Source: Clostridiales bacterium (GTDB taxonomy: Bacteria > Bacillota > Clostridia > Lachnospirales > CAG-274). Taken from it: 43,395 nt of DNA. Within the stretch, counting starts at the first letter, position 1. Each line of letters opens with the position of its first letter. The DNA lies in contig JAJQFU010000119.1 of NCBI GenBank assembly GCA_021200955.1, forward strand, positions 1 through 43,395. The letters run 5' to 3'. The position numbers and the translations under genes were made by a program. The notes under the pieces are model-generated. The model did no database searches. It worked only from the letters and a program-made list of their open reading frames with translations, and had not been told where the DNA came from. This document shows, one piece after another, positions 1 to 43,395 of this stretch.

Positions 1-76
1 TACATAATTCTTTTGTTATTTGCTCTGTCTACTTGACAGGGGTGGGTTCAGTTTTTCGGAAAGACTGTCTTTCTTT

Positions 77-277
77 TTACCCCTCAACAAGTCTGCGGTA
101 TTTGGGATATTCGCTTTCGTCAAGTCCTGCTATTTTCATAGCCTGATCTATTCCCACCCCTAAATTTCCCATTAAATTTCTTAATGTGCCTACAAGGGTT
201 TCCTCTCGTCCTTCTTCTTTTCCCTTATTCAATGCTCGTCTTTCAATTCCATAACTTATATTACACATACTCGTCAC
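77..277 (-). pseudogene. 3' remnant of an Rpn-family (PD-(D/E)XK nuclease/transposase-like) gene
   Basis: This 66-codon piece looks like only the C-terminal tail of an Rpn/YhgA-type protein. It has a basic-acidic stretch with KGKEEGREE, followed by a short helical tail (TLRNLMGNLG...AMKIAGLDESEYPKYRRLVEG) typical of the end of these proteins of about 300 residues. The open frame continues upstream of the GTG at 275-277 for about 15 more codons (LTKNIEEEV...) without a start, until a stop inside the end of tilS. The nuclease domain is therefore missing. A 6-bp hairpin with a short T-run (59-78) overlaps the stop. I infer a decayed mobile-type gene; a small real protein is less likely. Confidence 0.5.
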
Positions 278-318
278 CTCTTCTTCTATATTTTTGGTTA
301 AAATAATTTTCCTAACAA

Positions 319-1674
319 CTATATTTTATTACATTCCCGTTTTAAAAAGCAATATAACCCGTAAGCTCCGTCGGGGGTAAAGGCGTCGGCGGCGTTTTTA
401 AGGTTAAGAACCGCAAGGACCCTGTTCCGCACCGCAACAACAGGATAAAAGCAGCGTTTCGACTGCGGAATTTTATGCTCGGAATAGATTTTTTTAATCT
501 GCTGACTGCCGTTTTTAATTTTAAGCCTGTCGCCATCTCTTTTAGTTCTGACAATAAGGGGCAGGTCGGTTTCCCCAAGATTAAGTCTTCCTATTTCCTT
601 TTGGGGCATTCTATTTTTTGTTAAAACAAGCCTGATACCTGCTTCTTTTATGAAAATCTCCTTTTCGGGATAAAGCTCGTATGAATATTCAACGGTTTCT
701 TCGCTGAATTTGCCTATAACAAGGGCATCCCCCTCTTTTTTAGCCGTTATGCCCTCTATAAGGCTTATTTGTCTGCCGTTTTGACCCTCTGCAAGGTCTT
801 TAAGGCTATCAATATGCTTAAGCTCTATATCCTGCATTTTTTTGGTCAGTGGAAGGCTTGCAAGCCGCAGAACCCTGTTTTGAAGCACCTCATTTTCTGC
901 TGAAAGCCTATCACAGCTGAGACTGACTGAAGCTTTGTCTTTTTTTATAAGCGCACGCTCATAGGCTTTTTTTGCTTCCTCCTCCAAAAAATCGTTTTCC
1001 TTTCTTATTAAGCCCGATGTTTTAAAAAGGACATCAACAATGTTTGGGTTTATATCCTCTTCAATATAGGGCAGAAGCTTATGCCTTATTTTGTTTCTGA
1101 GATATTCAAGGCTTTGGTTTGTGCTGTCGGTTATATAAGGGGTGTCGCCTAAAAAGGCTTCAATTTCCGCTCGTGAAAGGCATAATAGAGGTCGTATAAT
1201 CTTATCACGCTTAGGTAAAATCCCCCCTAAGCCCTTAAGCCCCGCCCCTCTTATAAGCCTTTGAAGCATAGTCTCCGCATTGTCATTTTTATTATGCGCC
1301 AGTGCTATTCTGTTTGCCCCTGCCATTTCCGCCGTTTCGTAAAAAGCCTTATAGCGGTAGTTTCTGCCTGTTTCCTCTTCCGTAAACCCTTCAGCCTTTG
1401 AAAGTGAGGGTATGTCGTAGGAATAGACAAAAATCTCAACTCCCTCGGCTTTACAGAGTGCCTTTGAAAAATCTCTGTCTCTTAAAGCCTCTTCCCCTCT
1501 TATGTTGTGGTTTACGTGAACCGCCCAAAGCTTCAGGTCATACTCATCCTTAAGAGCAAGCAGAACCTTAAGCAGGCACACAGAGTCCGCTCCGCCGGAC
1601 AAGCCCAAAACAACCCTGTCGCCCTTTGTCAAAAGCCCATTTTCTTCAATAAATTTTTTTATTCTGTTAAGCAT
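319..1674 (-). CDS. tilS: tRNA(Ile)-lysidine synthetase TilS
   Basis: TilS uses ATP and lysine to convert C34 of tRNA-Ile(CAU) to lysidine, switching it from AUG to AUA decoding; it is cytosolic and usually essential. The 451-residue protein has the N-type PP-loop signature SGGADS at residues 26-31, the AVHVNHNIRG segment, and the HNKNDNAETMLQRLIRGAGLKGL region of the family. A C-terminal TilS domain lies at roughly residues 380-440. An in-frame TTG lies six bases upstream (1680), but a GGGCGG stretch is spaced correctly only for the ATG at 1674. It follows spoIIE by 60 bases on the same strand, the spoIIE-tilS order common in Clostridia, and is probably co-transcribed with it. Confidence 0.95.
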   Translation of the reverse strand: MLNRIKKFIEENGLLTKGDRVVLGLSGGADSVCLLKVLLALKDEYDLKLWAVHVNHNIRGEEALRDRDFSKALCKAEGVEIFVYSYDIPSLSKAEGFTEEETGRNYRYKAFYETAEMAGANRIALAHNKNDNAETMLQRLIRGAGLKGLGGILPKRDKIIRPLLCLSRAEIEAFLGDTPYITDSTNQSLEYLRNKIRHKLLPYIEEDINPNIVDVLFKTSGLIRKENDFLEEEAKKAYERALIKKDKASVSLSCDRLSAENEVLQNRVLRLASLPLTKKMQDIELKHIDSLKDLAEGQNGRQISLIEGITAKKEGDALVIGKFSEETVEYSYELYPEKEIFIKEAGIRLVLTKNRMPQKEIGRLNLGETDLPLIVRTKRDGDRLKIKNGSQQIKKIYSEHKIPQSKRCFYPVVAVRNRVLAVLNLKNAADAFTPDGAYGLYCFLKRECNKI

Positions 1675-1734
1675 ATTCAAAACCGCCCGAAAATTTTTAT
1701 GTATAAATAAGTATACCTCAGAAAAGGCAAAAAA

Positions 1735-4050
1735 TCAATAAATTCTTGCCACCATTATTGTAATATCGTCGGGAATATGCCCCTTATAATTTGCTTTAAC
1801 GGCGTTAAAAAGAGCGTCGCAAAGCTTGGGGTAGGAAAGACCGCTGTTCTTCCTGATTGCGTCGGTCAGACTGCCTGTTTTTCTGCTGTCCGGTCGAAAT
1901 GAATCCGCTGCTCCGTCGGTAACCATAATTACGGTATCGTTTTTCTTAAGCTTATACTCCAAAATTTCAGGGGTTACGTCTGCCAAAATCCCCACAGGCA
2001 AAGCGGCAGCCCTTATTTCCTCAACGTGACTGCCCCGAAGAATATATGTGGGGCAAGCCCCTGTTTTAATTATAGATGTGTCTCCGCTGTAAAGATTGAT
2101 TATACAGGCGTCAAGTGTGGCAAAGCTGTCCTCGGCTGTATTCATTTCAAGACAGGTATTTATAAGCCGAATAGAAGTCTCCTTTGAAAAACCGGAAGAA
2201 ATAAACTCGGTGAAGAGGTCAAGCGAAGCTGCGCTTTCCTCGCTTGCGGCAATGCCGCTGCCCATACCGTCTGAAAGTGCCAGAAGATAGGCTCCGTCTT
2301 TAATTCGTGTGAATGTATGGCTGTCGCCGGAAACTCCATTGCCGTTTTTAGGCTCCTTCAATATTTTCACCCCCACTCTCAGGCGGTTTTCCCCTATAAA
2401 CCTAACGGTGCATAAATCCTTGTTGTATTTGTCATAAACCGCTATGCCCCCTTCCTTCATAATCCTCTCAGAGCTTTCATTGTTTATTGTTTCGATTATG
2501 CGGTCGGTGTTTTGCTTTGTGCAGTCGCAGTTCCTGAGAGTGGCAATAATTTCAAGCCTTCCCCCGGCGGTTCTGCCTGCGGAAAGAGACTTAATACTTA
2601 TTCTCTCCTGTTTTAAAGCCTCCAAAAGCCGCATACTTAAGCGTTTATCAAAGGACATATCCGTCCGAAAGCCTGTTGAAAGATTAAACAAAAGCTCCGA
2701 AACGCAGTCTAAATAGCACCGCATAACAGCCTTTGTTTTTGAATAGCGGTTCTGCCACATTTGGTTTACTCTTTCATTCTCCCACACCTTTTCAACAGTG
2801 GAAACAAAGGTGGAAAAAGCCATACAGCTGCTTTTAAAGTCTCGTGAGACCTTCGACAGGTCAACCATTCCCCTTTCCTCCATATTTAAAAGCATATTAT
2901 AAACAGCTTCACAGGTTATGTAATAATTCTTGTCCCAGCAAAACGTCTTAAGGCTGCACCGGCTGCACATTCTGTGGGCAATTTCATCTGTCATTGTGTT
3001 GTAAATATTTTCATCGGAGGGCTTCTGCTTAAAGTCGGAAAAGGCACTGCCGAGACTCTTAAAAGAAAATGAATAGCTTTTCAGCGTGTTTTCAACCATT
3101 GTACACGCCTGTTCTATATACTCCTCGGGCTCTCTTATGCCTGTTGAAAAAACAGAATTTAGCTTATAATAGAGCCTGTCCGGCAAAAACAAAAACAGAG
3201 TTGCGGCTAAAATGACCCCCACGGTATATTGGGGCTTTAAAAGGTCGGGGCTGAACCTGAGAGCAAGGAGAAATGTTCCCACGATAAAAAGAGCAGAGGT
3301 AAGCCCTCTGTTTTTGCCCCAAAAAAAGCCGCCTATAAAGCCACCTAAAGACATAACGGGGAAAACCTCAGTCCCCAGTGTCCCCTGCATATTAAACAGC
3401 CCTGCGGCAATTGAGCCGCAGCAAGCCCCTGCCGCCGAGCCGAATTTATAACACACAGTCAACATAAAAACAGCCGCCGCCATAACGGAAACCTCTGCTC
3501 CGAAAACAAAAATACCCTCTGTTCCGCAGATAATTCCGCCCATAATTACTATAAGGCTTATTATTTCCTCTGTGGTTATGAGCTTTTTAACTCTGCAGGG
3601 GTCAATCAGCCCGAAGCCTCTGTCAAGTATGTATGAAATAAAGAAGGAAAAGGCACTTTCCACAGTGTTTATAAATATATAATACCTCGAAAAGCCGTAG
3701 AATGCTCCGAAAAGCCCTCCTCCCAAAAGACAGGAAAGACAGGGGGCAAGCCCTACGGAATATTCCTTTTCCGGAAAAGCCTTCGTCAGAACAGGGTTTA
3801 GAATTAAAAACGCCGCGAAAACAAAAAAGTACTTCCCGATATACAGGCTCATACCCTTTGACAGTATACCCAAAACCGCCGAAAGAGCACAGACCGACCC
3901 TAAGCCCGTTCCGAAACAGGCGCAGGCAGGAAAAGCCATAGGTGTCAAAAAGCCGAAAAGCCTCATCCTTCCGAAAAGAAAGCAAATAATTACAGGCAGA
4001 ACATTATAAATTTTTATGTAGTTTAATCCTTCGTAAAAATATTTTTTCAA
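1735..4050 (-). CDS. spoIIE: stage II sporulation protein E (SpoIIE serine phosphatase)
   Basis: SpoIIE is a membrane PP2C-type phosphatase. It dephosphorylates the anti-anti-sigma factor SpoIIAA to activate sigma-F in the forespore, and it also acts at the polar septum. The 771-residue protein has a long hydrophobic N-terminal half (about ten membrane segments to residue ~310), a cysteine-bearing linker (CSRCSLKTFC), and a C-terminal PP2C domain with the metal-binding motifs ALSDGMGSG and MVTDGAADS. Start choice: an AGGAG directly abuts a GTG at 4059, which is too close to use it, but sits seven bases before the TTG at 4048-4050, so I chose the TTG. It is the best evidence in the window for a spore-former. 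Confidence 0.95.
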   Translation of the reverse strand: MKKYFYEGLNYIKIYNVLPVIICFLFGRMRLFGFLTPMAFPACACFGTGLGSVCALSAVLGILSKGMSLYIGKYFFVFAAFLILNPVLTKAFPEKEYSVGLAPCLSCLLGGGLFGAFYGFSRYYIFINTVESAFSFFISYILDRGFGLIDPCRVKKLITTEEIISLIVIMGGIICGTEGIFVFGAEVSVMAAAVFMLTVCYKFGSAAGACCGSIAAGLFNMQGTLGTEVFPVMSLGGFIGGFFWGKNRGLTSALFIVGTFLLALRFSPDLLKPQYTVGVILAATLFLFLPDRLYYKLNSVFSTGIREPEEYIEQACTMVENTLKSYSFSFKSLGSAFSDFKQKPSDENIYNTMTDEIAHRMCSRCSLKTFCWDKNYYITCEAVYNMLLNMEERGMVDLSKVSRDFKSSCMAFSTFVSTVEKVWENERVNQMWQNRYSKTKAVMRCYLDCVSELLFNLSTGFRTDMSFDKRLSMRLLEALKQERISIKSLSAGRTAGGRLEIIATLRNCDCTKQNTDRIIETINNESSERIMKEGGIAVYDKYNKDLCTVRFIGENRLRVGVKILKEPKNGNGVSGDSHTFTRIKDGAYLLALSDGMGSGIAASEESAASLDLFTEFISSGFSKETSIRLINTCLEMNTAEDSFATLDACIINLYSGDTSIIKTGACPTYILRGSHVEEIRAAALPVGILADVTPEILEYKLKKNDTVIMVTDGAADSFRPDSRKTGSLTDAIRKNSGLSYPKLCDALFNAVKANYKGHIPDDITIMVARIY

Positions 4051-4070
4051 AAAAATCACTCCTCACACTG

Positions 4071-4104
4071 ATTATACAGATGTTGGGAGTAAACTCGTAT
4101 CGAA
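4071..4104 (-). promoter_or_regulatory. putative spoIIE promoter with a Spo0A-like box
   Basis: On the minus strand a perfect TATAAT (4071-4076) lies about 20 bases before the spoIIE start. No good -35 exists at 17 bp. TTCGATA, one mismatch from the Spo0A box TTCGACA, occupies 4098-4104 where a -35 element at about 22 bp spacing would be. Known spoIIE and spoIIG promoters of Bacillus are sigma-A promoters with over-long spacers activated by Spo0A, so this layout fits. A weaker 0A-like match (TGACGGA) lies at 4139-4145. Confidence 0.45.
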
Positions 4105-4470
4105 TTTTGCTTAAGTTTAAATAAAACAGTCAGCAAAATCCGTCAAAAAATCTAAAAGCAATAATTTGCGTTTTGTTTGGCAGTATATGGCACTTCTTCC
4201 TTCATAAAATAATATTAGAAATTAAAAACAAATAAGAAAAAAATGTTGTACAAATTAATTTTGAAATTTTGTTAGATGTGCACAAATCGTAACATTTGTA
4301 ACATTTCTGTAACAAAAAACTAAATACGGACATACTATTAAGGAAAAGTCGGCACATTTAGTTGCCGAGGACAACTTTGATAATTCGCAAATGTTACTGT
4401 TTTGTTTCAGCTTTGTTAAAAATAGTTATTTTAAACAAAATATATCTTCTTTTTTTAGCCTTTTAGACAA

Positions 4471-4499
4471 TTGCTTTGTAAGCAAAAAAGGACTATAAT
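4471..4499 (+). promoter_or_regulatory. putative promoter of the DUF4364 gene
   Basis: TATAAT at 4494-4499 is preceded at 17 bp by TTGCTT (4471-4476), a weak -35. The start site would fall near 4506, leaving a 5' leader of about 20 bases that carries only the ribosome binding site AAAGGAG. The nested hairpin (CCTTTT...AAAAGG enclosing TTGCTT/AAGCAA) overlaps the promoter, so it is more likely DNA symmetry than an RNA element. Confidence 0.4.
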
Positions 4500-4527
4500 A
4501 ATAACTAAGGAAAAAGGAGTAAGAAAA

Positions 4528-5100
4528 ATGATTAATGATTTCGATGATAAACAAGATATAAGAAAGGTGAGCCTGCTTTACCTTCTATATACTATGAATA
4601 TGCCTATGTCCAACAGTCAGCTTGCGGACTTTGCTGCGGAAACGGACTTTATGAGCTATTTCGCTTTGAGGGATCACCTTACAGACCTGTGCGGTTCCGG
4701 TCTTTTGGAAGAATCCAAAATGAATAATCAAACATATTATTCTATAACAGAAGAAGGCGAACGTATTTTAAGTATCTTTAAAAAGAGCAAGCTTTCCGAA
4801 TACACCTGCAACGCTATTAACTACTACATAAGCAAAAACAAGAAGAAGATTAAAGCCGAAACGGAAATTACCGCCAACTGGTTTTATGACCCTGACTCTA
4901 ACTTTATTGTTAAGTGCGGAATTTATGAGGGCAACGCCACCGTTATGGAGGTCAATGTTTCCGTAGTTGACAGAGATGTGGCCCAGCATATATGCCACAA
5001 GTGGAAAGCTCATTCCAGTGAAATTTTTGAAAAGTTCTTTAATGAGCTGTCAGGCGACTTTACCTCTTCAAATGATATTGACGACATAAAAGAAGCCTAA
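4528..5100 (+). CDS. DUF4364 family protein (winged-helix-like, function unknown)
   Basis: The 190-residue protein matches what I recognise as DUF4364, a Clostridia family of unknown function. Its first ~80 residues (KVSLLYLLYTMNMPMSNSQL..., then GSGLLEES and YYSITEEGERIL) read like a winged-helix domain of the PadR/ArsR type. The rest is a mixed alpha/beta region without recognisable catalytic residues. The ATG at 4528 is chosen because AAAGGAG ends eight bases upstream; an upstream ATG at 4471 has no such site and would overlap the promoter. It is the only rightward gene I support here, divergent from spoIIE. A DNA-binding regulator is plausible but unproven. No clear terminator follows. 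Confidence 0.8.
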   Translation: MINDFDDKQDIRKVSLLYLLYTMNMPMSNSQLADFAAETDFMSYFALRDHLTDLCGSGLLEESKMNNQTYYSITEEGERILSIFKKSKLSEYTCNAINYYISKNKKKIKAETEITANWFYDPDSNFIVKCGIYEGNATVMEVNVSVVDRDVAQHICHKWKAHSSEIFEKFFNELSGDFTSSNDIDDIKEA

Positions 5101-5202
5101 GGAATTAACACGGCTTTAAAATTTGTCTCGAAACCATAAAATCGGCTTTAATAAATCTCAGGAATCTGCAGCTAAAGAAGAAATGAGAAAACCCATCATT
5201 CT

Positions 5203-5979
5203 CTAAGATATTTTTTCATCTGAAATGTCTATTATTTCCTCAAGCAGCTTATAGACAGTGCTGCCCAAATTATGGGGATATCTGAGCCGTTGGTTTTTGT
5301 GATGCTTAGTCTCTCTTTCAAACAAAAGCCTCGCCCGTTTTATAGCCCTCTTGACCTTTTCTCTGTTGTAGTGCTTCGGCTGAATATGCTTTTTGTTTAT
5401 GAGGGGCGCCCCCACCGACTTAAGCCTGTATCTGAAATGGTCTGTTTTCTCATATTTATGTTTATCGGTTACAGCATATTTATAATCATCACTGTTAAAG
5501 TCGTCGTGGTGCAGAAGAAGCCACGCTTCAAAGAAGGGATTGCTTACGGCATAATGATAATTTTTTCTGTCGCAGGCATTAAGTGCAAACTCAAGCTTAC
5601 TGTTATTATCCCAATTCGCCGTATTTTCATCTATATCCGCCACAATCCAAAATTCATCTTCGGGATGCTTTGAAAACTCATATGCAGATTCTTCCTCCGC
5701 CTTAAACTCGTCAAGTCTTTTCACCAGCTGCCAGGGTTTATTCTGCCCCAGCTGACTTTTTTGTTCAAAGGTTCTGCGGCTTGAATCCACAGACAAAATA
5801 TCCTCATTAATGGACTTAATTATAATTTTGCTCTTTATACCGCCTAAAATCGACTGAATAAATCTGAAATATTCTTCCTCAGTCACCTGTCCTTCACAGG
5901 CAACAACTATAATTTTATCGGATTTGGGGCGGCGTGTCCTCGTTAAGGTTGAAGCCGTTCTGTTTGATAATGTGGGCAT
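5203..5979 (-). CDS. RloB family protein, AbiLii-like (putative nuclease half of a defence pair)
   Basis: RloB-like proteins occur with AAA ATPases in restriction/abortive-infection loci, and AbiLii of lactococcal AbiL belongs here. The 258-residue protein has a basic N-terminus (NRTASTLTRTRRPKSDK), then VACEGQVTEEEYF, which resembles a TOPRIM-type EGxTE segment, then FWIVADIDE (a DxD candidate), then the family hallmark SNPFFEAWLLLHH. The C-terminus is strongly basic. The first two motifs suggest a metal-dependent nuclease fold; this is my reading, not established for the family. It starts eight bases after the ATPase gene, with its ribosome binding site (GGAGAAG) inside that gene's end, so the two are probably translationally coupled. 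Confidence 0.8.
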   Translation of the reverse strand: MPTLSNRTASTLTRTRRPKSDKIIVVACEGQVTEEEYFRFIQSILGGIKSKIIIKSINEDILSVDSSRRTFEQKSQLGQNKPWQLVKRLDEFKAEEESAYEFSKHPEDEFWIVADIDENTANWDNNSKLEFALNACDRKNYHYAVSNPFFEAWLLLHHDDFNSDDYKYAVTDKHKYEKTDHFRYRLKSVGAPLINKKHIQPKHYNREKVKRAIKRARLLFERETKHHKNQRLRYPHNLGSTVYKLLEEIIDISDEKIS

Positions 5980-5986
5980 AGCTTTA

Positions 5987-7333
5987 TCACTCTTCTCCTT
6001 TAATTACAGGAACAGCTCCGAAGCGTCCGCTTAAATAGCCTTTAATAATATCCTGTCTGGGGTCTGTTTCAAAATCCGAAAAGGGTCTTAAGCGTGTTTC
6101 CCCTGTAATGTCTTTTTCTATAAACCATATTTCCTCTTTTGAAAAATCCGCAAGATTAATCAGGTTCACATCATGGGTTGTAAAAATAATTTGGCTGTGT
6201 GACTCTTTAGATTCCTCCAAAAATGTCTTTGTAAGATATTTTGAAAGCTTTGTGTGAAGACTTCTGTCAATTTCATCTACAAAATATATAGCCGTATCAT
6301 TATATTTCATATTGTATAAAATAGGGAGCAAGTCCATCAGTCTCTTTGTTCCGTCAGACTCATCCTCAAAGCTGAAATCGGTGCCCTTGTTATTCAGCAT
6401 ATGTGTAAATTTTAACTGAACGATTGATGTGCGGTCTTTATCGTCAAAAAATATATAATACTTTCCTCCCAGATTAAACAAGCCGTTTTTATTGTTTTCA
6501 ACTCCGGAGATTAACTCATCGGGCAGAGGCAGAGACACATTTTGGGCAAAGTCTTGAAAATCTATTTTCTCGTCAGAAGCGCTTATATCGAAAATGCCCG
6601 TATCAAGCTGCTCTAATGCTGCGGATAAAAAGCTTCTGAAATCCTCATCTATTTTTATATTGCCGGGAAGGTATCTTACCTTTGAATCGGGAAAAACAAT
6701 TTCTATATCTTCAAACCATTTAACAGCATCCTTTGCCACAGTCACTCCGTTTTCCTTAAGCTTATATAAAAAAAGCTGATTTTTTTGTTCGTTCTTCATA
6801 CTTGAGGTTAAAATATCCGCAAGCATTTTTTCTTTATCATCACAGAATTTATAGCTCTCATCAATTTCAACCTCCGTAATACCTTCTTCGTCTGTCGCTC
6901 TTGTGAATACAGGCGTAAAGGCACTGCTTTCCATATCCTCTAAAACCATAAGCCATTCTTCCGAAACACGTCTTGTGGTCAGTGCAAAGCCGTATTCATA
7001 TATACTGCCGTTTACATAAAACAAAAACTGAAAAGATGTGGTTTTGTTCAGTTCCTTAATATCCCCCTTAAACTGAGAAAAAATTATGTTTTTTCCGCTT
7101 CTTTGAGGCTCTGTAATATAGCCTTTTGCAAACTGAATGGATTTCATAAAGGTTGACTTCCCTGCTGCATTGGGTCCGAAAAATGCGCCCCGTCTCAACA
7201 CCTCAATATTTCCCAATTCGGTATGCAGGGTTGTCAAAAATCTTTTGTCGCTGCTGTCCGCCGTAGGTATCATACTGAATTCAATGGAATTGCCTATTGA
7301 TTTATAATTTTTCACCGTATATTTTAAAAGCAT
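5987..7333 (-). CDS. AAA family ATPase (AAA_15/AAA_21 type), AbiLi-like partner of RloB
   Basis: This is an SMC/ABC-like ATPase of the type paired with effector proteins in defence systems. The 448-residue protein begins with the diagnostic KYTVKNYKSIG segment. It carries Walker A GPNAAGKST at residues 53-61, a signature-like FEDESDGTKRL, Walker B IYFVDEIDRSLH and an H-loop IIFTTHD near the C-terminus. A helical insert (about 140-290) separates the two ATPase halves, as in OLD/RloA/PARIS-type ATPases. The ribosome binding site GAGGAGG lies just upstream. With RloB it forms a two-gene cassette under its own promoter. I infer that it senses phage infection or inhibits the effector; the trigger cannot be told from sequence. 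Confidence 0.85.
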   Translation of the reverse strand: MLLKYTVKNYKSIGNSIEFSMIPTADSSDKRFLTTLHTELGNIEVLRRGAFFGPNAAGKSTFMKSIQFAKGYITEPQRSGKNIIFSQFKGDIKELNKTTSFQFLFYVNGSIYEYGFALTTRRVSEEWLMVLEDMESSAFTPVFTRATDEEGITEVEIDESYKFCDDKEKMLADILTSSMKNEQKNQLFLYKLKENGVTVAKDAVKWFEDIEIVFPDSKVRYLPGNIKIDEDFRSFLSAALEQLDTGIFDISASDEKIDFQDFAQNVSLPLPDELISGVENNKNGLFNLGGKYYIFFDDKDRTSIVQLKFTHMLNNKGTDFSFEDESDGTKRLMDLLPILYNMKYNDTAIYFVDEIDRSLHTKLSKYLTKTFLEESKESHSQIIFTTHDVNLINLADFSKEEIWFIEKDITGETRLRPFSDFETDPRQDIIKGYLSGRFGAVPVIKGEE

Positions 7334-7408
7334 ATCTGTTCCCTCCTCTTTTTAATTATACTCCTTCCCGGCTTCAGCTTCCCCAAAGCACAGTATTATT
7401 CTGAATAC

Positions 7409-7437
7409 ATTATACCAAAACCATCAGCCTGTGTCAC
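7409..7437 (-). promoter_or_regulatory. promoter of the AAA-RloB cassette
   Basis: On the minus strand GTGACA (7432-7437) and TATAAT (7409-7414) are separated by exactly 17 bases. The -10 is extended (TGG before it). The elements match sigma-A consensus at 11 of 12 positions, so the cassette should be expressed constitutively. The start site would leave a leader of about 70 bases before the ATG at 7333. Confidence 0.75.
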
Positions 7438-7486
7438 GCAAAAAATTAAAATATATTTTCACTCAGCACCTGCAGCCGATTATAAG

Positions 7487-7524
7487 AAAAGAGACTTAAC
7501 CCAATTTAGGGCTGAGTCTCTTTT
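7487..7524 (-). terminator. intrinsic terminator after thrC
   Basis: A long hairpin pairs AAAAGAGACTTAACCC with AGGGCTGAGTCTCTTTT through G-U tolerant pairing around a short AT loop. Both ends are A/T-rich, so it could work in both directions. It ends the fab-acc-thrC transcript. Confidence 0.8.
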
Positions 7525-7536
7525 GATATGCAAATA

Positions 7537-9006
7537 TTATACAAGTTTATTTCTGACAAAGCTTTGAATGTCCTGACGGTCGATGCAAATATCGTGAAGA
7601 ACAGGACGCTTGTCTATGCCCTTAATAGGCTTGGGAACCTCTGTTCCGCTGACCTCCGAAAGAACCTCAACAGCCTTGAAGGGGTCAAGCCCCTCATACT
7701 TCTTGTCAATTGCGGAAAGCACGTCCTTGGCAAACTTAAAGGGGCTGGCTGTGGAAACAACCACTGCCGGAGTATTATCCCCCGTTTTCGCAGTATACTT
7801 CTTAAACGCAGAATAAGCTACCGCTGTATGAGTGTCTAAAACATAGTTTTCTTTTTCGAAAACTGACTTTATTGTTTCAAAAACCTCTGCTTCTGAGGAA
7901 TATTCTCCCACAAAGCCGCAGCTGCCCAAATCAAAGTCATATTTGCCCTCACTGCTTAAAGCGTTCATCTTTTCTCTTACCAAATCAGTGTCGCCGCAGA
8001 TATGATAGAGAAGTCTCTCAAGGTTTGAAGAAATGAGAATATCCATTGAAGGTGATGAAGTAAGTATAAACTCTCTCTTTGCGTCATATTCTCCTGTTGT
8101 GAAAAAGTCGAAAAGCACCTTGTTTTCGTTTGAAGCGCACACAAGCTTGTTTACGGGCAAGCCCATTTCTCTTGCATAGCAGCCTGCCAAAATGTTTCCG
8201 AAATTGCCTGTGGGAACAACAAAATTAAGCTTTTCGCCTAACTTCAGGCGTCCTGCCTTAACCATTTGGCAGTATGCATAGAAGTAATAAACAATCTGAG
8301 GTGCAAGTCTGCCTATATTAATAGAATTTGCGGAGGAGAAAACATAGCCTTTCTCGGCTAATTCCGCCTTAAGCTCTTTATCCGTAAAGGCTTTTTTAAC
8401 CGCTGTCTGGCAGTCGTCAAAGTTGCCCTTAATTCCTACAACACAGGTGTTTTTGCCCTCCTGTGTAACCATCTGCTTTCTCTGAACATCCGAAACGCCG
8501 TCCTGAGGGAAGAAAACGATTATGCCCGTTCCCTCAACGTCTGCAAAGCCCTCTAAGGCTGCCTTGCCTGTGTCGCCGCTTGTGGCTGTCAGAATAACAA
8601 TATGTCTGTCCTCGCCGTTTTTCTTTGCCGCTGTCTTAAGAAGATAAGGAAGGATTGAAAGAGCCATATCCTTAAAGGCTATAGTCTTGCCATGGAAAAG
8701 CTCCAAAACCCCGCAGTCGGAGGTTTCCTTAAGGGGTGCAATAAGCTCTGTGTCGAACTTTTCGTCATAAGCTCCGTTTATGCAAGCCATAAGCTCGTCC
8801 TTAGTGAAATCATTGAGAACAAGCTTTAAAACCTCGTATGCAAGCTCCTTATAGCTCATATTCAAAGCATCTTCAAGCTTAAAGTCTATTTTGGGAATTT
8901 CCGTAGGAACATAAAGCCCTCCGTCATCGGCAATTCCCTTTAAAATTGCATTTGATGCGGTAATTAAATTTTTGTCTCCTCTTGTACTTTTATAAAGTAA
9001 AGCCAT
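7537..9006 (-). CDS. thrC: threonine synthase
   Basis: ThrC is a PLP enzyme that converts O-phosphohomoserine to threonine and phosphate. The 489-residue protein has the N-terminal threonine-synthase segment, the PLP lysine in HGKTIAFKDMA (K112), TATSGDTGKAALEGF, and the phosphate/PLP-binding VVPTGNFGNILAG segment. The length fits the long class of ThrC found in Clostridia. It starts two bases after the DUF2334 gene, with GAGGT from that gene's end as ribosome binding site, so it is the last gene of the fatty-acid operon and is followed by a strong terminator. No other threonine-pathway gene is nearby, so its regulation is apparently borrowed from the lipid operon. Confidence 0.95.
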   Translation of the reverse strand: MALLYKSTRGDKNLITASNAILKGIADDGGLYVPTEIPKIDFKLEDALNMSYKELAYEVLKLVLNDFTKDELMACINGAYDEKFDTELIAPLKETSDCGVLELFHGKTIAFKDMALSILPYLLKTAAKKNGEDRHIVILTATSGDTGKAALEGFADVEGTGIIVFFPQDGVSDVQRKQMVTQEGKNTCVVGIKGNFDDCQTAVKKAFTDKELKAELAEKGYVFSSANSINIGRLAPQIVYYFYAYCQMVKAGRLKLGEKLNFVVPTGNFGNILAGCYAREMGLPVNKLVCASNENKVLFDFFTTGEYDAKREFILTSSPSMDILISSNLERLLYHICGDTDLVREKMNALSSEGKYDFDLGSCGFVGEYSSEAEVFETIKSVFEKENYVLDTHTAVAYSAFKKYTAKTGDNTPAVVVSTASPFKFAKDVLSAIDKKYEGLDPFKAVEVLSEVSGTEVPKPIKGIDKRPVLHDICIDRQDIQSFVRNKLV

Positions 9007-9008
9007 AA

Positions 9009-10397
9009 TTAATCTACCTCGTTTTTAAAATATTCTTCATAGCCGCAGAAGGTATATCCGTCGGATAAAACCTTGTCGGTTATGGTGGGCAAAGCCCAGT
9101 AAGGGGTATAATACCAGTTTCTTACGCCCCAAGGGGTTGTGTCGACTCCTATTTTTTCAAAGTCGATTGAGGGGTGGAAAAACAGCCCCACAACACAGCC
9201 CTTTTCTTCACACTTATCGATTCGCTGAAGCATATCCTCAAGCTCATAAATATTGTTTAAATAATATGCCGGAAGAGGCACATAGGTAACGGTTTTTCCG
9301 CTTCTGCTTGTCTTGACGATAATGTCATCGGCGTTGAAAACCTTGTTTGCGCTTTGGAAAATAACGGAATAGACCTCTTCAGCCATAACAAGGTCTGAGG
9401 GGGTTGCTCCGTAATGGGGAAACTCCCACATTGTGTTGTCAAAGCCCAAAAGTGCGGCGTCATCTCTCGCCATTAAAAGCCTTTCGGCTCTCTCCTGCAT
9501 AGTCAGGGTGGAAAAATAGCCGAACTCAAAGCCGTCTGCGCTGAAATAGTCGTCATACTGGTGAGTGTAGCCGTGCAGAACGATTATTCCGCCTTTATCT
9601 ATAAGGTAGTCAAGGGTATACATAAAACCGGCTGTATAGGTATTTGTAACCTTTGTAGGATCAAGGTCTATGCCCTGCTCCGGGTTTACATAGCGCATTA
9701 TCCACGCTATATAAAAGATCTGTTCACGCCGCTCCATATATTCGCCTAATGCCCTGAGCTTCTCAAGCCCTTCGTCGGTATAACGTGGGTTTTCGCAGTA
9801 GGCGTCGGGGGTAATATCCTCAAGACGCAGAATGGCAGGCTTTGCGTCCTCCGACTTTGTTATTTCGGGAAGGTCGGAGGTATCCGTCTTGCGGTAGCAG
9901 ATTGTACCCTTATCGTTTTCGCTGTCGAAAACAGCCGCCAAGCCCATTCCCTTAACAAGCTTATAGAATGAAATCCAGCATTCCCCCTCAACCTCTAAGA
10001 AATAAGGGTTGACAGGGTCGTCGGAATAGCCCGAAAATATAAAGTTATCGTAAATAACTCCGAAATCCTCGGCATTTTCGTTATCCGTCATAACCACAAG
10101 CTTATAATAGGTTTCTTCAAAGGGAACATAAAGCCTTCCGCCGTAGAAACAGGTTTCCACATCAAGAGGTTCATCCAAAAAATAAATCTCCGTAGGCGAA
10201 CCCTGTGTATGAAGCAGAAAATAGCTTGCGGCGTTATAGTTATTCACTACCATATCGCTGTTTTCCGCGGCAACAATTGCGTCATAGCCCTTTGACTTAA
10301 GGCTGACCTCATAGGCAATAAGCCCTGTGCAGAAAAGTGCAAAAACCAAACAGAAAATAACAAAAGCCGCCGTAACATATCGAATTATTTTATTCAT
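9009..10397 (-). CDS. membrane-anchored DUF2334 deacetylase-like protein
   Basis: The 462-residue protein starts with one membrane segment (about residues 8-28), followed by an exported part. Residues ~20-180 match nothing I recognise. From about residue 185 it has the DUF2334 pattern: [12 protein letters not shown], then a TIM-barrel-like region with [13 protein letters not shown] and, near the end, [17 protein letters not shown]2334 is related to NodB/CE4 polysaccharide deacetylases, and the Asp and His residues fit metal binding; the substrate is unknown. The ATG at 10397 overlaps the end of accA by eight bases, indicating coupled translation; an in-frame TTG at 10409 is a less likely start. 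Its place between accA and thrC suggests co-expression with membrane lipid synthesis, perhaps in envelope building. Confidence 0.75.
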
Positions 10398-11184
10398 TAT
10401 ATATACCAAAGCCCCTAAATCTGTTATATCTCTTTTCTATAAGCTCATCAGGTGAAAGAGCGCAGAGCTTAGGCATCTCCTCTGTAAGCGAGTGTTTAAT
10501 AAGGTTTGCGGTAAACTCAAAGTCAAGCTGAGCCCCTCCGGGGACTTCGTCTATAACCTTTTCGATTACGCCCAGTTCAAACAAATCCTTAGCGGTAATC
10601 TTCATAATTTCGGCCGCTTCCTCTGCTCTTGAGCCGTCCTTCCACAAAATAGAAGCAAAGCCCTCGGGAGAAAGAACCGCATAAATCGAGTTTTCAAGCA
10701 TCCAAACTCTGTCTGCGGTGGCAAGGGCGATTGCGCCGCCGCTGCCCCCTTCGCCTGTGATTATGGAAATTATGGGAGTTTTAAGCCTTGAAAGCTCGAA
10801 AAGGTTTTTGGCGATAGCCTCTCCCTGACCTCTTTCTTCAGCTCCCACTCCGGGGTAAGCCCCCGATGTATTTACAAAGCACACAACGGGTCTATGAAAC
10901 TTTTCAGCCTGCTTCATAAGTCTCAAAGCCTTTCTGTAGCCCTCGGGATGAGCCTGACCGAAGTTTCTCATAATATTTTCCTTTGTGTCCTTGCCCTTTT
11001 GAATTCCTATAACCGTTACGGGCATATTTTCCAAACGGCAAAGTCCCCCTACAACAGCTCCGTCGTCGCCGAAAAGTCTGTCGCCGTGAAGCTCTATAAA
11101 ATCAGTAAAGCAGTGGTTTATATAGTCAAGAGCCGTAGGTCTGTCTTTGTCTCTTGCGATTTTTACTTGATCATATACTTTCAT
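10390..11184 (-). CDS. accA: acetyl-CoA carboxylase carboxyltransferase subunit alpha
   Basis: AccA and AccD form the carboxyltransferase that moves CO2 from carboxybiotin to acetyl-CoA, giving malonyl-CoA. The 264-residue protein is the short Firmicutes form without the long N-terminal helix region of E. coli AccA. It contains [16 protein letters not shown], the [20 protein letters not shown] oxyanion region and [11 protein letters not shown]. It overlaps accD by four bases (ATGA), the typical stoichiometric coupling of the two subunits. The biotin carrier and biotin carboxylase genes (accB, accC) are absent from this cluster and must lie elsewhere. Confidence 0.96.
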
Positions 11185-12107
11185 TGCTGAACGCCCCCTT
11201 TGTCATAATGAAGTTTTATAAGCTCAGAGATCATTTTAGGCATTTCCTCACGGCTGACAATAAGGTCTATAAAGCCGTGTTCCTGCTGAAATTCGGCAGT
11301 CTGGAAGTTATCGGGAAGCTTCTGTTTAATAGTTCCCTCGATAACACGTCTGCCCGCAAAGCCGACCAAGGCTTTGGGCTCTGAAATAATAATGTCGCCC
11401 AGCATAGCGAAGGACGCCGTAACGCCGCCGGTAGTGGGGTCGGTCAAAACCGAAATGTAAAGCTGACCCGCTTCGGAGCATTTAGCCGCCGCAGCTGAGG
11501 TTTTAGCCATTTGCATAAGAGAAATTATACCCTCCTGCATTCTTGCTCCGCCGGAAGCCGCAAACAAAACTATGGGCATTTTGTTTTCAGCCGCATACTC
11601 AAAGGCTCTGGCAAGCTTTTCCCCTACTACCGAACCCATTGAAGCCATAATAAAGGAAGAATCCATTGCTCCTATAACGCAGTCCGAACCGCCGATTTTA
11701 CATCTGCCTGTTACAACAGCGTCCTTAAGACCTGTTTTCTGCTGCATTTCCGCAATTTTTTCTTCATAATCCGGGAAGTTCAAGGGGTTAGCCGCTGTCA
11801 TATCTGCGTCAAACTCTATGAAGCTGCCCTTATCGGCGGTTAAGAAAACTCTTTCCTTAGCGCTCAAACGGAAATATCTTCCGCATTTGGGACAGATTTT
11901 ATACTTCCCTGCCTCTTTTTTGCTGATTTCAGCTCCGCAGCCCTTGCACTTAACACTGACCTTAACAGCCTTATCGCTCTTTTCTTTAACGTCGGTCTCA
12001 TTTTCCGACTGTGCCGACTGAACGGCTTCTTTAATTATAATATCGTCTTTTTTCTTAAAGATCTTTAACCCCAAAGGGGTGTATTTGGATTTTCCAAACA
12101 AAGCCAC
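11181..12107 (-). CDS. accD: acetyl-CoA carboxylase carboxyltransferase subunit beta
   Basis: AccD is the partner of AccA in malonyl-CoA formation. The 308-residue protein has the N-terminal zinc ribbon with C54, C57, C72 and C75 (CKGC...CPKC), then the crotonase-like carboxyltransferase core with [20 protein letters not shown] and the glycine-rich [18 protein letters not shown] charged stretch (about residues 25-50) precedes the ribbon and is longer than in E. coli. It lies 37 bases after fabZ and overlaps accA by four bases. Confidence 0.96.
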
Positions 12108-12144
12108 TTCATTCTCTCCTTATAATAATATATTTCACACAGGT

Positions 12145-12567
12145 TTAAGCGATGATAAAAGTTAATTCGCCTTCCGCAACCTTCTTATCCCCAACATAAG
12201 CTGTCGCCTTGCCTACACCTGCTACCTTTTTAAGCTTAACAATTTCCATTTCAAGCCTTAACTGATCCCCGGGGACAACCTTTCCTCTGAACTTACACTT
12301 GTCGATTGCTCCGAAAAGAGGAATTTTGCCCTTATATTCGTCCATTGAAAGAATGGCAACCGCTCCTGCCTGAGCCAAGGCCTCCATAATAAGAACACCG
12401 GGCATAACAGGCTCACCGGGAAAGTGACCCTGAAAGAAAGCCTCGTTCATAGTTACATTCTTTATGGCAACAACCTTTTTGCCCTCTTCTATTTCCAAAA
12501 TTCTGTCTACAAGAAGCATTGGGTATCTGTGGGGAAGGGTCGCCATAATTTCTTTAATATCCATCAT
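12145..12567 (-). CDS. fabZ: 3-hydroxyacyl-ACP dehydratase FabZ
   Basis: FabZ dehydrates beta-hydroxyacyl-ACP to trans-2-enoyl-ACP in each elongation round. The 140-residue hot-dog-fold protein carries the catalytic His48 in [11 protein letters not shown] and Glu62 in MEALAQAG, plus the family opening [13 protein letters not shown]. Two ATG codons are adjacent; the first has the better distance to GGGAGGAA, which lies in the last codons of fabF. The gene follows fabF by four bases. FabA and FabM are absent here, so if the cell makes unsaturated fatty acids the isomerase step is encoded elsewhere or done by FabZ. Confidence 0.96.
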
Positions 12568-12571
12568 AGTC

Positions 12572-13804
12572 TTATTCCTCCCACTTTTTAACGCAGATTA
12601 CGCCGTTGTGACCACCGAAGCCCAAAGTATTTGAAATTGCATATTTAATATCTCTTTCCTTGCCCTTGTTGAATGTATAGTCAAGGTCAAGCTCTTCGTC
12701 GGGAGTTTCAAAGCCTATTGTAGGGGGAATAAATCCGTTTTTAACTGCCAAAACTGTGGCAATTGCTTCAACTGCCCCTGTTGCACCCAAAAGGTGACCA
12801 GTCATAGACTTAGTGGAGCTTATGGAAATGTCATAAGCCTTGTCGCCGAAGCTGTCTTTAATAGCTCTTGTTTCCATAGCATCGTTAAGGTGGGTTGACG
12901 TACCGTGGGCATTGATATAGTCCGGGGCGTCAATTCCCGCTTCCTGACAGGCTGCAAGCATAGCGTTTCTTGCGCCTTCGCCGTCCTCTCTGGGGGCTGT
13001 AATATGGTGGGCGTCGTCTGTTGCGCCGTAGCCAACTATTTCGGCATAAATCTTAGCGCCTCTTGCCTTTGCGTGTTCAAGCTCTTCAAGCATAACTATG
13101 CCTGCGCCCTCACCCATAACAAAGCCTGCTCTGTTTTTGTCAAAGGGTGTGGAAGCCTTTAAGGGGTCTTCTGAAGGTTTTAATGTTCTTGCGGAACAGA
13201 AGCCAGCAACGCCGATTTTTGTAATAGGCGCTTCAGCACCTCCGGCTAAAATAACGTCTGAATAGCCGTGTTTAATATTTCTGTATGCTTCGCCTATACA
13301 ATGGGTTGATGAAGCGCAAGCGGTAACTATACAGGTGCAAATGCCCTTTGCTCCTACCTGAATGGCAACGTTTCCGGCTGCCATATTTGTTATAGCCATA
13401 GGAATAAAGAAGGGGCTGACCTTACGGGGGCCGCTTTCATGCATTTTTATAACCTGTTCTTCGATTGTGGCGATACCGCCGATACCTGAGCCTACAATAA
13501 CGCCGAAACGTGTGGCTTCCTCCTCGGTGGTTTTATAGCCTGAGTCCTTCATACACTCATCGGCAGCTACCATAGCATACTGACAGTAGGCGTCAAGTCT
13601 CTTTTGCTCTTTCTTGCCGATTACATCGTCTGCATTGAAGTTTTTAACCTGTCCGGCAACCTTTGCCTTTACCTCTGATGTGTCGAATTTATCTATAAGA
13701 CTTATGCCGCATTTTCCGTTTTTAAGACCGTCCCAAAATTCAGCGACGGAATTTCCCAGGGGCGTAACGCAGCCAAGCCCCGTAACAACAACTCTCTTTG
13801 TCAT
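12572..13804 (-). CDS. fabF: beta-ketoacyl-ACP synthase II (FabF)
   Basis: FabF condenses malonyl-ACP with acyl-ACP during chain elongation. The 410-residue thiolase-fold protein has the catalytic cysteine C163 in [10 protein letters not shown] and the two histidines in HGTSTHLND and [15 protein letters not shown]. The start is the ATG at 13804 ([11 protein letters not shown]) because AAGGAGG lies six bases upstream; the open frame extends 16 codons further into the end of fabG without support. No second elongation synthase is present in the cluster, so FabF would do all elongation, with FabH for initiation. Confidence 0.96.
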
Positions 13805-13817
13805 AGTGTCCTCCTTA

Positions 13818-14549
13818 TTACTGCATAACCATTCCGCCGTCACAATTGACAACCTGACCTGTTATATAATCGTTTTCGGCAAAGAATAAAGCAACCTTAG
13901 CCACATCTTCGGGAAGTCCCTGTCTGCCCAAAGGTATCTGAGCAAGCATAGCCGATTTAACATCGTCTGAAAGAACATCTGTCATAGGGGTTTTAATAAA
14001 ACCGGGGGCAATTGCGTTGCATGTGATACCTCTTCCGCCTAATTCTCTTGCGGCTGATTTTGTAATACCCAAAACACCGGCTTTGCTGGCTGAATAATTA
14101 AGCTGACCTACGTTGCCCATAAGACCTACAACGGAGCTTAAGTTAATGATAGCTCCTCTTCTCTGCTTAAGCATAACCTTTGAAGCATGCTTTGTCATAT
14201 TGAAAGTACCCTTAAGGTTAATTCTTATAACATCGTCAAAGTCCCTTTCCTTCATTCTCAAAAGCAGACAGTCACGGGTAATTCCCGCGTTGTTTACAAG
14301 AACGTCTACTGAACCGAATTCTTCCTTAGCCTTCTTGATAATTTCTTCGGACTGAACAAAGTCGGAAACGTCTGCCACAACGCCTATACAGCCTACGCCC
14401 ATAGCCTTAATCTCATTAATAGCTTCATCGGGCACTAAAATATCGTTTATAACAATGTTTGCTCCCTTAGCAGCGAAAGCCTTTGCAATAGCAAAGCCTA
14501 TACCTCTTGAAGAGCCTGTAACAACAACTGTTTTTCCTTTTAAATCCAT
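13818..14549 (-). CDS. fabG: 3-oxoacyl-ACP reductase FabG
   Basis: FabG is the NADPH-dependent reductase of beta-ketoacyl-ACP. The 243-residue short-chain dehydrogenase has the cofactor motif TGSSRGIG near the N-terminus, the structural NNAGITRD, the active-site YSASK (Tyr and Lys), and the C-terminal ITGQVVNCDGGMVM characteristic of FabG. It lies between fabD (two bases away) and fabF (13 bases away). Confidence 0.96.
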   Translation of the reverse strand: MDLKGKTVVVTGSSRGIGFAIAKAFAAKGANIVINDILVPDEAINEIKAMGVGCIGVVADVSDFVQSEEIIKKAKEEFGSVDVLVNNAGITRDCLLLRMKERDFDDVIRINLKGTFNMTKHASKVMLKQRRGAIINLSSVVGLMGNVGQLNYSASKAGVLGITKSAARELGGRGITCNAIAPGFIKTPMTDVLSDDVKSAMLAQIPLGRQGLPEDVAKVALFFAENDYITGQVVNCDGGMVMQ

Positions 14550-14551
14550 AA

Positions 14552-15472
14552 TTAAAGTCCTCCCAGAGCCTTATCCAAGGTTTTTAAATCTTCAACATTA
14601 ACCGCTTTAACGGTTCTCGAAACCTTTTTAACGAAAGATGTTAAAGTCTTTCCGGGGCCCATTTCAATAAATGTGTCAACGCCGTTTTCTATAAGCATTT
14701 TAACTGTCTGCTCCCACTTTACGGGGCTCATAACCTGTTTTGTAAGTGTGGGAATAACGTCCTCTATTCCGCCGTAGCACTGAGCCGTAAGGTTTGAAAC
14801 AACGGGAACATCAAAATCGTTTATAATTACGTTTTTAAGCTCTTCGAAAAGCTTGTCTGAGGCCGGTTTTAAAAGAGGTGTGTGGAAAGGCCCTGAAACA
14901 TTGAGTCTTACAACTCTCTTTGCCCCTGCTTCGGAAAGAAGGGGTTCAGCCTTTTCAACTGCGTCTGCGTAGCCTGCAACGGCAATCTGACCGGGGCAGT
15001 TGTAGTTTGCAATAAACACTCTCTCAGGGTCAACGGAGTTTAAAACCTCCTGAATTTTATCAGCTTCAAGGTTGATTACCGCGCTCATAGCCCCTACCCC
15101 TACGGGAACGGCTTCTGTCATAAAACGGCCTCTCTTTTTAACAAGCTTAACGGCTTCTTCAAAATCAAGAACCCCGGCAGCCACAAGAGCCGAATATTCG
15201 CCTAAGCTTAAGCCTGCGCAGTAGTCGCTTATAAAGCCCTTCTCTTCCATAAGTCTCAAAACAGCCACACTCATAGTGAGAATTGCGGGCTGAGTAAATT
15301 CTGTTTCGTTAAGTCTGTTATCCTCTCCGAAGCAAATATCGGAAATTTTAAAGCCCAAAGCCTCATCGGCTTTGTCGAAAACCTCTTTGCAGACAGCAAA
15401 ATTATCATAAAGCTCCTTGCCCATTCCCGGGCTTTGAGCACCCTGTCCGCTGAAAATAAATGCTTTAGCCAT
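14552..15472 (-). CDS. fabD: malonyl-CoA:ACP transacylase FabD
   Basis: FabD loads malonyl groups from CoA onto ACP. The 306-residue protein starts with FIFSGQGAQSPGMGKEL. It has the nucleophile Ser89 in GLSLGEYSALVAAG (Leu replaces the first His of the usual GHSLGE, as in many Firmicutes), and the second catalytic His in SGPFHTPLL. The end reads FIEMGPGKTLTSFVKK. It sits 18 bases after fabK. Confidence 0.96.
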   Translation of the reverse strand: MAKAFIFSGQGAQSPGMGKELYDNFAVCKEVFDKADEALGFKISDICFGEDNRLNETEFTQPAILTMSVAVLRLMEEKGFISDYCAGLSLGEYSALVAAGVLDFEEAVKLVKKRGRFMTEAVPVGVGAMSAVINLEADKIQEVLNSVDPERVFIANYNCPGQIAVAGYADAVEKAEPLLSEAGAKRVVRLNVSGPFHTPLLKPASDKLFEELKNVIINDFDVPVVSNLTAQCYGGIEDVIPTLTKQVMSPVKWEQTVKMLIENGVDTFIEMGPGKTLTSFVKKVSRTVKAVNVEDLKTLDKALGGL

Positions 15473-15490
15473 AAGTCAATCTCCCAACAA

Positions 15491-16435
15491 TTATTTAATA
15501 ATTTCGTATATTTTATCTAAGTCCTTAACAAGGTCGAGAATGATGTCGCTGCAGCTTTCCTCTTTTTTAACAAGACCTGCAATCTGACCGCTCATTACCG
15601 AGCCGTTGTCAACGTCGCCTTCAACAACCGCTTTTCTCAAAGCCCCTGCACCCAAAGTTTCGAGCTTCTCCAAATCGGGGTTTGCCTTACCTGTTTCTTC
15701 CTTTTCGATAGCCAAATAAGCGTTTGTAAGCTTGTTTTTAAGAACTCTCACAGGGTGGCCTGTAATTGCCCCTGTAATAACTGTGTCAATATCCTTAGCC
15801 TTAAGAATTTTAGCCTTATAGTTTTGATGAACGGTACATTCATATGCCGACAAAAATCTTGTGCCTACCTGAACGCCGTCTGCCCCTAACATAAAGGCTG
15901 CGTTTACGCCTCTGCTGTCGGCAATACCCCCTGCTGCAAGAACGGGAATGTTCACAGCATCAACAACCTGGGGTACAAGAGCCATTGTGGTCAGCTTTCC
16001 TATATGACCGCCGCTTTCCATACCCTCGGCAATAACGGCGTTTACGCCCATTTTTTCCATTCTCTTTGCAAGAGCAACACTTGCCACAACGGGAATAACC
16101 GTTACTCCGTTTTCCTCAAGCTTAGCCAAATACTTGCCCGGGTTTCCTGCGCCTGTAGTAACAACCTTTACCTTTTCTTCACAAATAGCGTCAACAACCT
16201 CATCTGCAAAAGGCGACTGAAGCATAACGTTAACGCCGAAGGGCTTGTCTGTAAGCTCCTTTGCTTTTCTGATTTCACCTCTGACAAAATCAGCCGGTGC
16301 ATTGCCCGCTGCGATTATGCCTAAGCCTCCGGCGTTGGAAACAGCGCTTGCAAGAGAAGCGTCTGCAATCCAAGCCATTGCTCCCTGAAACACAGGGTAT
16401 TTAATTCCTAAAATGTCACATATTTTCGATTTCAT
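15491..16435 (-). CDS. fabK: enoyl-ACP reductase II (FabK)
   Basis: FabK is an FMN-containing, NADH-dependent enoyl-ACP reductase that does the last reduction of each cycle in place of FabI. The 314-residue TIM-barrel protein resembles nitronate monooxygenases. It shows the early PVFQGAMAWIADASLASAVS region, the catalytic His in ESGGHIGKLTTMALVPQVVD, and the FMN phosphate site in GADGVQVGTRFL. No fabI is present in the cluster. FabK is not homologous to FabI, so FabI-directed inhibitors such as triclosan would not be expected to act on it. Confidence 0.95.
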   Translation of the reverse strand: MKSKICDILGIKYPVFQGAMAWIADASLASAVSNAGGLGIIAAGNAPADFVRGEIRKAKELTDKPFGVNVMLQSPFADEVVDAICEEKVKVVTTGAGNPGKYLAKLEENGVTVIPVVASVALAKRMEKMGVNAVIAEGMESGGHIGKLTTMALVPQVVDAVNIPVLAAGGIADSRGVNAAFMLGADGVQVGTRFLSAYECTVHQNYKAKILKAKDIDTVITGAITGHPVRVLKNKLTNAYLAIEKEETGKANPDLEKLETLGAGALRKAVVEGDVDNGSVMSGQIAGLVKKEESCSDIILDLVKDLDKIYEIIK

Positions 16436-16445
16436 ATTTTCCCCT

Positions 16446-16670
16446 TTATTTAGTTTGTTCTTCTACAAATTTTACTGCATCTTCTACGGTTTCTATAACC
16501 TCGGCATATTCTATCTTTATATTAAAAGTGTCCTCGATTTCGTTGACAATTTTAAAAAGATCTAAGGAATCTGCCTTAAGGTCGTCGTTTATTCTTGTTT
16601 CAAGCGTAATTGTTTCGGGGTCGACCTCCAAAACATCAGCTATTATGGTTCTGATTTTTTCAAAAATCAT
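16446..16670 (-). CDS. acpP: acyl carrier protein
   Basis: ACP carries the growing acyl chain on a phosphopantetheine arm. The 74-residue acidic protein has the attachment serine S35 in the DSLDLFKIV motif and the expected four-helix pattern. DLF replaces the commoner DSLDTVELV sequence. It lies between fabH and fabK in the same transcript, as in the streptococcal cluster. Confidence 0.95.
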   Translation of the reverse strand: MIFEKIRTIIADVLEVDPETITLETRINDDLKADSLDLFKIVNEIEDTFNIKIEYAEVIETVEDAVKFVEEQTK

Positions 16671-16682
16671 ATAAATTACTCC

Positions 16683-17657
16683 TTAAAGCTCTATAAGCAT
16701 TGTAGCCCATGTAAGCCCTCCGCCGAAGCCCGAAATAATAATTTTGTCTCCCTTTTCAAGAATCCCTTCGCTTTCCATATCCGCCAAAGCTATGGGCACA
16801 GAACCGCCGGAGGTGTTGCCCGTTCTTTCTATATTTGAATAGAACTTTTCGTGGGGCATTTTAAGCTTTCTCGCTATAACCTCGTTTATTCTGGTGTTTG
16901 CCTGATGAAGAACCACATATTTAATATCATCGGGAGACGTGTTTGTTGCTTCAAGCACATGTTTAATGCTTTCCGGAACCTTTCTTGTGGCAAAGGTGAA
17001 AACCTCTCTGCCGTTCATTTCTATAAATTCGCCGCCGTGGGGCTCGCCTTTAAAATAAGGGTTACGGTTTTCACGGTAGCCTGCCGTAAGGGCTTCTCCC
17101 TTTTTTCCGTCGGAGTGTATATCCTCAAAAAGAATACCGCAGTCCTCTTCCGTCGCTTCAAGCAGAACTCCTCCTGCTCCGTCGCCGAAAAGAACGCAGG
17201 TGGAACGGTCGCTCCAGTCGGTTATTTTGGAAAGAGTTTCTCCGCCCAAAACAATGGCTCTTTTAACCCCTCCGGCTTTTATAAACTTATCGGCAGCCGA
17301 AAGGGAATAAATAAAGCCCGAACAGGCAGCGGATAAGTCGAAGCAAAAGGCGTTTTCAAGATTTAAAGCCGCCTGAACAAGACAGGCTGTGCTGGGGGTT
17401 TGATAATCGGGGGTAACCGTCCCCACGATAACCAAGTCTACGGTTTCGGGCTCCCAGCCTGCTTTTTTGAGAAGCCTTTCCGCAGCGGCAATACACAAAT
17501 CGGAGGTGTTCTGCTCCGTTGATATATGCCTGCGGCTTATGCCCGTTCTGGAGGTTATCCACTCGTCAGAGGTATCAACTATCTTTGACAAATCGAAGTT
17601 GTCCGCCGTAAACTCGGGAAGCTCTCTCTCAACGCCTACAATTTTTGACCTTGTCAT
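16683..17657 (-). CDS. fabH: beta-ketoacyl-ACP synthase III (FabH)
   Basis: FabH starts fatty-acid synthesis by condensing acetyl- or branched acyl-CoA with malonyl-ACP. The 324-residue protein has the Cys-His-Asn triad: C112 in DLSAACSGF, His in VVLHQANTRI and Asn in IERTGNTSGGS. The TGISRRHI motif lies near the N-terminus. The residues that decide straight- or branched-chain primers cannot be judged by eye. The ATG overlaps the fabT stop by four bases, so translation is coupled to the regulator. Confidence 0.96.
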   Translation of the reverse strand: MTRSKIVGVERELPEFTADNFDLSKIVDTSDEWITSRTGISRRHISTEQNTSDLCIAAAERLLKKAGWEPETVDLVIVGTVTPDYQTPSTACLVQAALNLENAFCFDLSAACSGFIYSLSAADKFIKAGGVKRAIVLGGETLSKITDWSDRSTCVLFGDGAGGVLLEATEEDCGILFEDIHSDGKKGEALTAGYRENRNPYFKGEPHGGEFIEMNGREVFTFATRKVPESIKHVLEATNTSPDDIKYVVLHQANTRINEVIARKLKMPHEKFYSNIERTGNTSGGSVPIALADMESEGILEKGDKIIISGFGGGLTWATMLIEL

Positions 17658-18121
17658 AATACTTCTCCTTGTATTTTATTTCTGTATCTTTCATTAATAA
17701 AGCCGTTTATCCGCTCAAGCACATTTTTGGCGACCTCCGCCTCATATTCGCTTAAGCCCACAACGGCAGCCTTAATCATTTCAAGATGAAACTTCTGATG
17801 TACTCTGTACATAAGGCGGCCTGTATTCGTCAGTGAAACAAGAACGTGCCGTCTGTCTGTTTCAGACCGCTTTCTGTCAACGTAGCCCTTAGACACAAGG
17901 TTTTTAATGCTCACAGTTAAAGTACCTGTTGTAACATCGAGCTTTTTGGCAACCTCGCTCATAGACTTTTCGCCGTACATACCTATGGCTTCAATGGTAT
18001 GTATTTCGGCTAAAGACAGGTCTTTAAAGACGCCCTTCTTCTGAGCTTCGTCTTCAGCCCTCTGAATATCGTTATACAGCCCGAAAAACAGAGTATTAAC
18101 ATCGATAAGAGACTTTTTCAA
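17654..18121 (-). CDS. fabT: FabT, MarR-family repressor of fatty-acid synthesis
   Basis: FabT is a MarR-type dimeric repressor that binds DNA when complexed with acyl-ACP and represses the fab operon. The 155-residue protein has a winged helix with MSEVAKKLDVTTGTLTVSIKNL (recognition helix) and the wing DRKRSETDRRHVLVSLT. It starts at a TTG (18119-18121) preceded by GGAGGTG. It is the first gene of the operon, directly downstream of two FabT-like palindromes, so it probably controls itself and the genes after it. The position and order match the pneumococcal fabT-fabH-acpP-fabK-fabD-fabG-fabF cluster. Confidence 0.93.
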   Translation of the reverse strand: MKKSLIDVNTLFFGLYNDIQRAEDEAQKKGVFKDLSLAEIHTIEAIGMYGEKSMSEVAKKLDVTTGTLTVSIKNLVSKGYVDRKRSETDRRHVLVSLTNTGRLMYRVHQKFHLEMIKAAVVGLSEYEAEVAKNVLERINGFINERYRNKIQGEVL

Positions 18122-18172
18122 TAACCTTCACCTCCCAAAAAACACCGCAATATCACAACCCGCGGCATTTCC

Positions 18173-18201
18173 TTTGAAAATCAAAATATTTGATATTCAA
18201 A
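18173..18201. promoter_or_regulatory. tandem FabT operators
   Basis: Two 13-base palindromes with arms TTGA-type TTTGA/TCAAA lie at 18173-18185 (centre AAA) and 18189-18201 (centre TAT), 16 bases apart centre to centre, about one and a half helical turns. They match the known FabT box TTTGATTATCAAA in both arms. The upstream one touches the -10 element and covers the start site, a position expected to block initiation. Confidence 0.8.
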
Positions 18202-18229
18202 GTATATAACCAAACTGCATTAATGTCAA
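18201..18229 (-). promoter_or_regulatory. promoter of the fabT-fab-acc-thrC operon
   Basis: On the minus strand TTGACA (18224-18229) and TATACT (18201-18206) are separated by 17 bases, a near-perfect sigma-A promoter. It overlaps the first FabT palindrome at its -10. The leader to the fabT start is about 75 bases. Confidence 0.85.
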
Positions 18230-18311
18230 GCTTTTTTCTTAAAAAACCCTTTATTTGGGAAATGCAATGAGATTTTTTACTAAATGCAAAGGATTTTTAG
18301 GTACAACATAT

Positions 18312-18343
18312 AAAAAATAATCGGGTATGAAAACCATACCCGA
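18312..18343 (-). terminator. intrinsic terminator after gatB
   Basis: A perfect 9-bp stem (TCGGGTATG / CATACCCGA, five-base loop) is followed on the minus strand by TTATTTTTT. It lies eight bases after the gatB stop and separates the gat operon from the fab promoter. Confidence 0.9.
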
Positions 18344-18351
18344 TAAAAAAA

Positions 18352-19785
18352 TTATAATTTTTCCAGTTTCTCTTTTAGAATTTTATTTACGCTTTGGGGG
18401 TTTGCCTTGCCCTTAAGGGCTCTCATAGTCTGACCCACAAGGAAGCCGAAAGCCTTCTGCTTTCCGCCCTTATAGTCCTCGATTGATTTTGGGTTGTTTT
18501 TAATAACCTCGTCAATTGTGTCTGAAACAAGGCTGTCGTCATTAAGCATCATAAGCCCCTTTTCCTTAATATATTCGTCGGGGTCAACGTCCTGTTTAAA
18601 GACGGCTTCGAAAACCTCTTTTTCCGCGTTTCGGTTAATCTTGCCCTCTACCGTAAGGGTTATAATTCTTGCGGTTTTTTCAGGGGAAACAGAGATTTTG
18701 TCTGCGCTTGTCTGAGCCTCCGTTATAAGTCTCATAAGCTCACCTATTATAAGGTTGCAGACCTCTTTAGGCTCATTGCAGATAGCGGAAGCCTCTTCAA
18801 AGAGAATTGCCAAATCGTGTTCCGCCGTCAAAACCTTTGCGTCATACTCCGAAAGACCCAATTCTTCTACATAGCGAACTCTCTTAGCATCTGCAAGCTC
18901 CGGCATTTCAGCCTTAGCCTTTTCAATCCATTCCTCCGAAATCTCTATAGGCAGAAGATCCGGCTCAGGGAAGTAGCGGTAGTCCTGGGCGTTTTCCTTT
19001 GAACGCATTGCGTAGGTTGCGTCCTTGTTTTCATCCCAGCGGCGTGTCTCCTGAATAACACGCTTGCCCATTTCTATTTGTTCAATCTGTCTCTTTGACT
19101 CATAGACAATTGCACGGCTTATAGCCTTAAATGAGTTTATGTTTTTCATTTCCGTTCTTGTGCCCATTTCGGTCTGACCGACGGGACGGACGGAAAGGTT
19201 TACGTCGGCTCTCATTGAGCCCTCCTGCATTTTACAGTCGGAAACGCCCAAATAAATAAGTGTGTCTCTGAGCTTTTCAAGATAAGCAATAACCTCGTCG
19301 CCGTTTCTGAAATCCGGCTCTGAAACAATCTCCAAAAGAGGAACACCGCAGCGGTTATAATCCACAAGTGTAGAGTCTGACCATGGGTCGTGAACAAGCT
19401 TTCCTGCATCCTCCTCCATATGAATTTCGTGTATGCCGATTGCCTTTTTAACGCCGTTTACCTCAATGTCTATATGGCCGTTTCGGCAAATAGGCAGATA
19501 AAGCTGGCTCACCTGATAAGCCTTAGGCAAGTCGGGGTAAAAATAGTTTTTTCTGTCGAATTTATTATATCTTGTAATCTCACAGTTGGCAGCAAGCCCT
19601 GTTTTCACCGCAAATTCTACAACACTTTTGTTGAGAGTGGGCAGAACCCCGGGCAGACCGCTGCAGACGGGGCAGACGTGAGTGTTTGGCTCGCCGCCGA
19701 ACTCCGTAGTACAGGAGCAGAAAATTTTTGACTTTGTGCTGAGTTCAACGTGAACCTCAAGACCTATAACAGTTTCCCAAGCCAT
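18352..19785 (-). CDS. gatB: Asp-tRNA(Asn)/Glu-tRNA(Gln) amidotransferase subunit B
   Basis: GatB binds the mischarged tRNA and phosphorylates the aminoacyl carboxylate so that ammonia from GatA can convert Asp-tRNA-Asn to Asn-tRNA-Asn, or Glu-tRNA-Gln to Gln-tRNA-Gln. The 477-residue protein has the N-terminal ETVIGLEVHVEL, a CSCTTEFGGEPNTHVCPVC zinc-site segment, RCGVPLLEIVSEPD, and a C-terminal YqeY-like tail with VGQTMRALKGKANPQ. It overlaps gatA by one base and is the last gene of its operon. Confidence 0.97.
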   Translation of the reverse strand: MAWETVIGLEVHVELSTKSKIFCSCTTEFGGEPNTHVCPVCSGLPGVLPTLNKSVVEFAVKTGLAANCEITRYNKFDRKNYFYPDLPKAYQVSQLYLPICRNGHIDIEVNGVKKAIGIHEIHMEEDAGKLVHDPWSDSTLVDYNRCGVPLLEIVSEPDFRNGDEVIAYLEKLRDTLIYLGVSDCKMQEGSMRADVNLSVRPVGQTEMGTRTEMKNINSFKAISRAIVYESKRQIEQIEMGKRVIQETRRWDENKDATYAMRSKENAQDYRYFPEPDLLPIEISEEWIEKAKAEMPELADAKRVRYVEELGLSEYDAKVLTAEHDLAILFEEASAICNEPKEVCNLIIGELMRLITEAQTSADKISVSPEKTARIITLTVEGKINRNAEKEVFEAVFKQDVDPDEYIKEKGLMMLNDDSLVSDTIDEVIKNNPKSIEDYKGGKQKAFGFLVGQTMRALKGKANPQSVNKILKEKLEKL

Positions 19786-21263
19786 TAAAATCTTCCTCCT
19801 TTCATAGCTTCAAATGTTTTTTTGTGATATTCCGTAGCCTGCTGATAGGCATAGCCTGCTTTTACAAGCTTTGCCTCAGAAAAGCTCTGACCTATAAGCT
19901 GCATTCCTATAGGCAGACCGTCACTGTCAAAGCCGCAGGGCAGAGAAACGGCGGGTATACCCGCAAGGTTTACGGAAACAGTGTAAATATCGCCCAAATA
20001 CATCTTTAAGGGGTCTGAAACGTTTTCGCCTATTCTGTAAGCCGTTGTAGGCGCAACAGGCGAAAGTATCATATCGCATTTTTCAAAGGCTTCGTTAAAG
20101 CTCTTTTTAATAAGACCTCTGACCTGTAAGCCCTTTTTATAATATGCGTCGAAATAGCCTGAGCTCAACACGAATGAACCAAGCATTATACGGCGTTTAA
20201 CCTCCATTCCGAAGCCCTCGCTTCTGGAGTTAAAAAAAACGTCTAAAAGACTCTCGCCCTTTTCGCTGCGGTAGCCGTATTTAATTCCGTCATAACGGCT
20301 TAAATTTGAGCTTGCCTCCGCACAGGCTATAATATAGTATGCGGGGATTGCGTAGTCAACGATAGGCATTTCAAATTCAATGACTTCAGCCCCTAATTCC
20401 TTAAGCTTAACACAGGCAGAAAGAACAGCTGCTCTGACCTGGCTGTCAAGACCCTCTCCGAAATAGTTTGTGGGAACGCCTATTTTCATTCCCTTAAGAT
20501 CGCCGCCGAAGCTATCCGAAAAGTCATAGGCAAAGCCTTTTATTGAGGTTGAATCTCTTTCATCGTGGCCCGAAACAGCCTTTAAAATTTCGGCACAGTC
20601 CTTAATGTCCTTGCCGATAGGTCCTATCTGGTCAAGAGATGAAGCGAAAGCCACAAGACCGTAACGTGACACACCGCCGTAGGTAGGCTTAATTCCGCTG
20701 ACGCCGCAGAAGGAACAGGGCTGACGGATTGAGCCGCCGGTATCTGAGCCTAATGCATAGGGAACAAGCCCTGCGGCAACAGCCGCCGCCGAACCGCCGG
20801 AAGAACCGCCTGATACTCTGTTTGTGTTAAAGGGGTTTTTGGTAACTCCGTAATATGAAGTCTCAGTTGAGCCGCCCATAGCGAACTCGTCCAAATTCGT
20901 CTTGCCTACAATAACCGCTCCCTGAGCCTTAAGCTTTTCAACAACACAGGCATTGTAAGGGGGCTTAAAGTTGTAAAGCATTTTTGAAGAACAGGTTGTG
21001 AGAATGTCCTTTGTGCAGATGTTGTCCTTTATGGCAACGGGAACACCGGCTAAGGGCGAATTAAGCTCGCCTTTGTCGATTTTCGCCTGAACCTCTTCAG
21101 CCTGTTTTAAGGCTTCCTCTTCAAGAACGGTTACAAAGCTGTTTATTTCTTTGTCAGCCGACTTTATTTTTTCTATATATGCCTTTGTGACTTCGGGTGA
21201 GCTTATTTTCCCCGATTTTATTAAAGCACCTGTTTCAAGGGCTGTTTTATCATAAAAATCCAC
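19785..21263 (-). CDS. gatA: Asp-tRNA(Asn)/Glu-tRNA(Gln) amidotransferase subunit A
   Basis: GatA is the glutaminase subunit that releases ammonia, which is tunnelled to GatB. The 492-residue amidase-signature protein has the complete Ser-cisSer-Lys triad: K79 in VAIKDNIC, S154 in SGGSSGGS and S178 in GSDTGGSIRQP, at the same positions as in well-studied GatA proteins. It starts 14 bases after gatC and abuts gatB. Confidence 0.97.
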   Translation of the reverse strand: MDFYDKTALETGALIKSGKISSPEVTKAYIEKIKSADKEINSFVTVLEEEALKQAEEVQAKIDKGELNSPLAGVPVAIKDNICTKDILTTCSSKMLYNFKPPYNACVVEKLKAQGAVIVGKTNLDEFAMGGSTETSYYGVTKNPFNTNRVSGGSSGGSAAAVAAGLVPYALGSDTGGSIRQPCSFCGVSGIKPTYGGVSRYGLVAFASSLDQIGPIGKDIKDCAEILKAVSGHDERDSTSIKGFAYDFSDSFGGDLKGMKIGVPTNYFGEGLDSQVRAAVLSACVKLKELGAEVIEFEMPIVDYAIPAYYIIACAEASSNLSRYDGIKYGYRSEKGESLLDVFFNSRSEGFGMEVKRRIMLGSFVLSSGYFDAYYKKGLQVRGLIKKSFNEAFEKCDMILSPVAPTTAYRIGENVSDPLKMYLGDIYTVSVNLAGIPAVSLPCGFDSDGLPIGMQLIGQSFSEAKLVKAGYAYQQATEYHKKTFEAMKGGRF

Positions 21264-21277
21264 TATAAGCCCCTCCT

Positions 21278-21565
21278 TTATTCAACTGTTTTAGGCACTA
21301 AGAAGCAGCCGTCCTTGCTCTTAGGTGCATTTTTCAATATAAGCTCTCTGTCGAAAGAGGGCTTAGCCTCGTCGGTTCTGAAATTGTTTGTGTAGTCAAA
21401 GGGGTGGCTCATAGCTTCAAGACCCTCTGTATCAAGCTCGCTTAATTTGTTTACGTAGCTTATGATTTTCGACAGGTCTTCCTTTGCCCTTTCTTTTTCG
21501 TCGTCGCTTAAATGAAGTCTTGAAAGCTCTTCCAAATAAGCTATAAGTTTATCGTCTATTATCAT
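21278..21565 (-). CDS. gatC: Asp-tRNA(Asn)/Glu-tRNA(Gln) amidotransferase subunit C
   Basis: GatC is a small belt-like subunit that holds GatA and GatB together. The 95-residue protein has the usual pattern: LAYLEELSRLHLSDDE-type N-terminal helices with a KIISYVNKL segment, then a conserved SHPFDYTNNFRTDE stretch near residue 65. It is encoded between aspS and gatA; the order aspS-gatC-gatA-gatB points to use of the complex for Asn-tRNA synthesis. Confidence 0.93.
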   Translation of the reverse strand: MIIDDKLIAYLEELSRLHLSDDEKERAKEDLSKIISYVNKLSELDTEGLEAMSHPFDYTNNFRTDEAKPSFDRELILKNAPKSKDGCFLVPKTVE

Positions 21566-21587
21566 ATTAATCTAACCTTTCTGAATT

Positions 21588-22922
21588 TTAAGGAACAAGT
21601 CTCAGTGTGTCTCTTGGGAACATTGATGTCTGTCTTATGTTTTTAAGACCTATAAGCTGCATAGTAAATCTTTCAAGACCCATACCCAAACCGCCGTGAG
21701 GAGGACAGCCGTATTTATGAAGCATAAGATAGCTTTCGAAATCAGCCGGGTCAAGGCCCTTGCTCTTCATTTTTTCAACCTGATCCTTATAGTTGTGTAT
21801 TCTCTGACCCCCTGTTGTAACCTCCATACCTCTGAACAAAAGGTCAAAGCTTAATGTATATTTGGGGTTTTCGGGGTCGTCCATAGCGTAGAAGGGACGC
21901 TTTTTAACAGGATAGTGTGTCACGAAAACAAAATCGCTGTTATAGTCCTCTTTGAAAAGCTGACCGATAAGCCTTTCCTCTTCCGGCTCAAGGTCATATG
22001 GGTCACGAATAGGTCTGTTGTACTTTGCGGAAGCCATTTCCTTAGCCTCTTTAAATGTAACACAGGGGATAGTTTCAAACTCGGGAACATCCGCCTTGAC
22101 AATATCCAAATAGTCCTTATAGTTTTCCTTAAGATAGCTTAAAGCATATTTTATCATACCCGTTTCCATATTGATTACGTCATAGAAATCCTTTATAAAG
22201 CCCATTTCAAAGTCAACACTTATATATTCGTTTAAGTGTCTCATTGTGTTGTGCTTTTCGGCTCTGAAAACGGGGGCAATTTCAAAAACTCTCTCATAAA
22301 CGGGAATAAGGGTCTGCTTATAAAACTGAGGACTTTGGGCAAGATAAGCCTTTTTTCCGAAATACTCAAGCTTAAATATATTTGAGCCGCCTTCAGCCCC
22401 GGCAGCTACGATTTTAGGTGAGAAAATCTCGGTAAAGTCATTTGCTTCAAGATATTTTCTGAAGCCCCTGACTAAGCCCTCTTCAATCTTGAATGTGCTT
22501 CTTCTTCTTTCGTTTCTCAAAATTATGGGTCGAACCGCAATTTCATTTTCAAGGGCTATGTCAAGCTTATAATCGTTTACCTTAATAGGCAACTCCTTTT
22601 CCGGAACGGAAATAAGCTCTATGTCCTCAACCAAAATTTCAAGTCCGTGAGGTGCTTTTTCGTTTTCAACCAAATTTCCCTTAACTCTGACGGAGTTTTC
22701 AACTCTTAAAATCTTCTTTTCCTCTTCAGTGCCCTTTTTGTCATAAACACACTGAATAAGACCGTTTATTTTTCTCAATATAATAAATGTAATTCCGCCT
22801 ATATCTCTTATGCTGTAGACTGTGCCGTGGGTATAAATTCCCTCACGTTCACCCTCTTTAAGCTTAAGAATGTCAAAAAGGCATAAATCCCGCTTAATGT
22901 TCTTCCCGTCAACGGTTTTCAT
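21588..22922 (-). CDS. aspS: aspartate--tRNA(Asp/Asn) ligase, archaeal-type (probably non-discriminating)
   Basis: This class IIb synthetase charges tRNA-Asp and, in its non-discriminating form, also tRNA-Asn, supplying Asp-tRNA-Asn to GatCAB. The 444-residue length is that of archaeal-type AspRS; bacterial AspRS is about 590 residues with a GAD insert. Visible features are an N-terminal OB-fold (~15-100), motif 2 VFRAEKHNTMRHLNEY, and motif 3 GGLGMGLERFTMQLIGL. In Clostridia this type is often called aspS2, beside gatCAB. The T-box upstream with an Asn specifier supports a main job in making Asn-tRNA. Discrimination cannot be proven by eye, and a second bacterial-type AspRS may exist elsewhere. 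Confidence 0.9.
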   Translation of the reverse strand: MKTVDGKNIKRDLCLFDILKLKEGEREGIYTHGTVYSIRDIGGITFIILRKINGLIQCVYDKKGTEEEKKILRVENSVRVKGNLVENEKAPHGLEILVEDIELISVPEKELPIKVNDYKLDIALENEIAVRPIILRNERRRSTFKIEEGLVRGFRKYLEANDFTEIFSPKIVAAGAEGGSNIFKLEYFGKKAYLAQSPQFYKQTLIPVYERVFEIAPVFRAEKHNTMRHLNEYISVDFEMGFIKDFYDVINMETGMIKYALSYLKENYKDYLDIVKADVPEFETIPCVTFKEAKEMASAKYNRPIRDPYDLEPEEERLIGQLFKEDYNSDFVFVTHYPVKKRPFYAMDDPENPKYTLSFDLLFRGMEVTTGGQRIHNYKDQVEKMKSKGLDPADFESYLMLHKYGCPPHGGLGMGLERFTMQLIGLKNIRQTSMFPRDTLRLVP

Positions 22923-22941
22923 AAAATCATCTCCTTAAATT

Positions 22942-23215
22942 AAAAACGTCCTAAAACGCCAAACAGCGTCTTAGGACGACAATATACATAATACCACCGT
23001 GGTACCACCTAAATCGGCAGCTCCTTCTGCCACTTAATGCTCTTAACGTGAGCAAGCCGTGTAAGCCTACCGGAGAAAATTTCATTTCTCTTTGGGGTAC
23101 AAGCTCCCGGGTGTTATTCACGCAATTGTGTCAATGCTTAAAATTTCAGTCTCTGTTTTAAGCTCCCTGAAAGGTTTCCCTGCGTTACTTCTCCCGTTCA
23201 CAGCCGATAAAAATA
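22942..23215 (-). promoter_or_regulatory. T-box riboswitch with AAC (asparagine) specifier
   Basis: The minus-strand leader has the conserved T-box antiterminator core (GGTGGTACCACGG; plus-strand complement 22994-23010) and a terminator hairpin of 13-bp arms (22947-22978) followed by TTTTT just before aspS. Stem I has the AGTA...GAA loop-E elements. By alignment to B. subtilis glyQS (GAA-A-GGC-A) the specifier reads GAA-T-AAC-A, i.e. AAC for Asn, at 23113-23115. Uncharged tRNA-Asn would favour read-through into aspS-gatCAB. Confidence 0.92.
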
Positions 23216-23227
23216 ATCTAACAAATA

Positions 23228-23255
23228 TTTATATTATGATACCACACTGTTTCAA
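23228..23255 (-). promoter_or_regulatory. putative promoter of the T-box/aspS-gatCAB transcript
   Basis: On the minus strand TTGAAA (23250-23255) and TATAAA (23228-23233) are 16 bases apart, immediately upstream of the T-box leader. Other AT-rich -10 choices overlap, so the exact start site is uncertain. The 80 bases beyond it, up to the MATE gene stop, show no clear terminator. Confidence 0.5.
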
Positions 23256-23337
23256 AAATTACAAGACCCAATTAATAAAATTTTTCCTTCAAAATAACCT
23301 AATTTTTGTAATATTTCAACATATCTAAGGCTTATAC

Positions 23338-25308
23338 TTACTTAGAAACAGAAATATTTTTGATGTAGCTTAAAATTACATCTGCTGCGGCTTCCGAGCC
23401 TATTGAGCTGTCTATACAAAGCTCATAATCATGAGGTGAACCCCAGCTTCTGCCGGAAATGCTCTTATAATAGGCTGATCTTGCGGAGTCGGAACGGCGG
23501 ACATTCTGCTTTCCCTGTTCCTTAGTGTCTCCGTAAATTTCCATAACCTTGTTAATTTTATATTCCTCAGGAGCATAAATAAACACACGAATTACGTTCT
23601 TATATTTTCTCAAAACATAGTCGGCGGCTCTGCCTACGATTACACATGAACCCTTATCCGCAATAAGACGGATTGCCTTATCCTGTGCGGAAACTGCTCT
23701 CTGAACTGCGTTTGTGCTTAAGTAAAGCTCCTTCATTACCGCATTTTCGTTTGAGTTAATGCCGGAAATAAATTCTTTGGAAAGACCGCTTTCCTTAGCC
23801 GCAAGGGCAACCATTTCCTTATAATAGCAGTGTACTCCCAGCTTTTCAGCCACAAGCTGACCGATACGCTTTCCTCCTGAGCCATGCTCTCTTGAAATAG
23901 TAACAATAACGCCTTCCTTTGAGGGGTAAAGAACGCTTTCCTCTGTTTCTCCCTTCTCCTGCTGTTTAAGCTGCTTCCAAAGGCGAACCATAACCCCTGT
24001 TGTAATAACTATGGCAATTAAGTCTGCAAGAGGCTCTGCCAAAAAAATGCCTGTTACGCCTAAGGCAATAGGCAGAATAAGTGAAAATACTACCAAAAGT
24101 GCGTCACGGAGTATTGAAAGAGGTGCAGCAGCTTTGGCATGACCTATTGACTGTAAGAATATAGCGCATACCTTTTGGAGACAGGTGAAAACAATAAGGG
24201 AAAGGTATATACGCATACACAAAATAGCAAACTGTGTATAAAGCTCGCTGTCTGCACCGAACATACGGATAAATATGCCGGGAACAGCTTCAAAGAGAAC
24301 CGTACAGACAATACAAACGATGGCTGTCCACTTAATTATAAGCTTCAAAAGCTCTCTGACACGCTGATAGTTTTCAGCGCCGTAGTTATAGCCCGCAATA
24401 GGCTGAGCTCCTGCGGCAATACCTATGGCAATGTTAAGAACGATTTGGAAAAGCTTCATTATAACTACGAATGCCGCAAGAGGTATGTCGGCTCCGTAAA
24501 TGGATTTTGCACCGTAGCTTACAAGCAAGACGTTATTTACTACAGTAATAACAACTATTGAAAACTGTGTTAAAAAGCTTGAAACACCCAAGGACGAAAT
24601 TCTCTTAAGCTGAGATCCATCGGGAACAAGGCTTTTAAGGGAAAACTTGAAGGTTTTGCTTCTCAAAAGATATGCTGCACAGATTAAGAAGCTTACAAAC
24701 TGACCTACGATTGTGGCATAAGCTGCACCCTTGATACCCATATCCAAAACGAAGATTGCAAGAGGGTCGCCTACGATATTAAGAAGTGCGCCAACAATCA
24801 TAGCACCCATAGCATATTTGGGGCTTCCGTCGGCACGAATAATAGAAGCCAATGTATTCTGAACAAGTGCAAAGGGCATCATTGCAAAGACAATATAGCC
24901 GTAATCTCTGGCAAGAGTAAAGTTTGCCTCTGTTGCGCCGATTGTCATAAGAAGTCTGTCACCTAAAATATAGCAAATGGCAATTATAACAATACCGGAA
25001 AGAAACGAGCCTAAGACGGCGTTTCCTACGGTTTTATGAATGTCCTCTGTGTTGTTTCTGCCCAAAGACACGCTTAAAGCAGCGGCAGCTCCGTCGCCGA
25101 AAAGCAGTGAAGCGCCCCAGCCTATAACTGTAATGGGGAAAATAACACCTGTGGCGGCGTTGCCCAAATAGCCTACGCCGTTGCCTACGAAAATTTGGTC
25201 AACAATATTGTAAAGACACGAAATAATGAGGGAACAGATACATGGTACGGCAAACTTTCTTAAAAGAGTCCCCAGACGCTCCGTTCCCAAATAATTGTTT
25301 TCCTGCAT
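23338..25308 (-). CDS. MATE family efflux transporter fused to a cytidylate-kinase-like domain
   Basis: Residues 1 to ~450 of this 656-residue protein are a MATE antiporter with 12 predicted membrane segments (opening TLLRKFAVPCICSLIISCLYN; IVDQIFVGN; GYNYGAENYQR). MATE proteins export drugs or metabolites using Na+ or H+ gradients. From residue ~466 a soluble domain begins VIVTISREHGSGGKRI, the altered P-loop of the Cytidylate_kin_2 family, with IVGRAADYVL and later Arg-rich RRSDSARSAYY. The two parts are in one uninterrupted frame. The ATG at 25308 is chosen because AGGAGG lies nine bases upstream; 13 upstream codons lack support. The kinase-like domain would lie in the cytosol. Its substrate is unknown; it may sense or modify a nucleotide or a drug. 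Confidence 0.88.
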   Translation of the reverse strand: MQENNYLGTERLGTLLRKFAVPCICSLIISCLYNIVDQIFVGNGVGYLGNAATGVIFPITVIGWGASLLFGDGAAAALSVSLGRNNTEDIHKTVGNAVLGSFLSGIVIIAICYILGDRLLMTIGATEANFTLARDYGYIVFAMMPFALVQNTLASIIRADGSPKYAMGAMIVGALLNIVGDPLAIFVLDMGIKGAAYATIVGQFVSFLICAAYLLRSKTFKFSLKSLVPDGSQLKRISSLGVSSFLTQFSIVVITVVNNVLLVSYGAKSIYGADIPLAAFVVIMKLFQIVLNIAIGIAAGAQPIAGYNYGAENYQRVRELLKLIIKWTAIVCIVCTVLFEAVPGIFIRMFGADSELYTQFAILCMRIYLSLIVFTCLQKVCAIFLQSIGHAKAAAPLSILRDALLVVFSLILPIALGVTGIFLAEPLADLIAIVITTGVMVRLWKQLKQQEKGETEESVLYPSKEGVIVTISREHGSGGKRIGQLVAEKLGVHCYYKEMVALAAKESGLSKEFISGINSNENAVMKELYLSTNAVQRAVSAQDKAIRLIADKGSCVIVGRAADYVLRKYKNVIRVFIYAPEEYKINKVMEIYGDTKEQGKQNVRRSDSARSAYYKSISGRSWGSPHDYELCIDSSIGSEAAADVILSYIKNISVSK

Positions 25309-25334
25309 AAATAATCCTCCTGTTTTTTGAGAAC

Positions 25335-25405
25335 AAAAAAACGACACCTATATGTAAGCTTTGTGCCGTAATCAGATTTACACGCAAAGCGCCACATGTG
25401 TCGTT
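25335..25405 (-). terminator. intrinsic terminator/attenuator in the MATE-kinase leader
   Basis: The minus-strand RNA forms a rod: outer arms AACGACAC/GTGTCGTT (8 bp), middle GCTTTG/CAAAGC, inner GTAA/TTAC, followed at once by seven Ts. It lies after the promoter and ends about 25 bases before the start codon, leaving only the ribosome binding site. That is the position of a transcription attenuator or riboswitch expression platform, not of an end-of-gene terminator. No known riboswitch class was recognised. Confidence 0.75.
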
Positions 25406-25428
25406 AATGTTCTATAAATATTTTTAAT

Positions 25429-25449
25429 AATGATATAAATAATATCATT
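25429..25449. repeat. palindrome over the MATE-kinase promoter (candidate operator)
   Basis: Perfect 8-bp arms AATGATAT and ATATCATT surround a five-base centre AAATA. The palindrome covers the whole -10 element and the expected start site, so a bound dimer (TetR- or MarR-like) would block transcription. No regulator gene is adjacent. Plain AT-rich coincidence is possible. Confidence 0.5.
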
Positions 25450-25467
25450 AAAATTAAAAAATGTCAA
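25439..25467 (-). promoter_or_regulatory. promoter of the MATE-kinase gene
   Basis: On the minus strand TTGACA (25462-25467) and TATTAT (25439-25444) are exactly 17 bases apart. Transcription would start near 25432 and run through a leader of about 125 bases containing the attenuator. Confidence 0.85.
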
Positions 25468-25563
25468 CGGACTATTTAACGAAATTTTTGCCGCATATTT
25501 TTAAAAAATTTATTCAAAATTATAACCTAAGATACTCTGCCCTGTGGGCTTTATTAACAAACT

Positions 25564-26784
25564 TTATTTCGCTTTTCTTAAAATATCCATAGGCTTAAGA
25601 GGTTTTTCAACCTTTATCTTTAAAAGCTCCTGAGCATGAGGTGCACTTTCCCGGCTGTTTCCCTCAAGGTCATAAATTTCGTCTAAGGTCTGAGAGAAAT
25701 TTTCTTCCCCTGCTCTTAAAAACTCTATTATGTCTCCCTTGAAAAATCTGTTTCTCTGCTCAATAAGGGCAAAGCCCGTTTTGGGGTCATATTCCTTAAC
25801 AAGCCCCACAAAATCATAGGTTTTAATGTATGCGGAATCTGTGTAGACCTGTGACTCTGCTGTGGGGTTTCCGAAAAAGAAGCCTGTTGTAAAACCTCGG
25901 TAGCTTGCCTTTTTAAGCTCGCTCAAATAATATTCTTTCTTGCTTTCATAAAACTTTGGGTCTTTGAAATAATCGTCCAAGGCTTCACGATAGGCTTTCA
26001 CAGTAACAGCCGCATAATAGGCTGTCTTAATTCTGCCCTCGATTTTAAGGCTTGAAACGCCGCTTTCAACCAGTTCCGGAATATGCTCAATCATACATAA
26101 ATCCTTTGAGTTAAAAATATATGTTCCTCTGCTGTCCTCTTCTACGGGAAGATACTCCCCTTCTCTTGTGGCTTCGGTTATATAATATTTCCAACGGCAT
26201 GGGTGTGTGCATGCCCCTCTGTTTCCGTCTCTGCCCGTAAAATAGGCTGAAAGGAGACATCTGCCCGAATACGAAATACACATTGCCCCATGTACGAAAA
26301 TTTCCGTTTCAATATCCGTTTTTTCACAGACATCCTTTATCTCTTTTAATGACAGCTCTCTTGCAAGAACAATTCGGCTTGCGCCTAAGCTCTTCCAAAA
26401 TTCAGCAGTCATATAGTTGGTATTGTTTGCCTGAGTGCTTATGTGAATCTCCAAAGAAGGTGCTGCGGCTCTTGCGACGGAGAATACACCGGGGTCTGAA
26501 ACCAAAACGGCGTCAGCCCCCATAGCTTCAACTGTCTTGAAATATTCGCCCATTGCGTCCACATCGGCATTTCTGGCAAAAATGTTTGCGGTTATATAAC
26601 ACTTAACCCCTCTTTCGTGGGCATAGCGTATGCCTTCCGCCATATCCTCATAAGAAAAGTTCTTAGCCTTAGCCCTGAGACTATAGCTTTCTCCTCCCAT
26701 ATATACTGCGTCTGCACCGTAGTTTACGGCGATTTTAAGCTTTTCCAAATCCCCCGCCGGGGCTAAAATTTCAGGTTTTTTCAT
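25564..26784 (-). CDS. trhP: peptidase U32 family protein TrhP (tRNA U34 hydroxylation)
   Basis: TrhP proteins (B. subtilis YrrN/YrrO, E. coli YegQ) make 5-hydroxyuridine at the wobble position of tRNAs in a prephenate-dependent reaction. The 406-residue protein starts with the family signature PEILAPAGDLEKLK. It has the cysteine set C169, C176, C192 and C196 (GAMCISYSGRC...ACTHPC) expected to hold an Fe-S cluster, and a C-terminal beta domain. It directly follows trmR and mltG, the same order as yrrL-yrrM-yrrN/O in B. subtilis. Despite the family name no peptidase activity is implied. Only one U32 gene is present here, while B. subtilis has two. Confidence 0.88.
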   Translation of the reverse strand: MKKPEILAPAGDLEKLKIAVNYGADAVYMGGESYSLRAKAKNFSYEDMAEGIRYAHERGVKCYITANIFARNADVDAMGEYFKTVEAMGADAVLVSDPGVFSVARAAAPSLEIHISTQANNTNYMTAEFWKSLGASRIVLARELSLKEIKDVCEKTDIETEIFVHGAMCISYSGRCLLSAYFTGRDGNRGACTHPCRWKYYITEATREGEYLPVEEDSRGTYIFNSKDLCMIEHIPELVESGVSSLKIEGRIKTAYYAAVTVKAYREALDDYFKDPKFYESKKEYYLSELKKASYRGFTTGFFFGNPTAESQVYTDSAYIKTYDFVGLVKEYDPKTGFALIEQRNRFFKGDIIEFLRAGEENFSQTLDEIYDLEGNSRESAPHAQELLKIKVEKPLKPMDILRKAK

Positions 26785-26799
26785 ATTAGTATCACCATT

Positions 26800-27447
26800 C
26801 TACTTCACCTTTCGGCAGAGAGCCATACCTCCGCCGACGGTCAAAATACTTGTTTCAAGGCTTTCGTTATTGACCAAGGCGTCTATAAATTCCCTTAGCC
26901 TTGTCCAGGTGGTTCTGTTGCGCCGTTTAACTAACAGTCTGTCACTGCCTATTTCTCCGTCAAGAAGAATATCGTCGGCTATTAATATTCCCCCTGTTCT
27001 CAAAAGCCTTAAGCAGTCTGGCAGAATGTTAATATACTGCCCCTTTCCGCCGTCCATAAAAATCACGTCAAACTGACCTGTCAAAGAGGAAACAACCTCG
27101 TTTATATCCCCCTCAATCATTCTTATGCAGTCGGTTTTATTGAGCCGTTTAATATTTTCCTTTGCTTCCTCAATCATCTGGGGATATCTGTCAACCGTTG
27201 TAACCTTTCCCCCTTTTTGGAGAAAGTCAGACATAAAACAGGCTGAAAAGCCTATTGCAGTGCCCAGCTCCAAAATTTCCTTCGGAGAAACCAACGACAA
27301 AACAACAGACATCAAGGCAACACTGTCTTTGGGAATTATGGGGTAGTCATTGTCATAGCCGTACTTCTGAACCTCTCCCAAAGCCCCCTTTCTCAGGGGC
27401 AGAACCTCATTTATATAATTAAGTAAATTCTCGTCTTTTATAACCAT
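26800..27447 (-). CDS. trmR: tRNA 5-hydroxyuridine methyltransferase TrmR
   Basis: TrmR (B. subtilis YrrM) methylates 5-hydroxyuridine at U34 to 5-methoxyuridine using SAM. The 215-residue class I O-methyltransferase has the SAM site ILELGTAIGFSACFMSDFL, the acidic loop TTVDRYPQMIEEA, and the metal-binding FDVIFMDGGKGQY. The fold is that of the COMT/YrrM family. It begins four bases after mltG and is 15 bases before trhP, whose product it would use. Identity rests on this conserved neighbourhood as much as on sequence; another small-molecule O-methyltransferase is the alternative. Confidence 0.83.
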   Translation of the reverse strand: MVIKDENLLNYINEVLPLRKGALGEVQKYGYDNDYPIIPKDSVALMSVVLSLVSPKEILELGTAIGFSACFMSDFLQKGGKVTTVDRYPQMIEEAKENIKRLNKTDCIRMIEGDINEVVSSLTGQFDVIFMDGGKGQYINILPDCLRLLRTGGILIADDILLDGEIGSDRLLVKRRNRTTWTRLREFIDALVNNESLETSILTVGGGMALCRKVK

Positions 27448-27450
27448 AGC

Positions 27451-28602
27451 TTAAAGCCCCGAAATATACTGCTCTTTGGCTCTCAAAAAATCGTCATAAT
27501 CTGCAGTAAAATAATGCTGTCCCGTTTCGGAATTTTCCAAAACATAATAAATATAGTCTGTATCCGCCGGGTTAAGCGCACCCTCAAAGGAGCTTAAGCC
27601 TGCGTTGCCGATAGGCCCTATGGGCAGACCGTCTACGTAGTAAGTGTTATATTCCGACTCGATTTCGGTGTCCGCTTCCCAAACTCGGCTTTTATTTTCT
27701 CCCGAAGCATAGAGAACAGTTGCGTCCATTTGAAGCTTCATTCCTATATTAAGGCGGTTGTAAATTACGGAAGCCGCAATCGACCTTTCCTCGTCGTACT
27801 TAATTTCCTTTTCTATTATTGACGCTATTATAACAATATCGTCAAGTGAATATTCGCCCTTAACTGCGTTCGTATAAACCCCTTCATAGACCTTTGTATT
27901 AAAGTTGCTTAACATCATATTCACAACCTGCCAGGGGGTCATATCATATTCAACAAAATATGTATCGGGGAAAAGATAGCCCTCAAGTCTGTTTTCTCTG
28001 TCGGGAATTTCATTTATAAATTCATAGTCAAAGTCCCCTGTTTCGCAAACCTCGTAAAACTCGTCCTGTGAGCAAATGCCTGCTTCTTCAAGCTTTTCGG
28101 CTATGTCGAAAACACTTTCCCCTTCTATTACAGTAAGCTTAAAATAGCCCTCGTCGTCCCCTGCTCCCGAAAGACACTCTGCCAATTCTATAAAGCTCAT
28201 ATAGCTTGAAACCGTAAACGTTCCGTAATTAAAGCTGTAAGCATAGTCCTCAACATTGCATTTCCACCTGAAAAAGAAGGGAGACTCTATAATTCCCTCA
28301 TCATATAAAAGCAGTGAAATATCCCTTAAGGTTGAACCTTCGGGAATAACGATTTCCGCAACGATTTCGTCCTTTCCCTTTATTTCGTCGGTGTTCAAAA
28401 GGCCGTCTCTTGCGTGTAAAAAAAGAGAATATGTTCTCAGTGCAAAAATAACAATTACAATAAAAACAATCAAAAATATGCCGGAACAGCCTAATTTAAA
28501 AAATCTCAAAGTTCTTTTTTTTGCTTCCGCTGCACGCTTTTCTTCTCTTCTTTTAGCTCTTTCCGCTCTGTCAAGCCTTTGGGGGGCAGAATTATTTTCC
28601 AT
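27451..28602 (-). CDS. mltG: endolytic transglycosylase MltG (YceG-like)
   Basis: MltG cuts nascent peptidoglycan strands at the membrane and so limits glycan length. The 383-residue protein has a charged cytosolic N-terminus (about 30 residues, many Arg/Lys/Glu), one membrane segment (~35-57), a LysM-like region, and the YceG catalytic domain with the catalytic Glu in IIASIIEKE and the LQMDATVLYASG and YYVDGLPIGPIGNAG segments. It corresponds to yrrL of B. subtilis in both sequence and gene order (mltG-trmR-trhP). Confidence 0.92.
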   Translation of the reverse strand: MENNSAPQRLDRAERAKRREEKRAAEAKKRTLRFFKLGCSGIFLIVFIVIVIFALRTYSLFLHARDGLLNTDEIKGKDEIVAEIVIPEGSTLRDISLLLYDEGIIESPFFFRWKCNVEDYAYSFNYGTFTVSSYMSFIELAECLSGAGDDEGYFKLTVIEGESVFDIAEKLEEAGICSQDEFYEVCETGDFDYEFINEIPDRENRLEGYLFPDTYFVEYDMTPWQVVNMMLSNFNTKVYEGVYTNAVKGEYSLDDIVIIASIIEKEIKYDEERSIAASVIYNRLNIGMKLQMDATVLYASGENKSRVWEADTEIESEYNTYYVDGLPIGPIGNAGLSSFEGALNPADTDYIYYVLENSETGQHYFTADYDDFLRAKEQYISGL

Positions 28603-28619
28603 AGTGACCTCCGTAAATC

Positions 28620-29369
28620 TTAAAAATCAATTCCCTTATATACTATCTCCTTAAGCACCAGCCCCTTCGGCGAAAGGGTTTTGCCCGCTTTGGTTCTGTC
28701 TCGGCTTAATATAATTTCGGGTACGCTTAAGGGGTCGATTTTGCCCAAGCCGATGTCCACAAGGGTTCCCGACAAAATTCTTACCATATTATATAAAAAG
28801 CCGTTTCCCGTAACCTCTATATCTATTATATTTTGATTTTTTACCGCCGTCAAGGCAAAAATTTCTCTTTTTGTGGTTTTTGCCGTAGAACCGCTGGCGC
28901 AAAAGGCTTTAAAATCGTGTTTTCCCACGAAAAAGGGGCAGGCTTGCTTCATTTTTTCAAAATCAAGCTTTTTCGGTACAAACTCTGAGTAACGTGACAT
29001 AAGAGGGTCTTTAAATCTGCCGTTGTAAATTCTGTAACGGTAGGTCTTTTGAATAACGCTGTACTGGGGGTGAAAATCCTCGTCCACAATATAAGCCCCA
29101 CGGCAGACTATGTCATCGGGCAGAAACGAATTTAAGGCAAAAGGAAAATTTTCCTCGGGGATTGTAAAGTCCCCCTGAAACAAAACCCCCTGAGCCATTG
29201 CGTGAACCCCTGTGTCAGTCCTTGAAGAGCCTCTGACGGTTATATCGGTTTTCAGAAGCTCGGAAAGCCCCTCTTCAACTCTCTGCTGAACGGTTATAAA
29301 ATTGTTCTGCCTTTGCCAGCCGAAATAATCCGTTCCGTCATAGGCAATTTTTAAAAGCATTCTCTTCAT
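28620..29369 (-). CDS. truA: tRNA pseudouridine(38-40) synthase TruA
   Basis: TruA isomerises U38-U40 in the anticodon arm of many tRNAs. The 249-residue protein has the catalytic Asp52 in GSSRTDTGVHA, the opening LLKIAYDGTDYFGWQRQ, and the second-half FLYNMVRILSGTLVDIG. It lies five bases after ecfT, reproducing the widespread Firmicutes order ecfA-ecfT-truA; rplM and rpsI, which usually follow, are replaced by mltG. Confidence 0.96.
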   Translation of the reverse strand: MKRMLLKIAYDGTDYFGWQRQNNFITVQQRVEEGLSELLKTDITVRGSSRTDTGVHAMAQGVLFQGDFTIPEENFPFALNSFLPDDIVCRGAYIVDEDFHPQYSVIQKTYRYRIYNGRFKDPLMSRYSEFVPKKLDFEKMKQACPFFVGKHDFKAFCASGSTAKTTKREIFALTAVKNQNIIDIEVTGNGFLYNMVRILSGTLVDIGLGKIDPLSVPEIILSRDRTKAGKTLSPKGLVLKEIVYKGIDF

Positions 29370-29373
29370 ATAA

Positions 29374-30174
29374 TCACATCCCGAAAAATCTTAAAACAGC
29401 AATAATTAAGGCAAACACAGCTCCCAAGCACATAACTGAATAATCTTTTCTTTCAAAAACAAGTTTTCTGTAGCGGGTTCTGCCAATGTCCCCTCTGTAG
29501 CACCTTGCTTCCATAGCCACTGCCAAATTGTCAGCGGTTCTGAAAGCCGAAACAAAAAGAGGTATCAAAAGAGGAATCATAGCCTTAGCCTTATCCATAA
29601 AGCTGCCCTCGTCAAAGCTCGCCCCTCTCGACATTTGAGCAAGCTTTATTTTTTCAAGCTCGTCAAAAATCGTAGGAATAAACCTTAAAGCAATAGTTAT
29701 CATCATAGCTATTTCGTGTGCCGGAAGCCCCACCCTTTTAAAGGGCTTAAGAAAGCTTTCAATAGCTTCAGCCAAAGCAAGATAGGTTGTTGTCAGAGTT
29801 AAAACCGACGACATTATTATAAGTATGCAGAGACGAAGAAAGGTTCGCAGTGCGGTAATTAAGCCCTCGTCGGTTATTGTTATAAAGCCGAATTTTAAAA
29901 GCACTGATCCGTCTTTGGTGAAAAAAAGATTTATAACAACAGTGAAAATTATCAAAAACATAACTCCCCTAAGCCCTTTTAAAAGCAGCCTAAAGGGCAC
30001 TTTTGAAAGCTTAAGGGCAAGGGCGAGAACCGACACCGCCAAACACCAGTTTAAGGGTGAACGGCACATAAAAAGTCCTATTACATATAAAAACAAAAAT
30101 ATAACCTTTCCTCTTGGGTCAAGACTGTGAACAAATGACCTTGAGGGATAATATTGACCTATAGTTATATACAT
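29374..30174 (-). CDS. ecfT: energy-coupling factor transporter transmembrane protein EcfT
   Basis: EcfT is the membrane scaffold of group II ECF transporters; it couples the ATPases to exchangeable S components for vitamins and similar substrates. The 266-residue protein opens with SRSFVHSLDPRGKVIF, has about five to six membrane segments, and carries the coupling motifs LAQMSRGASF and AMEARCYRGD that contact the two ATPases. It lies 15 bases after the ATPase gene. No S component is encoded nearby, as expected for the shared group II module. Confidence 0.95.
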   Translation of the reverse strand: MYITIGQYYPSRSFVHSLDPRGKVIFLFLYVIGLFMCRSPLNWCLAVSVLALALKLSKVPFRLLLKGLRGVMFLIIFTVVINLFFTKDGSVLLKFGFITITDEGLITALRTFLRLCILIIMSSVLTLTTTYLALAEAIESFLKPFKRVGLPAHEIAMMITIALRFIPTIFDELEKIKLAQMSRGASFDEGSFMDKAKAMIPLLIPLFVSAFRTADNLAVAMEARCYRGDIGRTRYRKLVFERKDYSVMCLGAVFALIIAVLRFFGM

Positions 30175-30189
30175 AATTTCTGCCGCCTG

Positions 30190-31869
30190 TTAAATATTTT
30201 CAAGAATTAATTTTGCCGCCTGTTTGGGTGAAAAACAGCCTTTGGGAAGAGTTATTCCCGGCTTTTCGAGTTCGTCCTTTAAAAGGCTGATTTTGGGTCT
30301 GTCAAGTCCTGCCGAACGCAGACTTTCACCGTCGTTAAAGATTTCAGAGGGAAGCCCCTTTTTAAGAACCGCCCCGTCCTTAAGTATAACCGCATAGTCC
30401 GAAAGCTCCGCTGCGTCCTCCATACTGTGGCTCACCATAATGACGGTTACACCTGTTTTTTGTATGTTTTTAACTGTTTTTAAAATTTCACGTCTACCCT
30501 TGGGGTCAAGCCCGGCAGCAGGCTCATCGAGAACCAGCACCTCAGGCTCCATAACCAAAATTCCGGCAAGGGCAGCTCTCTTTTTTTCTCCGCCCGAAAG
30601 CTCAAAGGGCGGTTTATCGGCTTTGTCAAGGGGAAACGCCGCAAGTGAAAGAGCCTTAAGAGCCCTGTTTTTGGCTTCTTCCTCAGAAAGTCCCATATTC
30701 AGTGCGCCGAACATAACGTCTTTTAAGACAGTTTCCTCAAAAAGCTGATAGTCGGGGTTTTGAAAAACCACGCCCACCTTAAAGCGAATATCCTTAACCT
30801 GTGAAATATTCTTGCCCTTATATAGGATTTCACCCTTTTTTGGCTTATAAAGTCCGTTTAGACAGCGGAGAAGAGTGCTTTTTCCCGAACCCGTATGACC
30901 TATTACAGAGGTAAAGCTGCCTTTGGAGACGCCGAAGCTGACGGATGTCAGGGCGTTTTCCTCTGTTCCTTCATATTTATAGGAAAGATCCTTTACCTCG
31001 ATAACAGCCTCTTTTTCGTTTATTGTTTTTTCAGTTTCTTCATTAATATGAAGGCTTCCGTATTTTTCGAAAATACGCCTTGCAAGCTCCTTTTCCGATA
31101 TGACCTCACTTTTTAAGCCCAAAAGTCTTTCCATATAGACAGACAAAGGCTCTTCAAGTCCGCAGCTTTTAAGAAGCTCTCCTTGCTTCAAAACCTCTTT
31201 TGCTTCTCCCTGAGCCGCATTTTTGCCCTCGGAAATTATATAAACATAGTCGCAAAGGGCTGCTTCTTCTATAAAATGGGTAATCATAATAACGGTTATG
31301 CCGTAGTCACGCTTAAGCTTAAACACAGCGTCAAGAACTGCCTTTCGCCCTGACGGGTCAAGCATTGAGGTGGCTTCGTCCAAAATTATACATTTGGGCT
31401 TCATTGCGAAAATTCCGGCAATAGCTATTTTCTGCTTCTGCCCTCCCGAAAGGTTTTGGGTTGAGTGCTTCAAAAACTCCGTCATACCCACAACCCTTAA
31501 GGCTGATTTAATTCTGCCTTCCATTTCCGAGGGGTCAACCCCCAAATTTTCAAGTCCGAAGGCAATGTCCTCGTCAACAATGCTTGCTACGATTTGATTG
31601 TCGGGGTTTTGAAAAACCATTCCGCAGGTCTGCCTTATTTCCCAAAGGTCGTCCTCGGCGGTGTTTTTGCCGAAAACCCAAACCTCACCCTCTGAAGGGG
31701 TGTAAAGTCCGTTTAAAAGCTTGGCTAAGGTAGACTTTCCCGAACCGTTAGAGCCTAAAATACAGACTGCCTGACCCTCTTTTGCCTTAAAGCTTACGCC
31801 CTCTAAGGCTTTGTTGGGGCTGTCGGTGTTTGAGTTGTAAATATAAGCGGCATTAACGGCAGTAATCAT
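30190..31869 (-). CDS. fused ECF transporter ATPase EcfA1-EcfA2
   Basis: The two ABC ATPases of the ECF module, normally separate ecfA1 and ecfA2 genes, are here one 559-residue protein. The first half has Walker A GSNGSGKST (39-47), signature LSGGQ (140-144) and Walker B IILDEATSMLD. A linker lies at about residues 255-288. The second half has GHTGSGKST (324-332), LSGGE (424-428) and VLVLDEPAAGLD. All ATPase motifs look intact in both halves. The first half lacks the usual DEP after Walker B (it has DEA), the sort of difference seen between A1 and A2. It is followed by ecfT. The start at 31869 has no strong ribosome binding site visible. Confidence 0.93.
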   Translation of the reverse strand: MITAVNAAYIYNSNTDSPNKALEGVSFKAKEGQAVCILGSNGSGKSTLAKLLNGLYTPSEGEVWVFGKNTAEDDLWEIRQTCGMVFQNPDNQIVASIVDEDIAFGLENLGVDPSEMEGRIKSALRVVGMTEFLKHSTQNLSGGQKQKIAIAGIFAMKPKCIILDEATSMLDPSGRKAVLDAVFKLKRDYGITVIMITHFIEEAALCDYVYIISEGKNAAQGEAKEVLKQGELLKSCGLEEPLSVYMERLLGLKSEVISEKELARRIFEKYGSLHINEETEKTINEKEAVIEVKDLSYKYEGTEENALTSVSFGVSKGSFTSVIGHTGSGKSTLLRCLNGLYKPKKGEILYKGKNISQVKDIRFKVGVVFQNPDYQLFEETVLKDVMFGALNMGLSEEEAKNRALKALSLAAFPLDKADKPPFELSGGEKKRAALAGILVMEPEVLVLDEPAAGLDPKGRREILKTVKNIQKTGVTVIMVSHSMEDAAELSDYAVILKDGAVLKKGLPSEIFNDGESLRSAGLDRPKISLLKDELEKPGITLPKGCFSPKQAAKLILENI

Positions 31870-31981
31870 AATAAAACCTCACTTGAAACGGAATTAAGGG
31901 GAGCCAAAACGGCAAACAGAGTCTTCAAAACGAAAACGCTGTTTTTATTAATTGAAATTATTCAAAATTCAACCTTGAAGA

Positions 31982-33916
31982 TTATTCCTCAACAGGAGCT
32001 TCTTCGGCAGCTTCTTCAGCCTTTGCGTTCTTATCGGCAGCAGCCTTAATGCTCAAGCTGATCTTCTTATTTTCAAGATCAAGCTCAGTAACCTTAGCTG
32101 TAATTTCCTGACCGATTGAAAGCTCATCCTCGGGCTTCTCAACGTGCTTAAAAGCAATCTGAGAAATGTGAACAAGACCGTCGATACCTTCTTCAAGCTC
32201 AACAAAAGCGCCGAAAGAAACCATTCTTACAACCTTGCCTGTTACAATGTTGCCAACTGCATATTTTTCAGCGGCTGTGTTCCAGGGGTTAGCGTTAATG
32301 TCTTTAAGAGAAAGTGAGATCTTGCCCTTTTCTTTGTTAATGTCAAGAATAGTAACAACAACCTTGTCGCCTCTTGAAAGAATATCGGAAACCTTTTTAA
32401 CTCTGCCCCAGCTCATTTCTGAGATGTGGATAAGTCCGTCAACGCCGCCTAAGTCAACGAATGCGCCGAACTCAACGATACGGCTTACAGTACCTTCTAC
32501 TCTTGAACCAATTTCAAGAGACTCGAAAAGCTGCTGCTTTCTTTCCTCAATCTGCTTTTCAACAAGTGCGCGTCTGCCGGCTACTATACGTCTCTTGGGC
32601 TTGTCTGTGCATTCGATAATATTGAAGTCAAGTTCTTCGCCTACAAACTTGTTAAGATCTTCAACGAATCTGTTTGAAACCTGAGAAGAGGGTACGAAAA
32701 CTCTCTCGCCCATAATATTAACGATAAGACCGCCTTTAACAACGTTCTTAACCTTACCTGTAACAACTGTGTTGTTTTCAAAAGCTTCCTGAAGTGCTTC
32801 GAAGTTTTTGGACTTGTCGCAGTACTTCTTTGAAAGTTCAACAACGCCCTCGTTATCGTTTACTCTCTTGATATAAACGTCGATTTCGTCGCCGGGCTTA
32901 ACAACGTCTGCAGGATTTACATCGGCATCGTCTGAAAATTCGTTTCTTTCGATAATACCTTCGTATTTGAAATCCAAATTAACGAATACCTCGCCCTTGT
33001 CGTTAACGCTGATAACAGTTCCCTTAACAACTCTGCCGCTTCTTAAGCTGAAATTGTCGTTAGCGTTAAGCATTTCTTCAAATGTTTTGTTTTCATCACT
33101 CATGGTCTTTATTGCCTCCTCGATTATACCGGGCGGTGTACTCGCTCCGGCTGTTATTCCTATTCTAACATTTTTTTTGAAACATTTCAACTGTTTTATG
33201 CAAATTTTTTCAAACAAAAATGTATTTTCGCAGAACTTTTTGCTCATGTTATAAAGTTTTTGGGTATTTGAGCTGTTTTTATCCCCCAAAACTATCATTA
33301 TATCAACCTGTTTTGCTATTTCAACGGCTTCCGACTGTCTCGCAGAGGTTGCACTGCAGATTGTGTTAAAAACTCTTACGTCCGCTTCGGGGGGAATACT
33401 TTTTTTAATTTCTTCAAAAACCGCTGTGTTAAATGTGGTCTGAACCACAAGAGAGTATTTTTCATTAAGGTTAATATCCTTAAGAGCGTCCTTTTCTTCT
33501 ATTATAACCGCCGTATTGTCGGAATATCCGTTTATGCCTTTAACCTCAGGGTGTGAAGGGTTTCCCACAATAATGATTTTCCGTCCTTCAAGATAATTTT
33601 CTCTGACTATGTTGTGAATTTTTTTAACATAGGGACAGGTTAAATCTACATACTCAAAGCCCTTTTCTTCGATTTCGTCATAAACCTCGGGGGGAACACC
33701 GTGGGAGCGAATGACGATTGTTGAGCCTTGCTCTGCTTCGTCAAGGCTGTCAATGGCGAAAACTCCTTTTTTCTCCAAGTCGTCGGTCACTATTCTGTTA
33801 TGAATAATAGGCCCGTAGGTATACATTTTTGTTTTGCCTATATCTCTGTAGACCGTCTCAACGGCTCTTTTAACCCCGGGGCAGAAACCTGCGGTTTTTG
33901 CTAACATAACTTCCAT
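31982..33916 (-). CDS. bifunctional HMBPP reductase IspH / 30S ribosomal protein S1
   Basis: Residues 1-280 are IspH, the last enzyme of the MEP isoprenoid pathway, with the Fe-S cysteines C12 (GFCPGVKRAV), C94 (DLTCPYV) and C187 (TICSATSARQ). Residues ~295-625 hold four S1 RNA-binding repeats (VVKGTVISVNDKGEVFV; VTGKVKNVVKGGLIV; VEGTVSRIVEFGAFVDL; VTGKVVRMVSFGAFVEL), and an Ala/Glu-rich tail ends the 644-residue protein. Such IspH-S1 fusions are known in Clostridia. The ATG at 33914-33916 is used because GAGGT lies seven bases upstream; 12 further upstream codons overlap cmk. Four repeats fit the short Gram-positive S1 type. Confidence 0.95.
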   Translation of the reverse strand: MEVMLAKTAGFCPGVKRAVETVYRDIGKTKMYTYGPIIHNRIVTDDLEKKGVFAIDSLDEAEQGSTIVIRSHGVPPEVYDEIEEKGFEYVDLTCPYVKKIHNIVRENYLEGRKIIIVGNPSHPEVKGINGYSDNTAVIIEEKDALKDINLNEKYSLVVQTTFNTAVFEEIKKSIPPEADVRVFNTICSATSARQSEAVEIAKQVDIMIVLGDKNSSNTQKLYNMSKKFCENTFLFEKICIKQLKCFKKNVRIGITAGASTPPGIIEEAIKTMSDENKTFEEMLNANDNFSLRSGRVVKGTVISVNDKGEVFVNLDFKYEGIIERNEFSDDADVNPADVVKPGDEIDVYIKRVNDNEGVVELSKKYCDKSKNFEALQEAFENNTVVTGKVKNVVKGGLIVNIMGERVFVPSSQVSNRFVEDLNKFVGEELDFNIIECTDKPKRRIVAGRRALVEKQIEERKQQLFESLEIGSRVEGTVSRIVEFGAFVDLGGVDGLIHISEMSWGRVKKVSDILSRGDKVVVTILDINKEKGKISLSLKDINANPWNTAAEKYAVGNIVTGKVVRMVSFGAFVELEEGIDGLVHISQIAFKHVEKPEDELSIGQEITAKVTELDLENKKISLSIKAAADKNAKAEEAAEEAPVEE

Positions 33917-33917
33917 T

Positions 33918-34958
33918 TTATACCTCTTTAATGTATTTCTTAACTTCCGCAACGATGTAATCCTTCACCTCTTCCACGGACATATGGGTTGTATCCAAAA
34001 GAACCGCATCGTCAGCCTGTCTCAAGGGGTTGTATTCTCTGTGGCTGTCGTTATAGTCACGCTTTTTAATGTCCTCTAAAATTTCTTCAAAGGTAACCGC
34101 CATTCCCTTAAGGTGAAGCTCTTCATACCTCCGTCTCGCCCTTTCTTCAACCTCTCCTGTCATAAAGACTTTGACCTCTGCTTTGGGCAAAACATTCGTG
34201 CCTATGTCTCTGCCGTCCATAATAACGCTTTGCTTTGAAGCAAGCTCTCTCTGAATAGCAACAAGCTTTTCTCTGACCGCCTTATAGGCAGCCACCTTAG
34301 AAGCTCCGTCTGAAACCTCCGGAGATCTTATAAGGTCGGTAACATCGTTTCCGTTTAAAATATATCTCTGCTCTCTGTTGGCGTTTTCAATGGTTATGTT
34401 TATGTTGTCAAGCTTTCTTAAAACCTGAACCTCATTATTATAGTCGATGTCCTTATCAATGCAGTAAAGGGCAACACTTCTGTACATAGCCCCTGTGTCG
34501 ATGTAGATAAAGCCCAGCTCCTTAGCCGCCATTTTGGCTATAGTGCTTTTTCCCGATCCCGCAGGGCCGTCAAGCGCCACCGCAACCCTGTGTTCCTTCT
34601 TCAAAAGGTCGGTTCTCAAAACTATTGCGTTATTCAAATAAACGTGGTTAATTTCGCTTTGGGGCATTATACCGTCTATAAACATTAAAGCCCTGATGCA
34701 CATTTTAAGGCTTCCCGTAACATTAAGCTCGGGAAAGTCCAAAAGACCGGCTCTCGTCAAGCCAATACTTCTTGCGGCTGTCGCCGGAAAGGCTGCGTTT
34801 AAGTCGCTTGTAACAGTGAAAATTACGCTTATAACGTCCTCTTTTTTAATTGAATTTCTTTCAAGCATTTCCAAAAGCATAACCCCTGTTTCGGAAATAA
34901 TTTCTTCTCTTGTGTTGGTTCTTACGGTAGTAGCGCCTCTAATTGCCCTTGTTGCCAT
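33918..34958 (-). CDS. fused chorismate mutase (AroH type) / cytidylate kinase
   Basis: Residues 1-120 match the trimeric AroH chorismate mutase of B. subtilis, with its active-site set preserved: R7 (AIRGATT), E77 (PELNVTG), R89 (KMCIRA), Y107 (HVYL) and R115 (VLRTDL). It would turn chorismate into prephenate. After a very short linker, residues ~123-346 are CMP/dCMP kinase with P-loop GPAGSGKST (131-139), IDTGAMYRSVALY, DGRDIGTNVLP and RRYEELHLKG. The 346-residue frame is uninterrupted, and GGGAGG lies before its ATG. cmk next to rpsA is a common order. Both activities look intact; whether the trimer of AroH forces the kinase to trimerise is open. Confidence 0.93.
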   Translation of the reverse strand: MATRAIRGATTVRTNTREEIISETGVMLLEMLERNSIKKEDVISVIFTVTSDLNAAFPATAARSIGLTRAGLLDFPELNVTGSLKMCIRALMFIDGIMPQSEINHVYLNNAIVLRTDLLKKEHRVAVALDGPAGSGKSTIAKMAAKELGFIYIDTGAMYRSVALYCIDKDIDYNNEVQVLRKLDNINITIENANREQRYILNGNDVTDLIRSPEVSDGASKVAAYKAVREKLVAIQRELASKQSVIMDGRDIGTNVLPKAEVKVFMTGEVEERARRRYEELHLKGMAVTFEEILEDIKKRDYNDSHREYNPLRQADDAVLLDTTHMSVEEVKDYIVAEVKKYIKEV

Positions 34959-35001
34959 AAAAATTCCTCCCTTTATATCTTTTTTATCTTTCTTTATTTC
35001 A

Positions 35002-36219
35002 TTACGAATTTAATCCTGCAAGCCGACCTGTTGAAAAGGCAATTTGTAAATTAAAGCCCCCTGTTAAGGCGTCGCAGTCCAAAACCTCTCCCGAAAAGAA
35101 AAGGTTTGGAATAAGCTTTGAAGCCATTGTCGAGGGGTCGACTTCCTTCACATTTACGCCGCCCTTTGTTATGACAGCCCTTTCGAAGCCCTCTGTTCCT
35201 GTAATATTCAGCCTGAAGCCCTTCAGAGTCTTAACAAGCCTGTGACGTTCTTCCTTAGTTATTGAATTCACCTGTTTGTCCTCTGAAATATCGGCAGCTT
35301 TAATTATTATTGGAATTATTGCACTCGGCAAAAGCTTAAAAAGTGCATTTTTAAACTCTTTATTTTTAAATTCCTCAAAATCTCTCAAAACCCTTTTGTC
35401 AAGGGCTTCAAATGTCAATGCAGGCTTAAAGTCGATTAATATCTGAACGTCCTTGCCTATATGCTGTGTCACATAGCTGCTGGCGGAAAGTATAACAGGG
35501 CCGCTGACCCCTCCCCCTGTAAAAAGCATTTCGCCGAAGTCCTTATAGACAGTTTTTCCTTCCACGAGGGCGGTTATTGCCACATTTTTAAGGCTTAAGC
35601 CTTCAAGAGACTTGCAGAAATTATCGGCTTTAAGCCCCACAAGTGAGGGAAACCTTTCCGTAACGGTATGCCCTGCCTTTTCCGCAAATTTATATCCGTC
35701 CCCTGTTGAGCCTGTGGAGGGGTAGGAAACGCCCCCGGTGGCTACGATAAAGCTGTCGGCTTTAAACTCGCCTTTTGAAGTGACAGCGGAAACAACAAGT
35801 CCGTTCTCTTGCTTAAGCTCCTTAACATTGCAGTTTAAAACAACCTTAACCTTAGCCGATTTAAGCCGCCTTTTAAATGCGTCTATAATATCATATGACT
35901 TATCCGAAACGGGAAAGACCCTGTTTCCTCTTTCAACCTTAAGCTTAACCCCCTCACCCTCAACCATAGCCATAACGTCCCTACAGCCGTAGGTATAAAT
36001 AGCCGAATATAAAAAATAAGGGTTTGAAATTACATTTTTAATGAAGGTTTCCTCATCGCAGAAATTGGTCAGGTTGCATCTGCCTTTACCTGTTATGAAA
36101 AGCTTTTTGCCTAATTTTTCGTTTTTTTCAAGAAGAACAACCTCCGAGCCCTTTTCCGCAGCAGCTATTGCCGCAGTCATACCGGAAGCTCCGCCTCCTA
36201 TAACAACTGTTTTTCTCAT
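35002..36219 (-). CDS. NAD(P)/FAD-dependent oxidoreductase, HI0933/BaiN-like family
   Basis: The 405-residue flavoprotein has the N-terminal dinucleotide motif VVIGGGASGMTAA, the family hallmark GKKLFITGKGRCNLTN, an ATGGVSYPSTGSTGDGYKFA segment, and the C-terminal GEVLDCDALTGGFNLQIAFSTG. The family (YhiN, HI0933, BaiN) is widespread; its physiological reaction is mostly unknown, though BaiN has been linked to bile-acid dehydroxylation intermediates in gut Clostridia, which cannot be assumed here. It overlaps rnhA by four bases and precedes aroH/cmk by 43 bases. Confidence 0.85.
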   Translation of the reverse strand: MRKTVVIGGGASGMTAAIAAAEKGSEVVLLEKNEKLGKKLFITGKGRCNLTNFCDEETFIKNVISNPYFLYSAIYTYGCRDVMAMVEGEGVKLKVERGNRVFPVSDKSYDIIDAFKRRLKSAKVKVVLNCNVKELKQENGLVVSAVTSKGEFKADSFIVATGGVSYPSTGSTGDGYKFAEKAGHTVTERFPSLVGLKADNFCKSLEGLSLKNVAITALVEGKTVYKDFGEMLFTGGGVSGPVILSASSYVTQHIGKDVQILIDFKPALTFEALDKRVLRDFEEFKNKEFKNALFKLLPSAIIPIIIKAADISEDKQVNSITKEERHRLVKTLKGFRLNITGTEGFERAVITKGGVNVKEVDPSTMASKLIPNLFFSGEVLDCDALTGGFNLQIAFSTGRLAGLNS

Positions 36220-36677
36220 TTATAGTTTACGTCCTCTTTTAAATTTTCGCCCTTAATTGCCCCTGTGGCTAACTCGTCGCAGCGGTTATTGTAGGGGTTT
36301 GAAGCGTGACCCTTAACCCAGTTAAACGTGACCTTGTGTGTATCTAAAAGCTCCAAAAGCCTTTCCCACAGGTCAATGTTAAGAGCCTTGTCTGTTTTTG
36401 TTCTCATCCAGCCGTTAGCTTTCCATTTTTTAACCCAGCCCTTGTTTATTGCGTCAACAACATAACGTGAGTCGCTGTAAAGCATAACCTCGCAGGGCAC
36501 TTTTAAGACTGAAAGAGCCATTATTACGGCATAAATTTCCATTCTGTTGTTGGTGGTTTTTAAAAAGCCCTCAGCCATTTCCTTTTTGTGTTCTCCATAC
36601 ATAAGAACAGCCCCTGCTCCGCCCTTGCCCGGGTTTCCCGAACAAGCTCCGTCAGTGTAAATATCAACCTTTTTCAT
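36216..36677 (-). CDS. rnhA: ribonuclease HI
   Basis: RNase HI cuts RNA in RNA-DNA hybrids, for example R-loops and Okazaki primers. The 153-residue protein keeps the DEDD set: D9 (DIYTDGACSGNPG), E47 (NNRMEIYA), D69 (LYSDSRYV) and the last Asp in NNRCDELA, plus the handle-region KKWKANGW. It is the first gene of a long operon, with its own promoter and AGGAG ribosome binding site. Confidence 0.96.
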   Translation of the reverse strand: MKKVDIYTDGACSGNPGKGGAGAVLMYGEHKKEMAEGFLKTTNNRMEIYAVIMALSVLKVPCEVMLYSDSRYVVDAINKGWVKKWKANGWMRTKTDKALNIDLWERLLELLDTHKVTFNWVKGHASNPYNNRCDELATGAIKGENLKEDVNYK

Positions 36678-36712
36678 AATTGCTCCTAAGATTTTTTTAT
36701 ATATTAAAAACT

Positions 36713-36741
36713 ATTATACTATATCTCGGAAATTATTTCAA
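36713..36741 (-). promoter_or_regulatory. promoter of the rnhA operon
   Basis: On the minus strand TTGAAA (36736-36741) and TATAAT (36713-36718) are 17 bases apart, right after the preceding terminator and about 35 bases before the rnhA start. It probably drives rnhA through trhP, since no terminator was recognised between those genes. Confidence 0.85.
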
Positions 36742-36760
36742 TATCGCCTTTAAAATTTTC

Positions 36761-36795
36761 AAAAAAACAGCCCCGAACTTAATCGTCGTTCGGGG
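36761..36795 (-). terminator. intrinsic terminator after the nucleotidyltransferase gene
   Basis: A perfect 8-bp GC-rich stem (CCCCGAAC/GTTCGGGG, nine-base loop, 36771-36795) is followed on the minus strand by seven Ts. It lies 24 bases after the stop codon. Confidence 0.9.
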
Positions 36796-36818
36796 TATAT
36801 ATGAAAAATCTATTTTTA

Positions 36819-37559
36819 TTATTTCATAAACTGCTTTCTTATTTTAAGATATTCGCTGCAAGTGCCTATGTCATAGCAGTCGCCTGTCATTATCCAGGTA
36901 TAAACGTCCTTAACCTTATAAAGCCAGCTTAAGAAGTTGCCCGGTGCGTCGGGAGGATTGCCCTCTGAAATATATTTGTCAAAAAGCTTAACTGTATCCT
37001 TTGTGTAGAAATATGTGGCATAAACGCCCTTGTTGCTCTTGGGGTTTTCGGGCTTTTCTTCCATACCCAAAAGCTTGTTGTTTTCGTCAAGCTCCGCAAT
37101 TCCTAACTGACGCAGTCTGTTAATGTCGTCAATTTCCATAGCGCAGCAGCAGTCGCTGTTCTTTTCCTTAAAGAAGTCATAATATTCCTTCAAGGGGTAT
37201 GTAAAATAGTTGTCCCCTGCTATAATAACAAGGTCGTCGTCTATTTTGCACTGATTTATTGTAAAAAGTATGTCGCCGATTGCGCCGAGCCTTACTCCGT
37301 TTGCGTCTGTTCCGTCGTTGAGAACAACAACCTTTTTCTTATTATTATCATTTAAGGTGTTGTGCCAATTTTCGAAATAGCTGTAAAATCTGTTATTTGT
37401 AACAACATAAATTTTATCAACCTCGGGAATTGTGTTAATCTCGTCGGTAATAAAATCCATCATTGTTTCGCCGCCGATTTTCAAAAGGGGCTTGGGATAA
37501 TGTTTGGTAACGGGGTAAAGCCTTGTTGCATAACCTGCCGCCAAAATAATCGCTTTCAT
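36819..37559 (-). CDS. sugar/choline-phosphate nucleotidyltransferase family protein
   Basis: This family joins an NTP to a sugar-1-phosphate or phosphocholine, giving an activated precursor for envelope polymers. The 246-residue protein starts with KAIILAAGYATRLYPVTKHYPKPLL, the N-terminal nucleotide-binding signature, with later DDLVIIAGDNYF (metal-binding Asp) and YDIGTCSEYLKIRKQF at the end, as in RmlA/LicC-like enzymes. It lacks a C-terminal hexapeptide domain. The ATG at 37559 follows GGAGG; six upstream codons lack support. It is a single gene between a hairpin-rich leader and a strong terminator. The substrate cannot be told from sequence. Confidence 0.82.
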   Translation of the reverse strand: MKAIILAAGYATRLYPVTKHYPKPLLKIGGETMMDFITDEINTIPEVDKIYVVTNNRFYSYFENWHNTLNDNNKKKVVVLNDGTDANGVRLGAIGDILFTINQCKIDDDLVIIAGDNYFTYPLKEYYDFFKEKNSDCCCAMEIDDINRLRQLGIAELDENNKLLGMEEKPENPKSNKGVYATYFYTKDTVKLFDKYISEGNPPDAPGNFLSWLYKVKDVYTWIMTGDCYDIGTCSEYLKIRKQFMK

Positions 37560-37586
37560 AATAATTCCTCCGAACATAAATCTGTT

Positions 37587-37627
37587 TTAAAGAAACTCTG
37601 AACAATATAGACTCATTGTTTCTTTAA
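37587..37627. repeat. inverted repeat upstream of the nucleotidyltransferase gene
   Basis: Perfect 10-bp arms TTAAAGAAAC (37587-37596) and GTTTCTTTAA (37618-37627) enclose 21 bases that themselves contain AACAA/TTGTT symmetry. It lies 28 bases before the start codon on the minus strand, downstream of a TTGACA at 37635-37640 that has no clear matching -10. It could be an operator or a 5'-leader hairpin. Confidence 0.6.
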
Positions 37628-37685
37628 TCATTGTTTGTCAAATATTCTGTTCTTCCATAGCTTTTTTATTCTACCATTAATTTTG

Positions 37686-38645
37686 TTATAAATCAAGCCC
37701 AAATTCTGTCCAAATTATATTTTTTTTGTTATTTTTAAGCTTGCCCTTAATTTTCATAGGCTTTAAAGCAGATAAATTTCTGCCCTCAACGTTAAAAATC
37801 ATCTCTCCGCAGTATAAAAACTGGCAGTTAAGACCATATTTTTCTTTAAAATAAAGATTTGTTTTTTTGTCGCCGTATTTTAAGTCCCCTATTATTGGGT
37901 AACCCAAATATGAAAGAACCGCCCTTATTTGGTGGGTTTTGCCTGTTATAAGCTTAATTTTAAGAAGAGTGTAATTTCCGTTATTTTTTACAGGATAAAT
38001 TTCCGTAACGGTTTCTTTAGCCCCTTCTTTTCTTTGGGCTGAAATTTCCGCCCTGTTGTCTGCCGTCTTTATATGCCACAGCTTAACTGTTTTAGGCTCT
38101 TTAAAAACGCCTTTAACCACCGCAAAATAATATTTTTCTATAAAATGCTCTTTAAAACCCAAGCTCAGCTCTCTTGCTCCAATATAGGTTTTTCCGAAAG
38201 CTACAAGCCCCCCTGTGTTTCTGTCGAGCCTGTTGCATACAGAGGGAACAAAGCCCTCTTTAAGCTCTCCTTTTTCATAAACGTATGACAAAAGCCTTTG
38301 GTTTAAACAGTCAGCCCCTGCCCTGTCCGCCTGCGTCAGCATTCCGAAGGGCTTATCCGCAATTAAAATATTATGATCCTCATAGACAATATCAAAATTA
38401 ATGTTGGATTTCTTGATTTCGATTTCCTTTTTAAGGCTGTTGTAGGTTTCATCACTTAAAAAAAGGGATATAATATCCCCTTCTTTAAGAATTTCTCTGC
38501 CCGCTGCCCGCTTTCCGTTAAGCTTTATTGTCTTTTTCCGCAAAAGCTTAAAAACAAGGGATTTCGGGGCATTATTTAAGTGCTTAAACAAAAGCTTGTC
38601 AAGGCGTGAGCCTTCAAACTCCGCTTTTACATAAACTTCCTTCAT
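37686..38645 (-). CDS. RluA family 23S rRNA/tRNA pseudouridine synthase
   Basis: The 319-residue enzyme has an N-terminal S4 RNA-binding domain (SRLDKLLFKHL...LLRKKTIKLNGKR, ~10-75), then the RluA catalytic domain with the active-site Asp in NRLDRNTGGLVAFGKT and KTHQIRAVLSYLGYPIIGD. The family makes pseudouridine in rRNA or tRNA; which position is modified (RluC- or RluD-like) cannot be assigned. The C-terminal ~40 residues beyond the catalytic core are unusually Lys/Asn-rich. It starts eight bases after prfB and so is probably part of the secA-prfB transcript. Confidence 0.9.
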   Translation of the reverse strand: MKEVYVKAEFEGSRLDKLLFKHLNNAPKSLVFKLLRKKTIKLNGKRAAGREILKEGDIISLFLSDETYNSLKKEIEIKKSNINFDIVYEDHNILIADKPFGMLTQADRAGADCLNQRLLSYVYEKGELKEGFVPSVCNRLDRNTGGLVAFGKTYIGARELSLGFKEHFIEKYYFAVVKGVFKEPKTVKLWHIKTADNRAEISAQRKEGAKETVTEIYPVKNNGNYTLLKIKLITGKTHQIRAVLSYLGYPIIGDLKYGDKKTNLYFKEKYGLNCQFLYCGEMIFNVEGRNLSALKPMKIKGKLKNNKKNIIWTEFGLDL

Positions 38646-38652
38646 AGCGTCC

Positions 38653-39756
38653 TCACGAATTTATCCATTTGAGATAAGCGTTTATAAAGTTGTCGATTTT
38701 TCCGTCCATAACGGCGCTTATGTTCCCTGTTTCCTCTTCGGTTCTTATGTCTTTAACCATAGTGTAGGGCTGGAAAACATATGAGCGGATTTGGCTGCCC
38801 CACTCTATTTTTTTAACCTCGCCTCTTATATCCGCAAGCTTCTCCATTTGCTTTTCTCTTTCCATTTCGTAGAGCTTAGACTTAAGCATTTTCATACAGG
38901 TTTCTCTGTTTTGAAGCTGGCTTCTTTGGGTCTGACAGCTGACAACAACCCCTGTGGGCTTATGAATAAGTCTTACAGCAGATGAAGTCTTGTTGATATG
39001 CTGACCGCCTGCGCCGCTTGAACGGAACACCTGCATTTCAATATCATCGGGGTTGATTTCGAAGTCGATGTCGTCATCGATTTCAGGCATAACATCACAG
39101 GAGGCAAAGGAGGTATGACGCTTTTTGGCTGCGTCAAAGGGAGAAATTCTTACAAGGCGGTGAATGCCCTTTTCGCTTTTCAAAAGTCCGTAGGCGTTTT
39201 CGCCCTCAACTCTGAATGTTACCGACTTAATACCTGCTTCATCGCCTGCTAAAAAGTCAAGCTCTTCAGCTGTAAAGCCGTGAGAGTCGCACCACTTTCC
39301 GTACATACGGTAGAGCATACTTGTCCAGTCGCAGGCCTCTGTTCCCCCTGCTCCTGAGTGGAGAGTAACGATACAGTTGCTGTTGTCATATTCTCCTGTC
39401 AGAAGAGTTGAAATTCGAAGCTCCTCGAACCTCTGCAAAAACTTGTCCTTCATATCCTTAGCTTCGGGAACATAGCTTTCGTCGTTTTCCTCGTTGCCCA
39501 TTTCCACAAGGAGCAAAATTTCCTCATAAGCATCCTTAAGGGAGTTAAAGCCCTCTACTTTATCCTTTAAATGCTTAGTCTGCTGCAATATTTTTTGAGC
39601 AGAATCCATATCGTTCCAAAAATCCGGGTCTCCGGCAGTTTCTTCAAGCTCTTCTATCTTGCTTTTGGCTTCTTCTATATTTAAGCTGTCACCCAGCTCC
39701 CGGAGCTTTTCATCATACTTTGAAAGCTCCTGTTTTATTTGGTCAAGCGCAAGCAT
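38653..39756 (-). CDS. prfB: peptide chain release factor 2, without programmed frameshift
   Basis: RF2 ends translation at UAA and UGA. The 367-residue protein has the GGQ catalytic loop in SSGAGGQHINKTSSAVRL and the stop-recognising SPF tripeptide in RISPFDAAKKRH. In many bacteria prfB needs a +1 frameshift at an in-frame UGA near codon 25. Here the frame is continuous through LRELGDSLN, with no in-frame stop and no CUUUGA. The ATG at 39756 is used; a GTG at 39768 overlaps the ribosome binding site AAAGGTG. It follows secA by 38 bases, a common Firmicutes order. Confidence 0.96.
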   Translation of the reverse strand: MLALDQIKQELSKYDEKLRELGDSLNIEEAKSKIEELEETAGDPDFWNDMDSAQKILQQTKHLKDKVEGFNSLKDAYEEILLLVEMGNEENDESYVPEAKDMKDKFLQRFEELRISTLLTGEYDNSNCIVTLHSGAGGTEACDWTSMLYRMYGKWCDSHGFTAEELDFLAGDEAGIKSVTFRVEGENAYGLLKSEKGIHRLVRISPFDAAKKRHTSFASCDVMPEIDDDIDFEINPDDIEMQVFRSSGAGGQHINKTSSAVRLIHKPTGVVVSCQTQRSQLQNRETCMKMLKSKLYEMEREKQMEKLADIRGEVKKIEWGSQIRSYVFQPYTMVKDIRTEEETGNISAVMDGKIDNFINAYLKWINS

Positions 39757-39794
39757 ATTTAAACACACCTTTCAAATTAACTCTATACTTTTCT

Positions 39795-42371
39795 TTACGC
39801 ATTTCTGCCGCAGCAGTGCTTATATTTCTTTCCGCTGCCGCAGGGACAGGGGTCGTTTCTGCCGATTTTCTTGTCCTTTCTTACCTTGGGGCCGCTGACA
39901 GAGGTGTCGTCCTTATTTGTGGCCACAGGCTCTGCAACCTGTTCTCTTTCAACAGGTGCGGCGGGTCTTACGTGGAAAAGCCCTGTTACGACATCATTTT
40001 GAATATTTTGGCTCAGCTCGTCAAACATATCATAGCTTAAAAACTTATATTCAACCAAGGGGTCTCTTTGGGCAAGTGAGTGAAGGCTGACGCCCTGACG
40101 CATTTGATCCATATCGTCAATATGGCTCATCCACTTTTGGTCAACAACCTTAAGAGTAATAACCCTTTCAACCTCTCTCATCATTTCCTCGCCGAACTCG
40201 GCTTCCTTTTCTTCATAGGCTGCCTTAGCGGCGGTTACAAGTCTTTCCTCAAGATCCTGGCTCTTAAAGGTTTCGCCCTTAAGCTCCTCCTCTGTTAAAA
40301 TTGTGGGAGTAAGCATAAATATTTTGGTCATTCTGTCTTTAAGTGCAGCCATATCCCACTCGTCGGGGTTTGAATCAGCCGGAGCGTGGGCTGTGATTTC
40401 TCTGTTAATAACAGCATCTATCATATTGAGGATTTTATCCTTAAGGCTGCCTCCCGAGAGAACCTCACGTCTTTCGGCGTATATGATTTCTCTCTGTTCG
40501 TTCATAACCTGGTCATATTCAAGAAGATGCTTTCTTGTGGCAAAGTTGTTTGACTCAACCTTTTTCTGAGCATTTTCAATTGCCTTTGTAAGCATTTTTG
40601 CTTCAATGGGTTCGTCCTCGGGAAGTCCCATAGCTTCAATAGCCTTAGCCACCTTTTCAGATCCGAAAAGACGCATAAGATCATCTTCAAGGGAAATATA
40701 AAATCTTGATTCGCCGGGGTCGCCCTGTCTGCCGGAACGGCCTCTTAACTGATTGTCGATACGTCTTGACTCGTGTCTCTCAGTACCTATTATTTTAAGA
40801 CCGCCTAATTCCGCAACGCCTTCGCCTAACTTAATATCAGTACCACGTCCTGCCATATTGGTAGCTATGGTAACTGCCCCCGGTTCACCGGCAAGAGCAA
40901 CAATCTCTGCTTCCTTTTCGTGATATTTGGCGTTCAAAACCTGATGAGGTATTCTTTCTCTTTTAAGCATAGAGGAAATAAGCTCTGACTTGTCGATTGT
41001 AACAGTACCTACAAGAACAGGCTGATTTTTCTCGTGGGCTTCTTTAATTGCGGAAACAACGGCACGAAGCTTTCCGGCTTCTGTCTGATAAACCTGATCC
41101 CCTAAGTCCTTTCTTATTACGGGCATATTTGTGGGAATACAAACAACGTCCATACCGTAAATCTGTCTGAACTCGCCTTCTTCAGTCTGTGCGGTACCTG
41201 TCATACCAGCTTTTTTGTCATACTTATTGAAGAAGTTTTGGAATGTAATTGTGGCAAGGGTCTTGCTTTCACGCTTAACCTCTACCCCTTCCTTTGCTTC
41301 TATTGCCTGGTGAAGTCCGTCTGAATAACGTCTGCCGGGCATCATACGTCCCGTAAACTCGTCTACGATAACGATTTCGCCGTCTTTAACAACATAGTCC
41401 TGATCGAGGGTCATATTGTAGTTTGCCTTAAGGGCATTGTTGATATAGTGCTGAAGCTCCATATTTTCGGGGTCGGAAAGGTTTTTGATTGCAAAATATC
41501 TTTCAGCCTTAACAACACCCTCCTGTGTAAGGGAAACAGTCTTGCCCTTTTCGTCAACAACAAAGTCGCCTTCCTCCTGCATTTCCTCTCTGATAAGGGG
41601 ATTAAGGGCTTCCTGCTCGTTTAAAATTCGTCCCTTTGTAAGGGTTCTTGCAAAAGCATTGGCAAGCTCGTAAAGCTTTGTTGACTTGCCCGCTGCGCCT
41701 GAAATAATAAGAGGTGTTCTGGCTTCGTCTATAAGAACGGAGTCGACCTCGTCCACTATGGCATAGTGAAGCCCTCTCTGAACCATATCCTTTTCATAGA
41801 CAACCATATTGTCTCTCAGGTAGTCGAAGCCCAGCTCGTTATTGGTTGAATAAGTAATGTCGCAGTTATAAGCCTCCTGTTTATCGGGCTTTGACATATC
41901 ATGAAGGTTAACGCCTACTGTCAAACCCAAAAATTCGTGTATTTGACCCATCCACTCGGCGTCACGCTTTGCAAGGTATTCGTTTACGGTTACGATATGA
42001 ACGCCTTTTCCCTCAAGGGCGTTAAGGTACGCCGGAAGGGTACCCACAAGGGTTTTTCCTTCACCTGTTTTCATTTCGGAAATTCTGCCCTGGTGCAAAA
42101 CAATTCCGCCAATAAGCTGAACGTCAAAATGACGCATATTCAAAACTCTTTTGGAAGCTTCTCTGACAACGGCAAAAGCCTCGGGCAGAATGTCGTCAAG
42201 GGTTTTGCCCTGTGAAAGAAGCTCCTTAAAATAAGGTGTTTTTGCTTTAAGCTCATCGTCCGAAAGCTTTTCCATTTCAGGCTCCAAAGCATTTATTTTA
42301 GCAACAACGGGCTTAATTCGCTTAAGCTCCTTGTCGCTGTATGTTCCGAAAATTTTTTCAATTATATTCAT
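39795..42371 (-). CDS. secA: preprotein translocase ATPase SecA
   Basis: SecA drives export of unfolded proteins through SecYEG. The 858-residue protein has Walker [21 protein letters not shown], the preprotein cross-linking region, the second motor domain with GTDIKLG and [10 protein letters not shown], and a C-terminal zinc tail with [14 protein letters not shown] that binds SecB or lipids. Length and order are canonical. A short leader with an AGGAG site precedes it. It heads the secA-prfB-pseudouridine synthase group. Confidence 0.97.
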
Positions 42372-42417
42372 ATATAAAATCTCCTATATTAATGTTCAAG
42401 TTAATTCTCAGTATTTT

Positions 42418-42447
42418 ATTTTACCACAAATATATACGTATATACAA
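42418..42447 (-). promoter_or_regulatory. putative secA promoter with a spacer palindrome
   Basis: On the minus strand TTGTAT (42442-42447) and TAAAAT (42418-42423, extended by TGG) are 18 bases apart. The self-complementary TATATACGTATATA (42431-42444) fills most of the spacer and overlaps the -35, so it could be an operator, or simply alternating A/T sequence. Confidence 0.5.
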
Positions 42448-42463
42448 CTAAAAGTTTTATTTT

Positions 42464-43308
42464 TTATTGAAATTTTGAAAAAATCTCTGCACTTGTTTCC
42501 CCTGAGGGTCTTAAAAATCTGCAAAGACTGAACAAATCATCGGGGCTGTCTATATAGTTTACCTTTTCGTAGCAGTTGAGAATTGACTTAAAGCCCGTTT
42601 CCTTTATAATAGCCTCTGTATTTTCGTTAAAATTACCGTAAGGATATATAAAAGAAGTGGGCATAACGCCTGTGTAGCTTAAAATGTCATTGTTAAGCCT
42701 TTCAACATCTTCCGCAAGTATTTTTTTATAGGCTTCATAGCTTTCTCCGGACTTTTGGGCTGCACCCTTTCTGCCGTTTTTTATTTCGTGAAGGGCATAG
42801 GTGTGGTTTTGAAACTCGAAAAATCCTGTTTTTGACATTTCGTTGATTTCCTCCCAGTTTAGGTGTGAGTAGGCAATATTGTGATCCTCTTCCCGGGTGA
42901 AAAGTTCCGTAAGTTCGCCTATTACACCTATAACCGCCTTGCAGTTGTATTTTTCAAATAATGGTAAGCCTATGGCGTATACGCTTTCGTAGCCGTCGTC
43001 AAAGGTTAAAACAATGGGCTTTTCGGGAAGGAGCCTTTGCCCTCTGTGTAGGCAATCAGGTCGTTAAGCCCTACGGCGGTGTAGCCGTTCTCGCATATGT
43101 ATTTTAGGTCGCTTTCAAGCTCAGCTGCAGTGACTGTGTATTTGTCACCTGTGGTTTTGTCGGTAATGTTGTGATACATAAGAATTGGAACGGGAACGCC
43201 TTCTTCAGTTTCCTCAAATGCTTCCTCTGTAATATAAAACCGTATGCCTAAAGCAAAGCCAGCCAGTAAAACAGCCGCAGCCAAAATTAAAGCAGCATTT
43301 TTCAACAA
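42464..43308 (-). pseudogene. polysaccharide deacetylase family protein, frameshifted
   Basis: Two frames together encode one NodB/CE4 polysaccharide deacetylase of about 281 residues, a membrane-anchored or secreted enzyme that removes acetyl groups from wall polysaccharide. The first part (43308 to ~43025) has a TTG start, an N-terminal membrane segment (AALILAAAVLLAGFALGI) and the opening VPILMYHNIT. The second part continues PEKPIVLTFDDGYESVY (motif 1 with the catalytic Asp), FEFQNHTYALH (metal-binding His pair) and TSFIYPYGNFNE (motif 3). The break lies in GGCTCCTTCCCG at about 43025-43036; one extra base there (or a -1 shift) restores the frame. Everything else is intact, so the lesion is recent or a sequencing error. 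Confidence 0.8.
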
Positions 43309-43356
43309 ACTATAACCCCCGTAGGTTTTCGATATACTTAAATTATGAGCCTTAGC

Positions 43357-43393
43357 CCTGTTTTATGTCTCGCAGGCTTCGACATAAAATAGG
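43357..43393. repeat. 13-bp inverted repeat at the window edge
   Basis: Arms CCTGTTTTATGTC (43357-43369) and GACATAAAATAGG (43381-43393) match at 12 of 13 positions around an 11-base loop. On the minus strand it lies about 50 bases before the deacetylase start and is not followed by a T-run. It may be the end of an upstream transcript, a leader element or an operator; the window ends too soon to tell. Confidence 0.55.
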
Positions 43394-43395
43394 AC

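What the first reader, a model, noticed from the sequence alone, without database searches (positions are those of the whole stretch)
23338..25308. MATE transporter fused to a cytidylate-kinase-like domain
A 12-helix efflux carrier and a P-loop kinase-like domain (Cytidylate_kin_2 type, VIVTISREHGSGGKRI) are joined in one uninterrupted frame of 656 codons. Such a fusion would couple export to a cytosolic phosphotransfer or nucleotide-sensing step. Separate kinase-like proteins of this family occur in gut Clostridia with no known role, so the fusion may be the best clue to their job. Seen: both domains and the intact frame. Inferred: the functional coupling.
Basis: partly seen in the sequence, partly recalled or inferred. 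Interest (0 to 1): 0.7.

Follow-up and report, generated by a model that had tools for sequence, protein, structure and literature searches.

The report
RNA-leader exporter with kinase-like tail
A gut-type bacterium carries a drug-exporter-type membrane pump permanently joined to a kinase-shaped domain that has lost the key catalytic lysine, behind a conserved, apparently undescribed RNA switch, and hundreds of related bacteria keep the same arrangement, which gives a first testable clue to what this unstudied domain family does.

Summary
The fusion is real. It lies on the minus strand (25308 to 23338): 656 codons, MATE 1-452, a 15-residue linker, PF13189 at 468-635 (E 4e-44). It is neither an artefact nor unique. 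All 80 best database loci for this kinase type are MATE fusions, including isolate genomes. Both halves are under purifying selection. PF13189 has been joined to MATE at least two to three times. Unfused family members sit beside a MATE gene in 13 of 90 sampled loci. Kinase halves have been exchanged between MATE subtypes at the linker (p-AU 0.0002).

The domain has the CMP-kinase fold, but the Walker A lysine is glycine in every family member sampled. Catalytic phosphotransfer is therefore doubtful. A portable nucleotide-binding regulator is the better reading, and it is inferred.

Outside the given coordinates, the gene has a leader RNA containing a terminator hairpin with covarying stems and a likely pseudoknot. 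It stands before 61 of 71 such fusions, and elsewhere before DUF2798 membrane-protein genes. It matches no Rfam 15 family at E<=1 and nothing in the papers searched: a candidate orphan riboswitch. Ligand, substrate and nucleotide are unknown.

The parts
23338..25308 (-). MATE-PF13189 fusion gene, 656 codons plus stop (P0001)
   Evidence: intact homologues
23953..25308 (-). MATE half, residues 1-452, 12 TM helices, last helix running to about residue 452; D37 and D181 invariant in 24 aligned fusions
   Evidence: Pfam and NCBIfam; model pLDDT 81, pTM 0.64, Foldseek to MATE structures, best rows TMt 0.85-0.89; alignment
23908..23952 (-). linker, residues 453-467, low confidence in the model; region where kinase halves have been exchanged between MATE subtypes
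23404..23907 (-). PF13189 kinase-like domain, residues 468-635; P-loop REHGSGGKRIG without Walker A lysine
25439..25467 (-). promoter-like site TTGACA-17-TATTAT with TG before the second hexamer (11 of 12)
   Evidence: consensus match only
25360..25405 (-). conserved leader RNA core AACGACACATGTGGCGCTTTGCGTGTAAATCTGATTACGGCACAAA: 5' arm of P1, hairpin P2, conserved strand
   Evidence: R1 match 66.9 bits; conservation and covariation
25335..25348 (-). 3' arm of P1 (GGTGTCG) and T-run: intrinsic-terminator part of the leader
   Evidence: (fold z -3.45)
25306..25321 (-). Shine-Dalgarno AGGAGG and start codon ATG

Best explanation
The gene encodes an inducible exporter. (1) Shown from sequence: a promoter-like site lies just upstream and the leader folds into a terminator hairpin (P1) that holds a hairpin (P2) and a conserved strand. 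(2) Inferred: a small ligand, probably the pump's substrate or a related stress compound, stabilises the P2 loop pseudoknot and prevents full P1 formation, so transcription reads through. (3) Inferred from family: the MATE half expels a cytosolic compound against H+ or Na+; its coupling aspartates are kept. (4) Inferred: the C-terminal CMP-kinase-fold domain, held under the carrier by the extended last helix and a short linker, binds a nucleotide or phosphorylated metabolite and sets pump activity. It acts as a portable regulatory domain and not as a classical kinase, because the family lacks the Walker A lysine and the same kinase domain serves diverged MATE halves.
For: Intact conserved fusion, 80 of 80 loci. 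dN/dS for the kinase half mostly 0.01-0.25. Recurrent joining and adjacency. Walker A Lys replaced by Gly, gapless alignment to CMP and shikimate kinase. CMP-kinase fold, 3hdt Z 23.9, CMP kinases Z 13-15. Domain exchange at the linker, p-AU 0.0002. Leader RNA upstream of 61 of 71 fusions with covariation in P1 and P2 and loop complementarity, also upstream of unrelated DUF2798 genes.
Against: No ligand, nucleotide binding or transport was measured. Arg and Lys residues near the loop (R13, K20, R100, R150 of the domain; K20 invariant in this clade) could still support catalysis. The relative position of the two domains is not resolved by the model. Several fusions (the second MATE type) lack the leader, so RNA control and fusion are not obligatorily linked. 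Whether the switch is ON or OFF with ligand is a guess by analogy with guanidine-IV.
Confidence: 0.45

Rival explanations
1. The domain is a working kinase with a rearranged P-loop (Lys or Arg moved by one residue): it phosphorylates the substrate or a metabolite so that the MATE exports it or the compound is detoxified before export.
For: Fold and acceptor-site GR motif and LID Arg/Asp kept; Lys directly after the GxxG invariant in 70 of 70 fused proteins of this clade.
Against: Walker A Lys is Gly in all 101 readable family rows; this clade also changed the conserved Asp after beta2 to Tyr; kinase halves are exchanged among MATE subtypes, unexpected for a substrate-specific enzyme.
Confidence: 0.25
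2. The domain is a structural or assembly part (dimer contact, membrane anchoring partner) with no nucleotide ligand.
For: Loss of catalytic lysine; a tandem second MATE gene often lies upstream (13 of 70), so a partner-recruiting role is possible.
Against: Glycine-rich loop and basic residues are among the most conserved parts of the domain, which a pure scaffold would not need.
Confidence: 0.2
3. Assembly or annotation artefact, or a hitchhiking fusion without function.
For: Window comes from a draft genome of 157 contigs; a second fusion in the same genome has a decayed kinase half.
Against: 80 of 80 best loci fused, isolates and a complete genome included, dN/dS well below 1 in both halves.
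Confidence: 0.02

Closest known systems
DinF/MepA-type MATE exporters (DinF-BH BH2163, 4lz6, 5c6n; PF01554, TIGR00797)
   Same: 12-helix MATE fold, 30-32% identity to DinF-BH, coupling Asp residues kept
   Different: Carries a C-terminal PF13189 domain, absent in the solved MATE structures listed
PF13189 Cytidylate_kin2 proteins of known structure, 3hdt (C. symbiosum) and 3fdi (E. ventriosum)
   Same: Same family and fold, Z 23-24, 27-33% identity; same lysine-less loop
   Different: They are stand-alone proteins and uncharacterised; here the domain is fused, with Lys after the loop and Tyr in place of the conserved Asp
Bacterial CMP kinase (Cmk, e.g. 2h92, 1kdo; window copy 33918-34958)
   Same: Fold (Z 13-15) and distant sequence similarity
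   Different: Walker A GxxGxGK[ST] replaced by RxxGSGG; no evidence of CMP kinase activity
Guanidine-IV riboswitch and its Gd4v variant upstream of MATE genes (PMC7736828, PMC9788692)
   Same: Logic: terminator-embedded RNA with a loop pseudoknot before MATE genes
   Different: That motif has no conserved ACG trimer and consists of two hairpins; this leader has conserved ACG/CGACAC, its P2 nested inside P1, no upstream hairpin seen, and a different regulon (DUF2798)

Membership tests
MATE exporters (PF01554) | two MatE repeats above the Pfam cut-off and a 12-helix fold | tested here: met
MATE exporters (PF01554) | ion-coupling Asp in helix 1 | tested here: met
   D37 invariant in 24 sequences; its role is taken from published MATE work (own knowledge)
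MATE exporters (PF01554) | cation-coupled export of a compound | not testable with these tools
   needs transport assays
PF13189 Cytidylate_kin2 | full-length profile match above cut-off | tested here: met
   151 bits, profile 1-175 of 176
PF13189 Cytidylate_kin2 | fold as in 3hdt and 3fdi | tested here: met
   Z 23.9 and 23.0
Active NMP/CMP kinase | Walker A GxxGxGK[ST] | tested here: not met
   Lys position is Gly, first Gly is Arg
Active NMP/CMP kinase | phosphotransfer activity | not testable with these tools
   biochemistry needed
Guanidine-IV riboswitch | GGAM-1 consensus: no conserved ACG trimer, single CG dimer, two hairpins | tested here: not met
   leader has invariant CGACAC and ACGG; description in PMC7736828
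Guanidine-IV riboswitch | match to an Rfam covariance model | tested here: inconclusive
   no match to any Rfam 15 family for the window leader or for loci holding homologues at E<=1 apart from one unrelated chance hit; whether this class is in Rfam 15 was not established
Riboswitch (as a kind) | conserved structured 5' leader with covariation and an expression platform, before non-homologous genes | tested here: met
Riboswitch (as a kind) | direct ligand binding | not testable with these tools
   in-line probing needed

The most novel reading that the evidence does not exclude
The leader is a new riboswitch class whose unknown ligand induces both the MATE-kinase pumps and DUF2798 membrane proteins, and PF13189 is a lysine-less P-loop domain that senses a nucleotide or phosphorylated metabolite to gate MOP-superfamily exporters: a modular, exchangeable gating domain not described before.
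Probability: 0.3. Interest if true: 0.82.

Novelty: new variant of a known kind. Interest (0 to 1): 0.6.

Why it matters
PF13189 is a large family in gut Clostridia with two structures and no known function; in the held library only passing mentions were found. A conserved, recurrent tie to MATE exporters, the family-wide loss of the Walker lysine and the exchange of the domain among pumps turn an open question (what do these proteins do) into tests: nucleotide binding, and the effect of removing the domain on export. The leader RNA gives a second handle, because its ligand should name the pump's substrate class and also give DUF2798 proteins a role.

Tried and rejected
Read-through or stop between domains: none here; in some relatives (L071, L072) a single stop separates the two reading frames, which then look like adjacent genes. 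Defence system: no PADLOC match. Short upstream peptide as attenuator: the ATG in the leader is followed by TAG, or is missing, in several relatives. Known RNA: no Rfam match. Guanidine-IV: conservation pattern differs. Domain exchange in L119: turned out to be a mosaic with the upstream tandem MATE, so it was left out of the test. Exchange in L176: a single MAG, not relied on. HHalign of the kinase against the window's Cmk aligned only the C-terminal part.

Full report
What is there. The stretch 23338-25308 holds one uninterrupted frame on the minus strand, 656 codons from ATG 25308. Pfam finds MatE and PF13189 (468-635, E 4e-44) well above cut-off. NCBIfam gives TIGR00797 MATE above cut-off. 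The nearest solved structures are the MATE DinF-BH (BH2163) for residues 2-442, and 3hdt and 3fdi for 464-650. AlphaFold2 with 24 fused homologues gives pLDDT 81 and pTM 0.64. It shows a 12-helix carrier whose last helix runs to residue 452, a weak linker at 452-458, and an alpha/beta domain; Foldseek places the carrier on MATE structures. The domain modelled alone (pLDDT 86) matches 3hdt and 3fdi at Z 23-24 and CMP kinases at Z 13-15.

How common and how real. Searching the order with the whole protein found intact full-length fusions in at least 14 of 295 genomes, a lower bound since at most four candidates per genome were scored. A scan of 84,980 species genomes with the kinase-clade alignment gave 537 relatives. 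The best 80 loci all carry the kinase joined to MATE, 70 of them full length and uncut, in Lachnospiraceae and Oscillospiraceae, including isolates and a complete chromosome. Codon comparison shows purifying selection on both halves: dN/dS is about 0.01-0.25 for the kinase part in nearly all pairs with moderate dS. Synonymous distances saturate in GC-rich members, so only the low-dS pairs are used for this statement.

The link recurs. The genome itself has seven or eight PF13189 genes besides Cmk. One contig (C136) holds a second MATE fusion with a decayed kinase end, and a MATE gene followed at once by a separate PF13189 gene that bears an in-frame TAA. In 90 PF13189 loci of the class, picked by score and not by context, 13 have an adjacent MATE gene, 11 of them on the same strand. 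The expectation from roughly a dozen MATE genes per genome is about one in a hundred (inference). In the kinase tree the fused proteins need three changes of state, two forced by well supported branches. One long, fully fused clade holds the window protein; other fusions lie among MATE-adjacent genes. Two relatives have the two frames separated by a single stop codon, which shows an easy route from operon to fusion.

The domain moves between pumps. Among Oscillospiraceae and related fusions, one MATE subtype forms a clade with full support, but the kinase halves of the same proteins do not. Forcing them together is rejected (60 log units, p-AU 0.0002). Identity profiles change inside the linker, near residues 445-465. 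So kinase halves have been exchanged, or homogenised, between diverged carriers. This is expected if the domain does the same job for different pumps.

The kinase-like domain. In a gapless profile alignment to the window's own Cmk and to shikimate kinase, the Walker A lysine falls on glycine and the first glycine on arginine. All 101 family rows in which the loop could be read by pattern show R at the first position and G at the lysine position. In the fused clade a lysine follows immediately (70 of 70), and the aspartate after beta 2, conserved elsewhere, is tyrosine. The GR motif of the acceptor side and the D..R of the lid region are kept. From NMP-kinase knowledge this favours binding over phosphotransfer, but a rearranged active site is not excluded.

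The leader RNA (outside the given coordinates). Upstream are a good promoter match (25467-25439) and a leader that folds far better than shuffles (z -3.45), ending in a T-run just before the Shine-Dalgarno site. A core of 46 nt, AACGACACAYGYRGYGCNNNGCRYGTAARYCTGATYACGG and flanks, recurs upstream of 61 of 71 fusions although the flanks are unrelated. The P2 stem is paired in 100% of cells with C-G, U-A and G-C exchanges. The inner part of P1, tested on an anchor that does not use it, pairs in 278 of 328 cells against 248 in shuffles (0 of 5000). The P2 loop is complementary to nucleotides after the conserved strand in 55 of 91 cases against 30 expected (0 of 2000); shuffles ignore relatedness, so this is suggestive. 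102 of 103 leaders form P1 and 93 have a T-rich tail. A short peptide is ruled out by stops and missing start codons.

The regulon. A covariance model of the core found the RNA in 19 of 290 genomes of the order and 30 of 391 of the class. Of the genes behind these hits, 7 are MATE carriers and 32 are membrane proteins with DUF2798 (PF11391 E 7e-7 for one example). One RNA before two unrelated membrane-protein families is the hallmark of a ligand-sensing leader. There was no Rfam 15 match at E<=1 for the window leader, and only an unrelated chance hit for eight homologous loci. No paper in the library holds both DUF2798 and riboswitch, and the large candidate-RNA surveys checked do not mention MATE. 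Guanidine-IV riboswitches also control MATE genes, but their consensus lacks conserved ACG trimers (PMC7736828), whereas this core has two conserved CG sites.

Mechanism. Shown: gene anatomy, conservation, recurrence, loss of the lysine, domain exchange, structured leader, regulon. Inferred: ligand sensing by the leader, induction of the pump, and regulation of the pump by nucleotide or metabolite binding in the tail. Analogous logic is known for exporters under guanidine riboswitches and for carriers with nucleotide-binding tails (own knowledge). The rivals are a real kinase that modifies the cargo, and a purely structural tail.

Novelty. The two parts are known families. The architecture is surely present in databases, since cultured strains carry it, but no description of it was found in the held library. 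I rate it a new variant of a known kind, with the leader as a candidate new RNA class. Absence from Rfam and from one open-access library is not proof that it is undescribed.

Noticed in passing
window 25335-25405 (-), and upstream of DUF2798 genes in L268-L312: Conserved leader RNA with P1 terminator, P2 and likely pseudoknot, shared by MATE-kinase fusions and DUF2798 membrane-protein genes; no Rfam match. Candidate orphan riboswitch.
   Followed up: partly
L117, L123, L139, L162 and 13 of 70 loci: A second MATE gene, sometimes with its own stand-alone PF13189 gene, lies directly upstream of the fusion on the same strand: MATE, kinase, MATE-kinase in a row.
   Followed up: partly
L089 4360-8963 (own genome, contig C136): Divergent pair: a MATE-kinase fusion with a decayed kinase half next to a TetR-like gene (by eye), and a MATE gene followed by a PF13189 gene with an in-frame TAA.
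   Followed up: partly
L034 and nine similar loci: Stand-alone PF13189 genes of one lineage are followed on the same strand by a protein that looks like undecaprenyl-diphosphatase (UppP/BacA, not tested by profile); three others lie next to a flippase-like protein.
   Followed up: no
window 33918-34958 (-): Cytidylate kinase domain carries an N-terminal part that looks like AroH-type chorismate mutase (by eye), one 346-codon frame.
   Followed up: no
window 31982-33952 (-): Frame of 656 codons that looks like IspH joined to ribosomal protein S1 (by eye), a fusion familiar in Clostridia.
   Followed up: no
PMC9848294 table (F. nucleatum CS401_RS03610 and RS03620): A PF13189-type gene lies two loci from an RND efflux permease and is induced to a similar degree, another hint of exporter association.
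   Followed up: no

Follow-up and report, generated by a model that had tools for sequence, protein, structure and literature searches.

Several described regulatory RNAs resemble the leader considered here. The guanidine-IV riboswitch (GGAM-1 or mepA motif) is made up of two consecutive hairpins linked by a pseudoknot and has no conserved ACG trimers (PMC7736828, PMC12186494); its conserved nucleotides lie inside a Rho-independent terminator, its targets include MATE genes and sugE, and it acts as an ON switch that prevents termination. The Gd4v motif (PMC9788692), an orphan, terminator-based motif of gut bacteria with MATE genes among its targets, assumes the guanidine-IV two-hairpin fold and mainly precedes genes for a transaminase and a GNAT enzyme. 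In the HMP-PP (thiS) riboswitch (PMC8632094) the binding site sits at the tip of the terminator stem and the ligand excludes the terminator. Leader-peptide attenuators such as those of vmlR and msrD likewise place a terminator before a resistance-type gene and need a translated leader peptide.

The element reported here lies in the leader of a gene for a MATE exporter with a kinase-like domain (MATE-kinase), in a 43,395-nucleotide stretch of DNA from a Clostridiales bacterium that was analysed as a whole (the window). Like guanidine-IV, it has conserved nucleotides inside a predicted Rho-independent terminator, MATE targets and an inferred ON direction; unlike guanidine-IV, it forms one nested hairpin with a helix, P2, inside it and an ACG in both of its conserved blocks. 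The sugE target was not noticed among 73 loci found with our covariance models, in which sugE was not specifically searched for. It shares with Gd4v its orphan status, its terminator, its occurrence in gut bacteria and its MATE targets but differs in fold and in having DUF2798-like and MFS genes among its targets, and it shares with the HMP-PP switch the placement of the binding site and the exclusion of the terminator by ligand (both inferred for our element) but is unrelated to it in sequence. Unlike the vmlR and msrD attenuators, it has no conserved leader peptide. By analogy, the element may work like the guanidine-IV, Gd4v and HMP-PP switches, but it is not filed with them. We propose, as an inference from sequence alone, that this leader class is best read as an orphan riboswitch controlling exporter-type genes through transcription termination.

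Comparison with 4227 Rfam 15 families, T-box and guanidine-II included, gave no match at the gathering score in the window, which upholds the claim of an earlier sequence-only reading that the hairpin matches no known riboswitch; the presence of guanidine-IV in Rfam was not established. In fourteen relatives, matches at the gathering score were confined to a NiCo riboswitch and a group II intron, away from or upstream of the element: the former, at 76 bits, follows the MATE gene in L024 (6342-6438, plus strand) and the latter just upstream of the leader in L009 (44-115, plus strand). The best sub-threshold match spanning the hairpin on the minus strand, 23S-methyl (17.7 bits against a cut-off of 50), was put down to chance given its E-value of 1.2 in the window and its absence from the lists for L024 and L118, and a mir-4012 match in L118 (22.9 bits against 80, E 0.011) was rejected as a chance hairpin match. 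No paper describing the element was found in the open-access literature searched (supplements, preprints and most subscription papers lay outside the search); it may stand unrecognised among the thousands of unnamed candidates of a human-microbiome set (PMC8040213).

The leader of the MATE-kinase gene

The leader lies on the minus strand, in the order promoter, hairpin, T7, AGGAGG and ATG:

25467-25462 (TTGACA) and 25444-25439 (TATTAT), minus strand: sigma-70-type promoter with a 17-nt spacer and a TG preceding the -10 (11 of 12 matches)
about 25405 to 25341, minus strand: three-tier hairpin built of P1, the inner stem GCTTTG/CAAAGC and a small stem at the apex
25341-25335, minus strand: terminator tail, a run of seven T (read from the sequence)
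25321-25316, minus strand: ribosome binding site AGGAGG (read from the sequence)
23338-25308, minus strand, ATG at 25308: regulated gene, a 656-aa MATE exporter with a C-terminal cytidylate-kinase-like domain (Pfam MatE 4.9e-31, Cytidylate_kin2 4.3e-44)

The RNA is inferred to start near 25432. Promoter scores of at least 9 of 12 recur in 86% of 93 homologous leaders, against 21% of letter-shuffled sequence, and the -10 in these leaders mostly ends 25-35 nt 5' of the conserved GACACA. The region 25440-25330 folds at -30.7 kcal/mol, as against -16.4 (sd 3.0) when shuffled; given that none of 200 dinucleotide shuffles folds as well (z -4.8), the hairpin exceeds chance. With its G+C-bearing stem followed by a U-run it has the form of an intrinsic terminator; a simple terminator scan, with a loop limit of 8, omitted it. 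The sequence-only reading had placed a terminator-type hairpin between a near-perfect promoter and the ribosome binding site, and this holds in both sequence and fold. It had further held that expression needs an antitermination event brought about by a ligand, a protein or a stalled ribosome. Regulated read-through and its agent are inferred here, not shown; the evidence favours a ligand, leaves room for a protein and makes a stalled ribosome very unlikely.

The open reading frame listing gives an alternative GTG start for the gene at 25347. The kinase-like domain is perhaps optional, as the match stops before it in several MATE-kinase relatives (e.g. L030, L034). A palindrome, TAATGATAT-N5-ATATCATTA (25428-25450, minus strand), lies over the -10 and the likely start site; it could possibly be an operator forming a second layer of control, and is only partly kept in L002 and L003.

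Architecture and covariation of the RNA element

The element runs from a near-invariant ACGACACAYG, which opens P1, through P2 and a second conserved block, GUAAAUCUGAUYACGG, to a variable stretch, the P1 3' strand and the U-run. In the window its parts are the following:

25332-25407, minus strand: conserved RNA element, covariance-model match (E 1e-17 with model R1, 6.4e-15 with model R2)
25408-25413, minus strand: P0 5' strand AGAACA, partner of 25330-25335 in the fold, beating permuted partners in 94 leaders
25330-25335, minus strand: P0 3' strand TGTTCT (fold and permutation over 94 leaders)
25398-25404, minus strand: P1 5' strand of the terminator stem, ACGACAC, also in the invariant core (fold and covariation)
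25341-25347, minus strand: P1 3' strand GTGTCGT (fold and covariation)
25382-25392, minus strand: P2 hairpin GCGC-TTT-GCGT, 4 bp, with four pairs that vary on both sides in relatives
25366-25381, minus strand: conserved core GTAAATCTGATTACGG (alignments and column counts)
25385-25390, minus strand: P2' 5' strand GCTTTG, alternative to P2 (lowest-energy fold; own versus permuted partners)
25358-25363, minus strand: P2' 3' strand CAAAGC (lowest-energy fold; own versus permuted partners)
25402-25403, minus strand: proposed pseudoknot contacts of C25403 and G25402 with G25367 and C25368 (covariation at the first pair)

R1 was built from an alignment of 35 leaders and R2 from 76, with the window's own sequence in both training sets. 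In an alignment of 99 leaders, 94.8% of the cells are paired and the covariation score is 0.324, against 0.194 for shuffled alignments (0/500). Seven pairs vary on both sides, among them all four of P2; three of these four have no unpaired cell, and the remaining one is unpaired in 17 of 97, where longer P2 stems shift the register. The P2 arms seen include GTGC/GCAC, GCGC/GCGC, GCAC/GTGC, GAGC/GCTC, TAGC/GCTA and GGGC/GCCC, and the helix is mostly 4-5 bp long (range 4-7 bp). The sequence-only reading would have been refuted by homologous leaders without conserved pairing, and that refutation failed. A conserved, structured 5' UTR RNA with covariation is one of the marks of a riboswitch, and this leader bears it.

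Several features of the samples qualify these values. The 99-leader alignment was fitted to the model, and is therefore biased towards the structure; it is nearly gapless around P2, and its rows were picked by model score from 99 chosen sources, with L116, L141 and hits listed as duplicates omitted. A separate set of 94 leaders was picked by a pattern requiring GACACA and most of the core, so that conservation is overstated there. Neither the covariation shuffles nor the pairing permutations (for P0, P2' and a second terminator described below) were corrected for relatedness.

Two further pairings are less secure. P0 would close the element across the U-run, and over the 94 leaders its own partners score -4.37 against -3.61 (sd 0.16) for permuted ones; the gain is smaller within gene classes and weak in the MATE class, where some permutations match the own value. 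The pseudoknot is a possibility only, resting on one covarying pair with few independent changes: C25403/G25367 is C-G in 89 of the 99 leaders, U-A in 4, U-G in 3 and unpaired in the 3 that break it (Fisher p 5e-5, uncorrected for kinship), and G25402/C25368, the second proposed pair, is invariant and thus shows no variation.

Some variants were observed in individual loci. A sub-type (L105, L109, L113, L114, L142) ends its core in ACAG, not ACGG; four of these five have AATGACAC or ATTGACAC as the 5' block, with the proposed pair kept. In L148 (1501-1579, plus strand), which has an MFS exporter gene downstream, the P1 strand is GAAACATG and its partner CATGTTTT, both sides being changed (GACACA to GAAACA). 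L176 (about 1501-1572, minus strand of the locus; model E 1e-6) has the core CCGTAAATCCGGTTACGG instead of GTAAATCTGATTACGG, which might reflect another ligand or chance.

This anatomy bears on whether the element is a diverged guanidine-IV or Gd4v riboswitch. In favour are the same regulatory logic and the partly shared gene family (MATE). Against it, the two-hairpin fold is not met, as there is no conserved hairpin 5' of P1 and the RNA starts only some 20-30 nt before P1; guanidine-IV is also without conserved ACG trimers, and the leader element has two, with few exceptions. We consider this identity very unlikely, although no sequence-level comparison was made.

It also bears on ribosome-stalling attenuation, in which translation of a short frame through the hairpin would control the terminator:

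25260-25397, minus strand: short frame MWRFACKSDYG..., judged non-functional (open reading frame listing; conservation in 94 leaders)

The frame is indeed present in the window, and in one frame the core most often translates as KSDY or KSDH (90 of 94 leaders). However, the ATG is found in only 74 of the 94 leaders, the position of the core relative to it is spread over all three frames (49, 13 and 12), 34 of the 74 frames stop at or before the core, at most 4 of 6 bases match AGGAGG ahead of the ATG in 73 of the 74, and the length and arms of P2 vary freely. Since no conserved translated upstream frame is thus seen in the 94 leaders, a stalled ribosome is very unlikely. The sequence-only reading had noted that the frame lacks a ribosome binding site, which held: the frame exists and no good site is in sight. 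A possible likeness to tet(M)-type leader peptides found no support, and a literature search gave nothing relevant.

Two exclusive pairings and a putative ON switch

P2 is absent from the lowest-energy fold, and imposing it carries an energy penalty above 0.05 kcal/mol in 87 of the 94 leaders (median 8). Its strands there pair instead with the downstream variable stretch to form P2', which lengthens the terminator. The own P2' partners outscore permuted ones both in MATE leaders (-8.83 versus -7.47, sd 0.26) and in DUF2798 leaders (-8.96 versus -6.11, sd 0.34). Given that P2 covaries and yet is missing from the lowest-energy fold, it must serve in another state; P2 and P2', being mutually exclusive, are predicted to constitute an expression platform.

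A second terminator with a T-rich tail occurs in ten loci (L004, L012, L017, L019, L020, L021, L028, L033, L143, L145), and its 5' arm can pair with the P1 3' strand at -9.8 to -13.4 kcal/mol. The four segments in these relatives are predicted to fit a classical antiterminator/terminator switch. The listing behind this count has 15 rows, in five of which (the window, L002, L022, L026, L030) a wrong hairpin was chosen, mostly in the coding region; the count of ten leaves these rows out, and the printed mean takes them in.

In the mechanism we propose, the RNA without ligand would adopt the long hairpin of P1 and P2', and the polymerase would halt at the U-run. Binding of a small toxic compound to the fold of P2 and the core would block P2', weaken the terminator and allow the exporter to be made; in relatives with a second hairpin, binding would free the P1 3' strand for the antiterminator. 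In both layouts the P1 5' strand or the P2 region would be kept out of the long hairpin, resulting in read-through, and this, together with its suitability for exporters, favours an ON switch. That the element is a conserved terminator-type regulatory RNA is in our view very likely, termination itself being predicted. Conservation, covariation, the alternative pairings, the link with particular genes and the place of the promoter are read from the sequences themselves. That it is a ligand-binding ON riboswitch is more tentative, with a probability of roughly 0.6, as termination, ligand, binding and direction are all inferred and there are no binding or transcription data.

The opposite direction, an OFF switch in which the ligand would stabilise P1 and the terminator so that expression drops, is supported by the compatibility of P1 with P2 and, nearly, with the pseudoknot. 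Against it, P2' excludes P2, and P2' is the very pairing that lengthens the terminator; exporters, moreover, are usually induced by their own substrates. An OFF switch thus appears unlikely. The sequence does not settle the matter, as P1 and the proposed pseudoknot clash at one pair only, and the ON direction remains an inference.

Control of the terminator may instead lie with a protein that recognises the core or P2 in place of a small molecule, as in protein-dependent antitermination; we hold this to be less likely. In its favour, a protein could make equally good use of a conserved hairpin and its conserved single-stranded core, and the lowest-energy fold differs from the covarying one. 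Against this, no regulator gene accompanies the element in the loci read, where the downstream genes code for membrane proteins, and the core, at 16 bases plus GACACA and with a P2 that varies from 4 to 7 bp, exceeds typical protein sites, the latter point being a matter of judgement only.

Genes and genomes associated with the element

A protein search with the MATE-kinase yielded 80 loci. The same leader is present in 33 of the 34 MATE-kinase loci L002-L035, the contig of the exception (L015) starting just upstream of its gene; these loci were found via the MATE protein and are uninformative on gene association. The covariance models, which search by the RNA, found 73 loci (L097-L169); the window is among them (L102), as are two near copies (L099, L100) and leaders that closely resemble those used in training. 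By tblastn, these precede DUF2798-like genes (52), MATE genes (9), MFS genes (4) or none of these (6), and two lack the core motif. Thus 65 of the 73 precede one of three unrelated membrane-protein families; such a consistent position upstream of several non-homologous genes of related role is a further mark of a riboswitch, though the role of the DUF2798-like genes is not known. The six without such a gene comprise one at a contig end (L106), one before an unrelated frame (L149) and four others (L112, L116, L166, L167). Of five further loci, L177-L179 stand before DUF2798-like genes, and the other two (L176, L180) are without the core. We judge L115, L165 and L180 (no core) and L176 (variant) to be false or uncertain hits; L115 and L180 resemble plain terminators.

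The sequence-only reading had suggested that a covariance model be searched for before other transporter genes, and the element does precede other membrane-transporter genes. Its finding holds and is larger than stated, the element being an uncatalogued terminator-type RNA of exporter-like genes. The same recurrence speaks against an unregulated, plain terminator of the upstream gene. That gene is indeed on the same strand and ends at 25564, but the promoter lies between it and the hairpin, and the copies of the element that stand before unrelated genes keep a conserved apical core for which a plain terminator has no use; this explanation is all but excluded.

At E 0.001, R1 matched 20 of the 295 genomes searched in the order and 31 of the 391 searched in the class; R2 matched 8 of 398 in the phylum and 23/95, 4/43, 5/73, 2/67 and 8/58 genomes of groups drawn around hits. 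The genome samples overlap, and all model searches were confined to the window's own phylum. The element occurs in several families within Clostridia and related classes, with a patchy distribution resembling that of a gene often gained and lost. A repeat or mobile element was considered and rejected, since the window's genome has a single copy and the genomes matched in the order and class searches nearly always have just one. A search of plasmids, phages and viral contigs gave nothing convincing.

In the window's genus, a DNA search found three copies of the leader that do not stand in front of this MATE gene; a small membrane protein is encoded behind them instead. This protein is related to DUF2798 (Pfam E 1.3e-5 for one, above the cut-off, and 2.5e-4 for another, just below it); its structure model is good (mean pLDDT 91), and a structure search found no solved relative for it (best E 2.0). 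The MFS proteins tested are nearest to the LmrB and EmrB models, with scores under the cut-offs of those models. Across nine genomes of the genus, the RNA stands with a close MATE-kinase gene in three (G000, G001, G005) and with a DUF2798-like gene in three (G002, G003, G008), and never precedes both within one genome; in the other three (G004, G006, G007) neither the RNA nor a close copy of either gene was found. Distant copies occur of both genes in G004 and of the MATE-kinase in G002. Thus the two unrelated genes, standing behind the same RNA in different genomes, seem to replace each other.

The occurrence of the same RNA before three unrelated kinds of membrane protein suggests that it probably senses an unknown toxic compound. 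On a bolder reading, which we regard as only slightly more likely right than wrong, the element would be a new riboswitch class, about 75 nt long, whose aptamer and terminator coincide in one nested hairpin. It would sense a toxic compound, as yet unrecognised, that Clostridia encounter, many of these being gut bacteria, and it would mark MATE-kinase, LmrB-like MFS and DUF2798-like proteins as alternative routes for exporting this compound. An orphan switch common to three unrelated membrane-protein families would suggest that these share a substrate and give the DUF2798-like family a functional lead, and the compound could be found by screening a simple reporter. If true, this would be another instance of a poorly understood arrangement, that of a binding site housed in the terminator stem itself.

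Elsewhere in the window, a 559-aa frame (30190-31869, minus strand) appears by eye to contain the two ABC-ATPase halves of an ECF-type transporter, and an EcfT-like gene (29374-30174) adjoins it.
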